Shown here piece after piece: positions 1 through 64,000 of a stretch of DNA of 64,000 nucleotides. Origin of the DNA: Flavobacteriia bacterium (GTDB lineage Bacteria; Bacteroidota; Bacteroidia; Flavobacteriales; Weeksellaceae); NCBI GenBank assembly GCA_019455045.1, contig JACFND010000003.1:1-64000 (forward strand). Reading direction: 5' to 3'. How positions within the stretch are numbered: the first letter of the stretch is position 1; each line of letters begins with the position of its first letter. The translations under genes were made by a program, and so were the position numbers. Below the pieces are notes generated by a model, which had not been told where the DNA came from, made no database searches, and worked only from the letters and a program-made list of their open reading frames with translations.

Positions 1-489
1 CAGAAATAGTTTTTCTGCGATCTGCTCGGACGAGAGTCCGTTTCCGATTTCGATTACAATCTCCTGCTCTCTTTTTGACAGGCTGTTCTGGGTGTCGATT
101 TCCGAAAACTGACTCAGCCGGCTGTCTCTTTCAAGCACCTCCTGCACCTTTTTCAGTATGGTTTCACTGGATGATTCTTTGAGTATGTAGCCGTTGATTT
201 CGCTGTCGTCCACCAGATCGGTCTTGTACATGCTCAGCACCATGATTTTTACTTTCTGATTTTTTTGTCTGACTTTTTTTATAAACTGTGCGCCGTTCAT
301 ATCCGGCATTGCAACATCAGTAATCACCAGATCCACCGGTTTTTTTTCCATCTGTTCCAAGGCTTCTTTTGCCCGATTTTCAACAAAAACGATTTCGTAA
401 TTTTCCACCGAATCCAAAAGTTTTTGAATACCGTCCAAAATCAGCTGATGGTCATCGACCAGTCCTATTTTAATTTTTGAATTCTCCAT
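1..489 (-). CDS. LuxR/NarL-type response regulator (3' end cut by window)
   Basis: DNA-binding response regulator of a two-component system, phosphorylated by the kinase encoded next to it. The 163 visible residues contain a receiver domain (about 5-120) with acidic pair D12-D13, phosphoacceptor Asp58 in ITDVAMPD and the conserved Lys104 in YILKES. They then enter a LuxR-type helix-turn-helix (LSKREQEIV...GLSSEQIAEKLF from about residue 142). The rest of the HTH lies outside the window. The ATG overlaps the last 20 bases of the kinase gene, so the pair is translationally coupled. The target genes cannot be told from the sequence. Confidence 0.93.
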   Translation of the reverse strand, partial: MENSKIKIGLVDDHQLILDGIQKLLDSVENYEIVFVENRAKEALEQMEKKPVDLVITDVAMPDMNGAQFIKKVRQKNQKVKIMVLSMYKTDLVDDSEINGYILKESSSETILKKVQEVLERDSRLSQFSEIDTQNSLSKREQEIVIEIGNGLSSEQIAEKLFL

Positions 490-2377
490 TCTCCGGAATT
501 TCTATGATGAAGGACGCCCCTCTGCCTTCTGAGGAATCAATGTGCAGTACCCCTTTCATTGTTTCAACCCTTTTTTTAATATTATTTAATCCCATTCCAA
601 GTTTGACATTCCCGATGTCAAAACCTTTACCGTCATCTTCGACTATGAATCTGTATCTGTCATCAAATGTACAATCTATATTGATATTTCTTGCTTCCGA
701 ATACTTGATTGAATTTGAAAGAATTTCCTGGATCACCCGGTAGAGAAAATGTTTTCTGTAATCGTCTATTCTGCCGAACTTTTCGACCGGAAAAACATTC
801 AAATGTATGTCGCCTGAAAAGAATAATTTATAATCCTTTGTCAATTGTTTGAGTAAATCTACAAAATTTATTTCATTCAACTCGCTGTCGTTCAGTGCAT
901 GTGAGATCAAACGAATCTCTTTTGCTGTGTCCTGCAGCTGGCCAATGCATTCCTTCAGCTCGTCATTCTGGATAATGGTGGTATTCAGCTGGTCCATCTT
1001 GATGTTGATTGCAGACAGCTTTCCGCCAACGCCGTCGTGAAGTTCTTTTGCAATCCTCGATCTTTCCTGTTTCTGACCTTTGATCAGATTCTGCTGACGA
1101 ATCGTTTCTTTTTCAATTTCAAAAAGTCTTTTGTCCTGCTGACTGATTGTCTTCTGATAGACAAGCCGCTTTTTGTAAAAGACTGCCAAAAGTATCAATG
1201 GAACAATCAGCAGGATTGAAACGATAAAGATCAGTCGTTTTGAAGCTCTTTGAATTTCCTTTTCCTTGTTGAGCAGTTGTATCTGGTTATTTTTCCGCTC
1301 CACATCAAATTTGGTCAGCGTTTCGATAAACTCTTTGTTTTTTTCAACACTGAAAATACTGTCCTGAAGATTGTGCTGGATGGACTGGAAGCGATATGCC
1401 TGGTTAAAATCTCCGAGTTCGTAATAAGTCTTTGACAATCTTTTGTAGAGCTCAACCGTGGATTCATTGTTGAATCCTTCTTTGATCAGATCATAGGCTT
1501 TGTTGTAATAGTCGAGCGCTTTTCTGTAATCTATATCTGCTTTCTCATAATAATTCCCCAAATAAAAGTTGGTGAAATATTCTGCTTCTATATCGAGACT
1601 TTCATTACTGAGTCTGAGTGATTCATCCAACAAACTCAATGCCTTTGGAAAATCCTTTTTTGAATTGAAATTCAGTATGGTGGTCGCCAGATTATTTTGT
1701 GCACGAATCTGACCGTAAGTGTTTCCGGTATTCTTATATATATTGATTGCTTTGATCAGATAAAATTCAGTGCTGTCTTTATTTGAGGTCATATAAGATA
1801 CTGCCATATTGTTATACACCACCGCCAGGTTCAATTTCTTGTCTTCTTTCTCACCCAGCTGTTTTGCCATCTGATAATATCTTCTGGCATTCACAGTATC
1901 TTTCTGCATTATATACAGGTCGGCAATATTACCAAGAACCGAAATCGTATTATCATTATACTCTTCTCTATTTTCGGTTATCTTTAATGATTTGTGATAA
2001 TACTCCAATGCAATTTTAGTTTTATTCTGATAAGAATAAATTAAACCAATGTTGTTATATGCTTTTCCTAAAATGTTTTGATTGCCTATTTCATCCGCCA
2101 GCCTAATTGCTTTCTCAAAATTCTCAATTGCCAATTTATAATTTTGCATCGTAAAATAACAATATCCGATTCCGTAGATCAAATCTGCTTCCCAATTCTT
2201 ATCTTTGTACGAACGGTTTAACTTCAATGCATTTTGAAGATGAATCAGAGATGAATCGGGTTTGGTGCTGACATTGTTCTTATAATATAGGTAATCTTTT
2301 TCCATCAGATCCACCACAGACTGAGCAAATACGGAAACCGACACAAAAAATAGAAATATGAATGCTCTGAATTTCAT
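470..2377 (-). CDS. TPR-containing sensor histidine kinase
   Basis: Membrane sensor kinase of the HisKA_3 (NarX/DesK-like) class. It has a signal peptide (1-19), a TPR-rich periplasmic sensor region (about 30-340) with repeated AYNNIGLIY-like units, a coiled-coil linker, one transmembrane helix (381-400), a dimerisation domain with phospho-His447 in ELHDGVGGKLSAI, and a HATPase_c domain with an N-box at N555 and DDGKGFD at about 581-587. This architecture, with the response regulator directly downstream, is common in Bacteroidota. The ligand is unknown. No convincing TAnnTTTG box is visible upstream. Confidence 0.93.
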   Translation of the reverse strand: MKFRAFIFLFFVSVSVFAQSVVDLMEKDYLYYKNNVSTKPDSSLIHLQNALKLNRSYKDKNWEADLIYGIGYCYFTMQNYKLAIENFEKAIRLADEIGNQNILGKAYNNIGLIYSYQNKTKIALEYYHKSLKITENREEYNDNTISVLGNIADLYIMQKDTVNARRYYQMAKQLGEKEDKKLNLAVVYNNMAVSYMTSNKDSTEFYLIKAINIYKNTGNTYGQIRAQNNLATTILNFNSKKDFPKALSLLDESLRLSNESLDIEAEYFTNFYLGNYYEKADIDYRKALDYYNKAYDLIKEGFNNESTVELYKRLSKTYYELGDFNQAYRFQSIQHNLQDSIFSVEKNKEFIETLTKFDVERKNNQIQLLNKEKEIQRASKRLIFIVSILLIVPLILLAVFYKKRLVYQKTISQQDKRLFEIEKETIRQQNLIKGQKQERSRIAKELHDGVGGKLSAINIKMDQLNTTIIQNDELKECIGQLQDTAKEIRLISHALNDSELNEINFVDLLKQLTKDYKLFFSGDIHLNVFPVEKFGRIDDYRKHFLYRVIQEILSNSIKYSEARNINIDCTFDDRYRFIVEDDGKGFDIGNVKLGMGLNNIKKRVETMKGVLHIDSSEGRGASFIIEIPENGEFKN

Positions 2378-2471
2378 TTTTAAAGTAAAATTACCAAATT
2401 CAACCCTGTGAATTTTATAGTCGGAGTAAAAATACCAAATTCTTGGTAGGTTTTAATAGAATTATAGGGAA

Positions 2472-2479
2472 TATCTTTG
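2472..2479 (+). promoter_or_regulatory. Bacteroidota -7 box TATCTTTG
   Basis: Perfect match to TAnnTTTG, 7 bases before the ATG of the small secreted protein gene. The -33 element is not clear. The transcript would have a very short leader. Confidence 0.6.
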
Positions 2480-2486
2480 TACCATT

Positions 2487-2828
2487 ATGAGAAAGTTAGT
2501 ATTTATTTTAATAGTTGCAATGTCTGCAGGTCTGTATGGGCAGACCAAGACAGGCGGAACTTCAGGAATCAGAATTGGAGGGAGCAATCCTTACAAGACG
2601 ATGGAAGTGAACTTTAGCACAACAACCGGTACTCTGGAGATAAATACTGGTGATGTAGCGATGACAGAGGTTGAAATTTTTGACGAAAACGATAATCTGG
2701 TTGGGACAGCAAGCGTTTCGGATTCAAATTTCAAGGCGAATATAAACGGACTGACAGAAGGAGCTTACACAGTGTACGCTTTAACAGAAGATAACGATGT
2801 CCAAGTGGGAATGATTTACAAACCCTAA
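2487..2828 (+). CDS. small secreted protein resembling a lone T9SS C-terminal domain
   Basis: 113 aa with a clear signal peptide (1-19, ending GLYGQ), so probably exported to the periplasm or beyond. After a short Gly/Thr-rich stretch, the remaining ~75 residues (VEIFDENDNLVG...GLTEGAYTVYALTED) have the layout of the beta-sandwich domain found at the C-termini of type IX secretion substrates (compare VEIFNMNGQLIQ...GLAKGVYVVKV in the gene ending at 40746). There is no catalytic domain in front of it. It could also be a DUF3244-like domain. It is transcribed alone from a TAnnTTTG box and followed by a strong terminator. Function unknown. Confidence 0.75.
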   Translation: MRKLVFILIVAMSAGLYGQTKTGGTSGIRIGGSNPYKTMEVNFSTTTGTLEINTGDVAMTEVEIFDENDNLVGTASVSDSNFKANINGLTEGAYTVYALTEDNDVQVGMIYKP

Positions 2829-2877
2829 AAAAGAGAATATAACATTATTTTTATACAAGTCGATTAAAAAATAAAGT

Positions 2878-2914
2878 TTAGGTTGGTTAAGCTAATAAGC
2901 TTAGGTTGGTTAAG
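2878..2914. repeat. 14-bp direct repeat with an internal stem
   Basis: TTAGGTTGGTTAAG occurs at 2878-2891 and again at 2901-2914. The junction TAAGCT-AATA-AGCTTA (2888-2903) is itself an inverted repeat. It lies between the stop of the small secreted gene and its terminator. Confidence 0.7.
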
Positions 2915-2946
2915 AAAGCAAATCTGAAGATTTGCTTTCTTTTTTT
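2913..2946 (+). terminator. intrinsic terminator of the small secreted gene
   Basis: Perfect 12-bp stem (2913-2924 with 2929-2940), TGAA tetraloop, then a run of T. Confidence 0.88.
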
Positions 2947-2962
2947 ATCTAATTCCAAAAAC

Positions 2963-2999
2963 AAAAAAATCATTCTCTGCGCTCAGGAATGAATTTTTT
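2963..2999 (-). terminator. probable leuS terminator
   Basis: On the minus strand the stem TCATTC/GAATGA (2970-2975 with 2987-2992) is flanked by A/T runs, giving a U-tract at 2963-2969, 25 bases past the leuS stop. Confidence 0.6.
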
Positions 3000-3016
3000 A
3001 TTGTCAGAAATGCATT

Positions 3017-6000
3017 TTACTCCACAATATTGATGACTTTTCCCGGGACGATGATGACATTCTTAGGAGTCTTCCCGTCCAATTGTTTTTGGGTTCTGGG
3101 GTCTGCCATCACCGCTTGGTGAATTTGTTCTTTGGTCAGATCCATCGGCAATTCTAATTTGAAACGCATTTTGCCATTGAACGAAACCGGATATTCCTTG
3201 GCATCTTCCACCAGACATTTGGCATCAAATACCGGAAATTCAGCAAAAGAAATGCTTTGGTCATGTCCGGCTTTTCTCCAAATCTCCTCTGCTATATGCG
3301 GTGCATAAGGAGAAATCAAAACGGCAAGCGGTTCCAAAACTTCTCTTTTGTTGCAGCTCAGTTTGGTCAGTTCATTCACCGCAATCATAAAATTTGAAAC
3401 CGAAGTGTTGAATGAAAAGTGATTGACATCTTCATCCACCTTTTTGATGGCCTGATGCAAAATCTTCATTTCGGCTTTCGAAGGCTGTTCATCTGATAAA
3501 AAGAATTCTTCATTTTCACCGTTGTGATAGAGTTTCCAGAATTTTTTCAAAAACGAATACACACCGCTCAAACCCTGGGTATTCCAAGGTTTCGATTGTT
3601 CTAACGGGCCGAGAAACATCTCATACATTCGAAGCGTATCCGCACCGTACCGTTTACAAATATCATCCGGATTGACCACATTGTATTTTGATTTCGACAT
3701 CTTCTCCACCTCACGGCCACAGATGTATTTTCCGTTTTCCAGTATGAATTCGGCATCTGCATATTCTTCGCGCCAAGCTTTGAATTTCTCGATATCGAGT
3801 TCGTCTCCGCCGTCTTTTAATAAGTTGACATCGACGTGGATGGGGTGAAAGGTAATTCCATGAATTCGTTTTGCTCTACTTTCATCAATGGCTTTTATTC
3901 TATTTTTTATTTGACCAAATACTTTTTCTTGAAAATACTTTACGAAGTCTTTTTGTTCTTCTGAAAGGATTTTATCAAGAACGGGATAATCTACATCGTA
4001 TTCACTTTGTAAAATATGATAAACATAAGAAAGATTAGAGCCATCAATTGTTCCAAGCCTTGAAAATAAAATTTTATAAAATGTTTCTGAAAATTGAGTT
4101 TTATTATTTTTGATTAATTCTAAAATTTCATTATTTTCTTTCACGTGATTATAACTAACGTAAAAAAATGGTAACTTTTTTGGTTCTTTATCTCCTGCAC
4201 GTACAAATTCAGGGAAATCGGCCCTATAAACAAACGCACTCTGTCCCAGAATCATCCCCTGGTTGATCAGTTTTTTAGCATATTCATCTGTTGGCACCAG
4301 TTTCTTGTCAAAAAGAAATTTCTGCCAAAATCTTGAATACAGCAAATGTCCGGTCGCGTGCTCGCTTCCGCCCAGATACAAGTCAACATCTTTCCAATAA
4401 TCAAGCGCTTCTTTTGAGACAAATTCATTTTTATTTTCCGCATCCATATATCTCAGAAAATACCATGAACTGCCCGCCCATCCCGGCATTGTATTCAGCT
4501 CGAGCGGAAATACGGTCTGATGATCGATCAGCTCATTGCAGACAACCTTTCCGGATTTTGTATCCCATGCCCAGTCTTTTGCCCTACCCAATGGCGGATC
4601 ACCCGCTTCGGTCGGCAGATATTCATCCACTTCGGGCAGTAGCAGCGGAAGATGTTTGTCATCCAGCATATACGGAACACCTTCTTTATAGTAAGCCGGC
4701 ACCGGTTCACCCCAATATCTTTGTCTCGAAAACACAGCATCTCTCAGTCTGAAGTTTACTTTTCCTTTTCCGATTCCTTTCTCTTCAAGAATTTTAATGA
4801 TTTTTTCAGTGGCTTCCTTATAATTCAAACCGTTGATATCAGCCGAATTAATCAATTTGAAATCTCCTTTTTCAACATAAGGAAGTTCAGCATCTTTACC
4901 CTTGAATATATTTGGAATCGGCAGATTGAAATGTGATGCAAATTTAAAATCGCGTTCATCTCCTGCCGGAACCGCCATCACCGCACCTGTTCCGTAACCC
5001 GACAAAACATAATCTCCGATCCAGATCGGAATTTCCTTTTTGGTCAGCGGATGCAATGCATAAGCACCTGTGAATTCACCGGTGATTTTATTGACATCAG
5101 CCATTCGTTCTCTTTCGGAACGCTTTGATGTTTGTTCGATATAGTCAAGAATCGCCTCTTTTCTTTCGTCGGTCACTATCTTTTTAACTAATGGATGTTC
5201 CGGCGCTAGACACAGATAGGACACGCCGTACAAGGTATCCGGCCGGGTGGTAAAAACTTCGATCTTCAATTCCTGGTTCAAAGTTGACTCATTTGAGGGC
5301 AGTACATTAAAATTCACAGAAGCACCTTTGCTCTTCCCGATCCAATAGGTCTGTGCATCCTTGATCGGTTCTGGCCAGTCGATTTTTTCAAGATCATTGA
5401 GCAGCCTGTCCGCATAAGCGGTAATTCTCATCATCCATTGGGTCATTCTTTTTCTGATGACCGGAAAACCTCCTCTTTCAGAAACGCCGTTGACCACTTC
5501 GTCATTTGCCAAAACGGTTCCCAGTCCGGGGCACCAGTTGACCACCGCTTCTGCCAAATAAGTCAGTCTGTATTTGAGCAAAATCTGCTGTTTTTCTTTT
5601 TCCGAAAATTGTTTCCATTTTTCAGCGTCAAACTCGGGTGTGTCATCATCGCAAACCGCGTTGACATCGATGTTTCCGCTGTTTTCAAATTTTTTGATCA
5701 GTTCGTCAATTCCGACTGCTTTGTCTAAATCTTTGTCATAATAAGAATTGAACAATTGAATAAAAATCCACTGGGTCCATTTGTAATAATTCGGATCAGA
5801 AGTTCTGAATTCTCTGCTCCAGTCATAGGAAAGACCCAGTTTTTTCAATTGTTTTTCATAGCCTTCAATCTTGTTTCCCTGTTTGTCAACTCCACCGTTG
5901 ATGTTGACTTCGGTGGTCACCGCCGGATGCTGTCCGGTCTGTATCGCATACTGTTCGGCGGGAAGACCGAATGAATCATAACCCATCGGATGCAGCACAT

Positions 6001-6211
6001 TGAAACCTTTGAGTCTTTTGTATCTCGAATAAATATCAGACGCGATATAGCCCAGCGGATGACCGACGTGCAAACCCGCTCCCGACGGATACGGAAACAT
6101 ATCCAGCACATAACATTTGGGTTTGTTCGAATGGTTTGTCGCCTTAAAGGTTTGGTTTTCTTCCCAGTATTTTTGCCATTTGGCCTCGATTTCTCTGTGA
6201 TGATATTGCAT
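3017..6211 (-). CDS. leuS: leucyl-tRNA synthetase with an extra internal insertion
   Basis: Class I aminoacyl-tRNA synthetase charging tRNA-Leu in the cytoplasm. Signature motifs are HVGH at about 48-51 (HIGH motif), the CP1 editing domain (about 230-430), the tryptophan-containing WAGSSWYFLRY segment, and KMSKS at about 837-841, followed by the anticodon-binding domain. At 1064 aa it is longer than usual for bacterial LeuRS. The surplus is an insertion of roughly 100-120 residues (about 665-785) between the SAFVYR block and HPIHVDVN, in the region of the leucine-specific domain just before KMSKS. The encoding DNA (about 3860-4225) is visibly richer in A+T than its flanks. The frame is open throughout, so the enzyme is probably active. 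A -7 box lies at 6231-6238. Confidence 0.97.
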   Translation of the reverse strand: MQYHHREIEAKWQKYWEENQTFKATNHSNKPKCYVLDMFPYPSGAGLHVGHPLGYIASDIYSRYKRLKGFNVLHPMGYDSFGLPAEQYAIQTGQHPAVTTEVNINGGVDKQGNKIEGYEKQLKKLGLSYDWSREFRTSDPNYYKWTQWIFIQLFNSYYDKDLDKAVGIDELIKKFENSGNIDVNAVCDDDTPEFDAEKWKQFSEKEKQQILLKYRLTYLAEAVVNWCPGLGTVLANDEVVNGVSERGGFPVIRKRMTQWMMRITAYADRLLNDLEKIDWPEPIKDAQTYWIGKSKGASVNFNVLPSNESTLNQELKIEVFTTRPDTLYGVSYLCLAPEHPLVKKIVTDERKEAILDYIEQTSKRSERERMADVNKITGEFTGAYALHPLTKKEIPIWIGDYVLSGYGTGAVMAVPAGDERDFKFASHFNLPIPNIFKGKDAELPYVEKGDFKLINSADINGLNYKEATEKIIKILEEKGIGKGKVNFRLRDAVFSRQRYWGEPVPAYYKEGVPYMLDDKHLPLLLPEVDEYLPTEAGDPPLGRAKDWAWDTKSGKVVCNELIDHQTVFPLELNTMPGWAGSSWYFLRYMDAENKNEFVSKEALDYWKDVDLYLGGSEHATGHLLYSRFWQKFLFDKKLVPTDEYAKKLINQGMILGQSAFVYRADFPEFVRAGDKEPKKLPFFYVSYNHVKENNEILELIKNNKTQFSETFYKILFSRLGTIDGSNLSYVYHILQSEYDVDYPVLDKILSEEQKDFVKYFQEKVFGQIKNRIKAIDESRAKRIHGITFHPIHVDVNLLKDGGDELDIEKFKAWREEYADAEFILENGKYICGREVEKMSKSKYNVVNPDDICKRYGADTLRMYEMFLGPLEQSKPWNTQGLSGVYSFLKKFWKLYHNGENEEFFLSDEQPSKAEMKILHQAIKKVDEDVNHFSFNTSVSNFMIAVNELTKLSCNKREVLEPLAVLISPYAPHIAEEIWRKAGHDQSISFAEFPVFDAKCLVEDAKEYPVSFNGKMRFKLELPMDLTKEQIHQAVMADPRTQKQLDGKTPKNVIIVPGKVINIVE

Positions 6212-6230
6212 TCGCTGATCTTTGAATCTG

Positions 6231-6238
6231 CAAATTTA
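6231..6238 (-). promoter_or_regulatory. -7 box TAAATTTG of leuS
   Basis: Perfect TAnnTTTG on the minus strand, 19 bases before the leuS ATG. Confidence 0.6.
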
Positions 6239-6300
6239 GCCATTTTTCGAGATTTGATTTATACTTTGACCCAATGAAACCAAGGCTTCTCTTTTTTTGC

Positions 6301-6308
6301 TATTTTTG
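6301..6308 (+). promoter_or_regulatory. -7 box TATTTTTG
   Basis: TAnnTTTG match 21 bases before the GTG at 6330. It lies inside the longest open frame of the next gene and so argues against the earlier TTG at 6297. Confidence 0.5.
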
Positions 6309-6329
6309 TTCAACAATCAATCAATAAAG

Positions 6330-6740
6330 GTGAATTTGAAACCAAAGAAAAAATCGGGCAGCCAGTGGAAAATCGTCTATTGGATCACAGTGTTTTTAAT
6401 ATTCATCGCATTGATCATTATGGTCAGATTTGTGCTGAACAGTTCAAAGGTTTATGTCGAAAAAAGCACGCTGATCAATCCGTATATGATTGAATGGTCA
6501 TTGGAAAGAGACGGTTCTTTGCGGATCAACGAACCTTTTTATCTCAAGACTGATGCAAAACTGATTGATGATGATCTGACCGATGCTTTCAATGATTCGT
6601 CTCTTTTTACAAATAACGGTTCCGAAAGAATTTTAAGAAATCTGAAATCGCCTTATCTGATTTGGAAAAATGCAGAAAGCGATACCATCCATGTACTGAA
6701 AAACAATGTGGCGATGCATTTTCTGATGCAACAGAATTAA
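6330..6740 (+). CDS. hypothetical single-pass membrane protein
   Basis: About 136 aa with no family recognised. A Lys-rich N-terminus is followed by one transmembrane helix (WKIVYWITVFLIFIALIIMVRFVL, about 13-36) and a ~100-residue extracytoplasmic domain. I chose the GTG at 6330 because a TAnnTTTG box at 6301-6308 would be inside the gene if the TTG at 6297 were used. A TTG at 6336 is another option. It stands between divergent leuS and a convergent MmcQ/YjbR gene, so it is probably transcribed alone. Confidence 0.7.
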   Translation: MNLKPKKKSGSQWKIVYWITVFLIFIALIIMVRFVLNSSKVYVEKSTLINPYMIEWSLERDGSLRINEPFYLKTDAKLIDDDLTDAFNDSSLFTNNGSERILRNLKSPYLIWKNAESDTIHVLKNNVAMHFLMQQN

Positions 6741-6741
6741 A

Positions 6742-7095
6742 TCAAAGACCCAATTCCTGTCTTTTCTTTTTTGGAAATGATTCAATGACTTTTTGGTAAG
6801 AATGGTCAATCAGCCGGCACAGCAGTTCGTCGGTCAGATTTCCTTCAAATGAAACCGTATTCCAATGCTTTTTGTTCATGTGATAACCGGGTTTGATTTC
6901 GGAATAATTTTCTCTGAGTTCTTCGGCATATTGAGGATCGCATTTCAGATTGACACTGAATTCTGCTTCATCCAAACCGCAGAGCGCAAAAACTTTTCCG
7001 GCAACTTTATAAACCAGTGTTTCGGGTCCAAATGGAAATTCTTCGGAAACAAAGGGTTTTTTGAGACAAAAGTCTCTGAATTCTTCAATATTCAT
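6742..7095 (-). CDS. MmcQ/YjbR family protein
   Basis: 117-aa cytoplasmic protein of the MmcQ/YjbR family (CyaY-like fold, often described as a DNA-binding or double-wing protein). Recognised from FPFGPETLVYKVAGKVFAL, the NLKCDPQYAEELR core and the GYHMNKKHWNTV signature. Full length for the family. It ends one base after the convergent gene's stop, with no room for a dedicated terminator. The role is unknown across the family. Confidence 0.9.
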   Translation of the reverse strand: MNIEEFRDFCLKKPFVSEEFPFGPETLVYKVAGKVFALCGLDEAEFSVNLKCDPQYAEELRENYSEIKPGYHMNKKHWNTVSFEGNLTDELLCRLIDHSYQKVIESFPKKKRQELGL

Positions 7096-7208
7096 AAGAA
7101 ATTTACAGGTTTAACAAACTTTTTCATACTTATGTAACATTTTGCACGTTTACTCCGTATATATCATTGCGCACATAAATTTAATCTAAAAAAATCTAAC
7201 AATACAGA

Positions 7209-8075
7209 ATGCGACAGCTAAAAATTACGAAGCAGGTAACCAACAGAGAAACTGCTTCACTTGACAAGTATTTGCAGGAAATTGGCAAGGTGGATCTGAT
7301 CACTGCAGATGAAGAAGTTGAATTGGCACAAAAAATTAAAGCGGGTGACAGAAGGGCATTGGAAAAACTGACCAAAGCGAATCTTCGTTTTGTGGTTTCG
7401 GTTGCCAAGCAGTATCAAAACCAGGGACTGAGTCTTCCTGACCTGATCAACGAGGGAAATCTCGGTTTGATCAAGGCAGCACAGAGATTTGACGAAACCA
7501 GAGGTTTCAAATTTATTTCTTATGCGGTTTGGTGGATCAGACAGTCGATCCTTCAGGCATTGGCTGAACAGTCGAGAATCGTACGTCTGCCTTTGAACAA
7601 AATCGGGTCGATCAACAAGATCAACAAGGCTTATGCAACTTTGGAACAGGAACACGAAAGAGCTCCTTCTGCTGAAGAAATTTCAGAACTTTTGGATATG
7701 TCTGAAACCGATGTGAAAGAATCGATGAAAAACTCGGGTCGTCACGTATCCATGGATGCACCTTTGGTTGAAGGTGAGGATTCAAACCTGTATGACGTTT
7801 TGAATACCGGTGAATCTCCAAGCCCTGACGGTGAACTGATGGTTGAATCGCTGAGAGTTGAAATTGAAAGAGCGCTTCAGACGCTGACTCCGAGAGAAGC
7901 AGATTTGATTCGTCTTTATTTTGGTCTGAATGGTGCACATCCGATGACACTAGAAGAAATCGGTGAAACTTTTGATCTGACCCGCGAAAGAGTTCGTCAG
8001 ATCAAAGAAAAAGCGATCAGAAGATTGAAACACACTTCGAGAAGCAAGATTTTGAAAACTTATATCGGAAGATAA
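7209..8075 (+). CDS. rpoD: primary sigma factor RpoD (short Bacteroidota type)
   Basis: Housekeeping sigma-70 that directs RNA polymerase to promoters of the -33/TAnnTTTG type. At 288 aa it lacks region 1.1 and the long non-conserved region of E. coli RpoD, as is normal for Bacteroidota. Visible parts are region 1.2 (about 13-48), region 2 with [29 protein letters not shown] (about 91-119), region 3 (about 130-210) and region 4 with the [30 protein letters not shown] (about 246-272). Followed by a strong terminator, so it is monocistronic. The upstream region has only imperfect -7 matches such as TAAATTTA. Confidence 0.98.
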
Positions 8076-8100
8076 TTTTTTTCAAAAACATTGATATTGA

Positions 8101-8133
8101 ATCCCAAAACTTAACGGTTTTGGGATTTTTTTA
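8101..8133 (+). terminator. rpoD terminator
   Basis: Perfect 10-bp stem ATCCCAAAAC/GTTTTGGGAT (8101-8110 with 8117-8126), 6-base loop, then a T run. Confidence 0.92.
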
Positions 8134-8153
8134 TTCGAATTAAGAGCAATTCA

Positions 8154-8318
8154 CTATTTCTGATTTTTCATTTCTCTCATTTTGAGGTCAAGATATTTAT
8201 TCAGCTTTTTATAAAGTTTAAAACCAAAATAAATCAGACACAAAATAAAAATCAGGGCGACGATCTGCCAAATAATCAAACCAAAACTAATATCATTGAT
8301 AACCGTAGAATCATTCAT
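8154..8318 (-). CDS. 54-aa membrane protein
   Basis: Short open frame starting MNDSTVINDISFG, with one strong transmembrane helix (about 13-34, LIIWQIVALIFILCLIYFGF) and a Lys/Met-rich cytoplasmic tail ending MREMKNQK. It fills the 400-base gap between rpoD and rpe, which otherwise holds only the rpoD terminator and the rpe promoter. The hydrophobic pattern and a clean ATG-to-TAG frame support it being real. No family assigned and no -7 box seen. Confidence 0.6.
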   Translation of the reverse strand: MNDSTVINDISFGLIIWQIVALIFILCLIYFGFKLYKKLNKYLDLKMREMKNQK

Positions 8319-8453
8319 AATTTAATTTTTTTTGTATAAGCTGATTTTGTAAAACTAAAGATATTATTGGAATTCCCAATTAATAAATGGAGAATCCAAT
8401 TTGCAAGGAGCATGATTTTTTTATCAATTCCTTTTTACATTTTGAGTTAAGCT

Positions 8454-8461
8454 TATCTTTG
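8454..8461 (+). promoter_or_regulatory. -7 box TATCTTTG of rpe
   Basis: Perfect TAnnTTTG, 16 bases before the rpe ATG. Confidence 0.6.
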
Positions 8462-8477
8462 CATAAACTAAATCATT

Positions 8478-9125
8478 ATGCCGATTGTCGCACCTTCTGT
8501 CCTCGCCTCCGATTTTGGAAATCTCGCCAAAGAAATTAAAATGCTCAACCAGAGCGAAGCCGAATGGATTCATCTCGATGTGATGGACGGTGTTTTTGTA
8601 CCGAACATTTCATACGGAATGCCGGTGATCAAGACAATCGACGGACTGACCGACAAAATTCTGGACACCCATCTGATGATTGTTCAGCCGGAACGATATA
8701 TCAAAGAATTCAAAGAAGTCGGTGCAGACATACTGACGGTTCATTATGAAGCCTGCACCCATCTGCACAGAACGGTTCAGGCGATAAAGGATGAAGGAAT
8801 GAAAGCCGGTGTTGCACTGAATCCGCACACACCCATCGAACTGCTCGAAGACATCATCCGAGACATCGATCTGCTGCTGATCATGAGTGTCAATCCGGGA
8901 TTCGGCGGTCAGAAATTTATCAGAAATACTTATGAAAAACTGGTCAGAGCAAGCGAACTGATCGACCGTAAAAATGCGGATGTACTGATTGAAGTCGATG
9001 GCGGCGTCGGGCCGGGCAATGCTGAACAGCTCGCCCAATTGGGTGCTGATGTGCTGGTGGCAGGAAGTTCTGTGTTTTCAGCTCACAACCCGCTGGCAGT
9101 TATCTCTGAATTGAAAAATTCGTAA
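8478..9125 (+). CDS. rpe: ribulose-phosphate 3-epimerase
   Basis: Interconverts ribulose 5-phosphate and xylulose 5-phosphate in the pentose phosphate pathway; cytoplasmic TIM barrel. 215 aa, full length. Diagnostic motifs are HLDVMDGVFVPN (catalytic Asp34, metal ligand His32), His65 in DTHLMI, MSVNPGFGGQKF and IEVDGGV with catalytic Asp174. Its 3' end overlaps the convergent hydrolase gene by 43 bases, so there is no separate terminator. Confidence 0.97.
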   Translation: MPIVAPSVLASDFGNLAKEIKMLNQSEAEWIHLDVMDGVFVPNISYGMPVIKTIDGLTDKILDTHLMIVQPERYIKEFKEVGADILTVHYEACTHLHRTVQAIKDEGMKAGVALNPHTPIELLEDIIRDIDLLLIMSVNPGFGGQKFIRNTYEKLVRASELIDRKNADVLIEVDGGVGPGNAEQLAQLGADVLVAGSSVFSAHNPLAVISELKNS

Positions 9126-10057
9126 GCCCTCATTTCGGAATAGGAAAATTTGCCGGTTTTCATCGGAAAGGCGCAATGACCGCCGTGTTCAGGCGTTTCC
9201 AAAAAAACAAAATCTGATTTTGAAGCAATTTCTTTTGGATAACTGTCTGCTCCCAAAAACGGATCATCCAATGAATTCAGTATCAAAACAGGCGTTTTGA
9301 TATTCTGAAGCACTGCTCCCGGCGAAGCTTTTGCATAATAATCATCTGCACTTGAAAAACCGTGAACCGGCGCAGTAAAATATTCATCGATACCGTCAAA
9401 ATCCTTTGCAGCCAAAACTTTTTCCCAATCTGCAAGATCAGGATATTTTTCAGCTTTTTGACGTAATTTCTTTTTGATTGCGATCAGAAAATTCTCAAGA
9501 TAAATCCGATTAAATCCACTTTTCAGCGTTTCTGCAGTGGTTTTCAAATAAATCGGCGACGAAACCGCAACACCTGCTTTGATTCTTTTGTCAGGATCGG
9601 TTTTTCCAAAATAATTCAAAATCTGAACACCGCCCATTGAAAATCCCAACAGATAAATTTCTTCAAAACCACGTTCCATTACGAATTTGACTGCACTGTC
9701 AAAATCGTCAATTGAAGTATGGTGATAAAGTCTCGGCAACCGGTTCATCTCGCCGCTGCAGCTTCGATTGTTCCAGGCAAAAACCGAAAAATCATTTTTC
9801 AGAAAATATCCTGCAGCCGTATTGTTGTAATTCCGGCCGGAACTGCCTTCCAGACCGTGACAGAGAAGAACTGCTTTTTTTTGATTTTGCAGAATAAAAT
9901 CAATGTCCAGAAAATCACCGTCAGCCAATTCGAGCCGTTCTCTTTTATAATACGGCCGAATCGTCTTTCTGACCTTATTGACGTAAATGGTTGTAAAATG
10001 AGGATTTTTGTATAAAAATCCGGGAATATGATATTCTGAATTTTCAATCAGCGGCAT
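9083..10057 (-). CDS. YheT-family alpha/beta hydrolase
   Basis: 324-aa alpha/beta hydrolase of the YheT (EMB8-like) group. Motifs are the oxyanion-region HGLEGSS (about 70-76), WNNRSCSGEMN, the nucleophile elbow GFSMGG (Ser at about 140) and the C-terminal catalytic His in EHGGHCAF. The substrate is unknown; members act as esterases or lipases. No signal peptide, so cytoplasmic. It is the last gene of recF-DUF721-hydrolase: its ATG overlaps the preceding stop by one base (TAATG). Confidence 0.9.
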   Translation of the reverse strand: MPLIENSEYHIPGFLYKNPHFTTIYVNKVRKTIRPYYKRERLELADGDFLDIDFILQNQKKAVLLCHGLEGSSGRNYNNTAAGYFLKNDFSVFAWNNRSCSGEMNRLPRLYHHTSIDDFDSAVKFVMERGFEEIYLLGFSMGGVQILNYFGKTDPDKRIKAGVAVSSPIYLKTTAETLKSGFNRIYLENFLIAIKKKLRQKAEKYPDLADWEKVLAAKDFDGIDEYFTAPVHGFSSADDYYAKASPGAVLQNIKTPVLILNSLDDPFLGADSYPKEIASKSDFVFLETPEHGGHCAFPMKTGKFSYSEMRAYEFFNSEITASGL

Positions 10058-10347
10058 TACAAAAATTTAATTTCGGTCAGATAATCCTGCTTCAATTCCT
10101 GGTTGATATGATCTTTTATTTTTGATTTTCCCATAGACAGTTCACTTTTCAATTCGGGTGATTTGATCCGGATATGCAGCTCTCTGTCTTTGATGTGAAA
10201 TGATTCAACATATCCCATGATGTATTTTCCCATCATCTGCTCAAAAGCCAGCTCAGCCTGGGTTGCAAGAATATTTTCTTCAATTCCCAAATCAGAAAAA
10301 ACCTGTTTGATCGCATCTCCCAAATTTTGTAAATTCTGTTTTCTCAT
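10057..10347 (-). CDS. DUF721 (DciA-like) protein
   Basis: 96 aa, a short member of the DUF721 family. DciA, the characterised member, is the ancestral loader of the replicative helicase DnaB. The central FHIKDRELHIRIKSPELKSELSMGK segment is the KH-like part of the domain. It overlaps recF by 4 bases (ATGA) and the hydrolase by 1, so it is tightly coupled. Lying beside recF fits a role in DNA replication or repair; a helicase-loading role here is inferred. Confidence 0.82.
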   Translation of the reverse strand: MRKQNLQNLGDAIKQVFSDLGIEENILATQAELAFEQMMGKYIMGYVESFHIKDRELHIRIKSPELKSELSMGKSKIKDHINQELKQDYLTEIKFL

Positions 10348-11423
10348 AATTCAAATATCCTGCTTTCTGCGTTAATTTTTTGAAGAATGCTGCCGGTTCT
10401 TTCGGGATGGGTATCCGAAATAAATATTTGTCCGAATCTTTCTTCGTTGACCAGTTTGATCAGTTGTTCAACCCTGGTTTCATCCAATTTGTCGAAAATA
10501 TCATCCAAAAGAAGAATCGGTGTCAGTTTGAGATTTTTTTTGATCAGTTCAAGCTGTGTCAGTTTCAGTGCAATCAAAAAAGATTTCTGCTGTCCCTGAG
10601 AACCGAATTTTTTGATCGGATAACCCGTAATTTTAAATTCAAGATCGTCTTTGTGAATACCGAGCTTTGTGTACTGAGCCATCCGGTCATTGTCCAGACC
10701 CGATTTGAGCAGTTCTGCAAAGGGTTTTTCGTCGAGCGAAGAATTGTAAACAATGTCAACGCTTTCGTTTCCTTTTGAAATCAGTTTGTAATAATCTTTG
10801 AAAACCGGAATCAGCTGGGCGATCAGTTCTTTTCGTTTTTCATAAATAAATTCACCGAGCGGAGTCAGTTCCGAATCATAGATTTCAAGCGAATTTGAAT
10901 CAAAGGTGTGATTCAGAAAAAAATATTTCAACAGTGTATTTCTCTGCAACAGCACACGATTGTATCGGATCAGAGTTGAAAGATATTCTTTGTCAGATTG
11001 GGAAATGATGTTGTCGATGAATTTTCGTCTCACCTCGCTTCCTTCTTTGATCAGATCCAGATCGTAGGGCGAAATCATCACCAACGGATAAAGGCCGATG
11101 TGGTCAGACATCCTTTCAAAAGTTTTTGAATTCCGTTTGAGCTGTTTTCCTTTTTCTTTTTGAACCGAAAGAAAAATGACATCTTCGCTTTTTTCTTTTT
11201 CAAAAATCCCTTCCAGCGTAAAAAAATCATTGTCAAAATTGATGTTCTGAATATCTGAATAATTGAGATAACTTTTGGTCAAAGCCAGATAATGAATCGA
11301 ATCCAGCACATTGGTCTTCCCCACTCCGTTTCTGCCTACAAATGCATTTAATTTGGGTGAAAATTCAAAGTCTGACTCGATAAAATTTTTGAAATTTCTT
11401 AATTTGATTTCCTTCAGATACAT
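10344..11423 (-). CDS. recF: DNA replication and repair protein RecF
   Basis: SMC-like ATPase that loads RecA at single-stranded gaps with RecO/RecR. 359 aa, full length. Walker A GRNGVGKT at 30-37, the ABC signature-like GSQGQQKS near 272, Walker B PILLLDDIFDKLD near 304, and the D-loop after it. First gene of a three-gene unit with DUF721 and the hydrolase. It is not next to dnaA or dnaN here. Confidence 0.97.
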   Translation of the reverse strand: MYLKEIKLRNFKNFIESDFEFSPKLNAFVGRNGVGKTNVLDSIHYLALTKSYLNYSDIQNINFDNDFFTLEGIFEKEKSEDVIFLSVQKEKGKQLKRNSKTFERMSDHIGLYPLVMISPYDLDLIKEGSEVRRKFIDNIISQSDKEYLSTLIRYNRVLLQRNTLLKYFFLNHTFDSNSLEIYDSELTPLGEFIYEKRKELIAQLIPVFKDYYKLISKGNESVDIVYNSSLDEKPFAELLKSGLDNDRMAQYTKLGIHKDDLEFKITGYPIKKFGSQGQQKSFLIALKLTQLELIKKNLKLTPILLLDDIFDKLDETRVEQLIKLVNEERFGQIFISDTHPERTGSILQKINAESRIFEL

Positions 11424-11491
11424 TCTTCAAAATTACAATTTTAAAGCGAGTCTCAAATTAAATCAGCTCCAAACAATTTTCCGAATCAATC

Positions 11492-11514
11492 AAAAAAAGG
11501 CAGCCGAAGCTGCC
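11492..11514 (-). terminator. terminator of the adhesin-porP unit
   Basis: On the minus strand GGCAGC-TTCG-GCTGCC (UUCG tetraloop) is followed by seven T; it lies 28 bases past the PorP/SprF-like gene. Confidence 0.92.
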
Positions 11515-11541
11515 CTATTTAAAAAAATGAAAACTATTTCT

Positions 11542-12486
11542 TTATTCAAATCCGGGGTTGAAGAAATTCTCGATATCGAATCCGAGAACTGCTGTGAAAC
11601 CGTCGTTTCCTTCATACTTCATATCGCTCAAACCGATATTGTATGCAAATGCCATATTCATTCTTCCAATCTTTGCACCGATCATCGGAGACACGCTGAG
11701 TGCCTGAGATTCGCCGTCAAAGAAATCCATTCTGTAATTTGCACCTGCCCAGATTGCCATATCCTGGAACTTGGCTTTTGCTCTCAGATTTCCGTCAAAA
11801 CGACTGTCTTTGTCAAAGTTTGAACGGTAGGCAACCATCGGTTCCAATTCAAACTGTGAAGACAGATTGATGGTTTTTGCCAACATTCCGTAATAGAAAG
11901 TCGGGCTTGGCTCATACTGGTTTACAATCGGATTGTTGTAGCTCAACGGAATGTCGAGTGCAGAAATACCGATCATCCAACCGTCATAAGTTGCAGAAGC
12001 ACCAAAATTGATATAAGGAATATAGACTCTGGTTTCCATATCGTTGTAAACCGGGTCGTTCGGAAGTTCGGTTTCACCCGTGAAATGCATTCCTGCAAAA
12101 CTCAAAGAAGTACCAAACGAGAACTGTCCGAGCTGTCTTTTCTTTTTGTCGCCGATCGGAATATGATAGGCGGCAGACAGGTTGAAACTGTTCATTTTGG
12201 TATTTCCGTTGTGGTCATTCATAAAATAAAGTCCGAGTCCCACACGGTCAACGATATTGGCATGTGCGCTGGCAATCGTTGTAACCGGTCCGTCCGGCAT
12301 ATTGTCCCACTGTCTTCTGTGTGAAGCTCTGAAGATGATGTCATCCTCGGCGCCCGTAAATGACGGATTGACCAGGAATTTATCCATGATGTAGTATTGC
12401 TCATCAAAAGGCAGACTGGACTGTGCGAAAGTTTTCATACTTATGAAACTCAAAGCTGTTATTAAGAGTAAATTTAGTTTTTTCAT
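11542..12486 (-). CDS. PorP/SprF-family type IX secretion outer-membrane protein
   Basis: 314 aa, signal peptide 1-21 (ending TFAQ), then the PorP/SprF pattern: DEQYYIMDKFLVNPSFTGAEDDIIFRASHRRQWDNMPDGPVTTIASAHANIVDRVGLGLYF and beta-barrel strands to the C-terminus. Proteins of this family help deliver or attach partner T9SS substrates at the cell surface. It lies 78 bases downstream of a giant type B T9SS adhesin on the same strand, the usual pairing, so it is inferred to be that adhesin's dedicated partner. Confidence 0.93.
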   Translation of the reverse strand: MKKLNLLLITALSFISMKTFAQSSLPFDEQYYIMDKFLVNPSFTGAEDDIIFRASHRRQWDNMPDGPVTTIASAHANIVDRVGLGLYFMNDHNGNTKMNSFNLSAAYHIPIGDKKKRQLGQFSFGTSLSFAGMHFTGETELPNDPVYNDMETRVYIPYINFGASATYDGWMIGISALDIPLSYNNPIVNQYEPSPTFYYGMLAKTINLSSQFELEPMVAYRSNFDKDSRFDGNLRAKAKFQDMAIWAGANYRMDFFDGESQALSVSPMIGAKIGRMNMAFAYNIGLSDMKYEGNDGFTAVLGFDIENFFNPGFE

Positions 12487-12531
12487 TTTAGGAGTATATT
12501 TTAGCTGCTAAAAATTTTCTTTTTGAATTGA

Positions 12532-12556
12532 GGCTCCGGATCGGTGACCCGGAGCC
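12532..12556 (-). other. GC-rich stem-loop between adhesin and porP
   Basis: Perfect 8-bp stem GGCTCCGG/CCGGAGCC (12532-12539 with 12549-12556) with a 9-base loop, 8 bases after the adhesin stop. No T run follows on the minus strand, so it may be an RNA-stabilising or partial-termination element. Confidence 0.7.
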
Positions 12557-12563
12557 CGAATTG

Positions 12564-15500
12564 TTAATTTTTCTCACCACGGCTTTTCACAGTCACATGT
12601 CCTGTAAATTTCCGTCCGTCAGTTATATTGATTATATACCAGTAATCCTGAGTAGGGGCCTTTTGACCGTTCATATAATATCCGTCCCAAATCGTGTTTG
12701 AGGTCAGTTCGGCCTGATGAACCAGTCTCCCGTTTCGGTCATAGATCACCACCGTTGAACCCGGATAAACATCGAGGTTCGGTATGTTCCAGGTATCGTT
12801 GATACCGTCACCGTTCGGTGTAAACATAGTCGGAATCTTAAAGACTGCAATTTCCTGAGAAGTGATACAGCCTTCAGCCGATTTTACATAGATCGTATAT
12901 TTTCCGGGCTGCAGATAGAAGAACTGATTGCTCTCCTGCCAAACCACACCGGTAATCGAATACAGATAAGGTTCTGCACCGCCTGTTGCCTCGATCAGTA
13001 TATAATCCGGTCCGTAAGTCACTCCGGTGATGATCGGTGCATCTCCCTGAGAAATCACTATCGAATCTGAACCGGTACAGCCCCATTCGGTGGTTACATG
13101 CACGGTATAGGTTCCGGTCTGATTGATGATCAGTGTCTGTCCGTCTGCTCCTTCTATGACAACTCCGTTTCTTGACCATTCATAAGTCACGCTTTCGAAT
13201 CCTTCAAAACTTCCGTGTGCAGTCAGTTCAAATTCACCTTCACACATAGAGAATCCATCGCCAAGATCAACTGTAAGTTCGTCCAAACCGACGGTTACAG
13301 AATCAGATCCTGTACAGCCGTCACCTGAAGTAACAAGAACGGTATAAGTACCCGGTCCGGAAATTGTCAGTGTCTGTCCGTCTTCACCCATGATTACTTC
13401 ACCGTTCAGCTGCCATACAAAACTTGCGCCTTCACCAAAGTCACCCTGAGCAGTCAGCTGAGCTTCACCTTCACACATATTGAAGTCGTCGCCCAGATCA
13501 ACAAACAGATCTGTAATTTCGATTGTAATCTTCACCACTGCATAGCAGCCGTCTTCATTTTGAATTCTCACATAAATCACCGCATTACCGGTCAGATAGG
13601 CTTGAGGATTCTGAATGTTGTTATTGTTTCCGGCATTTGCATCTGCCTCGTTGGTGTAGTAACGAATATTGTACTGCTCCGGATTGTCAATTACATTGAT
13701 CAATGTCAGATTGATGGTTTCAACTCCGTCGCCGCCAATGTCGCAGGTCGAGTACAGTGCATCATGATGACCTTCGATTCCCGGATATATATCCAGAACC
13801 ACAGTCCACACTTTTGTGACCTCGCCCATTCCGTCTTTTACCTGTCCGTAAATGGTTACCGGCGCGTCTGCCGCAGCCACTGTGAATGGTCCGGTCGGAA
13901 TGACGTTGTTACCGGTATCGTTGGTCGCATCTTCTTCGTTCGAATAAAACTTAACGGTCAATGCCGGGTTTCCGTCGGTCAGATCGGTTGCGATTGCTGC
14001 CAGATCAAATACCACCTGACCGTCATTGTCATCGTCGCACTCAGAATAAGTTCTTTCTCCGGTTACAATCGAACAGTCAAAACTACCGGTTGAATTTGCA
14101 GAGTCAAAAATCAGATTCACATAACCGAACATTCCGTAAGAACCGGCATAATCGGTGATCATCATGATATAGTATTCACCTTCCAATGCTCCTTCTATCG
14201 AAACATATTCAAATGCACTTGGAGAATAGCTGCAATCCACAACCTGCTGCAGTGCGGTATATTCACAGGGCACTTCTGTAAACGGACCCCAAACAATAAA
14301 GTCAACGTCTATCGGTGTTCCCTGCTGATCCGGTTCAGTGTACTGATTCAAATCAAAATACAAATCTCCTGATTCAGCGATCTTGAAATAATAAAATCTC
14401 GGATAAGGCTGACTGTACAGACAACCGTAATTTGGACCCGGAGGTGCGGATTCCGGAATGGTTCCGTCTCCCTGAAAAGGAATATTCAGACCGAATCCTT
14501 CGTCATTTGAACATGCAGGTTCGGGGTTGATACAGTTGGGTTTTACTTTCAGAATGATCTTAACAATCTTCATACAGCCTTCACCGCCTTTGGTCACTCT
14601 TGCCCAAACCACTGTTTCGTTTGCTGCATTGAATGCAGTAGGGTTTGCAATCTCATTGGTCTGATTTTCGGCATCTGCTTCTGTCGGATAATATCTGAAG
14701 ACAGCCTCTGCCGGATTGTCGAGCACCATAGGTTCGACTTCGGTCAGGTCAAATATTTCAAAACCGTCGCCGTTGAGGTCGACCCGTTCGAGTGTGAATG
14801 TATCACCATTGGTCTGTAGTTCTCCAAAGGTGACTATAATTTCATCTGTGGAAGTACAATCTCCGTTTGAGACTTCCACCTTATATGTTCCCGACTGATT
14901 GATCACCAATGAGTTTGAGGTTGCTCCGGTAATCGGGTCGCCATTGAGAAACCATTGGATACTGTTTTGGGTCGGATCTGCGTTCACATACAATGTGTAT
15001 TCATCCTGACCGCAGATATAGAGTTCATCACCCAAAGGAACACCGTTTGAATCTACAATCACAGAGCTCAGGTGGAATGAACCGGCCTCAAGGAATACTG
15101 CCGAATCATACGAAGTATCGCTTGCATCTGCAACCAGCAGACGGATGTGATAGGTTTGTCCGGGAATTACGTTTGCCTGTGCAGTCAGTGGCACTGTCCT
15201 GCCGCCGTATTCTATATCCGAAAACGGACCGGCAACATAAAAGTCAGGGTTTCCGCACCAGTCGTCATTTACGGTATTGATGGTAACCGGGTTCCCGTCA
15301 GGCAGCAACGCAATGTTTTTGCCTGAAAGTCCGGGATCGTTTGTAATTCCGGGACCGCTGATTAGGAATGCAAATACATCATTAAATGAAGAACATGCCC
15401 AATCGGGATATTCTTCTGAAGCGAATATATATCTGAAAGAGATTACATTTCCCTGCGGAATAAAATCAAATTCAAAAACTGTCGCATTATTGGTGGTAAT

Positions 15501-15881
15501 CAATGCCAGAACCGATGCGTCGTCATCTCCGAGCCATTCATATCCGCCTTTGGATACGATTCCGGTATCGGGGCCTTCAGCATCTTTGGCATAGCCCGAG
15601 GTCAGAACGATTCCTTCCTCAAAAGGAAAATTGGAAGTTCCTTTTTTAAAATATCCCCAACTCCTGTTCGCGCTCGGAAAAGGTTCAGTTGGATTGTCTT
15701 TTAATTGAAAATTGGATGAGGAAGAACAGGCTCCGCCATCCAACAACACATCTGTCAACAGCTGTTCAGCAGTAAAATTAGACTCAGCACTGCCGGCAGG
15801 GTTCACCATAATGCTGGCATTTTGAGCCTGTGAACTGACCAGGTATTGAAGAAACACAAGGACGAGTAAAAGTTTTCTCAT
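12564..15881 (-). CDS. giant T9SS type B secreted adhesin (choice-of-anchor L)
   Basis: 1105-aa surface or secreted protein. In order it has a signal peptide (1-19), a choice-of-anchor L domain (about 37-275; AEQLLTDVLLDGG, FRYIFASEEYPDW), an Ig-like domain, a pre-peptidase-like beta domain (about 455-600), further repeats with DGNPA, and two closely similar tandem Ig/PKD-like repeats (about 800-960) that share VDLGD-F-MCEGE, ADGQTL/EDGQTL, GTYTV-VT and GCTGSDS. The C-terminal gliding-motility type sorting domain starts FTPNGDGINDTW (about 1018) and includes VVIYDRNGRLV and WDGYYMNG. That domain directs export by T9SS. Many paired Cys suggest disulphides. Expected role is adhesion or gliding. 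Confidence 0.93.
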   Translation of the reverse strand: MRKLLLVLVFLQYLVSSQAQNASIMVNPAGSAESNFTAEQLLTDVLLDGGACSSSSNFQLKDNPTEPFPSANRSWGYFKKGTSNFPFEEGIVLTSGYAKDAEGPDTGIVSKGGYEWLGDDDASVLALITTNNATVFEFDFIPQGNVISFRYIFASEEYPDWACSSFNDVFAFLISGPGITNDPGLSGKNIALLPDGNPVTINTVNDDWCGNPDFYVAGPFSDIEYGGRTVPLTAQANVIPGQTYHIRLLVADASDTSYDSAVFLEAGSFHLSSVIVDSNGVPLGDELYICGQDEYTLYVNADPTQNSIQWFLNGDPITGATSNSLVINQSGTYKVEVSNGDCTSTDEIIVTFGELQTNGDTFTLERVDLNGDGFEIFDLTEVEPMVLDNPAEAVFRYYPTEADAENQTNEIANPTAFNAANETVVWARVTKGGEGCMKIVKIILKVKPNCINPEPACSNDEGFGLNIPFQGDGTIPESAPPGPNYGCLYSQPYPRFYYFKIAESGDLYFDLNQYTEPDQQGTPIDVDFIVWGPFTEVPCEYTALQQVVDCSYSPSAFEYVSIEGALEGEYYIMMITDYAGSYGMFGYVNLIFDSANSTGSFDCSIVTGERTYSECDDDNDGQVVFDLAAIATDLTDGNPALTVKFYSNEEDATNDTGNNVIPTGPFTVAAADAPVTIYGQVKDGMGEVTKVWTVVLDIYPGIEGHHDALYSTCDIGGDGVETINLTLINVIDNPEQYNIRYYTNEADANAGNNNNIQNPQAYLTGNAVIYVRIQNEDGCYAVVKITIEITDLFVDLGDDFNMCEGEAQLTAQGDFGEGASFVWQLNGEVIMGEDGQTLTISGPGTYTVLVTSGDGCTGSDSVTVGLDELTVDLGDGFSMCEGEFELTAHGSFEGFESVTYEWSRNGVVIEGADGQTLIINQTGTYTVHVTTEWGCTGSDSIVISQGDAPIITGVTYGPDYILIEATGGAEPYLYSITGVVWQESNQFFYLQPGKYTIYVKSAEGCITSQEIAVFKIPTMFTPNGDGINDTWNIPNLDVYPGSTVVIYDRNGRLVHQAELTSNTIWDGYYMNGQKAPTQDYWYIINITDGRKFTGHVTVKSRGEKN

Positions 15882-15986
15882 AAGTAAAACAAATTTTGTT
15901 TATAATTCATGGGTTAATCAATTGCTAAATTTAGGTTTATTTTAGTCAATAATTCACAATTTTACAATTCTTTTTTTTAGAAAAAC

Positions 15987-16955
15987 CTAATTTTTCAAAA
16001 TTTCTGATTTTTTATTTCTGTACAATGAGTACAAAATTCCGCCGGCAAGCGATAAGATGATTACACCCAGCGAAAGCCATTCGGGCACTTCGATCTGATT
16101 ATCTTTGAGGTAGCCGTGCAGAAGCATTTTGATTCCCACAAAAATCAGAATCACCATCAGACTGTATTTCAGATAAGCAAACTTGTCGATGACGTTGGCC
16201 AAAAAGAAATACATCGATCTCAGACCGAGTATCGCCATGATGTTGGAAGAGAATACGATAAACGGATCTTCTGTGATTGCAAGCACTGCGGGTATGCTGT
16301 CGAGTGCAAAAAGTATGTCTGTGAATTCAATGACGATCAATGCAACAAAAAGCGGCGTCACAAACAGTTTCCCCATTTTTCTGATCATCAGTTTCTGACC
16401 ATGCAGACTACCGGTAACCGGAAGTATTTTTCGAACCGCTTTAAAGATTTTACTGTTCTTCGGATCAAATTGGGAATCGTCATGCGGACCTGCCATTTTG
16501 ATGGCGGTATAGATCAGGAATGCACCAAAAACATAGGTTATCCAGTCGATTTTTTCAATCAGCCAGATACCGAAGAAGATCATCAGCGCCCTGAATACGA
16601 TTGCACCGATGATTCCCCAAAACAAGACCCTGTGCTGATATTTCTGGGGAACGCTGAAGGATCTGAAAATAACTGCGATTACAAATATATTGTCAATCGA
16701 GAGCGACAGTTCGACCAGATAACCCTGCAAGTATTTTGACAGTGCCGTCCTCGGGGTGTAATTCAGCGGATTGTCTATGTGTTCGTGCGCAAACAGCCAG
16801 TAGAGAACGCCGCCAAAGGCAAGTGCAAGCGAGACCCAGAAAGCAGTCCATTTGGCAGCTTCTTTATGAGAAATAATATGCGCATTTTTGTTGAAGACTC
16901 CCAAATCAAGAGCCAGCATGATAAAAACAATTCCCAAAAAGATTTCCCAGACCAT
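15987..16955 (-). CDS. TerC/Alx family membrane protein
   Basis: 322-aa inner-membrane protein with about 8-9 transmembrane segments. TerC family, recognised by ALDLGVFNK, LVELSLSIDNIFVIAVIF, FWGIIGAIVFRALMIF and IEFTDILFALDSIPAVLAI, whose intramembrane acidic residues are implicated in metal (Mn2+) export in Alx/TerC homologues. Tellurite resistance itself is not implied. It stands alone between the adhesin promoter region and the atp terminator; no TAnnTTTG box is seen upstream. Confidence 0.94.
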   Translation of the reverse strand: MVWEIFLGIVFIMLALDLGVFNKNAHIISHKEAAKWTAFWVSLALAFGGVLYWLFAHEHIDNPLNYTPRTALSKYLQGYLVELSLSIDNIFVIAVIFRSFSVPQKYQHRVLFWGIIGAIVFRALMIFFGIWLIEKIDWITYVFGAFLIYTAIKMAGPHDDSQFDPKNSKIFKAVRKILPVTGSLHGQKLMIRKMGKLFVTPLFVALIVIEFTDILFALDSIPAVLAITEDPFIVFSSNIMAILGLRSMYFFLANVIDKFAYLKYSLMVILIFVGIKMLLHGYLKDNQIEVPEWLSLGVIILSLAGGILYSLYRNKKSEILKN

Positions 16956-17016
16956 TTATTTTTTTTGCTAATATCTGCAATTCGTGTGAAATTTCAGTGA
17001 TTAATTTCAATTCAAT

Positions 17017-17046
17017 AAAAAAAGACGGGAACAGGCCCGTCTTTTT
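17017..17046 (-). terminator. ATP synthase operon terminator
   Basis: Stem AAAGACGGG/CCCGTCTTT (17021-17029 with 17036-17044), 6-base loop, T-tract on the minus strand at 17017-17023; it follows the atpG stop. Confidence 0.9.
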
Positions 17047-17067
17047 AACACTTTTATAAACACATCG

Positions 17068-17940
17068 TCAGGAATCCAATGCCTCAGCACCCCCCACGAT
17101 TTCAAGGATTTCGTTGGTGATGGCTGCCTGACGTTCTTTGTTGTATTGAAGCACCAGCTCTTTTCTGAGCGTGTCCGCATTGTCGGTTGCCTTGTGCATC
17201 GCTGTCATTCGTGCTCCGTGTTCAGACGCATTTGAATCCAGAATGGTTTTGTACAATTGGGTTTTCAAAGTCTGCGGAATCAGATCGGTTAAGATCTTTT
17301 CTTTTGACGGTTCAAAAATATAATCAGCATGAACAGCGTGTTCTGCGGTCTCTTCGGCAGAAAGCTCAACCGGCAGATACTGTTCGTCGGTTACGATCTG
17401 TGTAGCCGCATTTTTAAACTGGTTATAGATGATTCTCACCTGGTCAAATTCCGAATTGCTGAATTTCTCAACCACTTCTTCAGAAAGGGCTGCAATGTTT
17501 TCATAAGACAGATCGTCCCAAATGGATGAACTGTTTTTGTAAATCGTCACATGTTTTTTCAGCAGGTCATGACCTTTCTTTCCGATCGCCAAAATCTCAA
17601 CTTCAATTCCCGCATCTTTTGCTTCGGAAACAATCAGATTGGTTCTTTTGATCACACTCGAGTTGAACGCACCCGCCAAACCTCTGTTTGAAGTCACCAC
17701 GATGAGCAGCAACTTTTTGACTTCTCTCTGAACCGTCAGATCGCCGCCGACACTGCTGTCGAGGTTTGAACTGATGTTCTGAAGGATATCTCTCAGTTTG
17801 TCGGCATACGGACGAAGCTGAAGGATGGCATCCTGTGCACGTTTCAACTTGGCAGCAGACACCATTTTCATGGCGCTGGTAATCTGCATGGTTGACGCAA
17901 CCGAACCGATCCTGCTTCGTATTTCCTTTAAGTTTGCCAT
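17068..17940 (-). CDS. atpG: ATP synthase F1 gamma subunit
   Basis: Central rotor stalk of F1. 290 aa, full length. N-terminal coiled-coil MANLKEIRSRIGSVASTMQITSAMKMVSAAKLKRAQ and C-terminal MTAMHKATDNADTLRKELVLQYNKERQAAITNEILEIVGGAEAL are family hallmarks. It is the last gene of the operon and is followed by the terminator. The beta and epsilon genes (atpD, atpC) are not in the window, matching the split arrangement usual in Flavobacteriia. Confidence 0.98.
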   Translation of the reverse strand: MANLKEIRSRIGSVASTMQITSAMKMVSAAKLKRAQDAILQLRPYADKLRDILQNISSNLDSSVGGDLTVQREVKKLLLIVVTSNRGLAGAFNSSVIKRTNLIVSEAKDAGIEVEILAIGKKGHDLLKKHVTIYKNSSSIWDDLSYENIAALSEEVVEKFSNSEFDQVRIIYNQFKNAATQIVTDEQYLPVELSAEETAEHAVHADYIFEPSKEKILTDLIPQTLKTQLYKTILDSNASEHGARMTAMHKATDNADTLRKELVLQYNKERQAAITNEILEIVGGAEALDS

Positions 17941-17962
17941 GCTTTAAATTTGATGACTTTGA

Positions 17963-19540
17963 TTAATTATATTTTCCTGTTGTATCTGCAATTGCAGTTT
18001 TCAGCACATTCAGAATCTCATCGCTGTAATCTCTCTTTCTGATTTGTTCCAGCGTATCAGCATGTTTGTTTCTCATCAGAGAAAGGAAATCTTCCTGCCA
18101 TTCTTTTACTTTTTCAACCGGAACATCTTTCAAAAGACCGTTTGTACCTGCATAGATGATTGCCACCTGCTCTTCAACCGGGATGGGTGAGTGAACATTC
18201 TGTTTCAGAATCTCAACGTTTCTTTCACCTTTTCCGATCACAGCCATGGTTGCAGCATCCAGGTCAGAACCGAATTTTGCAAATGCTTCAAGTTCTCTGT
18301 ACTGTGCCTGGTCAAGTTTCAGCGTTCCCGAAACTTTTTTCATCGGTTTGATCTGAGCGTTACCACCCACACGTGAAACCGAGATACCTACGTTGATCGC
18401 AGGACGGATACCCGAGTTGAACAGATCCGATTCAAGGAAGATCTGACCGTCAGTAATTGAAATCACGTTGGTCGGAATATAGGCAGATACGTCACCCGCC
18501 TGGGTTTCGATGATCGGAAGTGCAGTCAGTGAACCGCCTCCTTTTACTTTTCCTTTCAGTGATTCGGGCAGGTCGTTCATCTGTGCGGCAACACGGTCAT
18601 CACCGATGATTTTTGCAGCTCTTTCCAAAAGTCTTGAGTGCAGATAGAAGACGTCACCCGGATAAGCCTCACGTCCTGGCGGACGACGAAGCAGCAGTGA
18701 TACTTCACGATAAGCAACCGCCTGTTTAGAAAGGTCGTCATAAACAACCAAAGCTGGACGGCCTGTATCTCTGAAATACTCACCGATTGCAGCACCTGCC
18801 ATTGGCGCATAAACCTGCATTGGTGCAGGGTCAGATGCGTTTGCAGCAACTATAATCGTGTATTTGTCCGCACCGTGTGCATGCAGTGTATTCATGATCT
18901 GAGCCACGGTAGAACCTTTCTGGCCGACTGCAACATAGATACAGTAAACCGGTTCGCCACGGTCATAAAATTCTTTTTGATTCAAAATGGTGTCAATCGC
19001 AACCGCAGTTTTACCTGTCTGACGGTCACCGATGATCAGCTCTCTCTGTCCGCGTCCGATCGGAATCATAGAGTCGATCGCAACGATACCTGTCTGAAGC
19101 GGTTCGCTCACAGGCTGACGATAGATTACACCGGGTGCTTTTCTTTCGATCGGCATTTCGAAAAGTTCACCTTCGATCGGTCCTTTTCCGTCAATCGGGT
19201 TACCCAGCATATCGACAACACGTCCCAGCATTCCTTCACCTACACGAAGAGAAGAAATTCTTTTGGTTCTTTTTACGGTGTCACCTTCCTTGATGTCTTT
19301 TGATGGGCCGAGCAATACGATACCCACATTGTCTTCTTCAAGGTTCAGTACCATTCCTTCCAGTCCGTTGGAAAATTCAACCAACTCACCATACTGTGCG
19401 TTGTCCAATCCGTAAACACGTGCGATACCGTCACCAACACTGAGTACGGTTCCAACCTCAGCCAATTCAACTTTGATGTCGAAGTTTGAAAGTTGTTGTT
19501 TTAAGATTGCTGAAACTTCAGCCGGTTTTATTTCTGCCAT
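17963..19540 (-). CDS. atpA: ATP synthase F1 alpha subunit
   Basis: Nucleotide-binding non-catalytic subunit of F1. 525 aa with P-loop GDRQTGKT at 171-178, the [48 protein letters not shown] block and the N-terminal beta-barrel domain. 22 bases separate it from atpG downstream and 53 bases from atpH upstream. Confidence 0.99.
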
Positions 19541-19593
19541 TTTAGTAATGTTTCTAATTTAATATAATTACCCTTTGCGGGATTTTTTCTTTT

Positions 19594-20154
19594 TTAGAAT
19601 TTAACGATGTATTCGTTTCTTTCAAAATCTTTTTTCAATCGGTTCAGTTTTGACTTCACACTTGAATCGATTTGTCTGTCACCCATTCTGAGCACAAAAC
19701 CTCCGATCAGCTCCGGATCCACTTTGGTTTCGATATTGATGGTCGAAGTGTCGCCCAGCTTCTGTTTGGCTTCCATCACGATGCTGTTGACCAGATTGGC
19801 ATCAAACGGAACTGCTGAAATGAATTCTGCAGTCGTGATGTTGTGCATCCTGTTGTACTGCTCTGTAAACTGTGCTGAAATTTCTTTCAATATGTCTCCT
19901 CTTCCCTGGTTGATGACCAGTTCGATGAAATTCTGTGAAACCTTTGAGAAACCTTTGAACAGTTCTTTTGAGATCGCAACCTTTCTTTTGGCATCCAAAA
20001 CGGGTGAAGCCAGAAAACTGCTCAATTCACGGCTCGCCTGAATCGAATTTTTCAGATCGATCATTTCCCGGTTGAGCATATCTGCCTGAGAAGTCTCGTT
20101 GGCAAACTGCATCAGCCCTTTGGCATATCGTTTTGCTGCTCTGATTCCCGCCAT
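19594..20154 (-). CDS. atpH: ATP synthase delta subunit (OSCP)
   Basis: Peripheral-stalk subunit linking F1 to b subunits. 186 aa. Pattern: N-terminal AAKRYAKGLMQFA, central FIELVINQGRGDILKEISAQFTEQYN, C-terminal DPELIGGFVLRMGDRQIDSSVKSKLNRLKKDF. 4 bases downstream of the atpF stop, so coupled. Confidence 0.97.
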   Translation of the reverse strand: MAGIRAAKRYAKGLMQFANETSQADMLNREMIDLKNSIQASRELSSFLASPVLDAKRKVAISKELFKGFSKVSQNFIELVINQGRGDILKEISAQFTEQYNRMHNITTAEFISAVPFDANLVNSIVMEAKQKLGDTSTINIETKVDPELIGGFVLRMGDRQIDSSVKSKLNRLKKDFERNEYIVKF

Positions 20155-20158
20155 CTTA

Positions 20159-20659
20159 TTAATTCAGTTTGGTTTCGTTAATCATTGTTTTTGCCAAAGC
20201 TTCCTGAGCCGATTTGTCAGAAAGTTCTTTTTCAAGAACCTTTTCAGCCACTTCGATTGAAAGTGTGGCAATCTGATTTTTCAGTTCGGTCATTGCAGCA
20301 GCCTTCTCGTTTTGGATGGCAGCCTTTGCATTTTCAACCAGTCGGTCGGCCTCAGCCTGAGCCGTGTCTTTTGCTTTTGCAATGATTCCTTCTCTCATTT
20401 CTCTGGCTTCCTTCAGGATTGCATCTCTTTCCATTTTTGCCTCCTTCAGGATCTTTTCGTTTTCTGATTTCAGATTCGCCATTTCCTCTCTTGCCTTTTT
20501 GGCCTGATTCAGTGAATCTTCGATGGTCTTTTCTCTTTCGTTAACCGCATTTAAGATCGGCTTCCACGCAAATTTCCTCAGAATGAAAAGCAGCAACAGA
20601 AACAAAAGCAACTGCCAAAAAAACAGTCCAAATGAAAAGTCGTTGATTAATTTATCCAT
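20159..20659 (-). CDS. atpF: ATP synthase Fo subunit b
   Basis: Peripheral-stalk subunit. 166 aa with one N-terminal membrane helix (about 7-27, FGLFFWQLLLFLLLLFILRKFAW) followed by a long charged coiled coil rich in Ala, Glu and Lys. Separated from atpE by 82 bases that contain a strong stem-loop, so it is probably made at a lower level than subunit c. Confidence 0.97.
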   Translation of the reverse strand: MDKLINDFSFGLFFWQLLLFLLLLFILRKFAWKPILNAVNEREKTIEDSLNQAKKAREEMANLKSENEKILKEAKMERDAILKEAREMREGIIAKAKDTAQAEADRLVENAKAAIQNEKAAAMTELKNQIATLSIEVAEKVLEKELSDKSAQEALAKTMINETKLN

Positions 20660-20701
20660 TGTATTTTCTTTTTAATCTTTTATTTAATGTTTTTTGTAAA
20701 A

Positions 20702-20731
20702 ACTCACTGCAACCAACCGTTAACAGTGAGT
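20702..20731 (-). terminator. intra-operon stem-loop after atpE
   Basis: Perfect 8-bp stem ACTCACTG/CAGTGAGT (20702-20709 with 20724-20731) with a 14-base loop. On the minus strand it is followed by TTTTT. It sits 11 bases past the atpE stop inside the operon, so it is a candidate partial terminator or 3'-protecting stem, not a full stop. Confidence 0.75.
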
Positions 20732-20741
20732 TTTTTTGTGA

Positions 20742-20960
<219 letters not shown>

Positions 20961-20981
20961 TTAAACAATTACTTATTTTAA

Positions 20982-22079
20982 TTAATGCGCTTCCTCATGT
21001 TCGTGCTCTTCTACAGCGAAACCAAAATACAGTGCCGAAAGTATGGTGAACACATAAGCCTGAAGCAGTGCAACAAAAAATTCAATGATCATGATAAAAA
21101 CGGTCAGACCAAAAGTAAGCGGGCCGCCTATCCAGCTCTTGAAAATAAATATCATTCCAAGCAAACTCATCATCACGATGTGTCCGGCCGACATATTGGC
21201 AAACAAACGAATCATCAGTGAAAACGGTTTGATAAAAATACCGAGCACCTCAATCGGCACCAGCAGTATGTAGAGTGGAATCTTTGCAATCCACGGCATT
21301 GAATCTCCCAGCGGATTAAAAATATGTCCCCAATAAGTTTTTGTTCCCACTGCCTGGGTAATTACAAAAGTTATGATGGCAAGCGCAAGCGTAACTGCGA
21401 TATTTCCGGTCACATTCATCCCAAGCGGAGTCATACCCAGCATATTTACAATCCATATAAAGAAGAATATGGTCAGCAGATAGGGCATAAATCTTTTGTA
21501 ATGTTTTTCACCAATGTTTGGAATTGCGATTTCGTCCTTTATATACAGTACAATCGGTTCAAGAATACCGTTCATTCCTTTTGGAACCACAGTCTTTCTG
21601 TAATTTTTTGCCATACCGGTAAACAGCAGGAACATGATCAGACCCACAATCAGAATATTCACTACATTTTTTGTGATTGAGAAATCGAGCGGTTTTTCAT
21701 TTGCAGGAAATCCGTTTTCTTTTTTTGTAATGGTTCCGGCCTCATCTGTCTTATAGATTTTGCTGTGGTACAGCGCATAACTCTGACCATCCTTTGTCAC
21801 CACCTTGTGTCCGTGTTCAAACTCCGATGAGCTGAAGATCTTCAGTCCGTTGTCAAACAGGATGACCGGCAGCGGAAAACCATAATGTGCACCGGTTTCT
21901 TTATTTGAAAGAAAAGTATAATAATAGTCATCGGCCATGTGATGGTCGATCACTTCATTGACTTCCTCTTTGGTAACGCCTCCTCCATTGGTCTCAGATT
22001 CAGTTTCTTGTGCAAAAGAAAACGAAAAGGCAAACAGTAAAAACAAAAATGCAAACAGCCTGCTGGCGATAACTTTCAT
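20982..22079 (-). CDS. atpB: ATP synthase Fo subunit a with signal peptide and periplasmic domain
   Basis: Proton-channel subunit. 365 aa from the ATG at 22079; an in-frame TTG 9 bases earlier is less likely. It starts with a signal peptide (about 1-24, ending FSFAQ) and a ~105-residue extracytoplasmic segment, then 5-6 membrane helices with the essential Arg in MIRLFANMSAGHIVM. The N-terminal extension is absent from E. coli subunit a but is a known Bacteroidota feature. The C-terminus is His/Glu-rich (EEHEHEEAH). Confidence 0.96.
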   Translation of the reverse strand: MKVIASRLFAFLFLLFAFSFSFAQETESETNGGGVTKEEVNEVIDHHMADDYYYTFLSNKETGAHYGFPLPVILFDNGLKIFSSSEFEHGHKVVTKDGQSYALYHSKIYKTDEAGTITKKENGFPANEKPLDFSITKNVVNILIVGLIMFLLFTGMAKNYRKTVVPKGMNGILEPIVLYIKDEIAIPNIGEKHYKRFMPYLLTIFFFIWIVNMLGMTPLGMNVTGNIAVTLALAIITFVITQAVGTKTYWGHIFNPLGDSMPWIAKIPLYILLVPIEVLGIFIKPFSLMIRLFANMSAGHIVMMSLLGMIFIFKSWIGGPLTFGLTVFIMIIEFFVALLQAYVFTILSALYFGFAVEEHEHEEAH

Positions 22080-22149
22080 TTGGCTCAATTTTGAGGTGCA
22101 AAAGTAAGTTTAATTTTGATAAAAATGAAACCTTATTTTCTGCTTTTTG

Positions 22150-22521
22150 TCATTTTTCGGGATAGAGCAGAAGACGGGCTGTGAAAATCGTAATCAAAAC
22201 GATACTAACAAGATACAGAATTATAAAACTAAATTTATATTCAGGCTCTTCTATCGGTTTGAAATTTTTCATAAAAACAATCGCCGACAACAGCTTCAGA
22301 GAAATTACACCAATATAGAAAAACCCGAGCTGTTTGTGAAAAACCGTATTGGCGGCAGCCATAAAAAACAGGGCAACCGTACAGATTGAAAAAGTGAAGC
22401 CGTAAACAGGCAGCAAATTGCCTTCAAAACCAAAAACAAATTTCACTGTCCCGAAATGAATCATTATCAGTATCAGAAATAGAAAAAGATAAAAGAGAAC
22501 TTTTACAAAATTATTTTTCAT
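22150..22521 (-). CDS. four-helix membrane protein of the atp operon (DUF6168-like)
   Basis: 123-aa hydrophobic protein with four predicted transmembrane helices (about 6-27, 34-56, 68-85, 96-117) and no charged catalytic motif. It overlaps the AtpZ-like gene by 11 bases and precedes atpB, the position taken by DUF6168 proteins in flavobacterial atp operons and by AtpI in others. A role in Fo assembly is inferred from position only. Confidence 0.8.
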   Translation of the reverse strand: MKNNFVKVLFYLFLFLILIMIHFGTVKFVFGFEGNLLPVYGFTFSICTVALFFMAAANTVFHKQLGFFYIGVISLKLLSAIVFMKNFKPIEEPEYKFSFIILYLVSIVLITIFTARLLLYPEK

Positions 22522-22735
22522 TTAATCGATTGAGTTGTTTTAAAATTACATACAAAGATACGCCCAATCCCAGCAGTGTTCCAAAAAGTGTGAACAAACT
22601 TGAATCTGCCGCACCCCATTTCTGATCTGCTTTTTTGCCCATCCAGATAAACACAAACATAATCGCCATCATTTCGAAAGCGATGCCGGTCAGTTGGATA
22701 TATCTGGTAAATGCTGAATTTTCTTTTTTGGCCAT
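22511..22735 (-). CDS. AtpZ/AtpI family ATP synthase accessory protein
   Basis: 74 aa with two transmembrane helices (about 14-34 and 45-67) and the AtpZ signature ...YIQLTGIAFEMMAIMFVFIWMGKKAD and LFTLFGTLLGLGVSLYVILK. AtpI/AtpZ proteins help assemble the c-ring and handle divalent cations. First gene of the atp operon; a TAnnTTTG box lies 10 bases upstream. Confidence 0.88.
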   Translation of the reverse strand: MAKKENSAFTRYIQLTGIAFEMMAIMFVFIWMGKKADQKWGAADSSLFTLFGTLLGLGVSLYVILKQLNRLNEK

Positions 22736-22745
22736 AATTAAAATG

Positions 22746-22753
22746 CAAAATTA
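22746..22753 (-). promoter_or_regulatory. -7 box TAATTTTG of the atp operon
   Basis: Perfect TAnnTTTG on the minus strand. Its first three bases are the TAA stop codon of the upstream toxin gene (22751-22753), so the promoter elements lie within the toxin coding sequence. Confidence 0.6.
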
Positions 22754-23032
22754 AAATAATTCGGAATGACTGCCGACTCTGATCAAATGAATCTCTTTTG
22801 CCGGTTCGTCTATTTGAAACCAGATAATCAGCAAATCAGATTGTATATGACATTCCCAACTGTCTTTGTATATACCCAAGAGTTTGTGAGGTTTCATCTC
22901 AGGAGGAATATTTTCTACACCTCCTTGACTCAATAACTCGACGCAAACCGAAATCTTTTGAATTTTTTCAGGATTGTTTTTAAATCTTTTTAAGTCCTTT
23001 TTGAAACGACCGCCGGATATAATTTCATACAT
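22751..23032 (-). CDS. YafQ/RelE-family toxin
   Basis: 93-aa type II toxin, probable ribosome-dependent mRNA endonuclease. YafQ-like pattern: FKKDLKRFKNNPEKIQKI, then PHKLLGIYKDSWECHIQSDLLIIWFQID and a C-terminal EIHLIRVGSHSELF, with the His/Phe tail typical of the active site (SHSELF). Full length and intact. It lies 16 bases downstream of its antitoxin, and its stop codon overlaps the -7 box of the ATP synthase operon. Confidence 0.9.
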   Translation of the reverse strand: MYEIISGGRFKKDLKRFKNNPEKIQKISVCVELLSQGGVENIPPEMKPHKLLGIYKDSWECHIQSDLLIIWFQIDEPAKEIHLIRVGSHSELF

Positions 23033-23048
23033 TTTAAAATGGTTTCAT

Positions 23049-23321
23049 TCAATCTTCATTCATTATCCTGGTCAGAAACTCACGAGCCGACTCTCCCTTC
23101 TTCATTTTATCCAATACTATCTTTCCTGCTATGTGATCTTTGACTTCCTGAATGGCAGCGACAGTTTCTTCATTCGGAACTTCAAATTCTGAGGCTTCAA
23201 AAAGCAAAGTCTCGATATAATTGTTCATACTTCGATTTTCTTCTTTTGCCTTTTTCTGCAAATGGGCATACAAATTTTTGTTGATTCTGATAGAGGTCAA
23301 TTTTTTTTCTTTTGTTTTCAT
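23049..23321 (-). CDS. antitoxin with ribbon-helix-helix N-terminus
   Basis: 90 aa. N-terminal RHH-type DNA-binding segment (about 7-45, TSIRINKNLYAHLQKKAKEENRS and NNYIETLLFEA), then an acidic C-terminal toxin-binding part ending AREFLTRIMNED. It precedes the YafQ-like toxin, the usual order. TTTGTAAT repeats just upstream (23332-23373) are the likely autoregulatory operator. Confidence 0.86.
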   Translation of the reverse strand: MKTKEKKLTSIRINKNLYAHLQKKAKEENRSMNNYIETLLFEASEFEVPNEETVAAIQEVKDHIAGKIVLDKMKKGESAREFLTRIMNED

Positions 23322-23331
23322 TATTATTTTA

Positions 23332-23373
23332 TTTGTAATACAAATGTAATCATTTGTAATAAATCATTACAAA
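23332..23373. promoter_or_regulatory. toxin-antitoxin operator made of TTTGTAAT half-sites
   Basis: Palindrome TTTGTA-A-TACAAA at 23332-23344, then the inverted repeat TTTGTAAT-AAATC-ATTACAAA at 23353-23373. Repeated half-sites directly upstream of an RHH antitoxin gene are the classic layout for autorepression. It also lies about 40 bases upstream of the divergent dusB -7 box. Confidence 0.72.
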
Positions 23374-23410
23374 AATAAAAGTACAAACTGCATAACTCAT
23401 AACTATACGC

Positions 23411-23418
23411 TAAATTTG
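23411..23418 (+). promoter_or_regulatory. -7 box TAAATTTG of dusB
   Basis: Perfect TAnnTTTG, 14 bases before the TTG start of dusB. Confidence 0.6.
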
Positions 23419-23432
23419 CAAAAAATTTCAAA

Positions 23433-24419
23433 TTGATCAAAATCGGAAATATAGAACTTCCTGACTTCCCGCTGCTGCTGGCACCGATGGAAGATGTGAG
23501 CGATCCGCCCTTTCGCAGACTCTGCAAACTGCATGGGGTCGACATGCTGTATTCCGAATTTATATCGTCCGAAGGACTGATCAGAGATGCAATCAAAAGC
23601 CGTCAGAAGCTCGATATTTTTGATTATGAACGTCCGGTCGGAATCCAGATTTTTGGCGGCGACGAAGAAGCAATGGCAATGTCCGCAAAAATTGTAGAAA
23701 CCGTGAAACCCGATCTGGTCGACATCAATTTTGGCTGTCCGGTCAAAAAAGTGGTTTGCAAAGGTGCGGGTGCAGGCGTGCTCAAAGATGTAGATCTGAT
23801 GGTCAGACTGACCAAAGCAGTGGTCAGCAGTACCCAATTGCCGGTGACCGTAAAAACCCGTTTGGGCTGGGACACCGACAGCATCAATATAATCGAAGTC
23901 GCGGAAAGACTTCAGGAAACCGGAATCAAAGCGCTTTCGATTCACGGACGGACGCGTTCACAGATGTACAAAGGACATGCTGACTGGACACTGATTGAAA
24001 AAGTAAAATCAAATCCGAATATTGAAATTCCGATTTTTGGAAACGGCGACATTGATTCGCCCGAAAAGGCATTGGAATACAAAAACACATACGGTGTGGA
24101 CGGAATCATGATCGGTCGCGCGGCCATCGGGAATCCGTGGATATTCAATGAAATCAAACATTTTCTGAAAACAGGCGAAAAAATAGATCCGCCGACGCTT
24201 GCCCAAAAAGCCGAGGCAGCAAAAAATCATCTGATCTGGTCTTGCGAATGGAAGGGCGAAAAACTGGGCATACTGGAAACCAGAAGGCATTATTCAAATT
24301 ATTTCAAAGGAATTCCTGATTTCAAACCTTTCCGAACCCGACTGGTGACCGCAAACGAACTCAATGAGCTGTTTGATTTATTTGATGAAATTTTGGAATT
24401 TGAAAAACAGCTGATCTGA
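23433..24419 (+). CDS. dusB: tRNA-dihydrouridine synthase DusB
   Basis: FMN-dependent reductase that makes dihydrouridine in tRNA. 328 aa: TIM barrel with LLAPMEDVSDPPFRRLC, catalytic Cys102 in NFGCPVKKV, SIHGRTRSQMYKG, FGNGDI and GIMIGRAAIGNPWIF. The start is TTG at 23433; no in-frame ATG precedes the conserved N-terminus, and a TAnnTTTG box sits just upstream. Its stop overlaps the ATG of the thioesterase gene by one base. Confidence 0.96.
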   Translation: MIKIGNIELPDFPLLLAPMEDVSDPPFRRLCKLHGVDMLYSEFISSEGLIRDAIKSRQKLDIFDYERPVGIQIFGGDEEAMAMSAKIVETVKPDLVDINFGCPVKKVVCKGAGAGVLKDVDLMVRLTKAVVSSTQLPVTVKTRLGWDTDSINIIEVAERLQETGIKALSIHGRTRSQMYKGHADWTLIEKVKSNPNIEIPIFGNGDIDSPEKALEYKNTYGVDGIMIGRAAIGNPWIFNEIKHFLKTGEKIDPPTLAQKAEAAKNHLIWSCEWKGEKLGILETRRHYSNYFKGIPDFKPFRTRLVTANELNELFDLFDEILEFEKQLI

Positions 24420-24808
24420 TGGAATTTCCAGTTTATCAGAAAGAGATTACAATCACCGAAGAATTTTTGGACAACAACCGGCACGTCAACAATGTTCAAT
24501 ATGTGCATTGGGTCGAAATGATGGCAGAAGAACACTGGAATTTACTCAAATCAAAAAGTAAGTACAAAGATTTTGTCTGGTTTTTGGTCGATCATCATAT
24601 TCGTTACAAAAAGCAGGCTTATTTGGGCGACCGAATTCTAACCAAAACGTATCCGGAAGAACCGGAAGGAATCCGTCAGCCGAGGAAGGTTGAATTTTTT
24701 ATCAACAATGAACTCATCGTTGATTCAAGAACAAAATGGGTGATGATGGATCCTGAGAATCAAAAAGTACAAAGATTGGATCCAGACTGGCTGAATGAAT
24801 TGATTTAG
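24419..24808 (+). CDS. hotdog-fold acyl-CoA thioesterase
   Basis: 129 aa of the 4-hydroxybenzoyl-CoA thioesterase/YbgC/FadM type. The motif EFLDNNRHVNNVQYVHWVEM (about 15-34) carries the usual hotdog active-site region, and DHHIRYKKQAYLGDRI is the central helix-strand. Probably hydrolyses acyl-CoA; the substrate is unknown. Coupled to dusB (TGATG overlap). Confidence 0.9.
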   Translation: MEFPVYQKEITITEEFLDNNRHVNNVQYVHWVEMMAEEHWNLLKSKSKYKDFVWFLVDHHIRYKKQAYLGDRILTKTYPEEPEGIRQPRKVEFFINNELIVDSRTKWVMMDPENQKVQRLDPDWLNELI

Positions 24809-24813
24809 TTTTA

Positions 24814-24821
24814 TAGATTTG
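24814..24821 (+). promoter_or_regulatory. -7 box TAGATTTG
   Basis: TAnnTTTG match 44 bases before the ATG of the interrupted secreted-protein gene. Confidence 0.45.
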
Positions 24822-24865
24822 TCAGATTCTGTTTTTATCATGACAAACTTTAAAATTAAAAAATT

Positions 24866-25255
24866 ATGAGAAATATTTTTATTCTCCTATTGATGACACT
24901 GATGGCCTTTTCACTAAAAGCGCAGAAAACACCAGACGAGATCATCTCCAGTTTCTTCAAAACATACGAAAACTGACCAGATGATGCGGTAAGGTCTCTG
25001 ATTGCAAGCAAATGGATTGACGAAAATTCGATTGAACAGTTGATTTCAAAGCTCTGGGACGGAGTATTGTTGATGGGTACTTATTATGGTTACGATAAAA
25101 TTTCAGAGAAAGAAATTTCTGAAAGCTATAAAATTTATTACTATCTGGTAAAATACGAAAGACAACCAGTCAGGTTTATTTTCAATTTTTATAAACCACA
25201 AAGCGAATGGTTGGTTTACTCTTTTTCGTTTGATGAAAGCTTTAATGAGAAATAA
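24866..25255 (+). pseudogene. small secreted protein gene with in-frame TGA at codon 37
   Basis: An ATG at 24866 opens a signal peptide (about 20 residues, ending SLKAQ) and continues TPDEIISSFFKTYEN. A TGA at 24974-24976 then interrupts the frame, which carries on unbroken in the same frame (PDDAVRSLIASKWID...) to the TAA at 25255. Without the stop it would be a normal ~129-aa exported protein of unknown family. One base change (for example TCA to TGA) would explain it. The downstream part alone (ATG at 25040) would lack the signal peptide. Nonsense mutation or sequencing error. Confidence 0.82.
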
Positions 25256-25269
25256 AATCATCCTGCGTC

Positions 25270-27243
25270 TCAGGTAAACAAATACCACTTCACTCCCAAC
25301 TGAATTTTGAAATCTCTGAAAGGGACAAATGGAGCGCTGTAATAATTGTTCTTTCCCCAAAGTGCATTGAAATGGTCAGCTCTCAGATAAATCTTCATCC
25401 GCTGAACCTTGATATTGAAAAAGAAGTCGAGCAGCGGATAGCCGCCAATCTTCTGAATACCAAATTCGGGATTTGTCCGCTGAAGCATAAACTCATTGGT
25501 CACCGAAAAAAATTCTCTTGATTCAAATTCGGTGAAATAATTTGCATTGAATCCGACCTGAAGCTCCGCCTTATTGTCAAATGCCTTCCCCTGCCAGTAC
25601 AGACTCGCTCTTGCGACCAGATCGGGTAAAGGAAGAAAGTCTGAATTTTGGGTGACTTTCTGATATTGAACGGTTGCGCTCAAATTAAAATTCCGGTATG
25701 GAATCAGCACATCGCCGGTCAGCTGAAACAGTGAAATACCGCCGTTGAGCTGTTTGGTTCTGAAATCAGAATCGACATATACATAATTGTCGATGTTGTA
25801 CAGACTGCCTGAAAATTGTGTGTTGAATTTCTCAAAATCGAGTTTTGCGTACGCTTTTTGGATATTGGTATTTTTAAAACTGTAGTTGTAATAATTGAAA
25901 TCTTTGTAAAAACTCTGGTTGTAAAACAAATTCAAAGAAGGAAATGAAGATTCGATCATACCTCCGCCAATCAGATGATATCCGCCCAGGGGCTGAACAT
26001 CGATTTCGGAACTCAGGTGATATTGGCTTTTAAAAATTTCACCAGATTTGAATTCTCCGTTTGCGGTCAGTTTCAGTTTGTCGTTCCAGTCAAAATACAA
26101 TTTTCCGACTGCGCCCAGCAGATTGTCTTCAATGTTTTTCGGAATATTGATCAATCCCTGATTGAGCGGATATTCGCCGTAGAGTTTCAGATTTTCAAGT
26201 CTGACGCCTGCTTCGATCAGCAGTTTTTCGCCCCATTTGAATTCGGCTATTGAAGTATTCTGAACCGTTTCGAAACTCTTCAGGCTTCTTCTGTCCAAAT
26301 CTGAAAAGACCGGACTTAAATAATAATTTTCATCCAGTTTTTCACGATAGAAATATTTCTGTTTTTCGTAAGTAAAAACATTTTTGAGAATCAGAGGTGC
26401 ACTCAGCGCAGTCGAATCCGATTTTGATTTTCCAAACAAACCGTAGCCGGCTGTCAGATGAAACCTTCTTGAGTCAAATTCTGAATAAGCAGAATTGAGA
26501 TTCACCGCAATATTCTGCCGATTGGTGGTTCTGAGACTGTCGTCGTGGACAAATTCGTTCAGATCGCTGATACCGCTGTTTTCCTGATTGTCAATATTCT
26601 GAGATGCATAATGCGTCCACAATTTAAATCTTTCATTTTTTGAATGATAATTGACGGTAGCTATAAAAGCGTTATTTGCAGCCAAACTGTTTTTGTACCT
26701 GCCCACAGAACGCAGTCCGCGGTAATGAACCGAGTAATTGAGTCTCGGGTTTAAATTCTGAGAAAATGTAGTTGACAAATACTGCCCTTCTCTCCATCCG
26801 TTTTCATAAACAAATTCGGTCATTGGTGTTTTCACATCATAATAGCGGATGTCCTCGGGAAAGAGATAATTGAATGATTTTCCGGTGGGCAGCAGTTGAA
26901 GTCTGAATCTGTTTTGGGTAAATTCAAGCGGATTGAAGGTTTGACCAAAATTCGGAAAACTCATATACCCGAACATATCCTTTTGGGTAAAATTCTGGCG
27001 GTAAAAACCTTTGATGGTCATCGTTGTGTCGACGACCGTTGGTTTGAGGTCATTTTCTCTCCAATAGCTATAATCTGTGATAACCGGTTTGTGAATCGTG
27101 AGACTGTCGTTTGCCGGTTCTCTTTTGCGTAGGTTCTGAAGAGAATCCTGAACAGCATTTTCACCCTCGAGCTCAGGATTGATCTGTGCATAGGAATGCA
27201 GCAGCGTAACTGTGAACATCAAAAGACCAATCAGTTTTTTCAT
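25270..27243 (-). CDS. putative outer-membrane porin
   Basis: 657 aa with signal peptide (MKKLIGLLMFTVTLLHSYAQ), then a long series of amphipathic strands with alternating aromatic residues and a C-terminal IQLGVKWYLF, typical of the Bacteroidota 'putative porin' family. I start it at 27243 because a TAnnTTTG box at 27262-27269 lies inside the longer open frame (to 27327). Monocistronic. The solute is unknown. Confidence 0.85.
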   Translation of the reverse strand: MKKLIGLLMFTVTLLHSYAQINPELEGENAVQDSLQNLRKREPANDSLTIHKPVITDYSYWRENDLKPTVVDTTMTIKGFYRQNFTQKDMFGYMSFPNFGQTFNPLEFTQNRFRLQLLPTGKSFNYLFPEDIRYYDVKTPMTEFVYENGWREGQYLSTTFSQNLNPRLNYSVHYRGLRSVGRYKNSLAANNAFIATVNYHSKNERFKLWTHYASQNIDNQENSGISDLNEFVHDDSLRTTNRQNIAVNLNSAYSEFDSRRFHLTAGYGLFGKSKSDSTALSAPLILKNVFTYEKQKYFYREKLDENYYLSPVFSDLDRRSLKSFETVQNTSIAEFKWGEKLLIEAGVRLENLKLYGEYPLNQGLINIPKNIEDNLLGAVGKLYFDWNDKLKLTANGEFKSGEIFKSQYHLSSEIDVQPLGGYHLIGGGMIESSFPSLNLFYNQSFYKDFNYYNYSFKNTNIQKAYAKLDFEKFNTQFSGSLYNIDNYVYVDSDFRTKQLNGGISLFQLTGDVLIPYRNFNLSATVQYQKVTQNSDFLPLPDLVARASLYWQGKAFDNKAELQVGFNANYFTEFESREFFSVTNEFMLQRTNPEFGIQKIGGYPLLDFFFNIKVQRMKIYLRADHFNALWGKNNYYSAPFVPFRDFKIQLGVKWYLFT

Positions 27244-27261
27244 AGACGATTTTCGACTCGG

Positions 27262-27269
27262 CAAAGTTA
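27262..27269 (-). promoter_or_regulatory. -7 box TAACTTTG of the porin gene
   Basis: Perfect TAnnTTTG on the minus strand, 18 bases before the ATG at 27243. Confidence 0.65.
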
Positions 27270-27291
27270 ACTGAAAAATTATGGGGAATAA

Positions 27292-27319
27292 AAAAACCCG
27301 CTCAAAAGAACGGGTTTTT
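27292..27319 (-). terminator. SusC/SusD operon terminator
   Basis: Stem AAAAACCCG/CGGGTTTTT (27292-27300 with 27311-27319), 10-base loop, T-tract in the minus direction; it lies between the susD-like gene and the porin promoter. Confidence 0.88.
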
Positions 27320-27338
27320 ATTATCATTCAATAGAATA

Positions 27339-28808
27339 TTAATATCCTGGTGTCTGAGTCACATTCGGATCAAACAACAAAGATGAATAGTCAATAGGCA
27401 TTTGCCACTTATGACTGGAAGGGTCAAGAAACTGCGCATCTGATGGCTGTCCAGTCCCATCCTGAAGATGCCCATTTCCACTTCTTACAACACCCTGATG
27501 ATATTTTGCCGGAATGCCCGGAACACCCAACAAACGTTTTATTGTAAAGAAACGATCGCCTTCAAAAGCCAATTCTTTTCTTCTTTCCAGTTGGATGGCA
27601 TCAAACAATGCATCACCGCTTTCGCCGCCTGAATAAGAAGAATAACGAGCATCTCTCAATTTGTTCAAAGTAGTCAAAGCGGCACCTTCCTGATGTTTCA
27701 TATACTGAGCTTCTGCCAAACTTAAGATGGCTTCTTCTACTCTTAAATATCTAATATATGCTGACGTACCTCCTTTGGTTTGAACATATTTCCAAACATT
27801 ATACTGATTTTTTAAAACTTTAAAGTAAGCTTTGATTCGATCAGGCTCAGTTGCATCATTATATAAATCTCTAAATGCTTTATCAACACTATACTCCGGC
27901 ACAAAATCAATATTATTTGTTCCTTGGCTATAGTTAGATCTGTAATCCGGATCACCATTAGCTGTTAACATTGGGACTTCAAATAAAACACCATCTGAGT
28001 TGTTGTTTCTCCAAAGGTCAACAATTTTGTTTGCAGCAACTGGTTGAATGGATGAAACTACAGGGGTCAGCATTGAGATAACCTTGTCATAATCACCCAT
28101 ATACAAAGCAACTCTACCTATAAGCACTCTCAAAGCAGGTTGACTTAGACGATCTGCCTGAACAGTTGTCGGTAATTCGGGAAGAGCGACTTCCAAATCC
28201 TCCATTATTCTGGCATAAGTTTCCTGAACTGTGGCTAATCTTGAAGGCTCACCATACGGATCAAAATAATCAATATAAGGAATACCCACAAAACTATTGG
28301 CATCTGAAGATTGAGTGGGAATTTTAACATAAAGTCTCGCCACTTCAAAGTGTGCCATACCTCTTAAAGCTAATGCTTCTGCCCGAATAAGTTCTTTCTT
28401 GGGAAATAGGTTGTCGTCAAGATTATCAATATTAGCAAGAATCAAATTTGTTCTTGCAATCATTGTGTATGCACCATTATACAAATATGTTGGAGCATTG
28501 CTTGCATTAATAGTCCAGTTATGACCATCGCGGTTTGAACCTCTTCCTTCGGGTGAAAGAATCAAATTATCGGCCAATAAATCCGGAACGATTATAATAT
28601 CTCCTGCACTCCCTGAACCACTGTATAATCCAATACCCTTAAGTCCATTATAGGCACCTCTGATTGCTTTCTCAAATTCATCCTGATTATTAAAATAATA
28701 ATCAACTACGGCATTATTAGGATTATTGAGCTTAAGATCATCTTCCATACATGAAGTGAAAAGCGCTGCAAAAATCATTACGAAATAACTATACTTAAAA
28801 ATTTTCAT
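27339..28808 (-). CDS. SusD/RagB-family nutrient-binding lipoprotein
   Basis: 489-aa surface lipoprotein. Lipobox ...FAALFTSC places the acylated Cys at residue 20. SusD features are the N-terminal NNQDEFEKAIRGAYNGLKG, TPR-like LRGMAHFEVARLYV, and the C-terminal DAIQLERRKELAFEGDRFFTIKRLLGVPG. It caps the SusC transporter next to it (12-base gap) and binds glycan or peptide ligand. No glycoside hydrolase or regulator is adjacent, so the ligand cannot be guessed. Confidence 0.96.
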   Translation of the reverse strand: MKIFKYSYFVMIFAALFTSCMEDDLKLNNPNNAVVDYYFNNQDEFEKAIRGAYNGLKGIGLYSGSGSAGDIIIVPDLLADNLILSPEGRGSNRDGHNWTINASNAPTYLYNGAYTMIARTNLILANIDNLDDNLFPKKELIRAEALALRGMAHFEVARLYVKIPTQSSDANSFVGIPYIDYFDPYGEPSRLATVQETYARIMEDLEVALPELPTTVQADRLSQPALRVLIGRVALYMGDYDKVISMLTPVVSSIQPVAANKIVDLWRNNNSDGVLFEVPMLTANGDPDYRSNYSQGTNNIDFVPEYSVDKAFRDLYNDATEPDRIKAYFKVLKNQYNVWKYVQTKGGTSAYIRYLRVEEAILSLAEAQYMKHQEGAALTTLNKLRDARYSSYSGGESGDALFDAIQLERRKELAFEGDRFFTIKRLLGVPGIPAKYHQGVVRSGNGHLQDGTGQPSDAQFLDPSSHKWQMPIDYSSLLFDPNVTQTPGY

Positions 28809-28820
28809 AATTATTTATTT

Positions 28821-31800
28821 TTAAAAGTTAACATTAATTCCAAAACTAAATGTTCTGGTTTGCGGATAAGAGAATGCACTGTAGGACCCTGAAACATAAT
28901 TATCCGCACCTATACTAAAGTCCTCTGTAGAGCCATCTCCAACAATTGGATTCCCAAAGTATTTAGTCCAAACGTAGATATTTTGTGCTTGAACATAGAT
29001 CCTAACGCCATCTATCGGAAGATTTTCAAATAATTTTGAATTAAATGTATATCCCACCGTCAGGCTTCTGAATCTCAGATAATCTCCTTTTTCCAAAAAG
29101 TAGTCTGTTCCAAACTCATAGCCTGCTGATGAAGGCTTAGGTAAAACATCCGTATCTCCGGGAGATTGCCAGTAATTCGATGCGCTCACGTCATGATTAG
29201 CTGCAATAGTAACCGGGTCAAGTAACCAAAATTTAGTAAGGTTGTTTATATAGTTACCCATGGTATAGGTAAAATCAGCAGCAATGTCAAATCCCTTATA
29301 TGAAGCAGTCAATCCAAAACCACCATAAATCGTGGGAAGCGGTGACTTATCCAACAATACGGCATTATTCGGATCATATACATTTGTTATATTTCCATCT
29401 AAGTCATAGTACAAAGCATCTCCATTTTCCGGGTCAACACCGGCATAACGAACAACCTTCCACGAATAAGGTGAATAACCAATGGCATGTGTTAATGTTG
29501 CCGCCCCCTCAAACTGTGGAACAGGTATTTCATCAAGTCCATTCAGATCAGTTACTTCATATTTTAAATTAGTGAAATTAGCAAACAAAGAGACTTGTAA
29601 ATCACTTGCTTTTGAAAATAAATCAAAATTTAGTTCTACTTCTATTCCTCTATTCACAAATTCGCCTGCATTAATCGTTTCTTGAAAACCTCCCATAGTT
29701 GGGCTCAAATCATTGTTAAACAGGAAATTTGTCTTATAATCCTGAAAATAATCAAATTTACCTCTCAATCTATGGTTGAAAAGTGAAAATTCCAACCCAA
29801 AATTCATTTTTCTGACTTTTTCCCAGGTTGTATCTTTGAAACCAACATTATAATTGGGGAATACAATGGTCTGACCGTTGTAATACTGATTGGACGGTTG
29901 ATTCATAGCAAAAAGATTTCCATAAGTATTCAAAACACCATCATCACCCAATTCACCATAAGAAGCCCTGAGAGACAGTTTATTAACCCACGAGGATGAT
30001 ATCATGAAATCCTCTCTCGCAATGTCCCATCCAACTGAACCGCCCCAAAAATTACCAAATAGGTTATCCCAGCCTGTTAATGATGATCCGTCTCTTCTGA
30101 AGTATGCGTCCAAAAAATATTTATTGTTATAATTGTAGGTAAACATTCCAATATATCCAAACCTTCTAACCAAATATCTACTGGAAGTTGACTCGGCTAA
30201 AATAATATCCGCTAATGAATGGACATTCTGAAAGTTATTCGGGAATCCCTGGCTACTCAAAAATAAACGGTAATATTTATCTTCAGCATACTCAGTAGCT
30301 GCAGTAATCATAAGATTATGATCCCCCCAGCTATTCGAATAGGTTAACTCATTTCTCCAGTTGTAAATTAAATTATCAACACTCGTATCTCTTTTTGTCC
30401 CGGGAGGGTCTATAGGAGGGGTTACCATTCCGTTTAAAAGAGCTCTTGGCTGAAGGAAATTCTCTAAAACCCTTCTGTCATAAGTCGCTCCAAAAGAAGT
30501 CCTAGCTGAAACATTTTTCAAAACATCCATTTCCAAAAATGCGGAACCAAATAATTTAAAGGATCTTTCTTCACGATCCGTATATTTCATTTCATCCAAT
30601 GTTGGATAACCCAAACCTGTATTAATTGTATTATATTTAGGGTCACCATAATCATCATAAACTAAATTTCCGTCTGCATCATGCAGATACACAGGCGCAT
30701 AGGGTTTATACATAACCGCAGCTACAAAGGGACTCTGACCATTTCTTCTGTCTCTGGGTCGATCTTGTGTTGCATAGGAAGCATTCAAATTATAACCCAT
30801 TCTAAGCCAATCTCTCAATTCAGTTCGGTTTCCAACCGACCCAGTTATTCTTTCAAATCCTTTGTATTCCTGCACTGTACCCGAGTTATAATCATAACCA
30901 ACGCTCATAGTGGTCGCACTCTTTTCCCCTGAGGTTTGCACAGAGAAATATTGAGACGTCAGATACGACCTTTTGTAGAAAGCATCCGCCCATTTATGGT
31001 CATATTTTGCTAACTCATCAATTTGTTCAGGTGTACGAGGAATACCAATACTTCCAAATTCACTAATATTGTTTTCATATTCAAGCAACTCACGCGCATT
31101 CATTAAATTCACATTGCTCAAAGGGATCATATTCCCAAATCCAAATCTTGATTTGAATGACATCTTTGTCACTCCTCTTCTTGGCGTTTTAGTCTTGATA
31201 ATTACAACACCGTTTGCTCCCCTTGCTCCATAAACCGCAGTTTGCGAGGCTTCTTTTAAAATTTTAACCTCTTCAATATCGTTGGGGTTAATGCCATTCA
31301 CATCATCTTCATCCATATACGAGCCATCTACAACATACAGCGGCGGTCTCATACCTCCATACAAACTAATAGCTCCACGAACATTGATATTGGCGACACT
31401 TCCAGGGTTACCGCTTTGAGAAACAGAAAATACCCCGGATGCCTTACCTTGTAGCATCTCATCAACAGACATAGATGGATTAAGATTCTCCAATTTATCT
31501 CCTCCAACTACGGTGATACCGGATTGGATTGCTTCTCTTGGATCAAAAACAGATGTTAACGTAATAACATCCAATTCAACGGCACTCTCAAGATTTAAAG
31601 TCCCCATATTCAATTTACCAACTTTAAAATCCTTGGAAGATCCCATGATATCAGTAACAACCAATATATCACCTACTTTGGCTTCAATTGTGAAATTACC
31701 TTTTTCGTTGGTATAAGTGGAAACATCCGTTCCTTTCACTATCACCTCTGCGTCAACTACAGGGCCGAAGTCATCATGAACCGTACCTGTAACCTGAGCA

Positions 31801-31862
31801 AAAATCACCTGCCCCGCAAAGAGCAGGAAAAGTGCACTTAAAAATGCAAATTTTGTCCTCAT
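28821..31862 (-). CDS. SusC/RagA-family TonB-dependent transporter
   Basis: 1013-aa outer-membrane transporter. Signal peptide (1-22), carboxypeptidase-regulatory-like domain (about 24-95, VTGTVHDDFGPVVDAEVIVKGT), plug domain with the SusC signature AVYGARGANGVVIIKTK (about 206-222), then a 22-strand barrel ending SFGINVNF. Imports large ligands with the SusD partner. An imperfect -7 box (CAATTTTG on the minus strand, 31890-31897) lies upstream. The pair appears A+T-richer and uses fewer CTG Leu codons than its neighbours, by eye. Confidence 0.97.
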   Translation of the reverse strand: MRTKFAFLSALFLLFAGQVIFAQVTGTVHDDFGPVVDAEVIVKGTDVSTYTNEKGNFTIEAKVGDILVVTDIMGSSKDFKVGKLNMGTLNLESAVELDVITLTSVFDPREAIQSGITVVGGDKLENLNPSMSVDEMLQGKASGVFSVSQSGNPGSVANINVRGAISLYGGMRPPLYVVDGSYMDEDDVNGINPNDIEEVKILKEASQTAVYGARGANGVVIIKTKTPRRGVTKMSFKSRFGFGNMIPLSNVNLMNARELLEYENNISEFGSIGIPRTPEQIDELAKYDHKWADAFYKRSYLTSQYFSVQTSGEKSATTMSVGYDYNSGTVQEYKGFERITGSVGNRTELRDWLRMGYNLNASYATQDRPRDRRNGQSPFVAAVMYKPYAPVYLHDADGNLVYDDYGDPKYNTINTGLGYPTLDEMKYTDREERSFKLFGSAFLEMDVLKNVSARTSFGATYDRRVLENFLQPRALLNGMVTPPIDPPGTKRDTSVDNLIYNWRNELTYSNSWGDHNLMITAATEYAEDKYYRLFLSSQGFPNNFQNVHSLADIILAESTSSRYLVRRFGYIGMFTYNYNNKYFLDAYFRRDGSSLTGWDNLFGNFWGGSVGWDIAREDFMISSSWVNKLSLRASYGELGDDGVLNTYGNLFAMNQPSNQYYNGQTIVFPNYNVGFKDTTWEKVRKMNFGLEFSLFNHRLRGKFDYFQDYKTNFLFNNDLSPTMGGFQETINAGEFVNRGIEVELNFDLFSKASDLQVSLFANFTNLKYEVTDLNGLDEIPVPQFEGAATLTHAIGYSPYSWKVVRYAGVDPENGDALYYDLDGNITNVYDPNNAVLLDKSPLPTIYGGFGLTASYKGFDIAADFTYTMGNYINNLTKFWLLDPVTIAANHDVSASNYWQSPGDTDVLPKPSSAGYEFGTDYFLEKGDYLRFRSLTVGYTFNSKLFENLPIDGVRIYVQAQNIYVWTKYFGNPIVGDGSTEDFSIGADNYVSGSYSAFSYPQTRTFSFGINVNF

Positions 31863-31972
31863 ACTTAATTTTTTATAACATTATCGTGGCAAAATTGTAA
31901 CATTTTATTAAGATATCCAAATTTTTTTAAACTTTAACTTCATTCTCTCCCTTATCTGTTCAGTGGTTGAAA

Positions 31973-32004
31973 AAAAGCCGCTCAGGATAATTGGAGCGGC
32001 TTTT
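31973..32004 (-). terminator. rimP-nusA-infB operon terminator
   Basis: Stem AAAAGCCGCTC/GAGCGGCTTTT (31973-31983 with 31994-32004), 10-base loop, T run on the minus strand. Confidence 0.92.
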
Positions 32005-32033
32005 ATTTGAATTTCTTTTCAAATCGGAAAGTT

Positions 32034-34808
32034 TTATTTCAGTTTTTTTCTGACTTCGACCGTTTCATAGGCTTCTATGATGTCGCCAATCTGTATATCA
32101 TTGTAATTTTGAATGTTCAGACCGCACTCATAACCTTTGGTCACTTCTTTGACATCATCCTTGAAACGCTTCAGACTCGCAAGTTCTCCATCGTGGATAA
32201 CCACACCGTCACGAATCAGCCTGATGCTTGAGTTTCTAGTGATCTTGCCGTCGAGTACCATACAGCCCGCAATCGTTCCGACTTTAGATACTTTGAAGGT
32301 TTCTCTTACTTCAACATTTCCGGTCACCTGTTCCTTCATTTCAGGAGACAGCATACCTTCCATCGCTTCTTTCACATCGTTGATCGCATCATAGATGATC
32401 GAATAATTTCTGATTTCGATTTCTTCTCTGTCTGCAATTTCTTTTGCAGATGCACCCGGTCTCACATTGAAGCCGATAATCACCGCATCAGATGCGCTCG
32501 CAAGAAGTACATCAGATTCTGTAATCTGACCTACACCTTTATATAGTATATTGATATGGATTTCCTCGGTCGAAAGTTTTTGCAGTGAATCCGTCAATGC
32601 TTCTACCGATCCGTCCACATCACCTTTTAATATAATGTTCAATTCTTTGAAATCTCCCAGTGCGATTCGTCTTCCGATCTCGTCCAGCGTAATGTGTTTC
32701 TGGGTTCTGATGGTCATCTCGCGCTGCAGTTGCTCTCTCTTGTTGGCAATCTGCTTGGCTTCGTGTTCATCCTCATAAACCCTGAATTTGTCGCCTGCTG
32801 TCGATGCGCCGTTCAGACCGAGTATGGTTACCGGTGTTGACGGTCCCGCCTCTTTGATTCGGTTTCCTCTCTCGTCAAGCATCGCACGCACATTTCCGTG
32901 GTGACTTCCGGCAACCAGATAATCACCGATTCTCAAAGTTCCGTTCTGGACAATCAGTGTGGTGACATAACCTCTTCCCTTGTCGAGTGAAGCTTCAATC
33001 ACAGTTCCCACCGCAAGTCTTTTCGGATTTGCTTTTAATTCAAGCATTTCTGCCTGAAGCAATACTTTTTCGAGCAATTCGGCCACATTGAGACCTGATT
33101 TTGCTGAAATATCTTCTGACTGGATGTTTCCGCCCCAATCTTCAACCAACAGATTCATACCGGCAAGCTGTTCTTTCACCTTGTCTGCATTTGCGGTTGG
33201 TTTGTCAACTTTATTGATTGCAAAAACAATCGGCACTTCGGCTGCCTGTGCATGGCTGATCGCTTCTCTGGTTTGAGGCATCACCTGGTCATCTGCCGCA
33301 ATCACGATGATTGCGATATCGGTCACCTGGGCTCCTCTGGCACGCATCGCAGTAAAGGCTTCGTGACCCGGAGTATCCAGGAATGTGATTTTCTGACCGT
33401 TTTCCAATTTCACATTGTATGCACCGATGTGCTGGGTTATCCCACCCGATTCTCCGGCAATTACATTGGTCTTTCTGATGTAGTCCAAAAGCGATGTCTT
33501 ACCGTGATCCACATGCCCCATAACAGTAACAATCGGAGCACGCGGTTCCAGATCTTCCGGCAGGTCTTCGATTTCCTCTTCTATATCGAGTTCTTCCTCA
33601 GCATTGCTGAATTCGACATTAAAACCAAAGTCGTCTGCCACCAGTTGAATGGTGTCCGCCTCAAGTCTCTGGTTCATGGTCACCATAATACCAAGCGACA
33701 TACAGGCTGAAATTACATCGGTCACCGCAACATCCATCAGACTGGCAAGCTCGTTTACGGTTACAAATTCGGTAACTCTCAGCGTTTTGTCCTTTTCCAT
33801 GGCTTCCATTTCCATGGCTTCCATTTCACGGCGTTCCTTTCTTTTGTCTCTTCTGTGTCTAGCTCCTTTTGATCGGTTTCCTTTGTTGGTAAGCTTTTCG
33901 TAAGTTTCTTTGATTTGTTTTGAAACTTCTTCTTCGGTCAGCTCGGTTACCTGTCTTCTGTGCGGGCGTGCTTTTCCGCCTCTTGTATCTTTTGATGCAG
34001 CCTTGTTGTCATCACTGCTGTTTTGTGCAGTTGCAGATTCGGGTTTCACTCCTTTTCTGATTCTCTTTCTCTTTTTACGGTTTTCCTTTTCCTGTTTTTG
34101 TTTTTCCTTCTTTTCCTCGGCCAGTTTTTTGTCCTTGTCAAATTCGGAAAGATCAATGGTTGTACCCGTAAATTTCGGACCTTTCAGCTCTTTATAAACC
34201 GTTTCTATTTTTTGAGGTTCTTCAACCTCAACTTTCGGCTCAGCTGCTTTTTCTTCCTGCTTTACTTCTTTCTTCTCTTCTTTCTTTTTTGGTTCTTCCT
34301 TCAAAACCGGTTCTGTTTCTTCGGCTTTTTCGGTCTTTTCTTCTTTTACGGTTTCTTCAACCGCTTCCTGTTTTTCTTCCTGTTTTTTCTTTTTGGGTTT
34401 TGAAACAGTTTCATCTTTCAAATCAATTTTGCCCAGTACCTTCGGTTTTTCAATTTCAGGTCTTTCAATTTCCATCACTTCCGGCTCAATCACCTTTTCC
34501 TTTTCAGGCTCAATTTTTGGCTCTTCCTTCGGCTCTTCTGCGGTTTCTGTCTTTTTCTGCTCGGTTTCCTTTTTGGTTTCTTCAGACTTCTTTTCAGACA
34601 TTTTATTGATTACCACCTCTTCAGATGCAGCCTTTTGTTTGGCATCTGACTGAAACTGCATTTCCAAAAGAGTATAGGTCTCCGGGTCGATTTTTGTATT
34701 GGGAGAACGATCCAGCCGGATTCCTTTCTCACCCAAAAAATCGAGTGCACGATCCATTGAGATGTTTAATTCTTTTAATACCTTACTTAGTCTTTTTGCT
34801 CCCGGCAT
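32034..34808 (-). CDS. infB: translation initiation factor IF-2
   Basis: GTPase that brings initiator tRNA to the 30S subunit. 924 aa: N-terminal IF2N-like segment (about 1-50), a long low-complexity Glu/Lys/Pro linker (about 65-290), a second N-domain (about 340-400), then the G domain with G1 GHVDHGKTS (about 431), DTPGHE and NKVDKP, and C-terminal domains. The linker is A/G-rich at the DNA level and has no fixed structure. Last gene of the rimP-nusA-infB operon; 66 bases separate it from nusA. Confidence 0.98.
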
Positions 34809-34874
34809 ATATTGATTTAATTTTTTTGATTTGCAAATGTAGTGATTCTATATTTAGCGATTTTATTTTATTTC

Positions 34875-36110
34875 TTAATCTTCAAGCTCTTCCTTGAGAA
34901 TCCTGATTACTTCAAGAACGGTTTCTTCTTCAAGATCGGTTCGGTTGATCAGATCGTTTATATCTTGTTCCAAAACGCTTCTCGCAGTGTCCAAACCGAT
35001 ATTTTTGAAACTGTTGATGACCCAGTCTTCGATTTCATCTTTGAATTCTGTCAGCTCAACGTCTTCATCCTGAGGAATATCTCTGAACACATCGATTTCC
35101 ATTCCAATCAGTTTTCCGGCCAGACGAACATTGTGACCGCCCTTTCCGATTGCCTTTGAAACCTCTTCAGGTTTTACATATACAGAAATTCTTTTATCAT
35201 CTTCATCGATTTCCATTTTCGAAATCCTTGCCGGTGCAAGTGCTCTCGAAACATACAGCTGAAGATTGTTGGTATAATTGATTACGTCAATGTTTTCGTT
35301 TCTCAATTCACGAACGATCGAATGGATTCTTGAACCTTTCATCCCCACACATGCACCCACCGGATCGATTCGGTCATCATAAGATTCAACTGCAACCTTT
35401 GCTTTTTCACCCGGTATTCTTGCCACTCCTTTGATGGTGATCAGTCCGTCGAAGATTTCAGGAATTTCACTCTCAAAAAGTTTTTCAAGAAATTTTGGTG
35501 AAGTCCTCGACAGTACGATCTGCGGTCTGATTCCTTTCAGTTTCACTTCGTCAACCACTGCTCTTACAGATTCTCCTTTTCTGAAGAAATCGGACGGAAT
35601 CTGATTTTCTTTCGGAAGGATCATCTCGTTTTGATCATCGTCCATGATGATGACATGTTTCTGACGGATGTGGTGAACTTCGCCCGAAACAATCTCGCCT
35701 TCCATTTCTTTGAATCGCTCATACAGGTTTGCATTGTCATGCTCCTGGATTTTTGCGGCAAGATTCTGACGAAGCGACAGGATCGCGCGGCGACCCAGAT
35801 CTTCGAGTTTTACAGGCTCGGATACTTCTTCATCTATCTCAAAATCGGGCTCGATTCTTCTTGCTGCCGACAGCTCGATCTGAGCGCTCGGATCTTCAAC
35901 TTCTCCGTCTGCCACTACAATACGGTTGTGCCAGATTTCAAGGTCTCCCTTGTCCGGGTTCACGATGATGTCGAAGTTGTCGTCAGAACCGAATTTTCTT
36001 CTCAGAATTCCCTGAAGCGCTTCCTCGAGAATTGCCATCAGCGTGATTCTGTCTATGTTTTTTTCGTCCTTGAAATCAGCGAATGATTCAATCAGTGCAA
36101 TGTTGTCCAT
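34875..36110 (-). CDS. nusA: transcription termination/antitermination factor NusA
   Basis: RNA-polymerase-bound elongation factor. 411 aa: N-terminal RNAP-binding domain, S1 domain (about 135-200, GEIVSGEVHHIRQKHVIIMD), KH1 with DPVGACVGMKGSRIHSIVRELRNENIDVI (about 252) and KH2 with AIGKGGHNVRLAGKL (about 317), then a short acidic C-terminal tail. No E. coli-type AR repeats, as usual here. 12 bases downstream of rimP. Confidence 0.98.
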   Translation of the reverse strand: MDNIALIESFADFKDEKNIDRITLMAILEEALQGILRRKFGSDDNFDIIVNPDKGDLEIWHNRIVVADGEVEDPSAQIELSAARRIEPDFEIDEEVSEPVKLEDLGRRAILSLRQNLAAKIQEHDNANLYERFKEMEGEIVSGEVHHIRQKHVIIMDDDQNEMILPKENQIPSDFFRKGESVRAVVDEVKLKGIRPQIVLSRTSPKFLEKLFESEIPEIFDGLITIKGVARIPGEKAKVAVESYDDRIDPVGACVGMKGSRIHSIVRELRNENIDVINYTNNLQLYVSRALAPARISKMEIDEDDKRISVYVKPEEVSKAIGKGGHNVRLAGKLIGMEIDVFRDIPQDEDVELTEFKDEIEDWVINSFKNIGLDTARSVLEQDINDLINRTDLEEETVLEVIRILKEELED

Positions 36111-36122
36111 CTTATTTGCTTT

Positions 36123-36587
36123 TTAAAAGGTAATTTTTACAATTGCTTTTTTTATGTCGTTATAATTTATTCTCTGCTCTTTTTCTACGGTATGTTTTCC
36201 TTTTCCGGTTGGTTTGGGTTCTCTTGCTGACCATTTCATCAGTATTCCTTCTTCGTCTGCCAAATCAAGTTTTCCTTCAATCTCAGAACCGTCCTCACAG
36301 CTGATCTTCAGTGTTCGACCGATATTCTTTTTGAACTGTCTTGGCAGCATCAGTGGATTTCCTACACCCGGCGATGAAACATTCAGAGAAAAATCTTCTG
36401 CCTCTCTGTCCAGATTGTGCTCCACATGACGGCTGATTCTGATGATCTCATCCAACGGAAGACCTTCGTCACCGTCAACCAGAACTTCAATCGAATTGTC
36501 TGTCGAAATTTTCAATCCGACCAAAAAGAGTGAAGGATTTTCAGAAATCGCTTCTTCCACCAGTTGTTCAATCTTTTCTCTGTTCAT
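36123..36587 (-). CDS. rimP: ribosome maturation factor RimP
   Basis: Needed for 30S subunit assembly. 154 aa: N-terminal alpha/beta domain with VDGDEGLPLDEIIRISRHVEHNLD and SLNVSSPGVGNPLMLPRQFKKNIGR, then a C-terminal SH3-like barrel. First gene of the rimP-nusA-infB operon. A hairpin followed by a T run ends only 12 bases before its ATG. Confidence 0.96.
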   Translation of the reverse strand: MNREKIEQLVEEAISENPSLFLVGLKISTDNSIEVLVDGDEGLPLDEIIRISRHVEHNLDREAEDFSLNVSSPGVGNPLMLPRQFKKNIGRTLKISCEDGSEIEGKLDLADEEGILMKWSAREPKPTGKGKHTVEKEQRINYNDIKKAIVKITF

Positions 36588-36598
36588 ACCTATAATAA

Positions 36599-36625
36599 AA
36601 AAGAGAGCTAAAAAGGCTCTCTTTT
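36599..36625 (-). promoter_or_regulatory. terminator-like hairpin in the rimP leader
   Basis: Perfect 10-bp stem AAAAGAGAGC/GCTCTCTTTT (36599-36608 with 36616-36625), 7-base loop, followed on the minus strand by TTTTTTATTATA just before the rimP ATG. It lies between the -7 box (36647-36654) and the first gene, so it is in the 5' UTR of an operon that encodes NusA. Confidence 0.75.
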
Positions 36626-36646
36626 ATTTTTTCCCTAAAAGCGTTG

Positions 36647-36654
36647 CAAATTTA
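36647..36654 (-). promoter_or_regulatory. -7 box TAAATTTG of the rimP operon
   Basis: Perfect TAnnTTTG on the minus strand, 22 bases upstream of the leader hairpin and 59 bases before the rimP ATG. Confidence 0.6.
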
Positions 36655-36724
36655 CAATAAATATTTGAATTGATGATTTTTAGGATCATTTTTTTGAAAT
36701 TATAACAAAAACAAATGCTTTCAG

Positions 36725-37216
36725 TCAGAAAATATCTTTGAAAAGATAAACGCCAAACATGGCAAACGAAACAACCAGGCCGTAAACAATGGTCAGAAAA
36801 TAACCGATTACCGATCCGGTTGCCGCTCTGACCGCTCTGCCCTGATTTTTCCGGTCATAAATCAATTCACCGATCAGTGCGCCCAAGAACGGTGCGACAA
36901 TCAGACTGAAATATCCGAAAGGTGAAAAAATTATTCCGACCAAAAAACCGATCGTCAAACCGATCAGACCGTAACGGCTCCCGCCCAGTTTTTTGGCCGT
37001 TGCCATCGGAATCAGATAATCAAGCAAAATTCCGATTCCTGTAAAAAACCCAAAAATTGCAATCAGCCACCAGCTGATTTGGGAATAGCCCAAAAGCTTT
37101 GCGAGCAGCAGCATTCCAAAAACCAGAGGCGTACCCGGAATGACCGGAAGTATGGTTCCCAAAATACCGACCAGCATGCCGATTCCAAATAGAATCTTAA
37201 TTATGGTTTCGTCCAT
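36725..37216 (-). CDS. DUF456 membrane protein
   Basis: 163-aa integral membrane protein with about 5 helices and Gly-rich loops (GILGTILPVIPGTPLVFGMLLLAK, GSRYGLIGLTIGFLVGIIFSPFGYFSLIVAPFLGALIGE) matching DUF456. Function unknown for the family. It stands alone between the rimP operon and the divergent MscS gene. Confidence 0.9.
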   Translation of the reverse strand: MDETIIKILFGIGMLVGILGTILPVIPGTPLVFGMLLLAKLLGYSQISWWLIAIFGFFTGIGILLDYLIPMATAKKLGGSRYGLIGLTIGFLVGIIFSPFGYFSLIVAPFLGALIGELIYDRKNQGRAVRAATGSVIGYFLTIVYGLVVSFAMFGVYLFKDIF

Positions 37217-37322
37217 AACTGTAAAAATAACATCTTTTTTTTAACCTGCTTTATTCATGAAATTATTTTATTTAATCTTTATGAATTGCGGTGAATAATG
37301 CAGGTCAACTGTATTTATATCC

Positions 37323-37330
37323 TAACTTTG
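37323..37330 (+). promoter_or_regulatory. -7 box TAACTTTG of the mscS-like gene
   Basis: Perfect TAnnTTTG. It lies inside the longest open frame (ATG 37298), so translation must begin downstream, most likely at TTG 37346. Confidence 0.6.
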
Positions 37331-37345
37331 CAAAAAATTAATCAG

Positions 37346-38629
37346 TTGTTCGAAAAAGGCACAAACCAATACACAAACGAGTTTCTGGAAGAAAGCGCGA
37401 CTTCGATCCGAAGCTGGCTGAGCGGAATTTTGTCAGATACTTCTTTTTCGTTTTTGCTGCCGGTGTTGGAAATCGGATTTTGGCTGCTGATTCTTGTTGC
37501 GTTTGATTTTGTACTTCAAAAAATCTCAGGTTTTATTTTGAGAATGCTGCTCAAAAATTCAAAACTCAAATGGACGAGGATGTTTTACAAACACAAAGTC
37601 TTCAGAGCGCTTGTCCATTTCTTTACCATCAGTCTGCTGATTTCGGTCAATCCGCATGTATTCCAAAAATATGCGGGAATCGATAAAATTTCTGATAAAT
37701 TAATCGGACTGCTGATCATTATTCTGTTTATCATGTTCATATTCAGACTGATCGACGCAATTATAGCCGTCAATGATGACGACGAAGAAAAGACTTATTC
37801 AAAAATCGGATTCAGAACTTTTGCACAATTGACAAAAGTATTTGTGGTTTTTTTTGGTGTGCTTGCGTTTGTTGCCACCCTGATCGATGTTGAACTCAGC
37901 AAAATTTTTACCGTACTCGGTGCGCTGACAGCGGTGGTGCTGCTGATTTTTCGCGATTCGATTCTCGGATTTATTTCGGGTGTTCAGATTTCATCTTCAA
38001 AAACGATTAAAATCGACGACTGGATTTCGGTTTCAAAATATAATCTGGAGGGAATTGTAAAAGAGATCAATCTGACGGTGACAAAGATTGAAAAATTTGA
38101 CAAAACAATTTCCACCATCCCGACTTATGATCTGGTTTCATCGGAAGTGATCAATCATTCGTGGATGTCGGAAACCAATACCAGAAGGATCAAAAGAGCA
38201 ATCGTATTCAATGTGAATTCATTCAAATTCTGCGATCATGAGATGCTCAGAAAATTTGAAAAAATCGATTTGATCAGCGACTATATCCGACAAAAAGAAG
38301 ATGAGATCAAAACCATCAATCAAAATGTTCAAAATCCTGAACTGATCATCAACGGAAGACAGCTGACCAATATGGGAACCTTCAGGATTTATGCCCAAAA
38401 ATATCTGGAAAGCAGAGATGATATTTCAAAAAACGACACACTCGTCGTCAGACAGCTGCAGCAGACTTCTATCGGAATGCCGCTCGAAATTTACTGTTTT
38501 GCAAACGATTCAAAATTTGCCGTTTTTGAAAGAATACAGTCGGATGTGTTTGATCATCTGATTACCGCCAGTAAAGAATTCGGGCTCGAAGTTTCTCAAC
38601 CCTTTGTAATCAATCAAAACAATGACTAA
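37346..38629 (+). CDS. MscS-family mechanosensitive channel
   Basis: About 427 aa. Transmembrane helices lie at about 36-58, 80-105, 120-145 and 160-180, followed by the conserved pore helix and upper beta domain (LTAVVLLIFRDSILGFISGVQISSSKTIKIDDWI, EGIVKEINLTVTKIEKFDKTISTIPTYDLVSSEVINHS). It resembles the YbdG/YbiO-like large MscS group. Gates on membrane tension to release solutes. TTG start chosen because of the promoter box at 37323-37330; the ATG at 37298 would lie upstream of the transcript. Its 3' end overlaps pdxJ by 8 bases. Confidence 0.92.
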   Translation: MFEKGTNQYTNEFLEESATSIRSWLSGILSDTSFSFLLPVLEIGFWLLILVAFDFVLQKISGFILRMLLKNSKLKWTRMFYKHKVFRALVHFFTISLLISVNPHVFQKYAGIDKISDKLIGLLIIILFIMFIFRLIDAIIAVNDDDEEKTYSKIGFRTFAQLTKVFVVFFGVLAFVATLIDVELSKIFTVLGALTAVVLLIFRDSILGFISGVQISSSKTIKIDDWISVSKYNLEGIVKEINLTVTKIEKFDKTISTIPTYDLVSSEVINHSWMSETNTRRIKRAIVFNVNSFKFCDHEMLRKFEKIDLISDYIRQKEDEIKTINQNVQNPELIINGRQLTNMGTFRIYAQKYLESRDDISKNDTLVVRQLQQTSIGMPLEIYCFANDSKFAVFERIQSDVFDHLITASKEFGLEVSQPFVINQNND

Positions 38630-39350
38630 ACTAAGCATTAACATCAATAAAATCGCCACCATCAGAAATGCAAGAGGCGGCGATACACCCAATGTGAAAG
38701 AAGCCGCGGTCAAAGCTCAGGAATTCGGTGCTCAGGGAATTACGGTTCATCCGAGACCGGACGAAAGACATATCCGTTACAGCGATGTTTATGAAATCAA
38801 ACCGATCATCACCACAGAGTTCAATATCGAAGGAAATCCGGTCAAAAAATTTATCGATCTGGTGCTTGATGTGAAACCCGATCAGGTTACACTGGTGCCC
38901 GATTCGGTTGATGCTATCACTTCAAATGCAGGCTGGGACACGATTAAAAATCAGTCTTTTCTGACCGAAGTGATTTCCGAATTCAAAAAAAACGGCATCA
39001 GAACTTCGATCTTTCTGGATCCGAATCCAAAACTGATTGAATCAGCCGCCAAAACCGGAACCGACCGGATTGAGCTTTATACCGAAGCATTTGCGATTGA
39101 ATATTCAAAAGGAAATTTAAACGGAATCAAAGCTTACAGAGAAACTTCCGACGAAGCGCTCAAAGCCGGACTGGAACTGAATGCCGGGCATGACCTGAGT
39201 CTTGACAACCTGAGTTATTTTATTGAACAGATACCCGAAATTGCAGAGGTTTCAATCGGTCACGCACTGATTTCCGATGCGGTCTATATGGGATTTGAAA
39301 ATACGATTCAGGCTTATTTGAAAAGGATAGAAAAGGCGCAGCAGAATTGA
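38622..39350 (+). CDS. pdxJ: pyridoxine 5'-phosphate synthase
   Basis: Condenses 1-deoxyxylulose 5-phosphate with 3-amino-2-oxopropyl phosphate in the DXP-dependent route to vitamin B6. 242 aa, full length: LSININKIATIRNARGG, VHPRPDERHIRYSDV, GNP, ELNAGHDLSLDNLS and EVSIGHALISDAVYMG (active-site His). Translationally coupled to the upstream channel gene. Confidence 0.97.
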   Translation: MTKLSININKIATIRNARGGDTPNVKEAAVKAQEFGAQGITVHPRPDERHIRYSDVYEIKPIITTEFNIEGNPVKKFIDLVLDVKPDQVTLVPDSVDAITSNAGWDTIKNQSFLTEVISEFKKNGIRTSIFLDPNPKLIESAAKTGTDRIELYTEAFAIEYSKGNLNGIKAYRETSDEALKAGLELNAGHDLSLDNLSYFIEQIPEIAEVSIGHALISDAVYMGFENTIQAYLKRIEKAQQN

Positions 39351-39368
39351 GTTGTATTTTTTAATTTC

Positions 39369-39376
39369 TAAATTTG
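39369..39376 (+). promoter_or_regulatory. -7 box TAAATTTG
   Basis: Perfect TAnnTTTG, 22 bases before the hydrolase ATG. Confidence 0.6.
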
Positions 39377-39398
39377 CCATCATTCCAACAATTTTCAA

Positions 39399-40172
39399 AT
39401 GTCAGAAATTCTACACAGCAAAATAACAGGCAATCATCCGAAGCATTTTTTAATTCTTCACGGTCTTTTTGGTCAGTCGGATAATTTTGGAACGCTTGCA
39501 AAACATTTTTCGAAATATTATACGGTTCACGCAATCGATTTGAGGAATCACGGCCGGAGTTTTCATTCGGACGATATGAGTTTTAAGGCGATGGCGGACG
39601 ATATACTGAATTATCTCGATTATCATCAGATTCATCAATGTTATCTGTTGGGTCATTCGCTGGGCGGAAGGGCTGTGATCGAATTTTCATATCTGCATCC
39701 CGAAAGACTTGAAAAACTGATTGTTGCCGACATTGCGCCAAAAGCTTATCCGCCGCATCATCAGGGAATTTTTAAAGGATTGAACTCGGTTGATTTTGAT
39801 AAAGTTCAAAAAAGAACAGACGTGGATGAGGTTTTAAAAAATTATATACCCGAATATTCGGTTCGACAGTTTTTGCTGAAAAATGTATATGTGCGTGAAA
39901 ACGGGAAATACGGTTTTCGGTTCAATCTGAAGGTGCTGACCCATTGGTATGACGAAATGATCGAACACGAAATGACCGACGGGAGATTTGAAAAACCGAC
40001 AATGTTTCTGAGAGGCGAAAAATCAGGCTATATTTTGGACAGCGATTTTGATCTGATTTACGGCAGATTTCCGAATGCAGTGATCAAAACCGTCTCAAAT
40101 TCGGGTCATTGGCTGCATGCCGAGAATCCAAAAGACTTTTTTGATTATATCGTCGAATTTCTGGGCAAATAA
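39399..40172 (+). CDS. alpha/beta hydrolase (YbfF-like esterase)
   Basis: 257 aa cytoplasmic hydrolase: LILHGLFGQSDNFGTLAKHF, DLRNHGRSFHSD, nucleophile elbow GHSLGG (Ser at about 87), catalytic His in NSGHWLHAENPKDF. Closest in pattern to YbfF-type acyl-CoA or small ester hydrolases. The substrate is not known. Own -7 box; 73 bases before the DoxX gene. Confidence 0.92.
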   Translation: MSEILHSKITGNHPKHFLILHGLFGQSDNFGTLAKHFSKYYTVHAIDLRNHGRSFHSDDMSFKAMADDILNYLDYHQIHQCYLLGHSLGGRAVIEFSYLHPERLEKLIVADIAPKAYPPHHQGIFKGLNSVDFDKVQKRTDVDEVLKNYIPEYSVRQFLLKNVYVRENGKYGFRFNLKVLTHWYDEMIEHEMTDGRFEKPTMFLRGEKSGYILDSDFDLIYGRFPNAVIKTVSNSGHWLHAENPKDFFDYIVEFLGK

Positions 40173-40244
40173 TATTTCCAGCGCTCCGATTTTAAACAGC
40201 TGATTCAAATTAATTTTTATCTTTATTGACTAAAAATTATTTTT

Positions 40245-40679
40245 ATGAAATCAGAATTTTTATTTTCATCCGGCTCATCCGCATCAAGAGTGGATCTTGC
40301 CAGTTTGATCTTAAGACTGGTCGTAGCCAGCTCGGTACTGTACGGTCACGGTCTGTTTAAATTCCAAAAAGTTCTTTCAGGCGGTGATATTGAATTTGTC
40401 AATTTTTTGGGCTTGGGTATGAAAACCACCTTTATCATTGTGATGTTTGCAGAATTCATTTGTGCTACAATGGTGGTGATTGGTTTGTTCACCCGAATTG
40501 CGCTGATTCCGCTTCTAATCAATATGGCATATATTGTATTTGTAGTTCACAAAGCAGATGATTTTGGAAGCAAAGAATTACCGCTTATTTATCTTGCAGT
40601 TTGGTTTGCACTGTTTATGCTCGGCCCGGGAAAATATTCGTTGGACCGAATGATTCGAAGCAGAAAAAATACAGTCTGA
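40245..40679 (+). CDS. DoxX family membrane protein
   Basis: 144 aa, four transmembrane helices, with the DoxX N-terminal pattern DLASLILRLVVASSVLYGHGLFKF and MLGPGKYSLDR near the end. DoxX proteins are linked to redox or respiratory functions but remain poorly defined. A degenerate box TATCTTTA lies about 20 bases upstream. Followed by a bidirectional terminator. Confidence 0.9.
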   Translation: MKSEFLFSSGSSASRVDLASLILRLVVASSVLYGHGLFKFQKVLSGGDIEFVNFLGLGMKTTFIIVMFAEFICATMVVIGLFTRIALIPLLINMAYIVFVVHKADDFGSKELPLIYLAVWFALFMLGPGKYSLDRMIRSRKNTV

Positions 40680-40692
40680 AAAAAATGAATCC

Positions 40693-40728
40693 AAAAAAAT
40701 CCCGCTCTTTTTTGAAGCGGGATTTTTT
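40693..40728. terminator. bidirectional terminator
   Basis: Stem ATCCCGCT/AGCGGGAT (40699-40706 with 40716-40723) flanked by A and T runs; it serves both the DoxX gene and the convergent secreted-protein gene. Confidence 0.9.
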
Positions 40729-40745
40729 ATATCTCAAGCTTAAGA

Positions 40746-42098
40746 TTATTTCTTAACAGCTTTTCTTACTGTGGTCTTGCCTTCTGCAGTAACTTTCACC
40801 ACATAAACTCCTTTTGCAAGTCCGCTTACATTCAGTTGGAATGAGTTGTTTCCTTCTGCTTTTTGAATCAGCTGACCGTTCATATTGAAGATTTCAACCA
40901 CCGCGTTTCCTTTGGTAACAAAGTTTGCAGTATTGTTCCAAACGGTTGTCATCACTATCTCTGAAGCAGTCAGATCACTGACACCCAATACATTGGTAAC
41001 ATCTGTCAGGAATACCTGAATGGTGGAATTGAATCTGCCGCCAAAACCGAAGATTGCAACCGGAGCAGAAGGAATCGGCTGGCCGATGATCGGAATATCA
41101 AAGATCTGGGTTCTTCCTTCAACATCATAAGTGCCGTCGGTTACCGGATATCCTTTACCGTTTTGGAAAGTACCGTCACCGCCTTCAGTATCTGAAATGG
41201 TCACATTGTTGATTGCGATGTACTCGCTTTCATAAGCAGTCGGGTTTGCCAGATAATCTGACAAAGAAACCAGCTGATAGTTTACTGGATTTCCTGAAGA
41301 AACCGCAGCTTCACCTGCCTCAGTCGGCACGAATTGAAGAAGACCGTTGTAGTCAACCAATGAACCGGTGATGTTTTTAATTTTGTCGCCCACTTCATAA
41401 TCGTCGCCCAATTTTCCGGCAGCGTCGTCAATCAGAACACCTCCGGTATTGTCCTGGATATATTTCTGATGTCTGTTTGAAATTTTATAAGTCAGAAGCG
41501 CTTCACCGGTCAGCTTGTACACCTGACCGCCCACAACACCTGCTCTCAATTCTGCAATTGTAGCAACCTCGGTAACTTCAACTTCTCCGCCTTCTGACAG
41601 ATATGCATTGTCAATCAGCACACCGTCTTCCGCAGCTGTATTTCTTACTGAGAAAACAATTTCAACTCCGGTAACGTCAACATCGGTTTCAAATACATAA
41701 GTAATTTTCTGCCATGAACTGTTCACGGTGGTGTATGGTGTATAAGTTGCAAAACCGCTTCCTGAAGAATCCGGATTACCGTTGTAAAACGAATTTCTCA
41801 CCTCACCCGATCCCTTTGCATAAAAAGTCAGTGTGTAAGTTGAATTCGGGTTCAGGTTGTAACCTTGAGAAGTAAATCTTTTGTGTCCGCTGGCATCGTT
41901 GATCAGCTCAACTGATTTTGAACCGTCCTGAGCATCTGATGATTCAAGAATTTTTGACTGTGCAATATTGGTTTTTGAACCATTCCAAAAATCAGGAAGA
42001 CCACCTGTCCAGTTTTCGAAACTTCCGTTTTGCAAAATGTTTTGAGCACCCAAAAACATTGAAGCACTCAAGAAAAGCAATGTAAAAATTTGTTTCAT
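40746..42098 (-). CDS. secreted T9SS protein with carbohydrate-binding-like and OB-fold-like domains
   Basis: 450 aa. Signal peptide (1-18). A beta-sandwich domain (about 20-170; NGSFENWTGGLPDFWNG, YTLTFYAKGSGEVRN, EIVFSVRNTAAEDGVLIDNAYL) is like CBM-type modules. An OB-fold-like domain (about 175-365; VYKLTGEALLTYKISNRHQKYIQDNTGGVLIDD, GDKIKNITGSLVDYNGLLQFVP) is like DUF5689 or nuclease-associated modules. The C-terminal type A sorting domain (about 385-450; VEIFNMNGQLIQKAE, GLAKGVYVVKV, RKAVKK) marks it for T9SS export. No nuclease catalytic domain is seen. Role unknown. Confidence 0.85.
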   Translation of the reverse strand: MKQIFTLLFLSASMFLGAQNILQNGSFENWTGGLPDFWNGSKTNIAQSKILESSDAQDGSKSVELINDASGHKRFTSQGYNLNPNSTYTLTFYAKGSGEVRNSFYNGNPDSSGSGFATYTPYTTVNSSWQKITYVFETDVDVTGVEIVFSVRNTAAEDGVLIDNAYLSEGGEVEVTEVATIAELRAGVVGGQVYKLTGEALLTYKISNRHQKYIQDNTGGVLIDDAAGKLGDDYEVGDKIKNITGSLVDYNGLLQFVPTEAGEAAVSSGNPVNYQLVSLSDYLANPTAYESEYIAINNVTISDTEGGDGTFQNGKGYPVTDGTYDVEGRTQIFDIPIIGQPIPSAPVAIFGFGGRFNSTIQVFLTDVTNVLGVSDLTASEIVMTTVWNNTANFVTKGNAVVEIFNMNGQLIQKAEGNNSFQLNVSGLAKGVYVVKVTAEGKTTVRKAVKK

Positions 42099-42127
42099 GA
42101 TTGTTATTCGTTTATTTTTTAATGCTG

Positions 42128-42135
42128 CAAAGTTA
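42128..42135 (-). promoter_or_regulatory. -7 box TAACTTTG
   Basis: Perfect TAnnTTTG on the minus strand, 29 bases before the secreted T9SS gene. Confidence 0.6.
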
Positions 42136-42203
42136 AGATTTTCTGCTGATTCTTTTGTTACATTACTGTTAAATCAAAAACCATTTTCAGAAACTTTAAA
42201 CCA

Positions 42204-44606
42204 TTATCGGTCAGCCAGTCTGAGAATGTCACCAAAGACTCCTCTTGCGGTTACACCGGCACCCGCACCCGCACCCTGAATCACAATCGGATGTTCGCCG
42301 TAACTCTCGGTATAAATTTCAAAAATACTGTCAGAACCTTTCAGCTGACCAAGCGCACTGTCGGACGGAACTTCAACCAGACGGGTTTCAAGCAGTCCTT
42401 TCTCCTGCTGCAGATCACCCGAAAGTTCACCGACATATCTCAATACCATTCCCGCTTCAAGGTTTTTTTTGACAAGACCAAAATAATAATCGAGACCTTC
42501 CTTCTTTTCAAGAAATTCTTTGGTCGAAATCTGCTGCAATTCTTTTGGAATCAGATTCTGAATCCTGATTTCATCCCATTCATTTTTCAAATCCAGTTCT
42601 CTGGCAAGTACAAGAAGCTTCCGGCCGACATCGTTTCCGGACAGATCCTCTCTCGGATCGGGTTCTGTAAATCCGAGTTCGATCGCATCATCCAAAATCT
42701 CGCTGAGAGCAGCTTCATCCTTTGAAAAACGATTGAAAATATAACTCAGACTGCCCGAAAAAACACCTCTGATCCTGGTGATGTTTTCACCCGAAAGATG
42801 CAGCAGTTTGATGGTGTCAATCAGCGGAAGACCAGCGCCCACATTGGTTTCGTACAGATATTCCTTATGATTTAATTTCAAACTTTCTCTCAGCTTTTTG
42901 TAAAATTCATAATCAACCGTATTTGCGATTTTGTTTGATGAAATCAAATCAAAACCGTTTTCTATTAGACGGATATAATTTTTTGTAAATGCTTTTGAAG
43001 CAGTATTGTCAACCGCAATCAGATTTTCGAGATGATGTTCGTCCGAAAACCGGATGATGTCTTCAATTGTGTAATTTCCTCCTTCAATTTCAATTCTTGA
43101 TTTCCAGTCTTTTCCGATTCCGTTTTCGTCCAGCAATATCTTTTTTGAATTTGCAATTCCAAAAATATTCAGCCTGATGTTTTTCTTTTTTTCAATTTTT
43201 TCAACCGATTCCAGAATCTGACCGATCAGCGCATTGCCCACGTTTCCGTGTCCGAACAAAACCAGATTGACCGTTTTTGAAATTCCGAAAATCTGTCCGT
43301 GAATCACATTCAAAGCTTTTTTCGACTGTTCTTTTTCAACCACCAGACTGACGTTTTTTCCGGTCACCGCATTGCTGAAAAGTATCGGAATGATTTTATT
43401 TTTGACCAGAGCAGAATATGCTTTGTCAAAACTGCTCAAATCCTGACCGACGATTGAAATTACCGCAATGTCTTTTCGAATCGAAATCCGATCGACATCA
43501 CCGCTGTCAAAATCTTTTTTAAATTCATTTTGCAGTGCATTGGCGGCTTTCTCAGCATCTTTCTCGGAAACGATAAAGCCGATTCCTCTTTCTGAAGTCC
43601 CCTGTGCAATCAGACCGACACTCACATTTTCTTTTGCCAAAACACCAAAAATCCTTCCGTCGATTCCCGATTTCCCAAGCAGTCCCTGACCGTTCAGCCG
43701 GATCAGTGCAACTTCGGACTGAAGCGAAAGCGAACGGATTCCTTCCTGAGTCGGTTTTTCAGAAATCAGGGTTCCTTTTTCGTCCGGTTTCAGCGTGTTC
43801 AAAATCCGAATCGGAATTTTGTTTTCAACCAGCGGCTGAATCGTTTTTGAATGAAGAATCGAAGCACCGAAATTTGCAAGCTCATTCGCATCTTCATAAC
43901 TCAGCCGGTCGATTTTCCGGGAATTTCTCACCCAATCCGGGTTGGCTGTAAAAATGCCGTCCACATGGGTGTAATTCCGCAATTCTTTTGCTTTTACAAA
44001 TTTGGCAAGCAGCGCAGCCGAATAATTGCTGCCGCTTCTGCCGAGCGTCACCGTATCTCCTTTCTGGGTCGATGCTATAAATCCGCTGACAACCGGAATT
44101 GAATTTTTGTCAAATTTTGAAAACAGTTCTTTGGTTTTGAGTGCTGATTTCTGTTCATCCGCAACTGCATTTCCGTAATTTTCATCTGCCAGAAAGATCT
44201 TTCGGCTGTCAACCGGAATCGCGTTGATATTTCTTTTTGAAAACTGTTCCGAAAGGACTTTGATCGAAATCAGCTCGCCCTGCGCCAAAACCAGATCTCT
44301 GATTTTCGGACTGTAATCTGCAATCAGAGAAACTCCTTCAAACAGTTTTTGAAGCAGTCCGAATTCTTCTGTCAGATCGGTTTCCAAATGATACGGCCGG
44401 CTTTTGAATTCTTCAAATGCAGCAACATAACCGTTTTGTTTTTTTGCTTTTTCAAAGATTTTTTCAAGCGTATCGGTTGTATCTCCGATGGCAGAAACCA
44501 CCACCGCAATTTTTTCATTTTTTGATTGATTCCGGACGATCCGGATTGCATTATCAAAACCATGATCAGACGCAAGTGATCTTCCTCCAAATTTGATGAT
44601 TTTCAT
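42204..44606 (-). CDS. thrA: bifunctional aspartokinase / homoserine dehydrogenase
   Basis: Carries the first and third steps from aspartate to homoserine. 800 aa: aspartokinase domain (1-290, starting KFGGRSLAS; the usual KFGGTS Thr is Arg here), tandem ACT regulatory domains (about 300-455), then homoserine dehydrogenase with NAD-binding GHGNVGNALIGQILE (about 454) and catalytic GVFSGSLSYIFNRF...GFTEPDPREDLSGNDVGRKLLVLAREL. Third gene of metY-metX-thrA, 29 bases after metX. Threonine may inhibit it through the ACT domains (family knowledge); transcription should depend on the leader attenuators at 46983-47302. Confidence 0.97.
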   Translation of the reverse strand: MKIIKFGGRSLASDHGFDNAIRIVRNQSKNEKIAVVVSAIGDTTDTLEKIFEKAKKQNGYVAAFEEFKSRPYHLETDLTEEFGLLQKLFEGVSLIADYSPKIRDLVLAQGELISIKVLSEQFSKRNINAIPVDSRKIFLADENYGNAVADEQKSALKTKELFSKFDKNSIPVVSGFIASTQKGDTVTLGRSGSNYSAALLAKFVKAKELRNYTHVDGIFTANPDWVRNSRKIDRLSYEDANELANFGASILHSKTIQPLVENKIPIRILNTLKPDEKGTLISEKPTQEGIRSLSLQSEVALIRLNGQGLLGKSGIDGRIFGVLAKENVSVGLIAQGTSERGIGFIVSEKDAEKAANALQNEFKKDFDSGDVDRISIRKDIAVISIVGQDLSSFDKAYSALVKNKIIPILFSNAVTGKNVSLVVEKEQSKKALNVIHGQIFGISKTVNLVLFGHGNVGNALIGQILESVEKIEKKKNIRLNIFGIANSKKILLDENGIGKDWKSRIEIEGGNYTIEDIIRFSDEHHLENLIAVDNTASKAFTKNYIRLIENGFDLISSNKIANTVDYEFYKKLRESLKLNHKEYLYETNVGAGLPLIDTIKLLHLSGENITRIRGVFSGSLSYIFNRFSKDEAALSEILDDAIELGFTEPDPREDLSGNDVGRKLLVLARELDLKNEWDEIRIQNLIPKELQQISTKEFLEKKEGLDYYFGLVKKNLEAGMVLRYVGELSGDLQQEKGLLETRLVEVPSDSALGQLKGSDSIFEIYTESYGEHPIVIQGAGAGAGVTARGVFGDILRLADR

Positions 44607-44635
44607 TTTTTCTGTTTTTTAATTTAATTTTTTCT

Positions 44636-45661
44636 TCATGCCGAATGCAGTGCTGCGATCCTGGTTTTCCTGATTTCAGAAATTTTAGTTCCGGCTGAAA
44701 AAATTTCTTTCAAAATCGATGACAGTTGTTCATATTCGATCAGAAATGCATCATGACCGTGAACCGATGAAATCTCGTGATAACCGATATTGTATTTATT
44801 TCTTCTGATCAGTCGGTAGATTTCCTTCTGTTCTTCTTTTGTAAACATATAATCGGTTTCGACCGCAACCAGATGGATTTTGGACTGACTGACTTTTGAA
44901 AAATTTAAAATTTCTTCTTCGGTCAGATCCTCACCGATGGTTTTCAGCAGATGATTCATCAGTTTGTAGGCATCCAATGAAAAGCGGTTTTTCAATGCTT
45001 TGCCGTGATAATTCAACCAGCTTTCAACCGCATATTGATTTTCTTCCGGTTGAAATTTTCGATTGAATTTCAGATCAAAAGAAACCGGTGTCCGATAAAG
45101 AAGCATTGCATGTTTTCTTGCGGTTTCAATCGGATTTTCAGAATGATTCAGAATTTCATCCTGAACCAGTACATTTCCGATCAGCCAATCCGAAGCCTTC
45201 AGACCGCAGGCAACCGGAATCAGATTTTCGATTGCATCCGGTTTTTGAAAAGCCATCTCCCAGGCAATGCTTCCGCCCAGACTTCCACCAATGGCAGCAA
45301 ACAAATGATCGATTCCCAATTCATCAAGCGCTTTCCAATACAGGTCCGCAATGACTTTCACGGTCAGCAGCCGATAATCTGCATTCAGTCTGACCGGATC
45401 GGATCCAAAACCGTTTCCGGGCACATCAAATGCAATTACCGTATAATTTTCCAAACCGATTGTTTTTCCTTCACCGATCAGTTCTTTCCACCAGCCGTTC
45501 GGGCCGGCTGCTCCGCTGTTTCCGGTCAGTGCATGATTGACAAGCACCACCGGCGCAGTATGGAGCGGCCGTCCAAAAAGCTGAAAACTCAAATCAAAAT
45601 CATAAAAATTATCGTCAGACAGCCTGTAATTCCTGACTGTCACCGTTCTCAAACGATCCAT
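44636..45661 (-). CDS. metX: homoserine O-acetyltransferase-like alpha/beta hydrolase
   Basis: Activates homoserine for sulfhydrylation by transfer of an acyl group from acyl-CoA. 341 aa with VVLVNHALTGNSGA (oxyanion), GNGFGSDPVR, nucleophile elbow GGSLGGSIAWEMAF, Asp in AVETDYMF and catalytic His in SVHGHDAFLIEYEQL. The conserved start is near YRLSDDNFYDFDLSFQLFG. I chose ATG 45661; ATG 45691 is possible but would enlarge the overlap with metY from 47 to 77 bases. Between metY and thrA, so the pathway assignment is firm even though the acyl donor is not proven. Confidence 0.9.
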   Translation of the reverse strand: MDRLRTVTVRNYRLSDDNFYDFDLSFQLFGRPLHTAPVVLVNHALTGNSGAAGPNGWWKELIGEGKTIGLENYTVIAFDVPGNGFGSDPVRLNADYRLLTVKVIADLYWKALDELGIDHLFAAIGGSLGGSIAWEMAFQKPDAIENLIPVACGLKASDWLIGNVLVQDEILNHSENPIETARKHAMLLYRTPVSFDLKFNRKFQPEENQYAVESWLNYHGKALKNRFSLDAYKLMNHLLKTIGEDLTEEEILNFSKVSQSKIHLVAVETDYMFTKEEQKEIYRLIRRNKYNIGYHEISSVHGHDAFLIEYEQLSSILKEIFSAGTKISEIRKTRIAALHSA

Positions 45662-46946
45662 CTGTCTGTGTTTCCAATTGTTCAAATACATTTCTCAAAT
45701 CATCAATCAAATCCTCCACATCTTCAAGCCCTACAGACAACCGGATCAGATCGGGTGTTACGCCAGTCGATCGCTGACTTTCCTCTGAAAGCTGCTGATG
45801 GGTGGTCGAAGCGGGATGGATAATCAGCGATTTTGAATCGCCGAAGTTGGCAAGCAGTGAAAACAGTCTGGCTTCATCCACCACTTTTTTGGCAGCGGCA
45901 TAACCGCCTTTCAAACCAAAAGTCACGATACCGCTTTGTCCGTTGGGAAGAAAATGCTGAGCCGCTTCATAATAGCTGCTCGATTTCAATCCGGGATAAT
46001 TCACCCAGGCAACCTCGTCCCGGCTTTCAAGCCATTCGGCAAGTTTGAGCGCATTTTCACTGTGTTTTTGAATTCTGATCGGCAATGTTTCCAATCCCTG
46101 AATAATCTGAAAGGAATTAAAAGGACTCAGTGCGCCGCCAAAATCTCTCAAACCTTCGATTCTGACTTTTGCGATAAATGCCGCATTTCCGAGTGCTTCA
46201 TGATAAACCAGACCGTGATATCCGGGTGAAGGTTCGGTAAATTCAGGAAATTTTCCGTTGCTCCAGTCAAATTTTCCGGCATCGATGATTACGCCTCCCA
46301 AAGCGGTTCCGTTGCCCGAAATGTATTTGGTCAGCGAATGGATGACAATATCGGCTCCGTGTTCGATCGGTCTGAACAGATAAGGCGAAAGCGCAGTATT
46401 GTCAACGATCAGCGGGATTCTGAACTCATGTGCAATTTCTGCAATCGCCCTTACATTCAGCAGATCGAGTTTCGGATTGCCCAAAGTTTCAGCAAAAATC
46501 GCTCTGGTGTTTTCACGAATCGAAGCCCTCAATGCTTTCAGATTATCCGGATCGACAAAACCGGTTTCGATACCGAATCTCGGCAAGGTCACGCTGAGCA
46601 GATTGTAGGTTCCGCCGTACAGACTGTTTGAAGAAACGATGTGGTCGCCGGCTCTCAAAAGCGTCAGCAGAGTTGTTGAAACCGCAGAGGCACCCGATGC
46701 CGTGGCAACTGCACCGATACCGCCTTCAAGTGCGGCAAGCCGCTGTTCAAGTACATCAGTCGTCGGATTGTTGAGCCGGGTGTAGATATAGCCCGGAATT
46801 GAAAGATTAAAAACATCTGCGGCATGATCCGCATTTTCAAACACATAAGAAACGGTCTGATAGATCGGCACAGCTCTGCTTCCTGCTGTTGCTTTGATGT
46901 CGTGGCCCGAATGAAGGGCGCTGGTTGAAAATTTTAAATTACTCAT
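45615..46946 (-). CDS. metY: O-acetylhomoserine sulfhydrylase (PLP)
   Basis: Makes homocysteine from O-acylhomoserine and sulfide. 443 aa Cys/Met-metabolism PLP enzyme: FSTSALHSGHD start, YTRLNNPTTDVLEQRLAALEGG, SNSLYGGTYNL, PLP-binding Lys207 in HSLTKYISGNGTALGG, and HPASTTHQQLS near the end. First gene of the operon, 36 bases after the second leader terminator; its 3' end overlaps metX. Confidence 0.97.
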   Translation of the reverse strand: MSNLKFSTSALHSGHDIKATAGSRAVPIYQTVSYVFENADHAADVFNLSIPGYIYTRLNNPTTDVLEQRLAALEGGIGAVATASGASAVSTTLLTLLRAGDHIVSSNSLYGGTYNLLSVTLPRFGIETGFVDPDNLKALRASIRENTRAIFAETLGNPKLDLLNVRAIAEIAHEFRIPLIVDNTALSPYLFRPIEHGADIVIHSLTKYISGNGTALGGVIIDAGKFDWSNGKFPEFTEPSPGYHGLVYHEALGNAAFIAKVRIEGLRDFGGALSPFNSFQIIQGLETLPIRIQKHSENALKLAEWLESRDEVAWVNYPGLKSSSYYEAAQHFLPNGQSGIVTFGLKGGYAAAKKVVDEARLFSLLANFGDSKSLIIHPASTTHQQLSEESQRSTGVTPDLIRLSVGLEDVEDLIDDLRNVFEQLETQTDGSFENGDSQELQAV

Positions 46947-46982
46947 TGTTTAAAGATTTTAGAATTGTTAAAAATTTGATAT

Positions 46983-47017
46983 AAAAAAAGTCCCTCCGGT
47001 TTTTGCCGAAAGGACTT
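46983..47017 (-). terminator. attenuator 2: terminator before metY
   Basis: On the minus strand 12 pairs (47006-47017 with 46988-46999, two G-U) close a CAAAAA loop and are followed by seven T (46983-46989). A competing antiterminator pairs 47057-47076 with 47002-47022: TTTGCC:GGCAAA, AAAG:CTTT, CAAGT:ACTTG, 15 pairs. It shares the terminator's 5' arm, so the two folds exclude each other. Confidence 0.9.
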
Positions 47018-47050
47018 CAAGTTTTGCTGTTTGTTTATTTTTTTACAGAC

Positions 47051-47140
47051 TCATTCACTTGCTGACTTTAGGCAAAGTTCGGGCGGGCGCATGCACATGC
47101 ACATCATCATTTTGCCGGTTTTACAAGTTTTGAAAGTCAT
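47051..47140 (-). CDS. leader peptide 2, Met/Cys-rich (MMMCMCM)
   Basis: 29-codon open frame: starts MTFKTCKTGK, then MMMCMCM at residues 11-17, then RPPELCLKSASE and TGA. Ten of 29 residues are Met or Cys. The antiterminator strand (47057-47076) lies in codons 22-28, just behind the Met/Cys run. A ribosome stalled there for lack of Met-tRNA or Cys-tRNA would leave it free to pair; a ribosome reaching the TGA would cover it. Too regular to be chance, but the peptide itself is inferred, not shown. Confidence 0.85.
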   Translation of the reverse strand: MTFKTCKTGKMMMCMCMRPPELCLKSASE

Positions 47141-47179
47141 TATTTCTTTCTGTTTTTTTATATTTTAATTCTTATCCAC

Positions 47180-47209
47180 AAAAAAAGCCCCTGCGTTGGC
47201 AGGGGCTTT
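47180..47209 (-). terminator. attenuator 1: upstream terminator
   Basis: Perfect 10-bp stem AAAGCCCCTG/CAGGGGCTTT (47184-47193 with 47200-47209), 6-base loop, seven T on the minus strand (47180-47186). Its 5' arm (47199-47207) can instead pair 9 of 9 with 47247-47255 in leader peptide 1. Confidence 0.9.
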
Positions 47210-47233
47210 CTGTATATCATCTGATTTTTCAAT

Positions 47234-47302
47234 TTAAACCAAAAGCAGCCCCTGCGCGTTTCCGCACATCATCATCTGCATTTTGTTAAATTTTGAATTC
47301 AT
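47234..47302 (-). CDS. leader peptide 1, Met-rich (MQMMMC)
   Basis: 22-codon frame: MNSKFNK, then MQMMMC at residues 8-13, then GNAQGLLLV and TAA. The segment coding for QGL (GCAGGGGCT on the minus strand, 47247-47255) is the exact complement of the terminator 5' arm, giving a 9-bp antiterminator. It lies about 48 bases after the -7 box at 47350-47357. The frame stays open further upstream, but that part overlaps the promoter. Confidence 0.8.
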   Translation of the reverse strand: MNSKFNKMQMMMCGNAQGLLLV

Positions 47303-47349
47303 TTTTTCGTTTTGAACGGACAAAGATTGAAAATTAATTTTTGATTTTG

Positions 47350-47357
47350 CAAATTTA
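47350..47357 (-). promoter_or_regulatory. -7 box TAAATTTG of the metY-metX-thrA operon
   Basis: Perfect TAnnTTTG on the minus strand, 47 bases before leader peptide 1. No second box is seen between terminator 1 and leader peptide 2, so one transcript appears to pass both attenuators. Confidence 0.6.
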
Positions 47358-47471
47358 TTTTTTGAATTCATTGAATTTTTTGATTTCAGGGATTGAATAA
47401 TTGTGAGAATTTTAATGGAAATTGAATAAGCGAATAAGCTCAAAGTCAGGTCGAATTATATTGGTTATGAA

Positions 47472-47571
47472 GGTAATAAGGTTTTAGGCGAATCAAAATA
47501 ATCCAAAGAGATCAACTTTAAAATTCTTAAAAGCATTAGAAAGAAATATTTGAATACAAAAAGACCTTATT
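47472..47571. repeat. AATAAGGT motifs in two orientations
   Basis: GGTAATAAGG at 47472-47481 and, inverted, ACCTTATT at 47564-47571. The same motifs are clustered at 57424-57667. Confidence 0.55.
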
Positions 47572-47613
47572 GGAAATTATTGATTGCAAACAGATTTTGA
47601 AGCTGGAAGTAGA

Positions 47614-47685
47614 GCGGGAAACGGGACTCGAACCCGCAACATTCAGCTTGGAAGGCTGACGCTCTACCAATTGAGCTATTCCCGC
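47614..47685 (-). tRNA. tRNA-Gly (anticodon TCC)
   Basis: 72 bases on the minus strand. The 7-bp acceptor stem GCGGGAA/TTCCCGC is perfect; the D-arm AGCTCAATTGGTAGAGC, anticodon loop CTTCCAA (TCC) and T-arm GGGTTCGAGTCCC all fit. The CCA end is not encoded. Confidence 0.97.
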
Positions 47686-47796
47686 TTTTGAGACTGCAAA
47701 TAAAATTCTAAAATCTGAATTGTCCAATAATTTCTTTAAGTTTTTCGAGTTATTAAATTAGAAGGACAAAACGGTCCGAATCCATTTTCTAATCCT

Positions 47797-47804
47797 TACT
47801 TTTG
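47797..47804 (+). promoter_or_regulatory. -7 box TACTTTTG
   Basis: Perfect TAnnTTTG, 19 bases before the HMG-CoA reductase ATG. Confidence 0.6.
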
Positions 47805-47823
47805 TAAGACAAAATCAGTGAAC

Positions 47824-49176
47824 ATGAAACATAAGCCGGTTGAAGGTTTTTCAAAAATGTCCAAACAGGGCAAGATCGAATGGCTGGTCAACGAATATCT
47901 GAACGCTTCCGAAAAAGCGGTGCAGACTCTTACCCAGTACTGGAATGAAGATACTGAACTGCAGCGGCTGCATGATGAATTTTCAGAAAATACGCTGTCC
48001 AATTTTTATATGCCGCTCGGATTTGCGCCCAACTTTCTGATCGACGGCGAACTGCTTTGTCTGCCGATGGCGATCGAAGAAAGTTCGGTGGTGGCAGCGG
48101 CTTCAAAATCGGCAAAATTCTGGCTGGACAAAGGCGGTTTCAAAACCAAAATTCTTTCAAAAATCAAACTCGGTCATGTTCATTTTATGTTTGAAGGTGA
48201 TGCCGAAAAACTGAATCATTTTTATCTGGAAACCGTTCTTGCAAAACTGTACAAAGACACTGCCCAAATCACAAAAAACATGCAGTCGAGAGGCGGCGGG
48301 ATCCTGAATATCAAACTGGTTGACAAGACATCTGAAATCCAAAATTATTATCAGATTCATGCCGAATTTGACACCGTCGATTCGATGGGTGCCAATTTCA
48401 TCAATTCGTGTCTTGAGCAGTTTGCGCAGACGCTGAAAAGAGAGGTTGAAAACAGCGATGAATTTACAAATGATGAAAAAGATTCGCTTCAGATTGTGAT
48501 GTGCATACTTTCGAATTATACACCCGACTGTCTGGTGCGTGCCGAAGTCGGCTGTCCGATCGAAATGCTCGCAGACAAAGATGTCAGCGCTGAAGAGTTT
48601 GTCGAAAAATTTGCAAGAGCGGTCAGAATCGCAGAAGTTGAACCCTATCGCGCCACCACCCACAACAAAGGTATTATGAACGGTGTGGACGCAGTTGTGA
48701 TTGCCACCGGAAATGATTTCAGAGCGGTCGAAGCCTGTGCGCATGCTTTTGCATCGAAAGACGGAAGATATACCAGTCTGACCCATTGCGAAGTCAAAGA
48801 CGGTGAATTCAGATTCTGGCTGGATCTGCCGATTTCAGTCGGTACGGTCGGCGGTCTTACGTCGCTTCATCCGCTGGTAAAAATCGCATTGGAAATTTTG
48901 GGAAATCCAAATTCGGACCGGCTGATGGAAATCACAGCAGTTGCAGGACTGGCACAGAATTTTGCGGCCATCCGTTCGCTGGTCACCACAGGCATTCAAA
49001 AAGGACACATGAAAATGCATCTGCTGAACATACTCAATCAGCTGGAAGCCACCGATGAGGAAAAAGAATATTTTGTTACCTATTTCAAAGACAAAACGGT
49101 TTCACATCATTCGGTGATTTCTGAATTCTGTCGAATCAGAGGGATAAATAGTGTTGAGGAATTGAAGAAGAAGTAG
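47824..49176 (+). CDS. class II hydroxymethylglutaryl-CoA reductase
   Basis: Interconverts HMG-CoA and mevalonate with NAD(P)H; in Bacteroidota it feeds isoprenoid synthesis through the mevalonate route. 450 aa from ATG 47824 (a GTG two codons earlier is possible). Class II pattern: EGFSKMSKQGKIEWL start, IEESSVVAAASKSAKFW with catalytic Glu, EFDTVDSMGANFINSCLEQ (DAMGxN variant DSMGAN), ATHNKGIMNGVDAVVIATGNDFRAVEA with catalytic Lys, and SVGTVGG. The C-terminal KTVSHHSVISEF holds the catalytic His. Alone, with its own -7 box. Confidence 0.94.
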   Translation: MKHKPVEGFSKMSKQGKIEWLVNEYLNASEKAVQTLTQYWNEDTELQRLHDEFSENTLSNFYMPLGFAPNFLIDGELLCLPMAIEESSVVAAASKSAKFWLDKGGFKTKILSKIKLGHVHFMFEGDAEKLNHFYLETVLAKLYKDTAQITKNMQSRGGGILNIKLVDKTSEIQNYYQIHAEFDTVDSMGANFINSCLEQFAQTLKREVENSDEFTNDEKDSLQIVMCILSNYTPDCLVRAEVGCPIEMLADKDVSAEEFVEKFARAVRIAEVEPYRATTHNKGIMNGVDAVVIATGNDFRAVEACAHAFASKDGRYTSLTHCEVKDGEFRFWLDLPISVGTVGGLTSLHPLVKIALEILGNPNSDRLMEITAVAGLAQNFAAIRSLVTTGIQKGHMKMHLLNILNQLEATDEEKEYFVTYFKDKTVSHHSVISEFCRIRGINSVEELKKK

Positions 49177-49185
49177 TTGCCGTTT

Positions 49186-49213
49186 GTATATTGTATAATG
49201 TATATTGTATAAT
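49186..49213. repeat. tandem 14-bp repeat
   Basis: GTATATTGTATAAT twice in a row, 10 bases after the HMG-CoA reductase stop. Confidence 0.75.
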
Positions 49214-49251
49214 TTTTTGAAATTCCACGGACTTTGAGAGCTTCAATCTTT

Positions 49252-49551
49252 TTATTTTGCTCTCAGCTTGCTGTATAAAAATAAAGCCAAGTTTAACACA
49301 ACAATTGAAGGAAGGTAAAAGAAAGTCCCGACGATGGTATAAGTCATTGCGGTGCTCATGAATATATCGGTCAAATCAGTTCCGTTTCCTTCTGCATATA
49401 ATTTATTATTCAGGTAACCCGCAAAGGAAAGAAGTACGATTGCCAGAATAAATTGAACAATCAAAGTCAGGTTGAAACTCTTAACCAATTGTTTGAATGA
49501 AAAAGGATTTATGGACTTATTGCGGTCCTGAAGTGTTAAAATTCCAATCAT
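49252..49551 (-). CDS. hypothetical two-helix membrane protein
   Basis: 99 aa, no family recognised. A polar N-terminus (INPFSFKQLVKSF) precedes two transmembrane helices (about 29-46, LIVQFILAIVLLSFAGYL, and 72-93, YTIVGTFFYLPSIVVLNLALFL). The start is an ATG at 49551 with no clear -7 box. It opens the accessory pocket at 49.2-52.1 kb. Confidence 0.6.
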   Translation of the reverse strand: MIGILTLQDRNKSINPFSFKQLVKSFNLTLIVQFILAIVLLSFAGYLNNKLYAEGNGTDLTDIFMSTAMTYTIVGTFFYLPSIVVLNLALFLYSKLRAK

Positions 49552-49643
49552 TTGGACGATGGAAATTTTTTCTGAAGAATGGTTGTTTTAATGAATCTTC
49601 AATCAGTTTTCACCAGATTCATTATCCGAAATTATTGTGAAAT

Positions 49644-50047
49644 TCACTTCCTTTTCATGAACTCGGTAATAGTAATGATTGTTGTGCTTTCATATTTTTT
49701 CAATTCCAATAAATCATTGTCTCCAGTAATTAAATAGTCTGCAATTGAATCTTTTGATAATGAAAGCAGAAAGTTATCTTTCTCATCTCTGCATGCATTT
49801 ACTTCGCTCACCACTTCAACAAATTCTGCATAATCCTGAATGGCTTCAATTAAATCCTCTGTATCTTCCTGAGAAAAGAATCTTCTGAATTTTGGCCTTT
49901 TTATCACAGTTAAAAATTCGTTCAATAAATCTTCACTGAAAATTAAAATGCATTTACGGGAAAATAGAATTTCGTCAAGTTGTGTATAATTCTTTGAGAT
50001 TAGAAAGCTTATCCAAATATAATTATGCGTTCTGGGTTATTTTTCAT
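49644..50047 (-). pseudogene. PIN-family toxin gene broken by a short deletion
   Basis: The ATG at 50047 overlaps the antitoxin 3' end and reads MKNNPERIII, the usual lead-in to the catalytic DTN motif of PIN toxins, but then meets FG and a stop. In a frame shifted by one, homology resumes at once with IWISFLISKNYTQLDEILF and continues NEFLTVIKRPKFRRFF, CRDEKDNFLL and ADYLITGDNDLLEL to the stop at 49644. The missing bases fit a ~10-base loss covering Asp-Thr-Asn, and a length of 1 modulo 3 is required. The remaining open frame from ATG 49925 lacks the first active-site Asp. Inactive toxin inferred. Confidence 0.8.
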
Positions 50048-50252
50048 GACGCTTTGCCCTTACTTTCTCAACTTCAGCGGTTATCTCTTCTAAATCAGGT
50101 GCTGATTTATAGTTTGAGCGTAGTTTTTTCAACACTTCAGAAAATCCTTTTTTTGACTCTTCTTTAATTGAAATTAATCCTAACTCAGCCAGATTTTTGA
50201 GCAGTTTGGCGGCTTTGGGGTTTAATATGTTGATTTTAATACTTGAATTCAT
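50037..50252 (-). CDS. antitoxin partner of the PIN toxin
   Basis: 71 aa: IKINILNPKAAKLLKNLAELGLISI, then a helical acidic part with SAPDLEEITAEVEKVRAKRHEK, the layout of small antitoxins that precede PIN-family toxins in Bacteroidota. ATG 50252 chosen because a TAnnTTTG box (50273-50280) lies inside the longer frame that begins at 50306. Intact although its toxin is broken. Confidence 0.78.
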   Translation of the reverse strand: MNSSIKINILNPKAAKLLKNLAELGLISIKEESKKGFSEVLKKLRSNYKSAPDLEEITAEVEKVRAKRHEK

Positions 50253-50272
50253 AATTTTGGAATTAACTGATT

Positions 50273-50280
50273 CAAAGATA
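50273..50280 (-). promoter_or_regulatory. -7 box TATCTTTG of the PIN antitoxin
   Basis: Perfect TAnnTTTG on the minus strand, 20 bases before the ATG at 50252. Confidence 0.6.
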
Positions 50281-50340
50281 AGAATTTTTGAATTCGAAAC
50301 CTTCATTTACTGTAGATCATAAAAGCTCATAAAGTCCCAC

Positions 50341-50794
50341 CTATTTTTTCTTCAGTTTATATATGGTCGGTTCTCCTCCAAAATGAACTTCCAAATTCAG
50401 ATATTTATTTTCAAATGAATAAATAAAGTACTTTTCAACGTTCGGATAGGGATTGTTTTTCAGCTCAAAATAGATAATCTTATTCTCTTCATCCACACGA
50501 TAATTACCCTGAAAGACATTCAGACCGGATGCTTTATTTAATTGAACAGAAAAAGAATTGTCTTCCCGGAAAATAAATTGATTGTCAGAATACTTAATCA
50601 ATAATTCTTCACTGATTCTATCAGCAGACTTATATATTTTCTTGCCCTTTGTAGTCAGAGTAATTTCTTTGTTTTCATCCATTTTAAAATATCATTTGAT
50701 ACTTCAACGGTATTCCAAACGCCGATTAATTTATCTGTTTGTGCATTTAAAAAAGAGAAACCTACAATAAAAATAAGATTAATAATTCTTTCAT
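50341..50794 (-). pseudogene. lipocalin-like secreted protein with frameshifts near its start
   Basis: The intact part is 113 aa (ATG 50682; MDENKEITLTTKGKKIY, then GNYRVDEENKIIYFEL). Just upstream in another frame lies VGFSFLNAQTDKLIGVWNTVEVSNDILK, which looks like the end of a signal peptide and the first strand of a lipocalin-like domain. One missing A in the AAAA run near 50688-50691 would join DILK to MDEN. A second shift near 50763-50768 separates the signal-peptide start (ATG 50794, MKELLILFLL) from it. Either a decayed gene or sequencing slips in homopolymers; the short frame alone has no export signal. Confidence 0.65.
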
Positions 50795-50821
50795 AATAAC
50801 TAAAGAAAACAGTTTGTGTCT

Positions 50822-51313
50822 TTATTTACTTATCTCAAAGTCGCGCAAACCGATCGAATAAATCATATACGGCCACATTTCGCTTCCTTTTGCACCCGGA
50901 TAAATTCCGATATTTGAGGTCTCTTCAAATTCTCCTTCTTCTGTTCTCTGAATTTCTGATTTGTATGAGAGTATAAATTTTGTCCTGTTTTTCATCAGAA
51001 GCAAAACCTGCATATTTTCCTGTCTTTCTTCTTCTGTGTCTCCTCTTGTGCCGATGCAGAAATAATATTCGATGGTTCCTTCTTCACCGTCTTCTTTGAA
51101 TAAATCGTTAGTGTCAAAAATATCGACAATCTCCTGAAACGGTTCAAATTCAATGATCGAATAGTCAAAACAGGCAGAATCGGTCTCATACAGTTTGATT
51201 GTAAATTTTGATCCGATCGGAAAAGCATAACCGTTTGCAGGCTCTGTCGGTAATTCCTGAGAATAGCCGAAGGTAATTGCCGTTAAAAATAAAATCAAAA
51301 ATAAATTTCTCAT
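50822..51313 (-). CDS. hypothetical secreted protein
   Basis: 163 aa with signal peptide (1-19, ending FGYSQ). The mature part is acidic, with one Cys pair candidate (SACFDYS and YYFCIG) and no recognised domain. Probably periplasmic. It stands 93 bases from the next gene and has no visible -7 box. Confidence 0.65.
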   Translation of the reverse strand: MRNLFLILFLTAITFGYSQELPTEPANGYAFPIGSKFTIKLYETDSACFDYSIIEFEPFQEIVDIFDTNDLFKEDGEEGTIEYYFCIGTRGDTEEERQENMQVLLLMKNRTKFILSYKSEIQRTEEGEFEETSNIGIYPGAKGSEMWPYMIYSIGLRDFEISK

Positions 51314-51406
51314 TTCGATGTTGTTAGGTATAAGTTTAAATTTCTAAAAAAGTATTCTTATTTCTCATATACTTGGCACATCACTCCGCAAAATCTCTGC
51401 TAATAA

Positions 51407-52087
51407 TTATTCCGGATTGATTTCCACGGTTGCTTCATTACTTTCTATTCCTTTTGACGGGTCTTTTAATAAAACTAATTTTTTGTTAACATATTTTGTC
51501 CAATCTGCCGAATAATATTGTTTTTGACCCAATACACTATCGGGAACAATTTCAAAGCTTAAACTTTTTATCGAATTCCCACCACCTATCGATACTCCAA
51601 AAAATGTTGAAGGATTAAATCCAACCAGATTCTTATCAAGATTCTTTCCGTCTTTTTGTTTGACAATTGGTCTGGTATATGTCTTATTGAATGTCCACTC
51701 AGTTAAATATCCGATTCCGTTGCTGTCAACTTCAAGAATATTTTTGTCCACATTTGACAATACCAAATTGATTTCACCTTTATAATCATTGGGAACCGTA
51801 ATTCTCAGTGTTGGTGAGTAAAATTGATAATGAAACACAAGAAAGGATATACTCACAGAAATGAAAAATAAAGTCAGAAATGAAATCTTCTTAAAGAGCG
51901 GTATTAATATTCCGGACAAAACCAGACAACCTATAACAATTCCTATAATCATCATTCCACCTAAAAAGAGTCCTGACAAAATCATTCCTCCAGGCACAGT
52001 AGTCAACTTAAAAAGTAAAGTTGCCAGAAGTACGAAGGACAAAATTCCAAATATGGTTTTTAGTTGTTTATCTCTAATTTTTTTCAT
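51407..52087 (-). CDS. hypothetical membrane protein
   Basis: 226 aa. Three N-terminal transmembrane helices (about 11-28, 32-62 and 68-88) are followed by a ~135-residue extracytoplasmic domain with a beta-rich pattern (TLRITVPNDYKGEINLVLSNVDKN...). No family recognised. 22 bases downstream of the PAP2 gene, so it may be cotranscribed with it. Confidence 0.65.
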   Translation of the reverse strand: MKKIRDKQLKTIFGILSFVLLATLLFKLTTVPGGMILSGLFLGGMMIIGIVIGCLVLSGILIPLFKKISFLTLFFISVSISFLVFHYQFYSPTLRITVPNDYKGEINLVLSNVDKNILEVDSNGIGYLTEWTFNKTYTRPIVKQKDGKNLDKNLVGFNPSTFFGVSIGGGNSIKSLSFEIVPDSVLGQKQYYSADWTKYVNKKLVLLKDPSKGIESNEATVEINPE

Positions 52088-52109
52088 TTCCGGGTTTAAT
52101 TCTCAATCC

Positions 52110-53480
52110 CTAAAAATATGCAGTCAGCTTCAGTCCGAGTGTGAAATAGTTGATCTTTTCCTTTACACTGCCGTCATTGAAAATCTCATTCAGATCTTCA
52201 TCATCCTTGATTTCCTGACTGAAAGTATAATAAATATCTGAATTTGATAAATGATAATCCACATAAGCAGTGACTCCGATTTCGGGATTGAATTTATAGG
52301 TCATCGATGCGCCATTTGTCCATCTGAATGATTTGGAAGGCGCATAAGTCGCAACCAAAAATTCATCACTCGGCAAATCAAACTGTTCATTTTTTACAAA
52401 AACTTTTCCGTTGGCAGGAACCGAATATCCGGCCAAGGTTTTCAGCATCAGCTGCCATTTGTCCGAAAAATCATGTGCAAAATAAGGCCCCAGCCCAAAG
52501 TTTACAAATCCGAGCGACTGGGTGACAATTTCAAAATGTTCCCAACCGGGTTCGTCAAATTCAAGCTTGACCGAACTGACCGGAAAACTCGACAGACTCA
52601 GATTTGCACCCACACCCCATTTTGGCCTGAAGAAATACGCACCTTCAATACCAAGTTCAAAACCGCGTTCTTTGCTTTCATCCAGCGCCGATTGTTTCAA
52701 AAAGTTGTTGGTCGCAAGCGCTGCACCGACTTTGAGCGACAGAAATGAAGGATTTCCGTTGCCTTCAAAATTCGAAAACATACTCAGATTGTCTCCTTTG
52801 TTGCCGTAAAATTTGTCCACAAAAAAATAGGCAAGTTCTGTTGACAGAATACCGATTCCGGCTCCCGCAAGCACATCGGGCACCCAATGCCGGTTGTTCA
52901 GATTTCTTCCAAATCCGGTAAAAGTAGCCATACTGTATCCGCCGATGCTGTATGCAGGATTTACAATTCCGTATTCTTTGTGCAAAAATGAAGCATTTGT
53001 AAATGCATTTGCGGTATGTCCTGACGGAAAAGAATTTCGGGTGGAACCGTCCGGTCGTTCGACCTTAGCAGTGTATTTGATTGAATTCACGATGATTGCC
53101 ATAATCCCCAAACTCGCCGCATGCGATATTGCAGATCTCTTCAGATTGTTTCTTCCCTTTACACCTGCGAATTTTAGACCGTAAGTCGTCACACCGGGTA
53201 CATACTGAAGATAATCGTCAAATCCGAATTCGTAATTGGGTATATATCTGTTTCTGACTTCTCTGATGTGTTCCTTTTCTCCCCAGGTCAGTCCTGCAGA
53301 AGTAAAAAGCACAACCGGAACAATCGACATCTGAACACCTTCTTTTTCAAAAAAGGGCGGTCGTTCGTGTTCTTTCTGAATTTCAAATTGAATGCTGTCG
53401 TTTGTATTGATTTCGGATGTATTCTGTGCATTCAAAATGCAGCAGACAGCCATCAGCAAAGGCAGTAGAGTTTTTTTCAT
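52110..53480 (-). CDS. PAP2-superfamily phosphatase with outer-membrane-like C-terminus
   Basis: 456 aa. Signal peptide (ending CCILNAQ), then a PAP2 domain (about 60-215) with the three phosphatase motifs: KYTAKVERPDGSTR, PSGH (in NSFPSGHTANAF) and RNLNNRHWVPDVLAG. The C-terminal ~220 residues (LGIEGAYFFRPKWGVGANLSLSSFPVSS...TLGLKLTAYF) have beta-barrel-like alternation and a terminal aromatic. Likely dephosphorylates lipid phosphates in the envelope. ATG 53480 preferred; ATG 53486 adds two residues. Confidence 0.87.
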   Translation of the reverse strand: MKKTLLPLLMAVCCILNAQNTSEINTNDSIQFEIQKEHERPPFFEKEGVQMSIVPVVLFTSAGLTWGEKEHIREVRNRYIPNYEFGFDDYLQYVPGVTTYGLKFAGVKGRNNLKRSAISHAASLGIMAIIVNSIKYTAKVERPDGSTRNSFPSGHTANAFTNASFLHKEYGIVNPAYSIGGYSMATFTGFGRNLNNRHWVPDVLAGAGIGILSTELAYFFVDKFYGNKGDNLSMFSNFEGNGNPSFLSLKVGAALATNNFLKQSALDESKERGFELGIEGAYFFRPKWGVGANLSLSSFPVSSVKLEFDEPGWEHFEIVTQSLGFVNFGLGPYFAHDFSDKWQLMLKTLAGYSVPANGKVFVKNEQFDLPSDEFLVATYAPSKSFRWTNGASMTYKFNPEIGVTAYVDYHLSNSDIYYTFSQEIKDDEDLNEIFNDGSVKEKINYFTLGLKLTAYF

Positions 53481-53617
53481 AATCATTCAGTTTGTAAAAA
53501 GAAATACCAAAAACCGAAACATCGGTTTGTAAATATATATGAATTTTCCGATGAACCCCGAATTAACTTCTGATTCATTTGACCATAAAGGATTAGATTT
53601 TATAAACTGATTGATCT

Positions 53618-56161
53618 CTAAAAAGAAAAATCAAGCCCGACGGTCACACCAAAACGGCGCGCATCGGGCAGATCGAGATAATTTCCGCGCCAGTTGAAAT
53701 CAACCCGGATCGGTCTGAAGTTGCCAATCCCGATGTTCTCGATTCCAAAACCGTATTCGTAATAGATTTTGTCTTTTGGCGCAAAATATTCAACATCCGA
53801 ACGGTTGATCTCAATGTTTTTATCTGAAATGTCACCCCAGGCAGCTCTGATAAAACCGACTTCTCTTAGCTTTAATTTTTTGATCAGCGGAATTTTTCCC
53901 AAAATCCAGCCGTTGAAATGATGATCCAATATCAGTGACGAATAGGCATCGGTTACAAATTCATAATAATTCAGTTGTGCAAAAGTACCCGGCGTCTGTC
54001 CGTAACTCTCATTTCCGGGAATCACACTCAACATCGGCAGCGGAACGGTTCCGAAAGTTTTTCCGGCCTCAAATACGATCACGCTTCGGCCGTATGAACC
54101 GACCAATATCGGCTGAGTATAAAGAAACTGGATTTTGTCATAATTGAACTGGCTGTTGAAAAGACCGGTGAATCCTTTGGTGTATCTCAGCATGATCGAC
54201 GGCGCATTGGTGCTGTGTTCGTAACGGTCAATTCCGTATCTCGAAAATTTTGCACCCGGACGTGCTATCAGCGAAAGACTCACATTGGTGTCAATCGTGT
54301 TGTCGTCCTCATAACCGTTCCAGAGATAATTCATATTGAAAAGCAGCGGATCCGCAGATCTTGTGGTCTGATAATTTCCGTCCAGACGGATGGTGAAATT
54401 TTTGAGCGGATCAATCGACAGATAGACATTTGTCTTGTTGATGTGGCTCAATTTGTCGTTTTCTCCCTGTGAAATAATTGATGAAGACGCAAAACTTCGG
54501 GTCATGATTCCGTCCGACGAAGTCAGCTGGACACCCAGCTGTTCGATGTCTCTTTTGGTACCGATTCCAAATTGAAAACGGTTGTATTTGCTGAACATAA
54601 ATCTTGCCTCGGCTCCGTATTTGAACTGGTGATCTCTGAATCCGTAAGCGGTATAGAACGACAAACGCCACATATCGTTTGATGTGAAAAATGTCCTGGC
54701 GCCGGCTCTCAGTCTGAAACCTTCCACCTTGTTGTAACCAAAACTCGAATACAGATCGCCTATGTCGATTGCTTTTGCGACATTCCAATAACCTGAACCC
54801 AGTATTTCAACTCCTTTGACAATCCGCTGATAACGAGGCACCTGCTGCAAACTGTCGAGCATTTCATAAATTCCGGCTTCGTTTTTTGACAGAATTTCGG
54901 GTCTCGCGGTGTCCCAATACGAATCATTCTTTTCAAATGCACCCGACAGATAAGGATCATAATTTCTGGAATTGTAAAATTCATCCGGATGAGGAATATT
55001 AAAGTCAAAATCCTGATAATTGACCGTCCTTCGCGCAAACATTCCTTTTGAATCATCCTTTTTATTCAAAAGACTCATATCAAGAATCACATAATCTTTT
55101 TTCGGATAAAAAACCGAATCGTTTACAATCTCAAACTGATGGCTGACAAAGATGTCGCGAACAAAATTGACATTGATCGATTTGGTACTCTGCATTGCAA
55201 TTTCCTTGATTGCATATCCGGTAGATGTCACATAAAAATCACCTTTGAACGTATGTTCCGAAGCTCGTTTCGGGAAATATTTGATTCGATAACAGTCAAT
55301 TCCGTCAATGCTGATGGTGTCTGTCAGTTCATAATCATAAATTGCAAAACCGTCTCTCGCAATCGGGCTTACAAAATTAATATTGAAAAAATTCAGCCGG
55401 TTGTCGTAGATATCATAATCCTTATACAGGTTTTTCAGCGTCTGAATCACAATTTCGTTGTCTTCAAATCCCGAATTTTTATTGGCAATCAGATCTTTTC
55501 TTTCTCTTCTGTCGGGTTTGTTTCTGCCGTATACCTTATAAATGGATTCGTTGATAAACAGCGGCAGAAAAGTCTTTCCGGTCACATCTGAAGTATCAAT
55601 TTTTTCAAAGATAAATTCCATATCCTTGAACATTTTGTTTTTTGTCAAAGTGGAATCCACATTGTTCAGATCAAACTGAAGTTTTTCGTATTCCTGATAT
55701 TCATATTGCGGAACCGATTTGAGTCCGTTTTTTCTTTTGTTTTCCCAAACTTTCTGAAGGATCGCGTAAGCAGGATTTTCTTTTTTCTTTTTGTATTTCT
55801 TTTGTTTTCCGCTCAAATTCACATTTTCAAGCTGAACGGGTGTATCTGCAGAAACTCCGGATTCCGAATTCAGCGCGATTTGAAATTTATAATTGACATT
55901 TGAAGGAAGATCGGTTTCAAAAAATTCATAACCGTTGGCAGTGACCTGTATGACCGCATCGTTCTCAGAAGATTCCAGATAGAAACTTCCGTCCGTATTG
56001 GTTGTTGTAAAAACGCCTGCATTGGGCAGAACCACATCTGCATTCGCGACCGGTTTTTTGGTTTTTGAATCGATAACATGACCCGAAACCTTAACTTGTG
56101 CGGCGGCAATTGCAAAACTCAACAACAGTATGAGAGTCAGGAAGGGTCGAAATTTATTCAT
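53618..56161 (-). CDS. DUF5686 outer-membrane protein with carboxypeptidase-regulatory-like domain
   Basis: 847 aa. Signal peptide (1-21), CarboxypepD_reg-like domain (about 24-100, KVSGHVIDSKTKKPVANADVVLP), a KKYKKKKENPAYAILQKVWENKRKNG linker, then the DUF5686 region (MFARRTVNYQDFDFN, PEILSKNEAGIYEMLDSLQQVPRYQRI) and a C-terminal barrel ending FGVTVGLDFSF. Outer membrane, function unknown. Confidence 0.88.
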   Translation of the reverse strand: MNKFRPFLTLILLLSFAIAAAQVKVSGHVIDSKTKKPVANADVVLPNAGVFTTTNTDGSFYLESSENDAVIQVTANGYEFFETDLPSNVNYKFQIALNSESGVSADTPVQLENVNLSGKQKKYKKKKENPAYAILQKVWENKRKNGLKSVPQYEYQEYEKLQFDLNNVDSTLTKNKMFKDMEFIFEKIDTSDVTGKTFLPLFINESIYKVYGRNKPDRRERKDLIANKNSGFEDNEIVIQTLKNLYKDYDIYDNRLNFFNINFVSPIARDGFAIYDYELTDTISIDGIDCYRIKYFPKRASEHTFKGDFYVTSTGYAIKEIAMQSTKSINVNFVRDIFVSHQFEIVNDSVFYPKKDYVILDMSLLNKKDDSKGMFARRTVNYQDFDFNIPHPDEFYNSRNYDPYLSGAFEKNDSYWDTARPEILSKNEAGIYEMLDSLQQVPRYQRIVKGVEILGSGYWNVAKAIDIGDLYSSFGYNKVEGFRLRAGARTFFTSNDMWRLSFYTAYGFRDHQFKYGAEARFMFSKYNRFQFGIGTKRDIEQLGVQLTSSDGIMTRSFASSSIISQGENDKLSHINKTNVYLSIDPLKNFTIRLDGNYQTTRSADPLLFNMNYLWNGYEDDNTIDTNVSLSLIARPGAKFSRYGIDRYEHSTNAPSIMLRYTKGFTGLFNSQFNYDKIQFLYTQPILVGSYGRSVIVFEAGKTFGTVPLPMLSVIPGNESYGQTPGTFAQLNYYEFVTDAYSSLILDHHFNGWILGKIPLIKKLKLREVGFIRAAWGDISDKNIEINRSDVEYFAPKDKIYYEYGFGIENIGIGNFRPIRVDFNWRGNYLDLPDARRFGVTVGLDFSF

Positions 56162-56231
56162 AGAAATGTGCAGTCCGCAAAAAACTTTCCAAATTGAAAA
56201 ATTGAGCAGTTATAACAGCCGTTTTTTTTAT

Positions 56232-57212
56232 TTATTTTTTATAGGAAACAGTTTTTGCAGCTTTGACCACGTCATCAACGCTCGGAAACCATTCATCAAA
56301 AAGATTGGCTGCATAAGGAGCTGAAGTGTCGGGTGAAGTAATTCGTTTGACCGGTGCATCGAGATAATCAAATGCTTTCTGCTGTATCATATAGGTGATT
56401 TCGGTTGCAATTGAACCGTAAGGCCATGATTCTTCGAGAACCACCAGACGGTTTGTCTTTTTCACCGAATTGATGATCGTGTTGTAATCCATCGGTCTGA
56501 GCGTTCTCAGGTCGATGATTTCTGCGCTGATCCCTTCTTTTTCCAATTGTTCTGCAGCCGCATAAGCCTGTTTGATTACTTTGCCGTAGGAAACAATGGT
56601 CAGATCGGTTCCTTCTCTTTTTATATCTGCAACACCGATCGGGATCAGATATTCTTCATCCGGAATTTCCATCTTGTCGCCGTACATCTGTTCAGATTCC
56701 ATAAAGATCACCGGATCATCGTCGCGGATCGCTGTTTTGAGCAATCCCTTTGCATCATACGGATTTGAGGGAACAATCACCTTCAGACCGGGCGTATTTG
56801 CAAACCAGTTGTCAAACGACTGAGAGTGGGTCGCACCCAGCTGTCCTGCAGAACCGGTAGGTCCTCTGAACACGATCGGGCAGCCCCATTGTCCGCCTGA
56901 CATCAGATGGATTTTGGCAGCATTGTTAATGATCTGATCGATTCCGACCAGCGCAAAGTTAAAAGTCATAAATTCAATGATCGGACGGCATCCGTTCATG
57001 GTCGAGCCGACGCCGATTCCTGCAAATCCGGCTTCCGAGATTGGCGTATCGACCACCCGACCCGGACCAAATTCGTCCAGCATTCCCTTTGAAGCTTTGT
57101 AGGCTCCGTTGTATTCTGCGACTTCTTCACCCATCAGATAAACCGACGGGTCTCTTCTCATCTCTTCGCTCATCGCCTCGGCAATGACTTCTCTGAATGT
57201 TTTAACTGCCAT
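56232..57212 (-). CDS. pdhB: pyruvate dehydrogenase E1 beta subunit
   Basis: Beta subunit of the thiamine-diphosphate E1 component that decarboxylates pyruvate. 326 aa from the ATG at 57212 (MAVKTFREVIAEAM). Full length with EEVAEYNGAYKASKGM, DTPISEAGFAGIGVGSTMNGCRPIIEFMTFNF, ATHSQSFDNWFANTPGLKVIVPSNPYDAKGLLK, LRTLRPMD and VVLEESWPYGS. Another 2-oxoacid E1 is possible but pyruvate is favoured by pattern. The alpha subunit gene is not nearby. The TTG at 57230 would lie within the promoter area. Confidence 0.95.
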   Translation of the reverse strand: MAVKTFREVIAEAMSEEMRRDPSVYLMGEEVAEYNGAYKASKGMLDEFGPGRVVDTPISEAGFAGIGVGSTMNGCRPIIEFMTFNFALVGIDQIINNAAKIHLMSGGQWGCPIVFRGPTGSAGQLGATHSQSFDNWFANTPGLKVIVPSNPYDAKGLLKTAIRDDDPVIFMESEQMYGDKMEIPDEEYLIPIGVADIKREGTDLTIVSYGKVIKQAYAAAEQLEKEGISAEIIDLRTLRPMDYNTIINSVKKTNRLVVLEESWPYGSIATEITYMIQQKAFDYLDAPVKRITSPDTSAPYAANLFDEWFPSVDDVVKAAKTVSYKK

Positions 57213-57231
57213 AACTTTGTTTCCAAACAAG

Positions 57232-57239
57232 CAAAATTA
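57232..57239 (-). promoter_or_regulatory. -7 box TAATTTTG of pdhB
   Basis: Perfect TAnnTTTG on the minus strand, 19 bases before the ATG at 57212. Confidence 0.6.
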
Positions 57240-57423
57240 CAAAGTTTTTTCTGAAAATACGCTTTTTGAAAGCAGCAGTTCGGTTTTTAAATTCCTCTCA
57301 TTTTAAATTATAAAATTGCTTGTTGTTAATTTTATGGTTGAATGATTATTGCAGAAAAAACTTTAAATCTTTACCCAATCCTAATCCGAAAAAGCCCCAC
57401 AAAGCGTATTTTAAATTGATTTG

Positions 57424-57667
57424 AATAAGGTAATAAGGTCTTATTCATTGGGTTATCGGAAGTTACTAATGGAATAAGGTTTTCTCATTAATCAAAAGTA
57501 AATTGCGATTTATAATGAGAATAAGTTTTTTGAGACTCTTAAAAGCCGGATTTTGGACAATGAATTTATCTCTTCCAAATAAAAACATGTCATTTTTCAA
57601 GCATAAACAAAGCCCTTATTACCTAAGTAACACCAACAGACACTCAAACTTTGACCTTATTCCATTA
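57424..57667. repeat. cluster of AATAAGGT motifs in a 540-base intergenic region
   Basis: The gap between pdhB and the acyltransferase gene contains AATAAGGT at 57424-57431, AATAAGGTCTTATT (palindrome) at 57432-57445, TAATGGAATAAGGT at 57467-57480, CCTTATTACC at 57614-57623 and ACCTTATTCCATTA at 57654-57667. The last is the exact inverse of the 57467 copy; the fourth is the inverse of GGTAATAAGG at 57429-57438. The only long frame here (57503-57742) shows no protein-like pattern. No RNA gene was recognised. Confidence 0.65.
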
Positions 57668-57775
57668 TTAATCTCCCGCATCAAAGAGTATCCCGTCCAA
57701 ATATTTATTTCAAAAAGGAAGCACAAACAAATTTCCGGTTGAACTTTTACCCATTTTTTAATTCTTCTAATTTCT

Positions 57776-57783
57776 TAATTTTG
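57776..57783 (+). promoter_or_regulatory. -7 box TAATTTTG of the acyltransferase gene
   Basis: Perfect TAnnTTTG, only 8 bases before the ATG, which implies a nearly leaderless transcript. Confidence 0.55.
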
Positions 57784-57791
57784 ATTTTTCA

Positions 57792-58526
57792 ATGAAACCG
57801 ATAAAAAACATACTGATCCTGATTTGGAAATGCTGGTTCTATCTGCTGACCGCACTGCTGGTCATACTGATCGGCGTGTTCTGGGTTTATCCGCTTTCAT
57901 TTTCGGCCCGTACTTTTCCGTTTGCATACAAAGGAATCCGACTGTGGGCCATCCTGACTTTCTACGGATCGGGCTTCAGACTCAAAGTTGAAAGAAAGAA
58001 GAAATTGGACAAAAAACAGGCATATATCTTTATAGCCAACCACACTTCGATTTTGGATATCATGGTGATGTCGATCCTTCACAGCCATCATCCGATTGTC
58101 TTTGTCGGAAAAGAAGAATTGGCTCATCTGCCGATTTTCGGGACGATTTATAAAAGAATCTGTATTGTGGTCAACCGAAAAGATGTGAAAAGCCGTACTC
58201 ATGTGTTCAAACTGGCAAAAGAAAGAATCAGTCAGGGTGAGAGCATCGTGATTTTTCCGGAAGGCGGAATTCCGAATGACCGAAGTACGGTTTTGGATCA
58301 TTTCAAAGACGGACCTTTTACAATCGGCATTTCGACCGGCGCACCCATTGCGGTTTATACGATCAAAGGTCTGAAGGAAATGTTTCCCGAGAAATTTTTT
58401 GAAGGTTATCCCGGAAAGGTCAAAGTCAAATTAATTGATATTATTCGGGATGAAAATTTAACTTTGGCCGATAAAAACAAAATCAAAGAAAGCTGCTTCG
58501 AAATGATGTATGCCGATTTGAAATAA
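57792..58526 (+). CDS. 1-acyl-sn-glycerol-3-phosphate acyltransferase (PlsC-like)
   Basis: 244-aa membrane-bound acyltransferase of phospholipid synthesis. N-terminal transmembrane helix (about 13-34), HX4D motif NHTSILD with His84 and Asp89, glycerol-phosphate-binding FPEGGIPNDRS (about 154) and GAPIAVYTIKG. Full length. 15 bases upstream of rnhA, so probably cotranscribed. Confidence 0.93.
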   Translation: MKPIKNILILIWKCWFYLLTALLVILIGVFWVYPLSFSARTFPFAYKGIRLWAILTFYGSGFRLKVERKKKLDKKQAYIFIANHTSILDIMVMSILHSHHPIVFVGKEELAHLPIFGTIYKRICIVVNRKDVKSRTHVFKLAKERISQGESIVIFPEGGIPNDRSTVLDHFKDGPFTIGISTGAPIAVYTIKGLKEMFPEKFFEGYPGKVKVKLIDIIRDENLTLADKNKIKESCFEMMYADLK

Positions 58527-58541
58527 TTAAAGAAAAGAAAT

Positions 58542-59033
58542 TTGGCAATTATCGCATATACCGACGGTTCTTCGCTTGGCAATCCCGGCCCGGGCGGCTA
58601 TGCTGCCATACTTTTGGATACCGAAAAGAAATTAAAAAGAGAATTATCCGAAGGATTCAGACTGACGACCAACAACCGTATGGAACTGCTTGCGGTGATC
58701 GTCACATTGGAAAAACTGAGGTTTCTTCCGACCGAAATCACCATCTATACCGATTCAAAATATGTGCATGATGCGGTTGAAAAAAAATGGGTTTTCGGCT
58801 GGGAAAAAAAAGGCTTCAAAGGCAAAAAAAATCCTGATTTGTGGATTCGTTTTCTGAAAACCTATCGAGAACACAAGGTCAGTCTCAAATGGCTGAAAGG
58901 ACATGCGGGTGATCCGATGAACGAAAGAGCGGACGAGCTTGCAGTTGCAGCCGCCAATGATACGTCTGGCTTGAAAATTGATGAGGGCTATGAGTCTCAA
59001 AATGAAGATGAAAATCTTTTCAATCAGCAATAA
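58542..59033 (+). CDS. rnhA: ribonuclease HI
   Basis: Cleaves the RNA strand of RNA-DNA hybrids. 163 aa. Catalytic carboxylates Asp8 (YTDGS), Glu48 (NNRMELLAV), Asp71 (IYTDSKYV) and Asp131 (NERADELA), plus His121 (KGHAGDPMNERAD). The TTG at 58542 is the start; no ATG precedes the first catalytic Asp. The C-terminal ~20 residues after the domain are acidic and extra. Confidence 0.95.
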   Translation: MAIIAYTDGSSLGNPGPGGYAAILLDTEKKLKRELSEGFRLTTNNRMELLAVIVTLEKLRFLPTEITIYTDSKYVHDAVEKKWVFGWEKKGFKGKKNPDLWIRFLKTYREHKVSLKWLKGHAGDPMNERADELAVAAANDTSGLKIDEGYESQNEDENLFNQQ

Positions 59034-59055
59034 TTCATAAAATTAATAATACATT

Positions 59056-60399
59056 ATGTTAAGAATCAAACAGTTATTTTTGGCCGCTATGGCTTCTGTT
59101 TTGGTAATTTCCTGTGACAGCAAAAAGGAAGTCAGTCTGAACGGAAACATCGAAAACAATACGGCAGACAGCATCTATCTGATCAATAACGACATCAGAA
59201 AATCAATTCCGGTTAAAAACGGTGCGTTCAGTGATACAATTAATATTTCAAAACCCGGATATTTTAAATTTTATGCAGGCAACCAGTTTGCATGGCTTTA
59301 TCTGACGCCGGGCGCAGAACTGACCCTGAAAACCGATATGAACAAATTTGACGATCAGTTGAAATTTGAAGGAAAATTGAGCAATGAAAATAATTTCCTG
59401 GCCAAAAAGACGGTCAAACAGATTGCAATGTCGGGCAATCCTTCCGAATTTTTCAAACAGGATGCGGTTGCTTTTAAACAGAAGATCGGAAATTACAAAT
59501 CAGAATTGCTGGCCGATCTTGAAAAAAGCAAGGCTTCCAACAGCTTTAAAGAATCAGAGAAAAAGAATATCGAATTTGAATATCTGCTGATGCTTGCCCA
59601 ATATCCGCAGGCCTATTCTTTCTTTACCCAAAAGGAAACCGAAATGCCGGCTGATTTTGAAAAAGAACTTTCGGCTGTCAATCTCGACAATGAAGAAGAT
59701 TTTGAATTGCTGCCTTCTTACAAAGATCTGGTTCTGTATCAAATTTCAAGAAAGATTGACGAGGTCGGTTCGGGTGATGAAGTGGAAAAAATTATTGCAA
59801 ATATCAAATCTCAAAACATCAAGGACGGCATCATGTCGCAGCTGCTGATGTACACCATCTCTTCGGGCGGACCAAATGCACAGAAATATTATGACATCGT
59901 TCAGAAATATTCACAGGACGACGATTTGAAAAAAAGAGCGGCCACCGAATTTGAACAGGTCAAAAGACTGCTGCCCGGAAGCCCTTCACCCGAATTTATT
60001 TATCCCGACATCAACGGAAAAGATGTTGCACTTTCTGATTTGAAAGGAAAACTGGTTTATATAGATGTGTGGGCAACCTGGTGTGTGCCCTGTCTTCAGG
60101 AAATTCCGTCTTTGAAAAAACTGGAATCAGATTATCACGGCAAGGACATTTATTTTGTCAGCATGTCGGTTGATCAGAAAAAAGATTTTGAAAAATGGCA
60201 GAATATGGTGAAGGAAAAAGAATTGCAGGGAATTCAGATTTTTTCCGACAACGACTGGAAATCTCAGTTTGTAAAAGATTACAACATCAACGGAATTCCA
60301 AGGTTCATATTGCTTGACAGAGAAGGCAAGATCATCAGCGCAGATGCGCCGAGACCTTCTGATCCGAATATCAGACTGCTGATTGACGAGAAGATTTAA
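59056..60399 (+). CDS. TlpA-like thioredoxin-fold lipoprotein with DUF4369-type N-terminus
   Basis: 447 aa. Lipobox near residues 17-20 (VLVISC, Cys20 acylated), a DUF4369-like beta domain (about 25-110, VSLNGNIENNTADSIYLIN), a helical middle, and a C-terminal AhpC/TSA-thioredoxin domain (about 308-447) with the redox motif WATWCVPC (Cys343 and Cys346) and the cis-Pro GIPRFILLD. Likely a periplasm-facing thiol-disulphide oxidoreductase anchored in a membrane. Followed by a terminator. Confidence 0.93.
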   Translation: MLRIKQLFLAAMASVLVISCDSKKEVSLNGNIENNTADSIYLINNDIRKSIPVKNGAFSDTINISKPGYFKFYAGNQFAWLYLTPGAELTLKTDMNKFDDQLKFEGKLSNENNFLAKKTVKQIAMSGNPSEFFKQDAVAFKQKIGNYKSELLADLEKSKASNSFKESEKKNIEFEYLLMLAQYPQAYSFFTQKETEMPADFEKELSAVNLDNEEDFELLPSYKDLVLYQISRKIDEVGSGDEVEKIIANIKSQNIKDGIMSQLLMYTISSGGPNAQKYYDIVQKYSQDDDLKKRAATEFEQVKRLLPGSPSPEFIYPDINGKDVALSDLKGKLVYIDVWATWCVPCLQEIPSLKKLESDYHGKDIYFVSMSVDQKKDFEKWQNMVKEKELQGIQIFSDNDWKSQFVKDYNINGIPRFILLDREGKIISADAPRPSDPNIRLLIDEKI

Positions 60400-60420
60400 T
60401 CTGTTAATTGATAAAAACTT

Positions 60421-60454
60421 AAATCCTTCTGACTTTGGCTGGAAGGATTTTTTT
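60421..60454 (+). terminator. terminator after the TlpA-like gene
   Basis: Stem AAATCCTTC/GAAGGATTT (60421-60429 with 60442-60450), 12-base loop, T run. Confidence 0.9.
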
Positions 60455-60459
60455 ATGCA

Positions 60460-60488
60460 CAAAAAAATCCCGCTCTTTCGGGCGGGAT
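60460..60488 (-). terminator. thrS-infC-rpmI-rplT operon terminator
   Basis: Stem ATCCCGC/GCGGGAT (60467-60473 with 60482-60488) followed on the minus strand by seven T, past the rplT stop. Confidence 0.88.
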
Positions 60489-60514
60489 CTGACAAACATT
60501 TTATCTCGGTTAAT

Positions 60515-60862
60515 TTATCTCTTTACCTGTTCTACAACTGCTTTGAATGCTTCCGGATGATTCATCGCCAAATCTGCAAGTACCTTACGGTTCAATTCGA
60601 TTCCGGCTTTTTTGGCAGCACCCATAAATTGAGAATAAGACATTCCGTGAAGTCTCGCACCTGCATTGATTCTCTGAATCCACAGCGCTCTGAAGTTTCT
60701 TTTCTTCTGACGACGGTCACGGTAAGCATAAGTTAATCCTTTTTCGACTGCGTTTTTAGCGACAGTCCATACATTTTTTCTGCGTCCGAAGTAACCTTTG
60801 GCTAACTTCATCAACTTTTTTCTTCGCGCTCTTGACGCTACTGAATTTACTGATCTTGGCAT
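60515..60862 (-). CDS. rplT: 50S ribosomal protein L20
   Basis: 115 aa, basic, full length: [30 protein letters not shown] and [36 protein letters not shown]. Binds 23S rRNA early in assembly. It ends the operon; 100 bases without a gene separate it from rpmI, possibly a leader for autoregulation, but no known fold was recognised. Confidence 0.99.
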
Positions 60863-60962
60863 AATTTTTAATTTTTTTGCGACGGGCGGATCAATTTCTT
60901 AATCACTTGATGAGCACCGGCACAGGGTTAATAAATCATTTAATTAATAAACCTGAGACTGA

Positions 60963-61160
60963 TTATTTCAATCCCAATTGCTGTTTTACACTGTTTTCAT
61001 CAGCTTTGTCAACCAGCCCCATATGGGTCAGTCTTCGTTTCTGCTTTGTTCCTTTTTTTGTAAGGATGTGGCTTTTGTAAGCGTGTTTTCTTTTAATCTT
61101 TCCGGTACCGGTCAGCTTAAAACGCTTCTTAGCCCCTGATTTGGTTTTTTGTTTTTGCAT
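60963..61160 (-). CDS. rpmI: 50S ribosomal protein L35
   Basis: 65 aa, very basic: [40 protein letters not shown]. Standard partner of infC and rplT. Confidence 0.98.
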
Positions 61161-61190
61161 AATAACGTATGTTTAATAAAATGTCTGTTT

Positions 61191-61742
61191 CTATTTTTTG
61201 GGAGCCATCATCATGATCATTCGCTTCCCTTCCAATTTTGGCAACTGTTCCACCTTGCCCACATCTTCCAGCTCCTGAGCCAGCTTCAGCAAAAGGATTT
61301 CGCCCTGTTCTTTGAAGATGATCGATCTTCCTTTGAAAAACACATAGGCTTTCAGTTTTGATCCTTCTTCCAAAAAACTTCTTGCGTGTCTCTTTTTAAA
61401 TTCGTAATCGTGCTCATCGGTCTGAGGACCAAAACGAATTTCTTTGATAACAACTTTTTGCTGTTTTGCTTTCAGCTCTTTTTCTTTCTTTTTCTGTTCG
61501 TAAAGGAATTTTTTGTAATCCACGATACGGCAGACAGGCGGATTTGCCTTTTCGGTAATCATCACAAGATCCAAACCGGCTTCCTGCGCGATTTCAAGCG
61601 CTTTTGAAGTCTTATAAATGGCTGGTTCAATTCCTTCACCGACCAGTCTTACTTCAGGTACAGTGATTTTTTCATTGATCTTGTGCTGATCTTCCTTAAT
61701 AATTCTGGCAGGCCCTCGCCCGCCTCTTCTTTTAATTGCGAT
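61191..61742 (-). CDS. infC: translation initiation factor IF-3 with non-AUG start
   Basis: 183 aa. The conserved N-domain ([43 protein letters not shown]) and C-domain ([40 protein letters not shown]) are complete only if the frame is followed upstream of the ATG at 61574. The reading frame goes back to TAG ACT ATC GCA ATT AAA AGA, with no ATG, GTG or TTG before the N-domain. So ATC at 61740-61742 (or ATT at 61734-61736) must be the start. infC of other bacteria uses AUU or related rare codons and is autoregulated by IF-3 discrimination (E. coli knowledge); the same is inferred here. It starts 13 bases after the thrS stop. Confidence 0.93.
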
Positions 61743-61755
61743 AGTCTATAAATTT

Positions 61756-63678
61756 TTAATTAATTTCTATTTCTTCCAGTATCCGATCTTTAAACGCTTC
61801 GAGCGACATTTCGCCCAAATCTCCTTCACCGTGTTTTCTGATCGAAACCGTTCCGTTCTCCTCTTCTTTCTCTCCAACGATCAGCATATATGGTATTTTT
61901 TTCAACTCTGCATCACGTATCTTACGCCCTGTCTTTTCGTTACGATTGTCAATCAGGCCGCGAATATCGTAATTTTCAAGGAATTTTGAAACTTTTTCTC
62001 CATATTCCTGATATTTTTCGCTGATCGGCAAAATTGTAAACAGGTCAGGTGCAAGCCACAACGGGAAATTTCCAGCGGTATGCTCAAGCAAAATCGCCAC
62101 AAAACGCTCCATCGAACCAAAGGGTGCCCTGTGAATCATCACCGGTGTATGAGCCTGATTGTCAGAACCGATATAGCTCAGTTCAAATCTTTCCGGCAGA
62201 TTGTAATCCACCTGAATCGTACCCAGCTGCCATTTTCTGCCCAATGCATCTTTGACCATAAAGTCGAGCTTCGGACCATAAAATGCAGCTTCACCATATT
62301 CGACCACTGTCTTCAGTCCTTTCTCATTTGCTGCCTGAATAATCGCATTTTCAGCTTTTTCCCAATTCTCGTCAGTACCGATATACTTTTCTTTGTTGTC
62401 CGGATCTCTCAGCGAAACCTGAGTGGTGAAATCTTCAAAACCGAGTGAATTAAACACATACAAAACCAGATCGATCACATTTTTGAATTCATCCAGCAAC
62501 TGATCGGGTGTACAGAAAAGATGGGCATCATCCTGAGTAAATCCGCGCACACGGGTCAGTCCGTGCAGTTCACCGCTTTGTTCATAACGGTAAACCGTAC
62601 CGAATTCGGCATATCTTTTTGGAAGATCTCTGTATGACCACTGACTTGATTTGTAAATTTCACAGTGATGCGGACAGTTCATCGGTTTGAGCAGAAATTC
62701 CTCACCTTCGTTGGGTGTATGAATCGGCTGAAAACTGTCTGCACCGTATTTTGCATAATGACCCGAAGTCACATACAGATCTTTGTGTCCGATATGCGGT
62801 GTGATCACCATTTCATAACCTGCTTTCTGCTGCGCTTTTGTCAAAAATGCTTCGAGTTTTTTTCTCAGCGCAGTTCCTTTTGGCAGCCACAGCGGCAGAC
62901 CCTGACCCACTTTCTCTGAAAATGTAAAAAGTTCGAGTTCTTTGCCCAGTTTTCTGTGATCTCTCTTTTTTGCTTCTTCCAACAGATTGAGATATTCGGT
63001 CAGATCTTTTTGTTTCGGAAATGAAATTCCGTAAACACGGGTCAGCTGTTTGTTGTGTTCGTCACCTCGCCAATAGGCACCGGCAGCATTTAGGATTTTA
63101 ACCGCTTTTACAATTCCGGTATCCGGAATATGTCCGCCGCGGCAGAGGTCTGTGAAATTATCATGTGTACAGAAAGTGATCTCTCCATCGTTCAGATTTT
63201 CGATCAGTTCTGTTTTGTATTCGTTGTTTTTGTATTCTTTGAGCGCATCCGCTTTTGAAACCGGATAGAGTCTGAATTCAGATTTCTTTTGCGCATTTTC
63301 GATCATCTTTTTCTCGATTTTCTCAAAATCTTTTTCGGAAAAAGTTTCGTCTCCAAAGTCAACATCATAATAAAAACCGTTTTCGATCGCCGGACCGATG
63401 GTCAGTTTTGCATTCGGATAATATTCCATAATCGCCTGCGCCAACAGGTGTGCAGACGAATGCCAGAATGCTTTTTTGCCCAGATCGTCATTCCAGGTCA
63501 GCAGCTGAACGGTCGCATCATGGGTAATCGGCGTCACAGTTTCTGTCTGCTGTCCGTTTACCATTGCCGAAATCACATTGCGCGCCAGCCCCTCGCTGAT
63601 GCTTTTTGCAATCTCAATCGGTGTTACTCCGTTTTCATACTGTCTGACGCTGCCGTCAGGGAATGTAATGTTGATCAT
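61756..63678 (-). CDS. thrS: threonyl-tRNA synthetase
   Basis: 640-aa class II synthetase. TGS domain (1-60, [17 protein letters not shown]), editing domain with [11 protein letters not shown] and [10 protein letters not shown], catalytic core with [31 protein letters not shown] and [16 protein letters not shown], and the C-terminal anticodon-binding domain. First gene of the conserved thrS-infC-rpmI-rplT operon. Confidence 0.99.
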
Positions 63679-63697
63679 TGCCAGTTTTTTTGGTTTG

Positions 63698-63705
63698 CAA
63701 ATTTA
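63698..63705 (-). promoter_or_regulatory. -7 box TAAATTTG of thrS
   Basis: Perfect TAnnTTTG on the minus strand, 19 bases before the thrS ATG. Confidence 0.6.
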
Positions 63706-63773
63706 CGATTTTTAATGAGATGGGTCATTAAATTTTAAGAAAGTCATCCTTACCTTCGTTTCAAAATTCAGAG

Positions 63774-64000
63774 ATGGAAAAATACAATTATATTTCGGCC
63801 GAAGAAGCAGTTCAAATCGTAAAAAGCGGCGACCGTGTTTTCTCGCACGGAAGCGCTTCCACACCTGTTTATCTGCTGAATAAATTATTGGAAAGAGCTG
63901 GTGAAATCAATGATGTTGAACTGGTTTCGATCAGTACTTTCGGAGATATAGAATGGGAAAAACCGGGTGTGACCGACAGTTTTTATCTCAATTCGCTTTT
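63774..64000 (+). CDS. acetyl-CoA hydrolase/CoA-transferase family protein (5' part)
   Basis: 75 residues visible before the window edge: YISAEEAVQIVKSGDRVFSHGSASTPVYLL, the N-terminus of the acetyl-CoA hydrolase / 4-hydroxybutyrate CoA-transferase family (SGDRVFSHGSA binds CoA). The active-site Glu lies beyond the edge, so the exact reaction is not determined. Divergent from thrS; the upstream TACCTTCG (63751-63758) is one mismatch from TAnnTTTG. Confidence 0.85.
   Translation, partial: MEKYNYISAEEAVQIVKSGDRVFSHGSASTPVYLLNKLLERAGEINDVELVSISTFGDIEWEKPGVTDSFYLNSL

Follow-up and report, generated by a model that had tools for sequence, protein, structure and literature searches.

Organisation of the metY leader region

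The window, a 64,000-nucleotide stretch of contig JACFND010000003.1 from a Flavobacteriia bacterium, encodes on its minus strand an O-acetylhomoserine/O-acetylserine sulfhydrylase (metY), together with a metX-like homoserine O-acetyltransferase and a thrA-like aspartokinase/homoserine dehydrogenase (Table 1). Two complete units precede metY, each with a short Met/Cys-rich leader ORF, a predicted antiterminator and an intrinsic terminator. Unit 2 is the second of these, directly before the gene, and unit 1 (47302-47184) lies upstream of it on what is presumed to be a common transcript.

Table 1 Features of the metY gene cluster and its leader region, in the direction of transcription.
Feature	Position	Strand	Description
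Promoter-like -7 box	47350..47357	-	TAAATTTG; consensus in Bacteroidota TAnnTTTG; leader 1 starts about 48 bases away
Unit 1 leader ORF	47234..47302	-	MNSKFNKMQMMMCGNAQGLLLV, then stop; control codons M47281, M47275, M47272, M47269, C47266 (MQMMMC)
Unit 1 antiterminator segment 2 (predicted)	47239..47255	-	core GCAGGGGCT at 47255-47247, within the leader ORF
Unit 1 intrinsic terminator (predicted)	47184..47209	-	AAAGCCCCTGC CAAC GCAGGGGCTTT plus T-run; -21.1 kcal/mol; 5′ arm is segment 3
Unit 2 leader ORF	47051..47140	-	MTFKTCKTGKMMMCMCMRPPELCLKSASE, then stop; 29 codons; control codons 47110-47090, MMMCMCM
Unit 2 segment 1 (predicted)	47111..47116	-	GGCAAA; in the MFE fold pairs with segment 2 at 47076-47071 in ribosome-free RNA (1:2 'protector')
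Unit 2 antiterminator segment 2 (predicted)	47057..47076	-	RNAduplex, pair counts, permutation test
Unit 2 segment 3 (predicted)	47002..47022	-	3′ side of the antiterminator; overlaps the 5′ arm of the terminator
Unit 2 intrinsic terminator with T-run (predicted)	46983..47018	-	stem 47018-46987, -18.6 kcal/mol; T-run to 46983
metY	45615..46946	-	O-acetylhomoserine/O-acetylserine sulfhydrylase; TIGR01326, 642 bits (cut-off 495)
metX-like	44636..45691	-	homoserine O-acetyltransferase; highest-scoring models TIGR01392 and NF001209 (175 bits), neither reaching its cut-off
thrA-like	42204..44606	-	aspartokinase/homoserine dehydrogenase; NF006959, 748 bits (cut-off 726)

The first-pass annotation of unit 2 had described a 29-codon leader with an MMMCMCM stretch and a strong terminator 36 bases before metY. 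Both were confirmed, with the T-run ending 36 bases from the metY ATG (46946). The 15-pair antiterminator of the same annotation was recovered at its position by RNAduplex (47076-47057 with 47022-47002, -15.3 kcal/mol), although the pair count is 16, one of them isolated. When the leader end was shuffled 100 times with dinucleotides preserved, no shuffle paired equally well (z -3.0). Since bases 47018-47002 are common to the antiterminator and the terminator hairpin, the two structures are mutually exclusive, as had been claimed. Segment 2 begins just past the Met/Cys control codons, and a ribosome at the stop codon covers it. For unit 1, the predicted pairing of segment 2 with segment 3 reaches -26.4 kcal/mol, which 0 of 100 shuffles equalled.

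A generic sigma-70 promoter scan returned chance-level matches only, and the promoter search was switched to the Bacteroidota TAnnTTTG box. Among 69 loci, 25 have this box ahead of their first leader, with 26-38 nt from the box start to the leader ATG, and in the 46 loci with two units it never occurs between terminator 1 and leader 2. Given a box before leader 1 and none between the units, the units most likely lie in series on one transcript that runs into metY, the metX-like gene and the aspartokinase/homoserine dehydrogenase gene, with transcription probably starting before unit 1. The A-rich sequence before the leader starts fits initiation in Flavobacterium, which involves adenines at -3 and -6 (PMC6847099). 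A tRNA gene of Gly type by sequence (47613-47685, minus strand) lies some 250 bases before the presumed promoter, and the congener G004 carries a matching copy with internal gaps.

Rfam models gave no match at the metY leader locus, including SAM-I (RF00162) and SAM-II (RF01726), and on this ground a SAM riboswitch there was rejected; the T-box family had no match in the window. Elsewhere in the same genome, a pattern search matched at six other places, with no Met/Cys leader in the frames read, and a covariance model of unit 1 recovered only unit 1 itself (88 bits, next 33.9) and no second site. Two matches to this model of about 55 bits in the relatives G129 and G114 were rejected as background, corresponding to gene ends with a terminator; another hit, in L138, is located before a metX-like gene.

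Conservation of leaders and RNA pairings

We read the upstream regions of MetY loci from 80 named genomes (Myroides, Flavobacterium, Gillisia, Christiangramia, Salinimicrobium, Salegentibacter and others), taking as a leader any short ORF with an ATG start and at least four Met/Cys in eight residues. At least one Met/Cys-rich leader was present upstream of metY in 61 of the 80 loci and two were present in 44. On the opposite strand of the same loci the corresponding counts were four and zero, and in dinucleotide shuffles 0-2 and 0; compared with the shuffles, Met/Cys leaders thus occur more often than by chance. Unit 1 leaders have counterparts in about 45 loci and the pair of units is kept in about 45 genomes; some relatives have a single detectable unit only.

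The leader peptides diverge between species, yet the Met/Cys stretch is kept, with Met and Cys interchanging and both Cys codons in use (TGT 142, TGC 93). The control stretch is nearly Met alone in Myroides and L086 (the window's family), and Cys is mixed into it in Flavobacterium, Christiangramia and others. Because Myroides and L086 have essentially no Cys in this stretch, we regard Met as the core signal and Cys as an addition in other lineages. This refines the Met/Cys stalling that the first-pass annotation proposed for unit 2 and that the comparison otherwise supports. In L138 (G177), a single leader of the Met/Cys type, MKQIQLHTICTMITMMCGRYSAGVPIAIIE, lies directly before a metX-like gene and not before metY.

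The congener G004 is identical to the window at 561 of 606 bases (93%). In its unit 2, both control Cys codons have changed silently from TGC to TGT and the segment 2 change falls on the one mismatch. Its unit 1 has lost one Met codon (ATG to CTG), with the pairing kept through wobble, and the terminator arms of both units are unchanged.

Beyond this close pair, the relatives to which the first-pass annotation had pointed retain the Met/Cys codons, and compensatory changes preserve the alternative pairing. The terminator stems show strong covariation: in counts that ignore kinship, two-sided changes occur in 8 of 12 pairs of the unit 2 stem and in 6 of 11 pairs of that of unit 1, where 99.8% and 95.8% of cells, respectively, are paired. 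The antiterminators pair more strongly than shuffles across relatives (mean z -2.7 for unit 1 and -2.6 for unit 2), and in 20,000 permutations of the terminator arms among species, which ignore kinship, the pairing of each species with its own arm was never reached for either unit. A fixed-column count for the unit 2 antiterminator, likewise ignoring kinship, gave a weaker signal, since 79.8% of cells are paired and shuffles already reach 76.5%; two-sided changes were seen in 18 cells against 5.9 in shuffles, again with kinship ignored.

The core of the unit 1 antiterminator covaries between lineages, with matched segment 2/segment 3 states that include GCAGCG/CGCUGC, GCAGAGG/CCUCUGC, AGGGCUU/AAGCCCU, GCAGGGGCU/AGCCCCUGC, GCGGGA/UCCCGC and UGUAGCG/CGCUACA. 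Within this unit CCGCAG is kept while its frame changes, encoding PQR or PQG in some species and SAA or SAG in others, so it is the pairing, not the peptide, that appears to be selected there. The 1:2 protector gave a mean z of -1.6 in relatives for unit 2, which supports it weakly, and of +0.5 for unit 1, where it finds no support, so that it does not appear to be a general feature.

Proposed mechanism and alternative explanations

We propose that metY-metX-thrA is controlled by two ribosome-mediated transcription attenuators in series, which would read the charging of Met-tRNA and often also of Cys-tRNA (probability about 0.9). This proposal builds on the predicted leaders, terminators and mutually exclusive antiterminators, their covariation and their position before metY, together with the lack of a promoter-like box between the units and the replacement by SAM riboswitches in relatives, all seen in the sequence and its comparison with relatives. 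Leader translation, ribosome stalling, kinetic antitermination, the response to Met/Cys and the logic of the series arrangement are what we infer from them. In each unit, a ribosome would translate the Met/Cys-rich leader and, with ample charged Met-tRNA (plus Cys-tRNA), reach the stop codon and cover segment 2, allowing the 3:4 terminator to form. When charging is low, the ribosome would stall on the control codons, immediately ahead of segment 2. This segment could then pair with segment 3 while segment 4 is still to be transcribed, and RNA polymerase would read on. As RNA polymerase would have to pass both terminators, the units should multiply each other's effect, which might make the off state tighter or the response steeper, or make both signals necessary.

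A fold with the stalled ribosome masking the leader, as the first-pass annotation had suggested, does leave segment 2 free, but at equilibrium the terminator beats the antiterminator in every case, even with the ribosome in place. Antitermination would therefore have to be kinetic, which is also the common view of classical attenuators. A lack of methionine also lowers the supply of initiator tRNA, so that leaders would be translated less, and this could work against the response.

Some relatives carry SAM-I or SAM-II in their metY leaders, and the leader RNA could likewise be an uncharacterised SAM or Met riboswitch with the terminator as its expression platform and the short ORFs incidental. 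We consider this very unlikely given the lack of an Rfam match at the locus and of any conserved structure seen beyond terminator and antiterminator; moreover, the leaders diverge freely except at the Met/Cys codons, where an interchange of Met and Cys takes several base changes. The peptides themselves might instead matter, by arresting the ribosome or as small Met/Cys products that bind metal or SAM, which would make each leader an arrest-peptide sensor rather than a codon-based sensor of tRNA. Met/Cys-rich peptides can bind metals, and a CNMCCMMW-like motif recurs in unit 1 of many Flavobacteriaceae. However, the sequence varies by lineage (MMMTMMMW, MQMMMCG, MMVMMMC, MMSMMMQ) with only the Met/Cys class kept, and the 3′ part switches frame and hence peptide, so that we judge this explanation very unlikely.

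A terminator before a gene can also act as an insulator, and with a tRNA gene upstream the two hairpins might simply be constitutive terminators of incoming transcription, for example from that gene, with the short ORFs there by chance. This is scarcely credible, as dozens of loci share two conserved terminators, competing pairings that are likewise conserved, and Met/Cys leaders, when shuffles yield no locus with two leaders.

Relationship to known regulatory systems

RNA-level control of methionine genes is usually ascribed to SAM riboswitches or T-boxes. The attenuators proposed here resemble the classical ones of Proteobacteria (trp, his, thr, leu, ilv, phe) in having a leader ORF with control codons for the product of the operon, a 2:3 antiterminator, a 3:4 terminator and a segment 2 near the stop codon. 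They differ from these in that the control amino acid is methionine, which is also the initiator, plus cysteine, that two units stand in series, that unit 1 lacks a solid 1:2 protector, and that the phylum does without Shine-Dalgarno initiation. The metY leaders would provide a clear and conserved, if predicted, case of leader-peptide attenuation in such a phylum.

The leader of Salmonella mgtCBR likewise combines two short ORFs with attenuators; its mgtM and mgtP sense ATP and proline and act additively (PMC3641672). In contrast, both leaders described here would read the same amino acids and have an intrinsic terminator each, and many genera keep the pair in front of a biosynthetic operon. 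Polycysteine short ORFs precede sulfur-metabolism genes in mycobacteria as predicted regulators without conserved terminator hairpins, for which Rho was suggested (PMC1262725; see also Canestrari et al. 2020, as cited in PMC13236596). Unlike those ORFs, the present leaders come with an explicit predicted intrinsic terminator and antiterminator, and Met dominates. The SAM-I and SAM-II riboswitches of other Bacteroidota share position and gene with these leaders, but sense SAM directly and without a leader peptide.

The first-pass annotation had held that few such systems are characterised in the phylum, which needs to be tempered: excerpts of a transcriptome study of Flavobacterium psychrophilum, a member of the same order, already report 'strong clues' that leader peptides attenuate amino-acid operons, which are not named individually (PMC9723704). 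Among the structured 5′ elements, the same excerpts name pheA, hisG and others as conserved, and they mention neither a metY or Met leader nor a tandem arrangement. A Met-reading ribosome attenuator is not described in the open literature searched, although supplementary Table S7 of PMC9723704 may list metY, and a search for papers on Met leaders in Bacteroidetes/Flavobacterium yielded none that describes the present system. The mechanism class is known; methionine control, the conserved duplication and the exchange with SAM riboswitches appear to be new.

Exchange with SAM riboswitches

An Rfam scan of 20 loci without strong leaders identified SAM-I in 10 and SAM-II in four, directly upstream of metY. 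Weak Met/Cys leaders are present in two of the remaining six, L045 and L054. Among 20 leader-bearing loci, no SAM riboswitch was found between leader and metY, the SAM matches lying past metY or on the opposite strand. SAM-I was present in all 20 leaderless loci tested in a phylum-wide sample. From another class of the phylum, L186 and L188 (one family) carry two Met/Cys units each and no SAM match, and their relative L187 (G224) has one Met/Cys unit, followed by SAM-I with its own terminator and then metY. By these covariance-model matches, predicted SAM riboswitches replace the Met/Cys leaders at the same metY position in relatives.

A quick MetY tree requires at least five changes of regulator type, and its strongly supported branches force at least four for the leader type. 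Sensing of SAM and sensing of tRNA charging would have swapped at the same gene at least four to five times on this tree, with one genome stacking both. This exchange makes it testable why one lineage measures SAM and another charged Met-tRNA, what is gained from two similar sensors in series, and how an attenuator works when methionine starvation itself lowers initiation. We give even odds to a phylum-wide, modular control of metY, in which one or two attenuators in series that sense Met(/Cys)-tRNA would be interchangeable with SAM riboswitches or stacked on them. The two units in series would form a multiplicative gate, sharpening or combining Met and Cys signals, and with them an attenuator that reads the initiator amino acid would be known for the first time.

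In the genome of the window SAM-I is absent, and the single SAM-II match lies before metK (C2:13807-13866, L164), at a site that adjoins a gene for a PLP-dependent enzyme of the Met/Cys type. In L032 and L045, SAM-I is located between metY and the metX-like gene, placing both sensor types in one cluster.

Follow-up and report, generated by a model that had tools for sequence, protein, structure and literature searches.

A predicted methionine-codon transcription attenuator, the first of two in tandem before metY in a Weeksellaceae genome

Background

The closest counterparts of the element analysed here (unit 1) are the trp, his, phe, leu, thr, and ilv attenuators of Enterobacteria, in which a short ORF with cognate codons is combined with mutually exclusive 2:3 and 3:4 helices, a small upstream 1:2 hairpin, and a leader stop codon positioned so that strand 2 is masked. 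Unit 1 resembles them in these respects, with a putative equivalent of the 1:2 hairpin. Unlike them, however, it carries Met (and Cys) codons, has a very short 1:2 hairpin and no Shine-Dalgarno sequence, stands in series with another unit, and belongs to a host from Bacteroidota.

Tandem attenuators have their nearest precedent in the Salmonella mgtCBR leader, where two leader ORFs are likewise each tied to an alternative structure (PMC3641672). In that system the units respond to two different signals, ATP and proline, and its authors regard it as a singular example (PMC3641672). In contrast, both units described here have Met/Cys codons and intrinsic terminators of their own, with biosynthesis as the target.

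As for Bacteroidota, PMC9723704 reports strong hints of attenuation by leader peptides ahead of amino-acid operons in Flavobacterium psychrophilum, a member of the same bacterial family. Its main text names no Met leader, tandem, or strand model, and does not use the word methionine. SAM-I and SAM-II riboswitches (RF00162 and RF01726) resemble unit 1 in controlling met genes, and do so in the same genomes, but they bind SAM and have no match in the analysed DNA. Another possible precedent, the Xanthomonas met 5'UTR (PMC6230763), was set aside: its effect is attributed mainly to translation control, and its description mentions no leader peptide. Compared with the open-access literature, unit 1 is new in its specificity for Met/Cys, in forming a conserved tandem with a unit of the same type, and in its occurrence across Bacteroidota.

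The locus

The window is the 64,000-nt stretch at positions 1-64,000 of contig JACFND010000003.1 from Flavobacteriia bacterium (Weeksellaceae), assembly GCA_019455045.1. The order on its minus strand is unit 1, unit 2, metY, a metX-like gene, and a gene for bifunctional aspartate kinase/homoserine dehydrogenase:

47613-47685: tRNA gene, upstream of unit 1
45615-46946, minus strand: metY, O-acetylhomoserine aminocarboxypropyltransferase, 443 aa (TIGR01326), no internal Met and no Cys
44636-45691, minus strand: metX-like homoserine O-acetyltransferase; best NCBIfam matches are MetX, below the curated cut-off
42204-44606, minus strand: thrA, bifunctional aspartate kinase/homoserine dehydrogenase, 800 aa, one internal Met and no Cys

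Internal Met and Cys are absent from 71 of 80 MetY homologues as well as from the protein in the window, as expected of an enzyme synthesised under Met starvation.

At the curated gathering score, an Rfam scan of the window reports tRNA only, with no SAM-I, SAM-II, or other cis-regulatory family. The element belongs to no Rfam family, and a search of open-access main texts found no Met leader in Bacteroidota. The two-part pattern of the element occurs once in the 2.59 Mb genome. No further copies were found there; the weak matches of covariance models R1 and R2 proved to be ordinary gene-end terminators. Model R1 also matches some gene-end terminators, and covariance-model E-values for the window are circular, because the window itself is one row in each alignment.

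Structure of unit 1

The original prediction described a 22-codon frame with MQMMMC followed by a perfect terminator, with leader codons that both complement the terminator 5' arm and mimic its 3' arm. The frame is confirmed at 47302-47234 on the minus strand, and the unit consists of the following features:

47234-47302, minus strand: leader ORF of 22 codons, MNSKFNKMQMMMCGNAQGLLLV, reading MNSKFNKMQMMMCGNAQGLLLV stop; the leader family is conserved (alignment A2)
47267-47275, minus strand: Met codons 10-12, ATGATGATG, the last two being the putative stall codons
47254-47267, minus strand: small hairpin P1 (strands 1:2), GUGCG-GAAA-CGCGC, overlapping the first 2 nt of the mimic
47247-47255, minus strand: mimic or antiterminator strand (strand 2), GCAGGGGCT, from 9-mer scan, folding, covariation, and geometry
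47199-47210, minus strand: terminator 5' arm (strand 3), GAAAGCCCCTGC, from 9-mer scan, folding, and covariation
47180-47194, minus strand: terminator 3' arm with U tract (strand 4), GCAGGGGCTTT, from 9-mer scan, folding, and covariation

The sequence GCAGGGGCT or its complement stands in the leader (47247-47255), in the 5' arm (47199-47207, as complement), and in the 3' arm (47186-47194). All 3 copies in the 64 kb thus lie in unit 1, while 0.15 are expected, and 3 copies were obtained in 0 of 100 shuffles. The predicted 9 of 9 complementarity between leader and 5' arm holds, but its assignment to the QGL codons is one base off: the 9-mer comprises the last base of the Ala16 codon followed by CAG GGG CT, and the QGL codons occupy 47254-47246.

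The terminator lies 24 nt 3' of the leader ORF and has 12-nt arms (11 bp), a 4-nt loop, and seven U. Its folding energy is −21 to −24 kcal/mol, with z = −5.3 against shuffles of 47175-47225. The hairpin is near-perfect rather than perfect. A simple terminator scan did not list it, probably owing to a narrow stem/tail rule, and folding recovers it. When leader and 5' arm are folded without the 3' arm, a 9-bp antiterminator is formed (−22.3 kcal/mol, z = −4.2). The P1 hairpin, an element absent from the earlier description, would complete the 1:2/2:3/3:4 layout as the fourth conserved element.

Covariation among relatives

Computational comparison of relatives reveals the strands and their covariation, a fixed geometry, a constant tandem order, and a single predicted promoter position. 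According to alignment A2 (40 unit 1 homologues including the window), 97% of the cells of the terminator helix are paired, and both sides have changed at 7 of its 11 pairs; in the helix of mimic and 5' arm, 80% of the cells are paired. Mimic pair 59:122 is AU in 25 relatives, CG in 6, and GC in 6, and terminator pair 122:139 changes to match. The same 5'-arm base pairs with both partners, which constitutes three-strand covariation. For the mimic helix, a single column supplies most of the two-sided covariation. The outer two pairs of this helix are unpaired in 22 and 29 of the 40 relatives, which leaves a common core of ~6 bp, compared with 9 bp in the window.

Pairing energies point the same way. 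The mean mimic-arm duplex is −12.4 kcal/mol for own arms and −9.8 kcal/mol, i.e., 2.6 weaker, for arms swapped between species; none of 2000 permutations was as strong as own pairing in this test, in which species kinship is not removed. A weaker inner helix (CTATTG with CAATAx), which is not evident in the window, also favours its own partner. Under synonymous leader recoding, the mimic duplex falls on average from −12.4 to −5.75 kcal/mol and P1 from −5.1 to −2.4 kcal/mol. P1 is 85% paired in relatives and overlaps strand 2 by only ~2 nt. The copied motif GCAGRG stands in two reading frames (26 versus 14 leaders) and yields SAE, PQR, or QGL, so selection acts on the RNA and not on the peptide.

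Covariation analysis, which had been proposed along with the original prediction, is positive for mimic:5'-arm pairing, terminator pairing, and position-specific triple changes (A-U/C-G/G-C). It supports the predicted competition among three strands, and comparison with relatives strongly supports reading unit 1 as a putative Met-stalling attenuator.

Leader codons and ribosome geometry

Met makes up 19% and Cys 9% of leader residues, compared with 1.9% and 0.5% in the background proteins of the window. Met-Met occupies the putative stall site in 38 of the 40 aligned leaders, and homologues nearly always have Met (and Cys) codons where a stalled ribosome would release the mimic. In 35 of 40 leaders, 14-15 nt separate the last Met codon from the mimic; in 28 of 40, the stop codon follows the mimic after 18-19 nt.

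The ribosome footprint was assumed to reach from 16 nt upstream to 12 nt downstream, counted from the first A-site base. If the A site held the last Met codon, the edge of the ribosome would fall ~2 nt short of the mimic and the 5' strand of P1 would be covered; at the stop codon, the mimic itself would lie under the ribosome. When the transcript is folded by partition function as it stands before emergence of the 3' arm, with the footprint masked, the result is mean antiterminator probabilities of 0.81 (stalled at last Met), 0.08 (at stop), and 0.40 (no ribosome), an outcome partly forced by the geometry. The no-ribosome value is near 0 in about a third of relatives and 1.00 in the window.

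Promoter and unit 2

The transcript start had been predicted near 47343. The following element moves it by ~27 nt, to a likely position near 47316, as deduced from the flavobacterial −33/−7 consensus:

47321-47352, minus strand: promoter-like −33/−7 element, with TTG at 47352-47350, a gap of 21 nt, and AATCTTTG at 47328-47321 (one mismatch to TAnnTTTG)

The −7 consensus TAnnTTTG is reported for F. psychrophilum (PMC9723704). The strict form, TTG-N17-23-TAnnTTTG, is found upstream of unit 1 leaders in 16 of 39 relatives, in most of which the −7 element lies ~17-22 nt before the leader ATG. Directly before unit 2 leaders it occurs in 0 of 55 relatives. Unit 2 itself has the following features:

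47051-47140, minus strand: leader ORF MTFKTCKTGKMMMCMCMRPPELCLKSASE with Met/Cys codons, from covariance-model and ORF tables
47066-47076, minus strand: antiterminator strand TTTGCCTAAAG, 10 of 11 nt complementary to CTTTCGGCAAA (47012-47002)
46985-47018, minus strand: terminator, from terminator scan and folding

Since CTTTCGGCAAA comprises the 5' arm and loop of the unit 2 terminator, the antiterminator uses the loop too. It is conserved in alignments A3 and A4, with mostly one-sided variation.

Given a promoter consensus before unit 1 in part of the relatives and none before unit 2, the units probably act in series, with one transcript running through both.

Distribution of the units

The comparison set consists of 80 metY-anchored loci from named genomes, mostly Flavobacteriaceae, which were scanned with covariance models. 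Within 1 kb upstream of metY, unit 1 is present in 40 of 80 loci, unit 2 in 56, and both in 34. As for the remainder, 6 loci have unit 1 only, 22 have unit 2 only, and 18 have neither (e.g., Arenibacter and Winogradskyella). In all 34 double loci unit 1 precedes unit 2 on the same strand, which agrees with its description as the upstream one of two. At the metY leader of F. psychrophilum the model likewise finds both units (L060, 2160-2282 and 2344-2459). The same two-leader arrangement precedes metY at L204, which comes from another family of the class and lies outside the order.

The same TonB-receptor-type gene stands directly upstream in 12 of the inspected loci with unit 2 only (L034, L035, L036, L039, L043, L048, L050, L052, L055, L057, L059, and L065). 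At L168 (3775-10551) the order is unit 1, this TonB-dependent receptor-like gene, and metY. A gene of this type between unit 1 and metY implies that the units are separable modules, and its occurrence there in a Flavobacterium clade suggests a Met-regulated receptor.

The sister species of the window (G004) keeps both units. It differs at 5 of the 123 nt of unit 1 and at 6 of the 148 nt of unit 2, compared with 10 changes in the 48-nt spacer between them. The corresponding metY is missing from other members of the genus to which the window belongs. MetY identity to the next proteins in its own family is ~53%, and to those of Flavobacterium and Myroides 73-77%. Horizontal transfer of the operon together with its switch is possible.

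Outside the order there are 4 matches with E ≤ 1e-5. One is a gene-end terminator and one the end of a repeat-coding gene; the other two are genuine-looking Met/Cys leaders.

Related leaders and stacked regulators

According to model R1 and genomic context, related leaders precede metY, metX, cysE/cysK, an OsmC-like gene that clusters with metH, and the APS/PAPS reductase cluster. The leader at this last cluster (L179 439-569) is Met/Cys-rich and has a terminator, and so does a leader before a gene judged by eye to be sulfite-reductase-like (L202, around 1500). At L176 (449-578), an Asn-rich leader, MILRSNNFSANNNLNNSIRSGRLLH, and a terminator stand directly before asnA (aspartate-ammonia ligase), which makes this leader a candidate asparagine attenuator.

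Upstream of metX in Flavobacterium, a SAM-I riboswitch comes after unit-1-like and unit-2-like elements whose Met runs are mostly gone (L166 4027-4912, L167, L168, L172, and L181), apparently an arrangement of stacked regulators. Truncation or frameshift of this metX was considered and rejected, the gene being open throughout. At L164, L166, L167, L168, L170, L172, L177, and L045, the strand opposite unit 1 carries a SAM-II riboswitch nearby, so divergent met genes may be SAM-controlled.

Proposed mechanism and alternative explanations

The features found in unit 1 include end-product codons clustered in the leader, an intrinsic terminator, and an antiterminator sharing its 5' arm; in silico, a stall frees strand 2 and the stop position masks it, and two units stand before one operon. 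Most of the testable defining features of classical attenuators are thus present, and the mechanism would work in the same way. Unit 1 is very likely a transcription attenuator of the leader-peptide type, the first of two units before metY-metX-thrA, and would respond to how well elongator tRNA-Met, and probably tRNA-Cys, is charged. With Met plentiful, the ribosome would reach the stop codon and cover the mimic, and the terminator would form. With charged Met-tRNA scarce, it would stall at Met codons 11/12, covering the 5' strand of P1 and ending just before the mimic, which could then pair with the terminator 5' arm. RNA polymerase would continue to unit 2, where the test recurs. We infer translation of the ORF, stalling, termination, and Met dependence, as well as co-transcription of both units and a multiplicative effect of the two.

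Because Met starts every protein, a Met-codon sensor raises the question of how it behaves when initiation fails. A tentative extension, which we consider rather unlikely, regards the tandem as a two-stage sensor separating elongator from initiator Met supply. Moderate shortage of Met-tRNA would stall ribosomes at the Met run and open both terminators, while severe shortage would block leader initiation, so that both P1 and the terminator could fold and the operon would be shut off. Units in series would multiply the response, and the starvation signal would have to be read twice.

Among the alternatives to Met sensing in series, the one that survives best, though it is improbable, is a real attenuator that senses mainly Cys, or that is independent of unit 2, with a promoter and targets of its own. 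The share of Cys in the leaders is consistent with it, as are the unit 1 element before cysE/cysK at L164, cysteine-rich versions before APS/PAPS reductase, and the TonB-type gene between the units in the Flavobacterium clade. However, Met-Met and not Cys occupies the stall site, and the units of the window are only ~40 nt apart (unit 1 terminator to unit 2 start), with no promoter consensus between them.

Peptide-specific arrest in the style of TnaC or ErmL, with the nascent leader responding to Met, SAM, or another small molecule, is considerably harder to sustain and appears very unlikely. Some of the peptide, NMCxMM and often a W after it, is conserved, but the residues after the stall site are wholly different (SAE, PQR, QGL, YTE, SCG) and the upstream ones vary; what is retained is limited to Met/Cys codons and the RNA strands. 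The asnA leader, moreover, has Asn codons at the corresponding place, which fits codon sensing.

A riboswitch, i.e., an aptamer binding SAM or Met directly with an incidental ORF, could be suspected from the SAM-I and SAM-II control of neighbouring met genes in Flavobacterium, but is highly implausible: no Rfam family matches near the element of the window, nothing like an aptamer core is conserved beyond the codons, strands 1-4, and their spacing, and the relatives keep the start of the ORF, its Met codons, and the place of its stop. Finally, a plain terminator with a chance ORF, which ends an upstream transcript (e.g., that of the tRNA at 47613-47685) or makes a small RNA, the match being coincidental, would fit the gene-end terminators matched by R1 and R2 elsewhere in the genome and can practically be dismissed in view of the third arm copy inside a Met-rich ORF, the covariation, the fixed geometry, and the conserved position before metY.

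Implications

With three competing strands that have co-varied across dozens of relatives, the attenuation switch most likely turns the operon on at Met shortage. If this is true, Met and Cys would join the amino acids sensed by leader-peptide attenuation, and Bacteroidota would gain a defined sulfur-amino-acid regulatory RNA beside the SAM riboswitches. The tandem would also provide a conserved natural case of two same-type attenuators in series, in which the benefit of doubling is directly testable.
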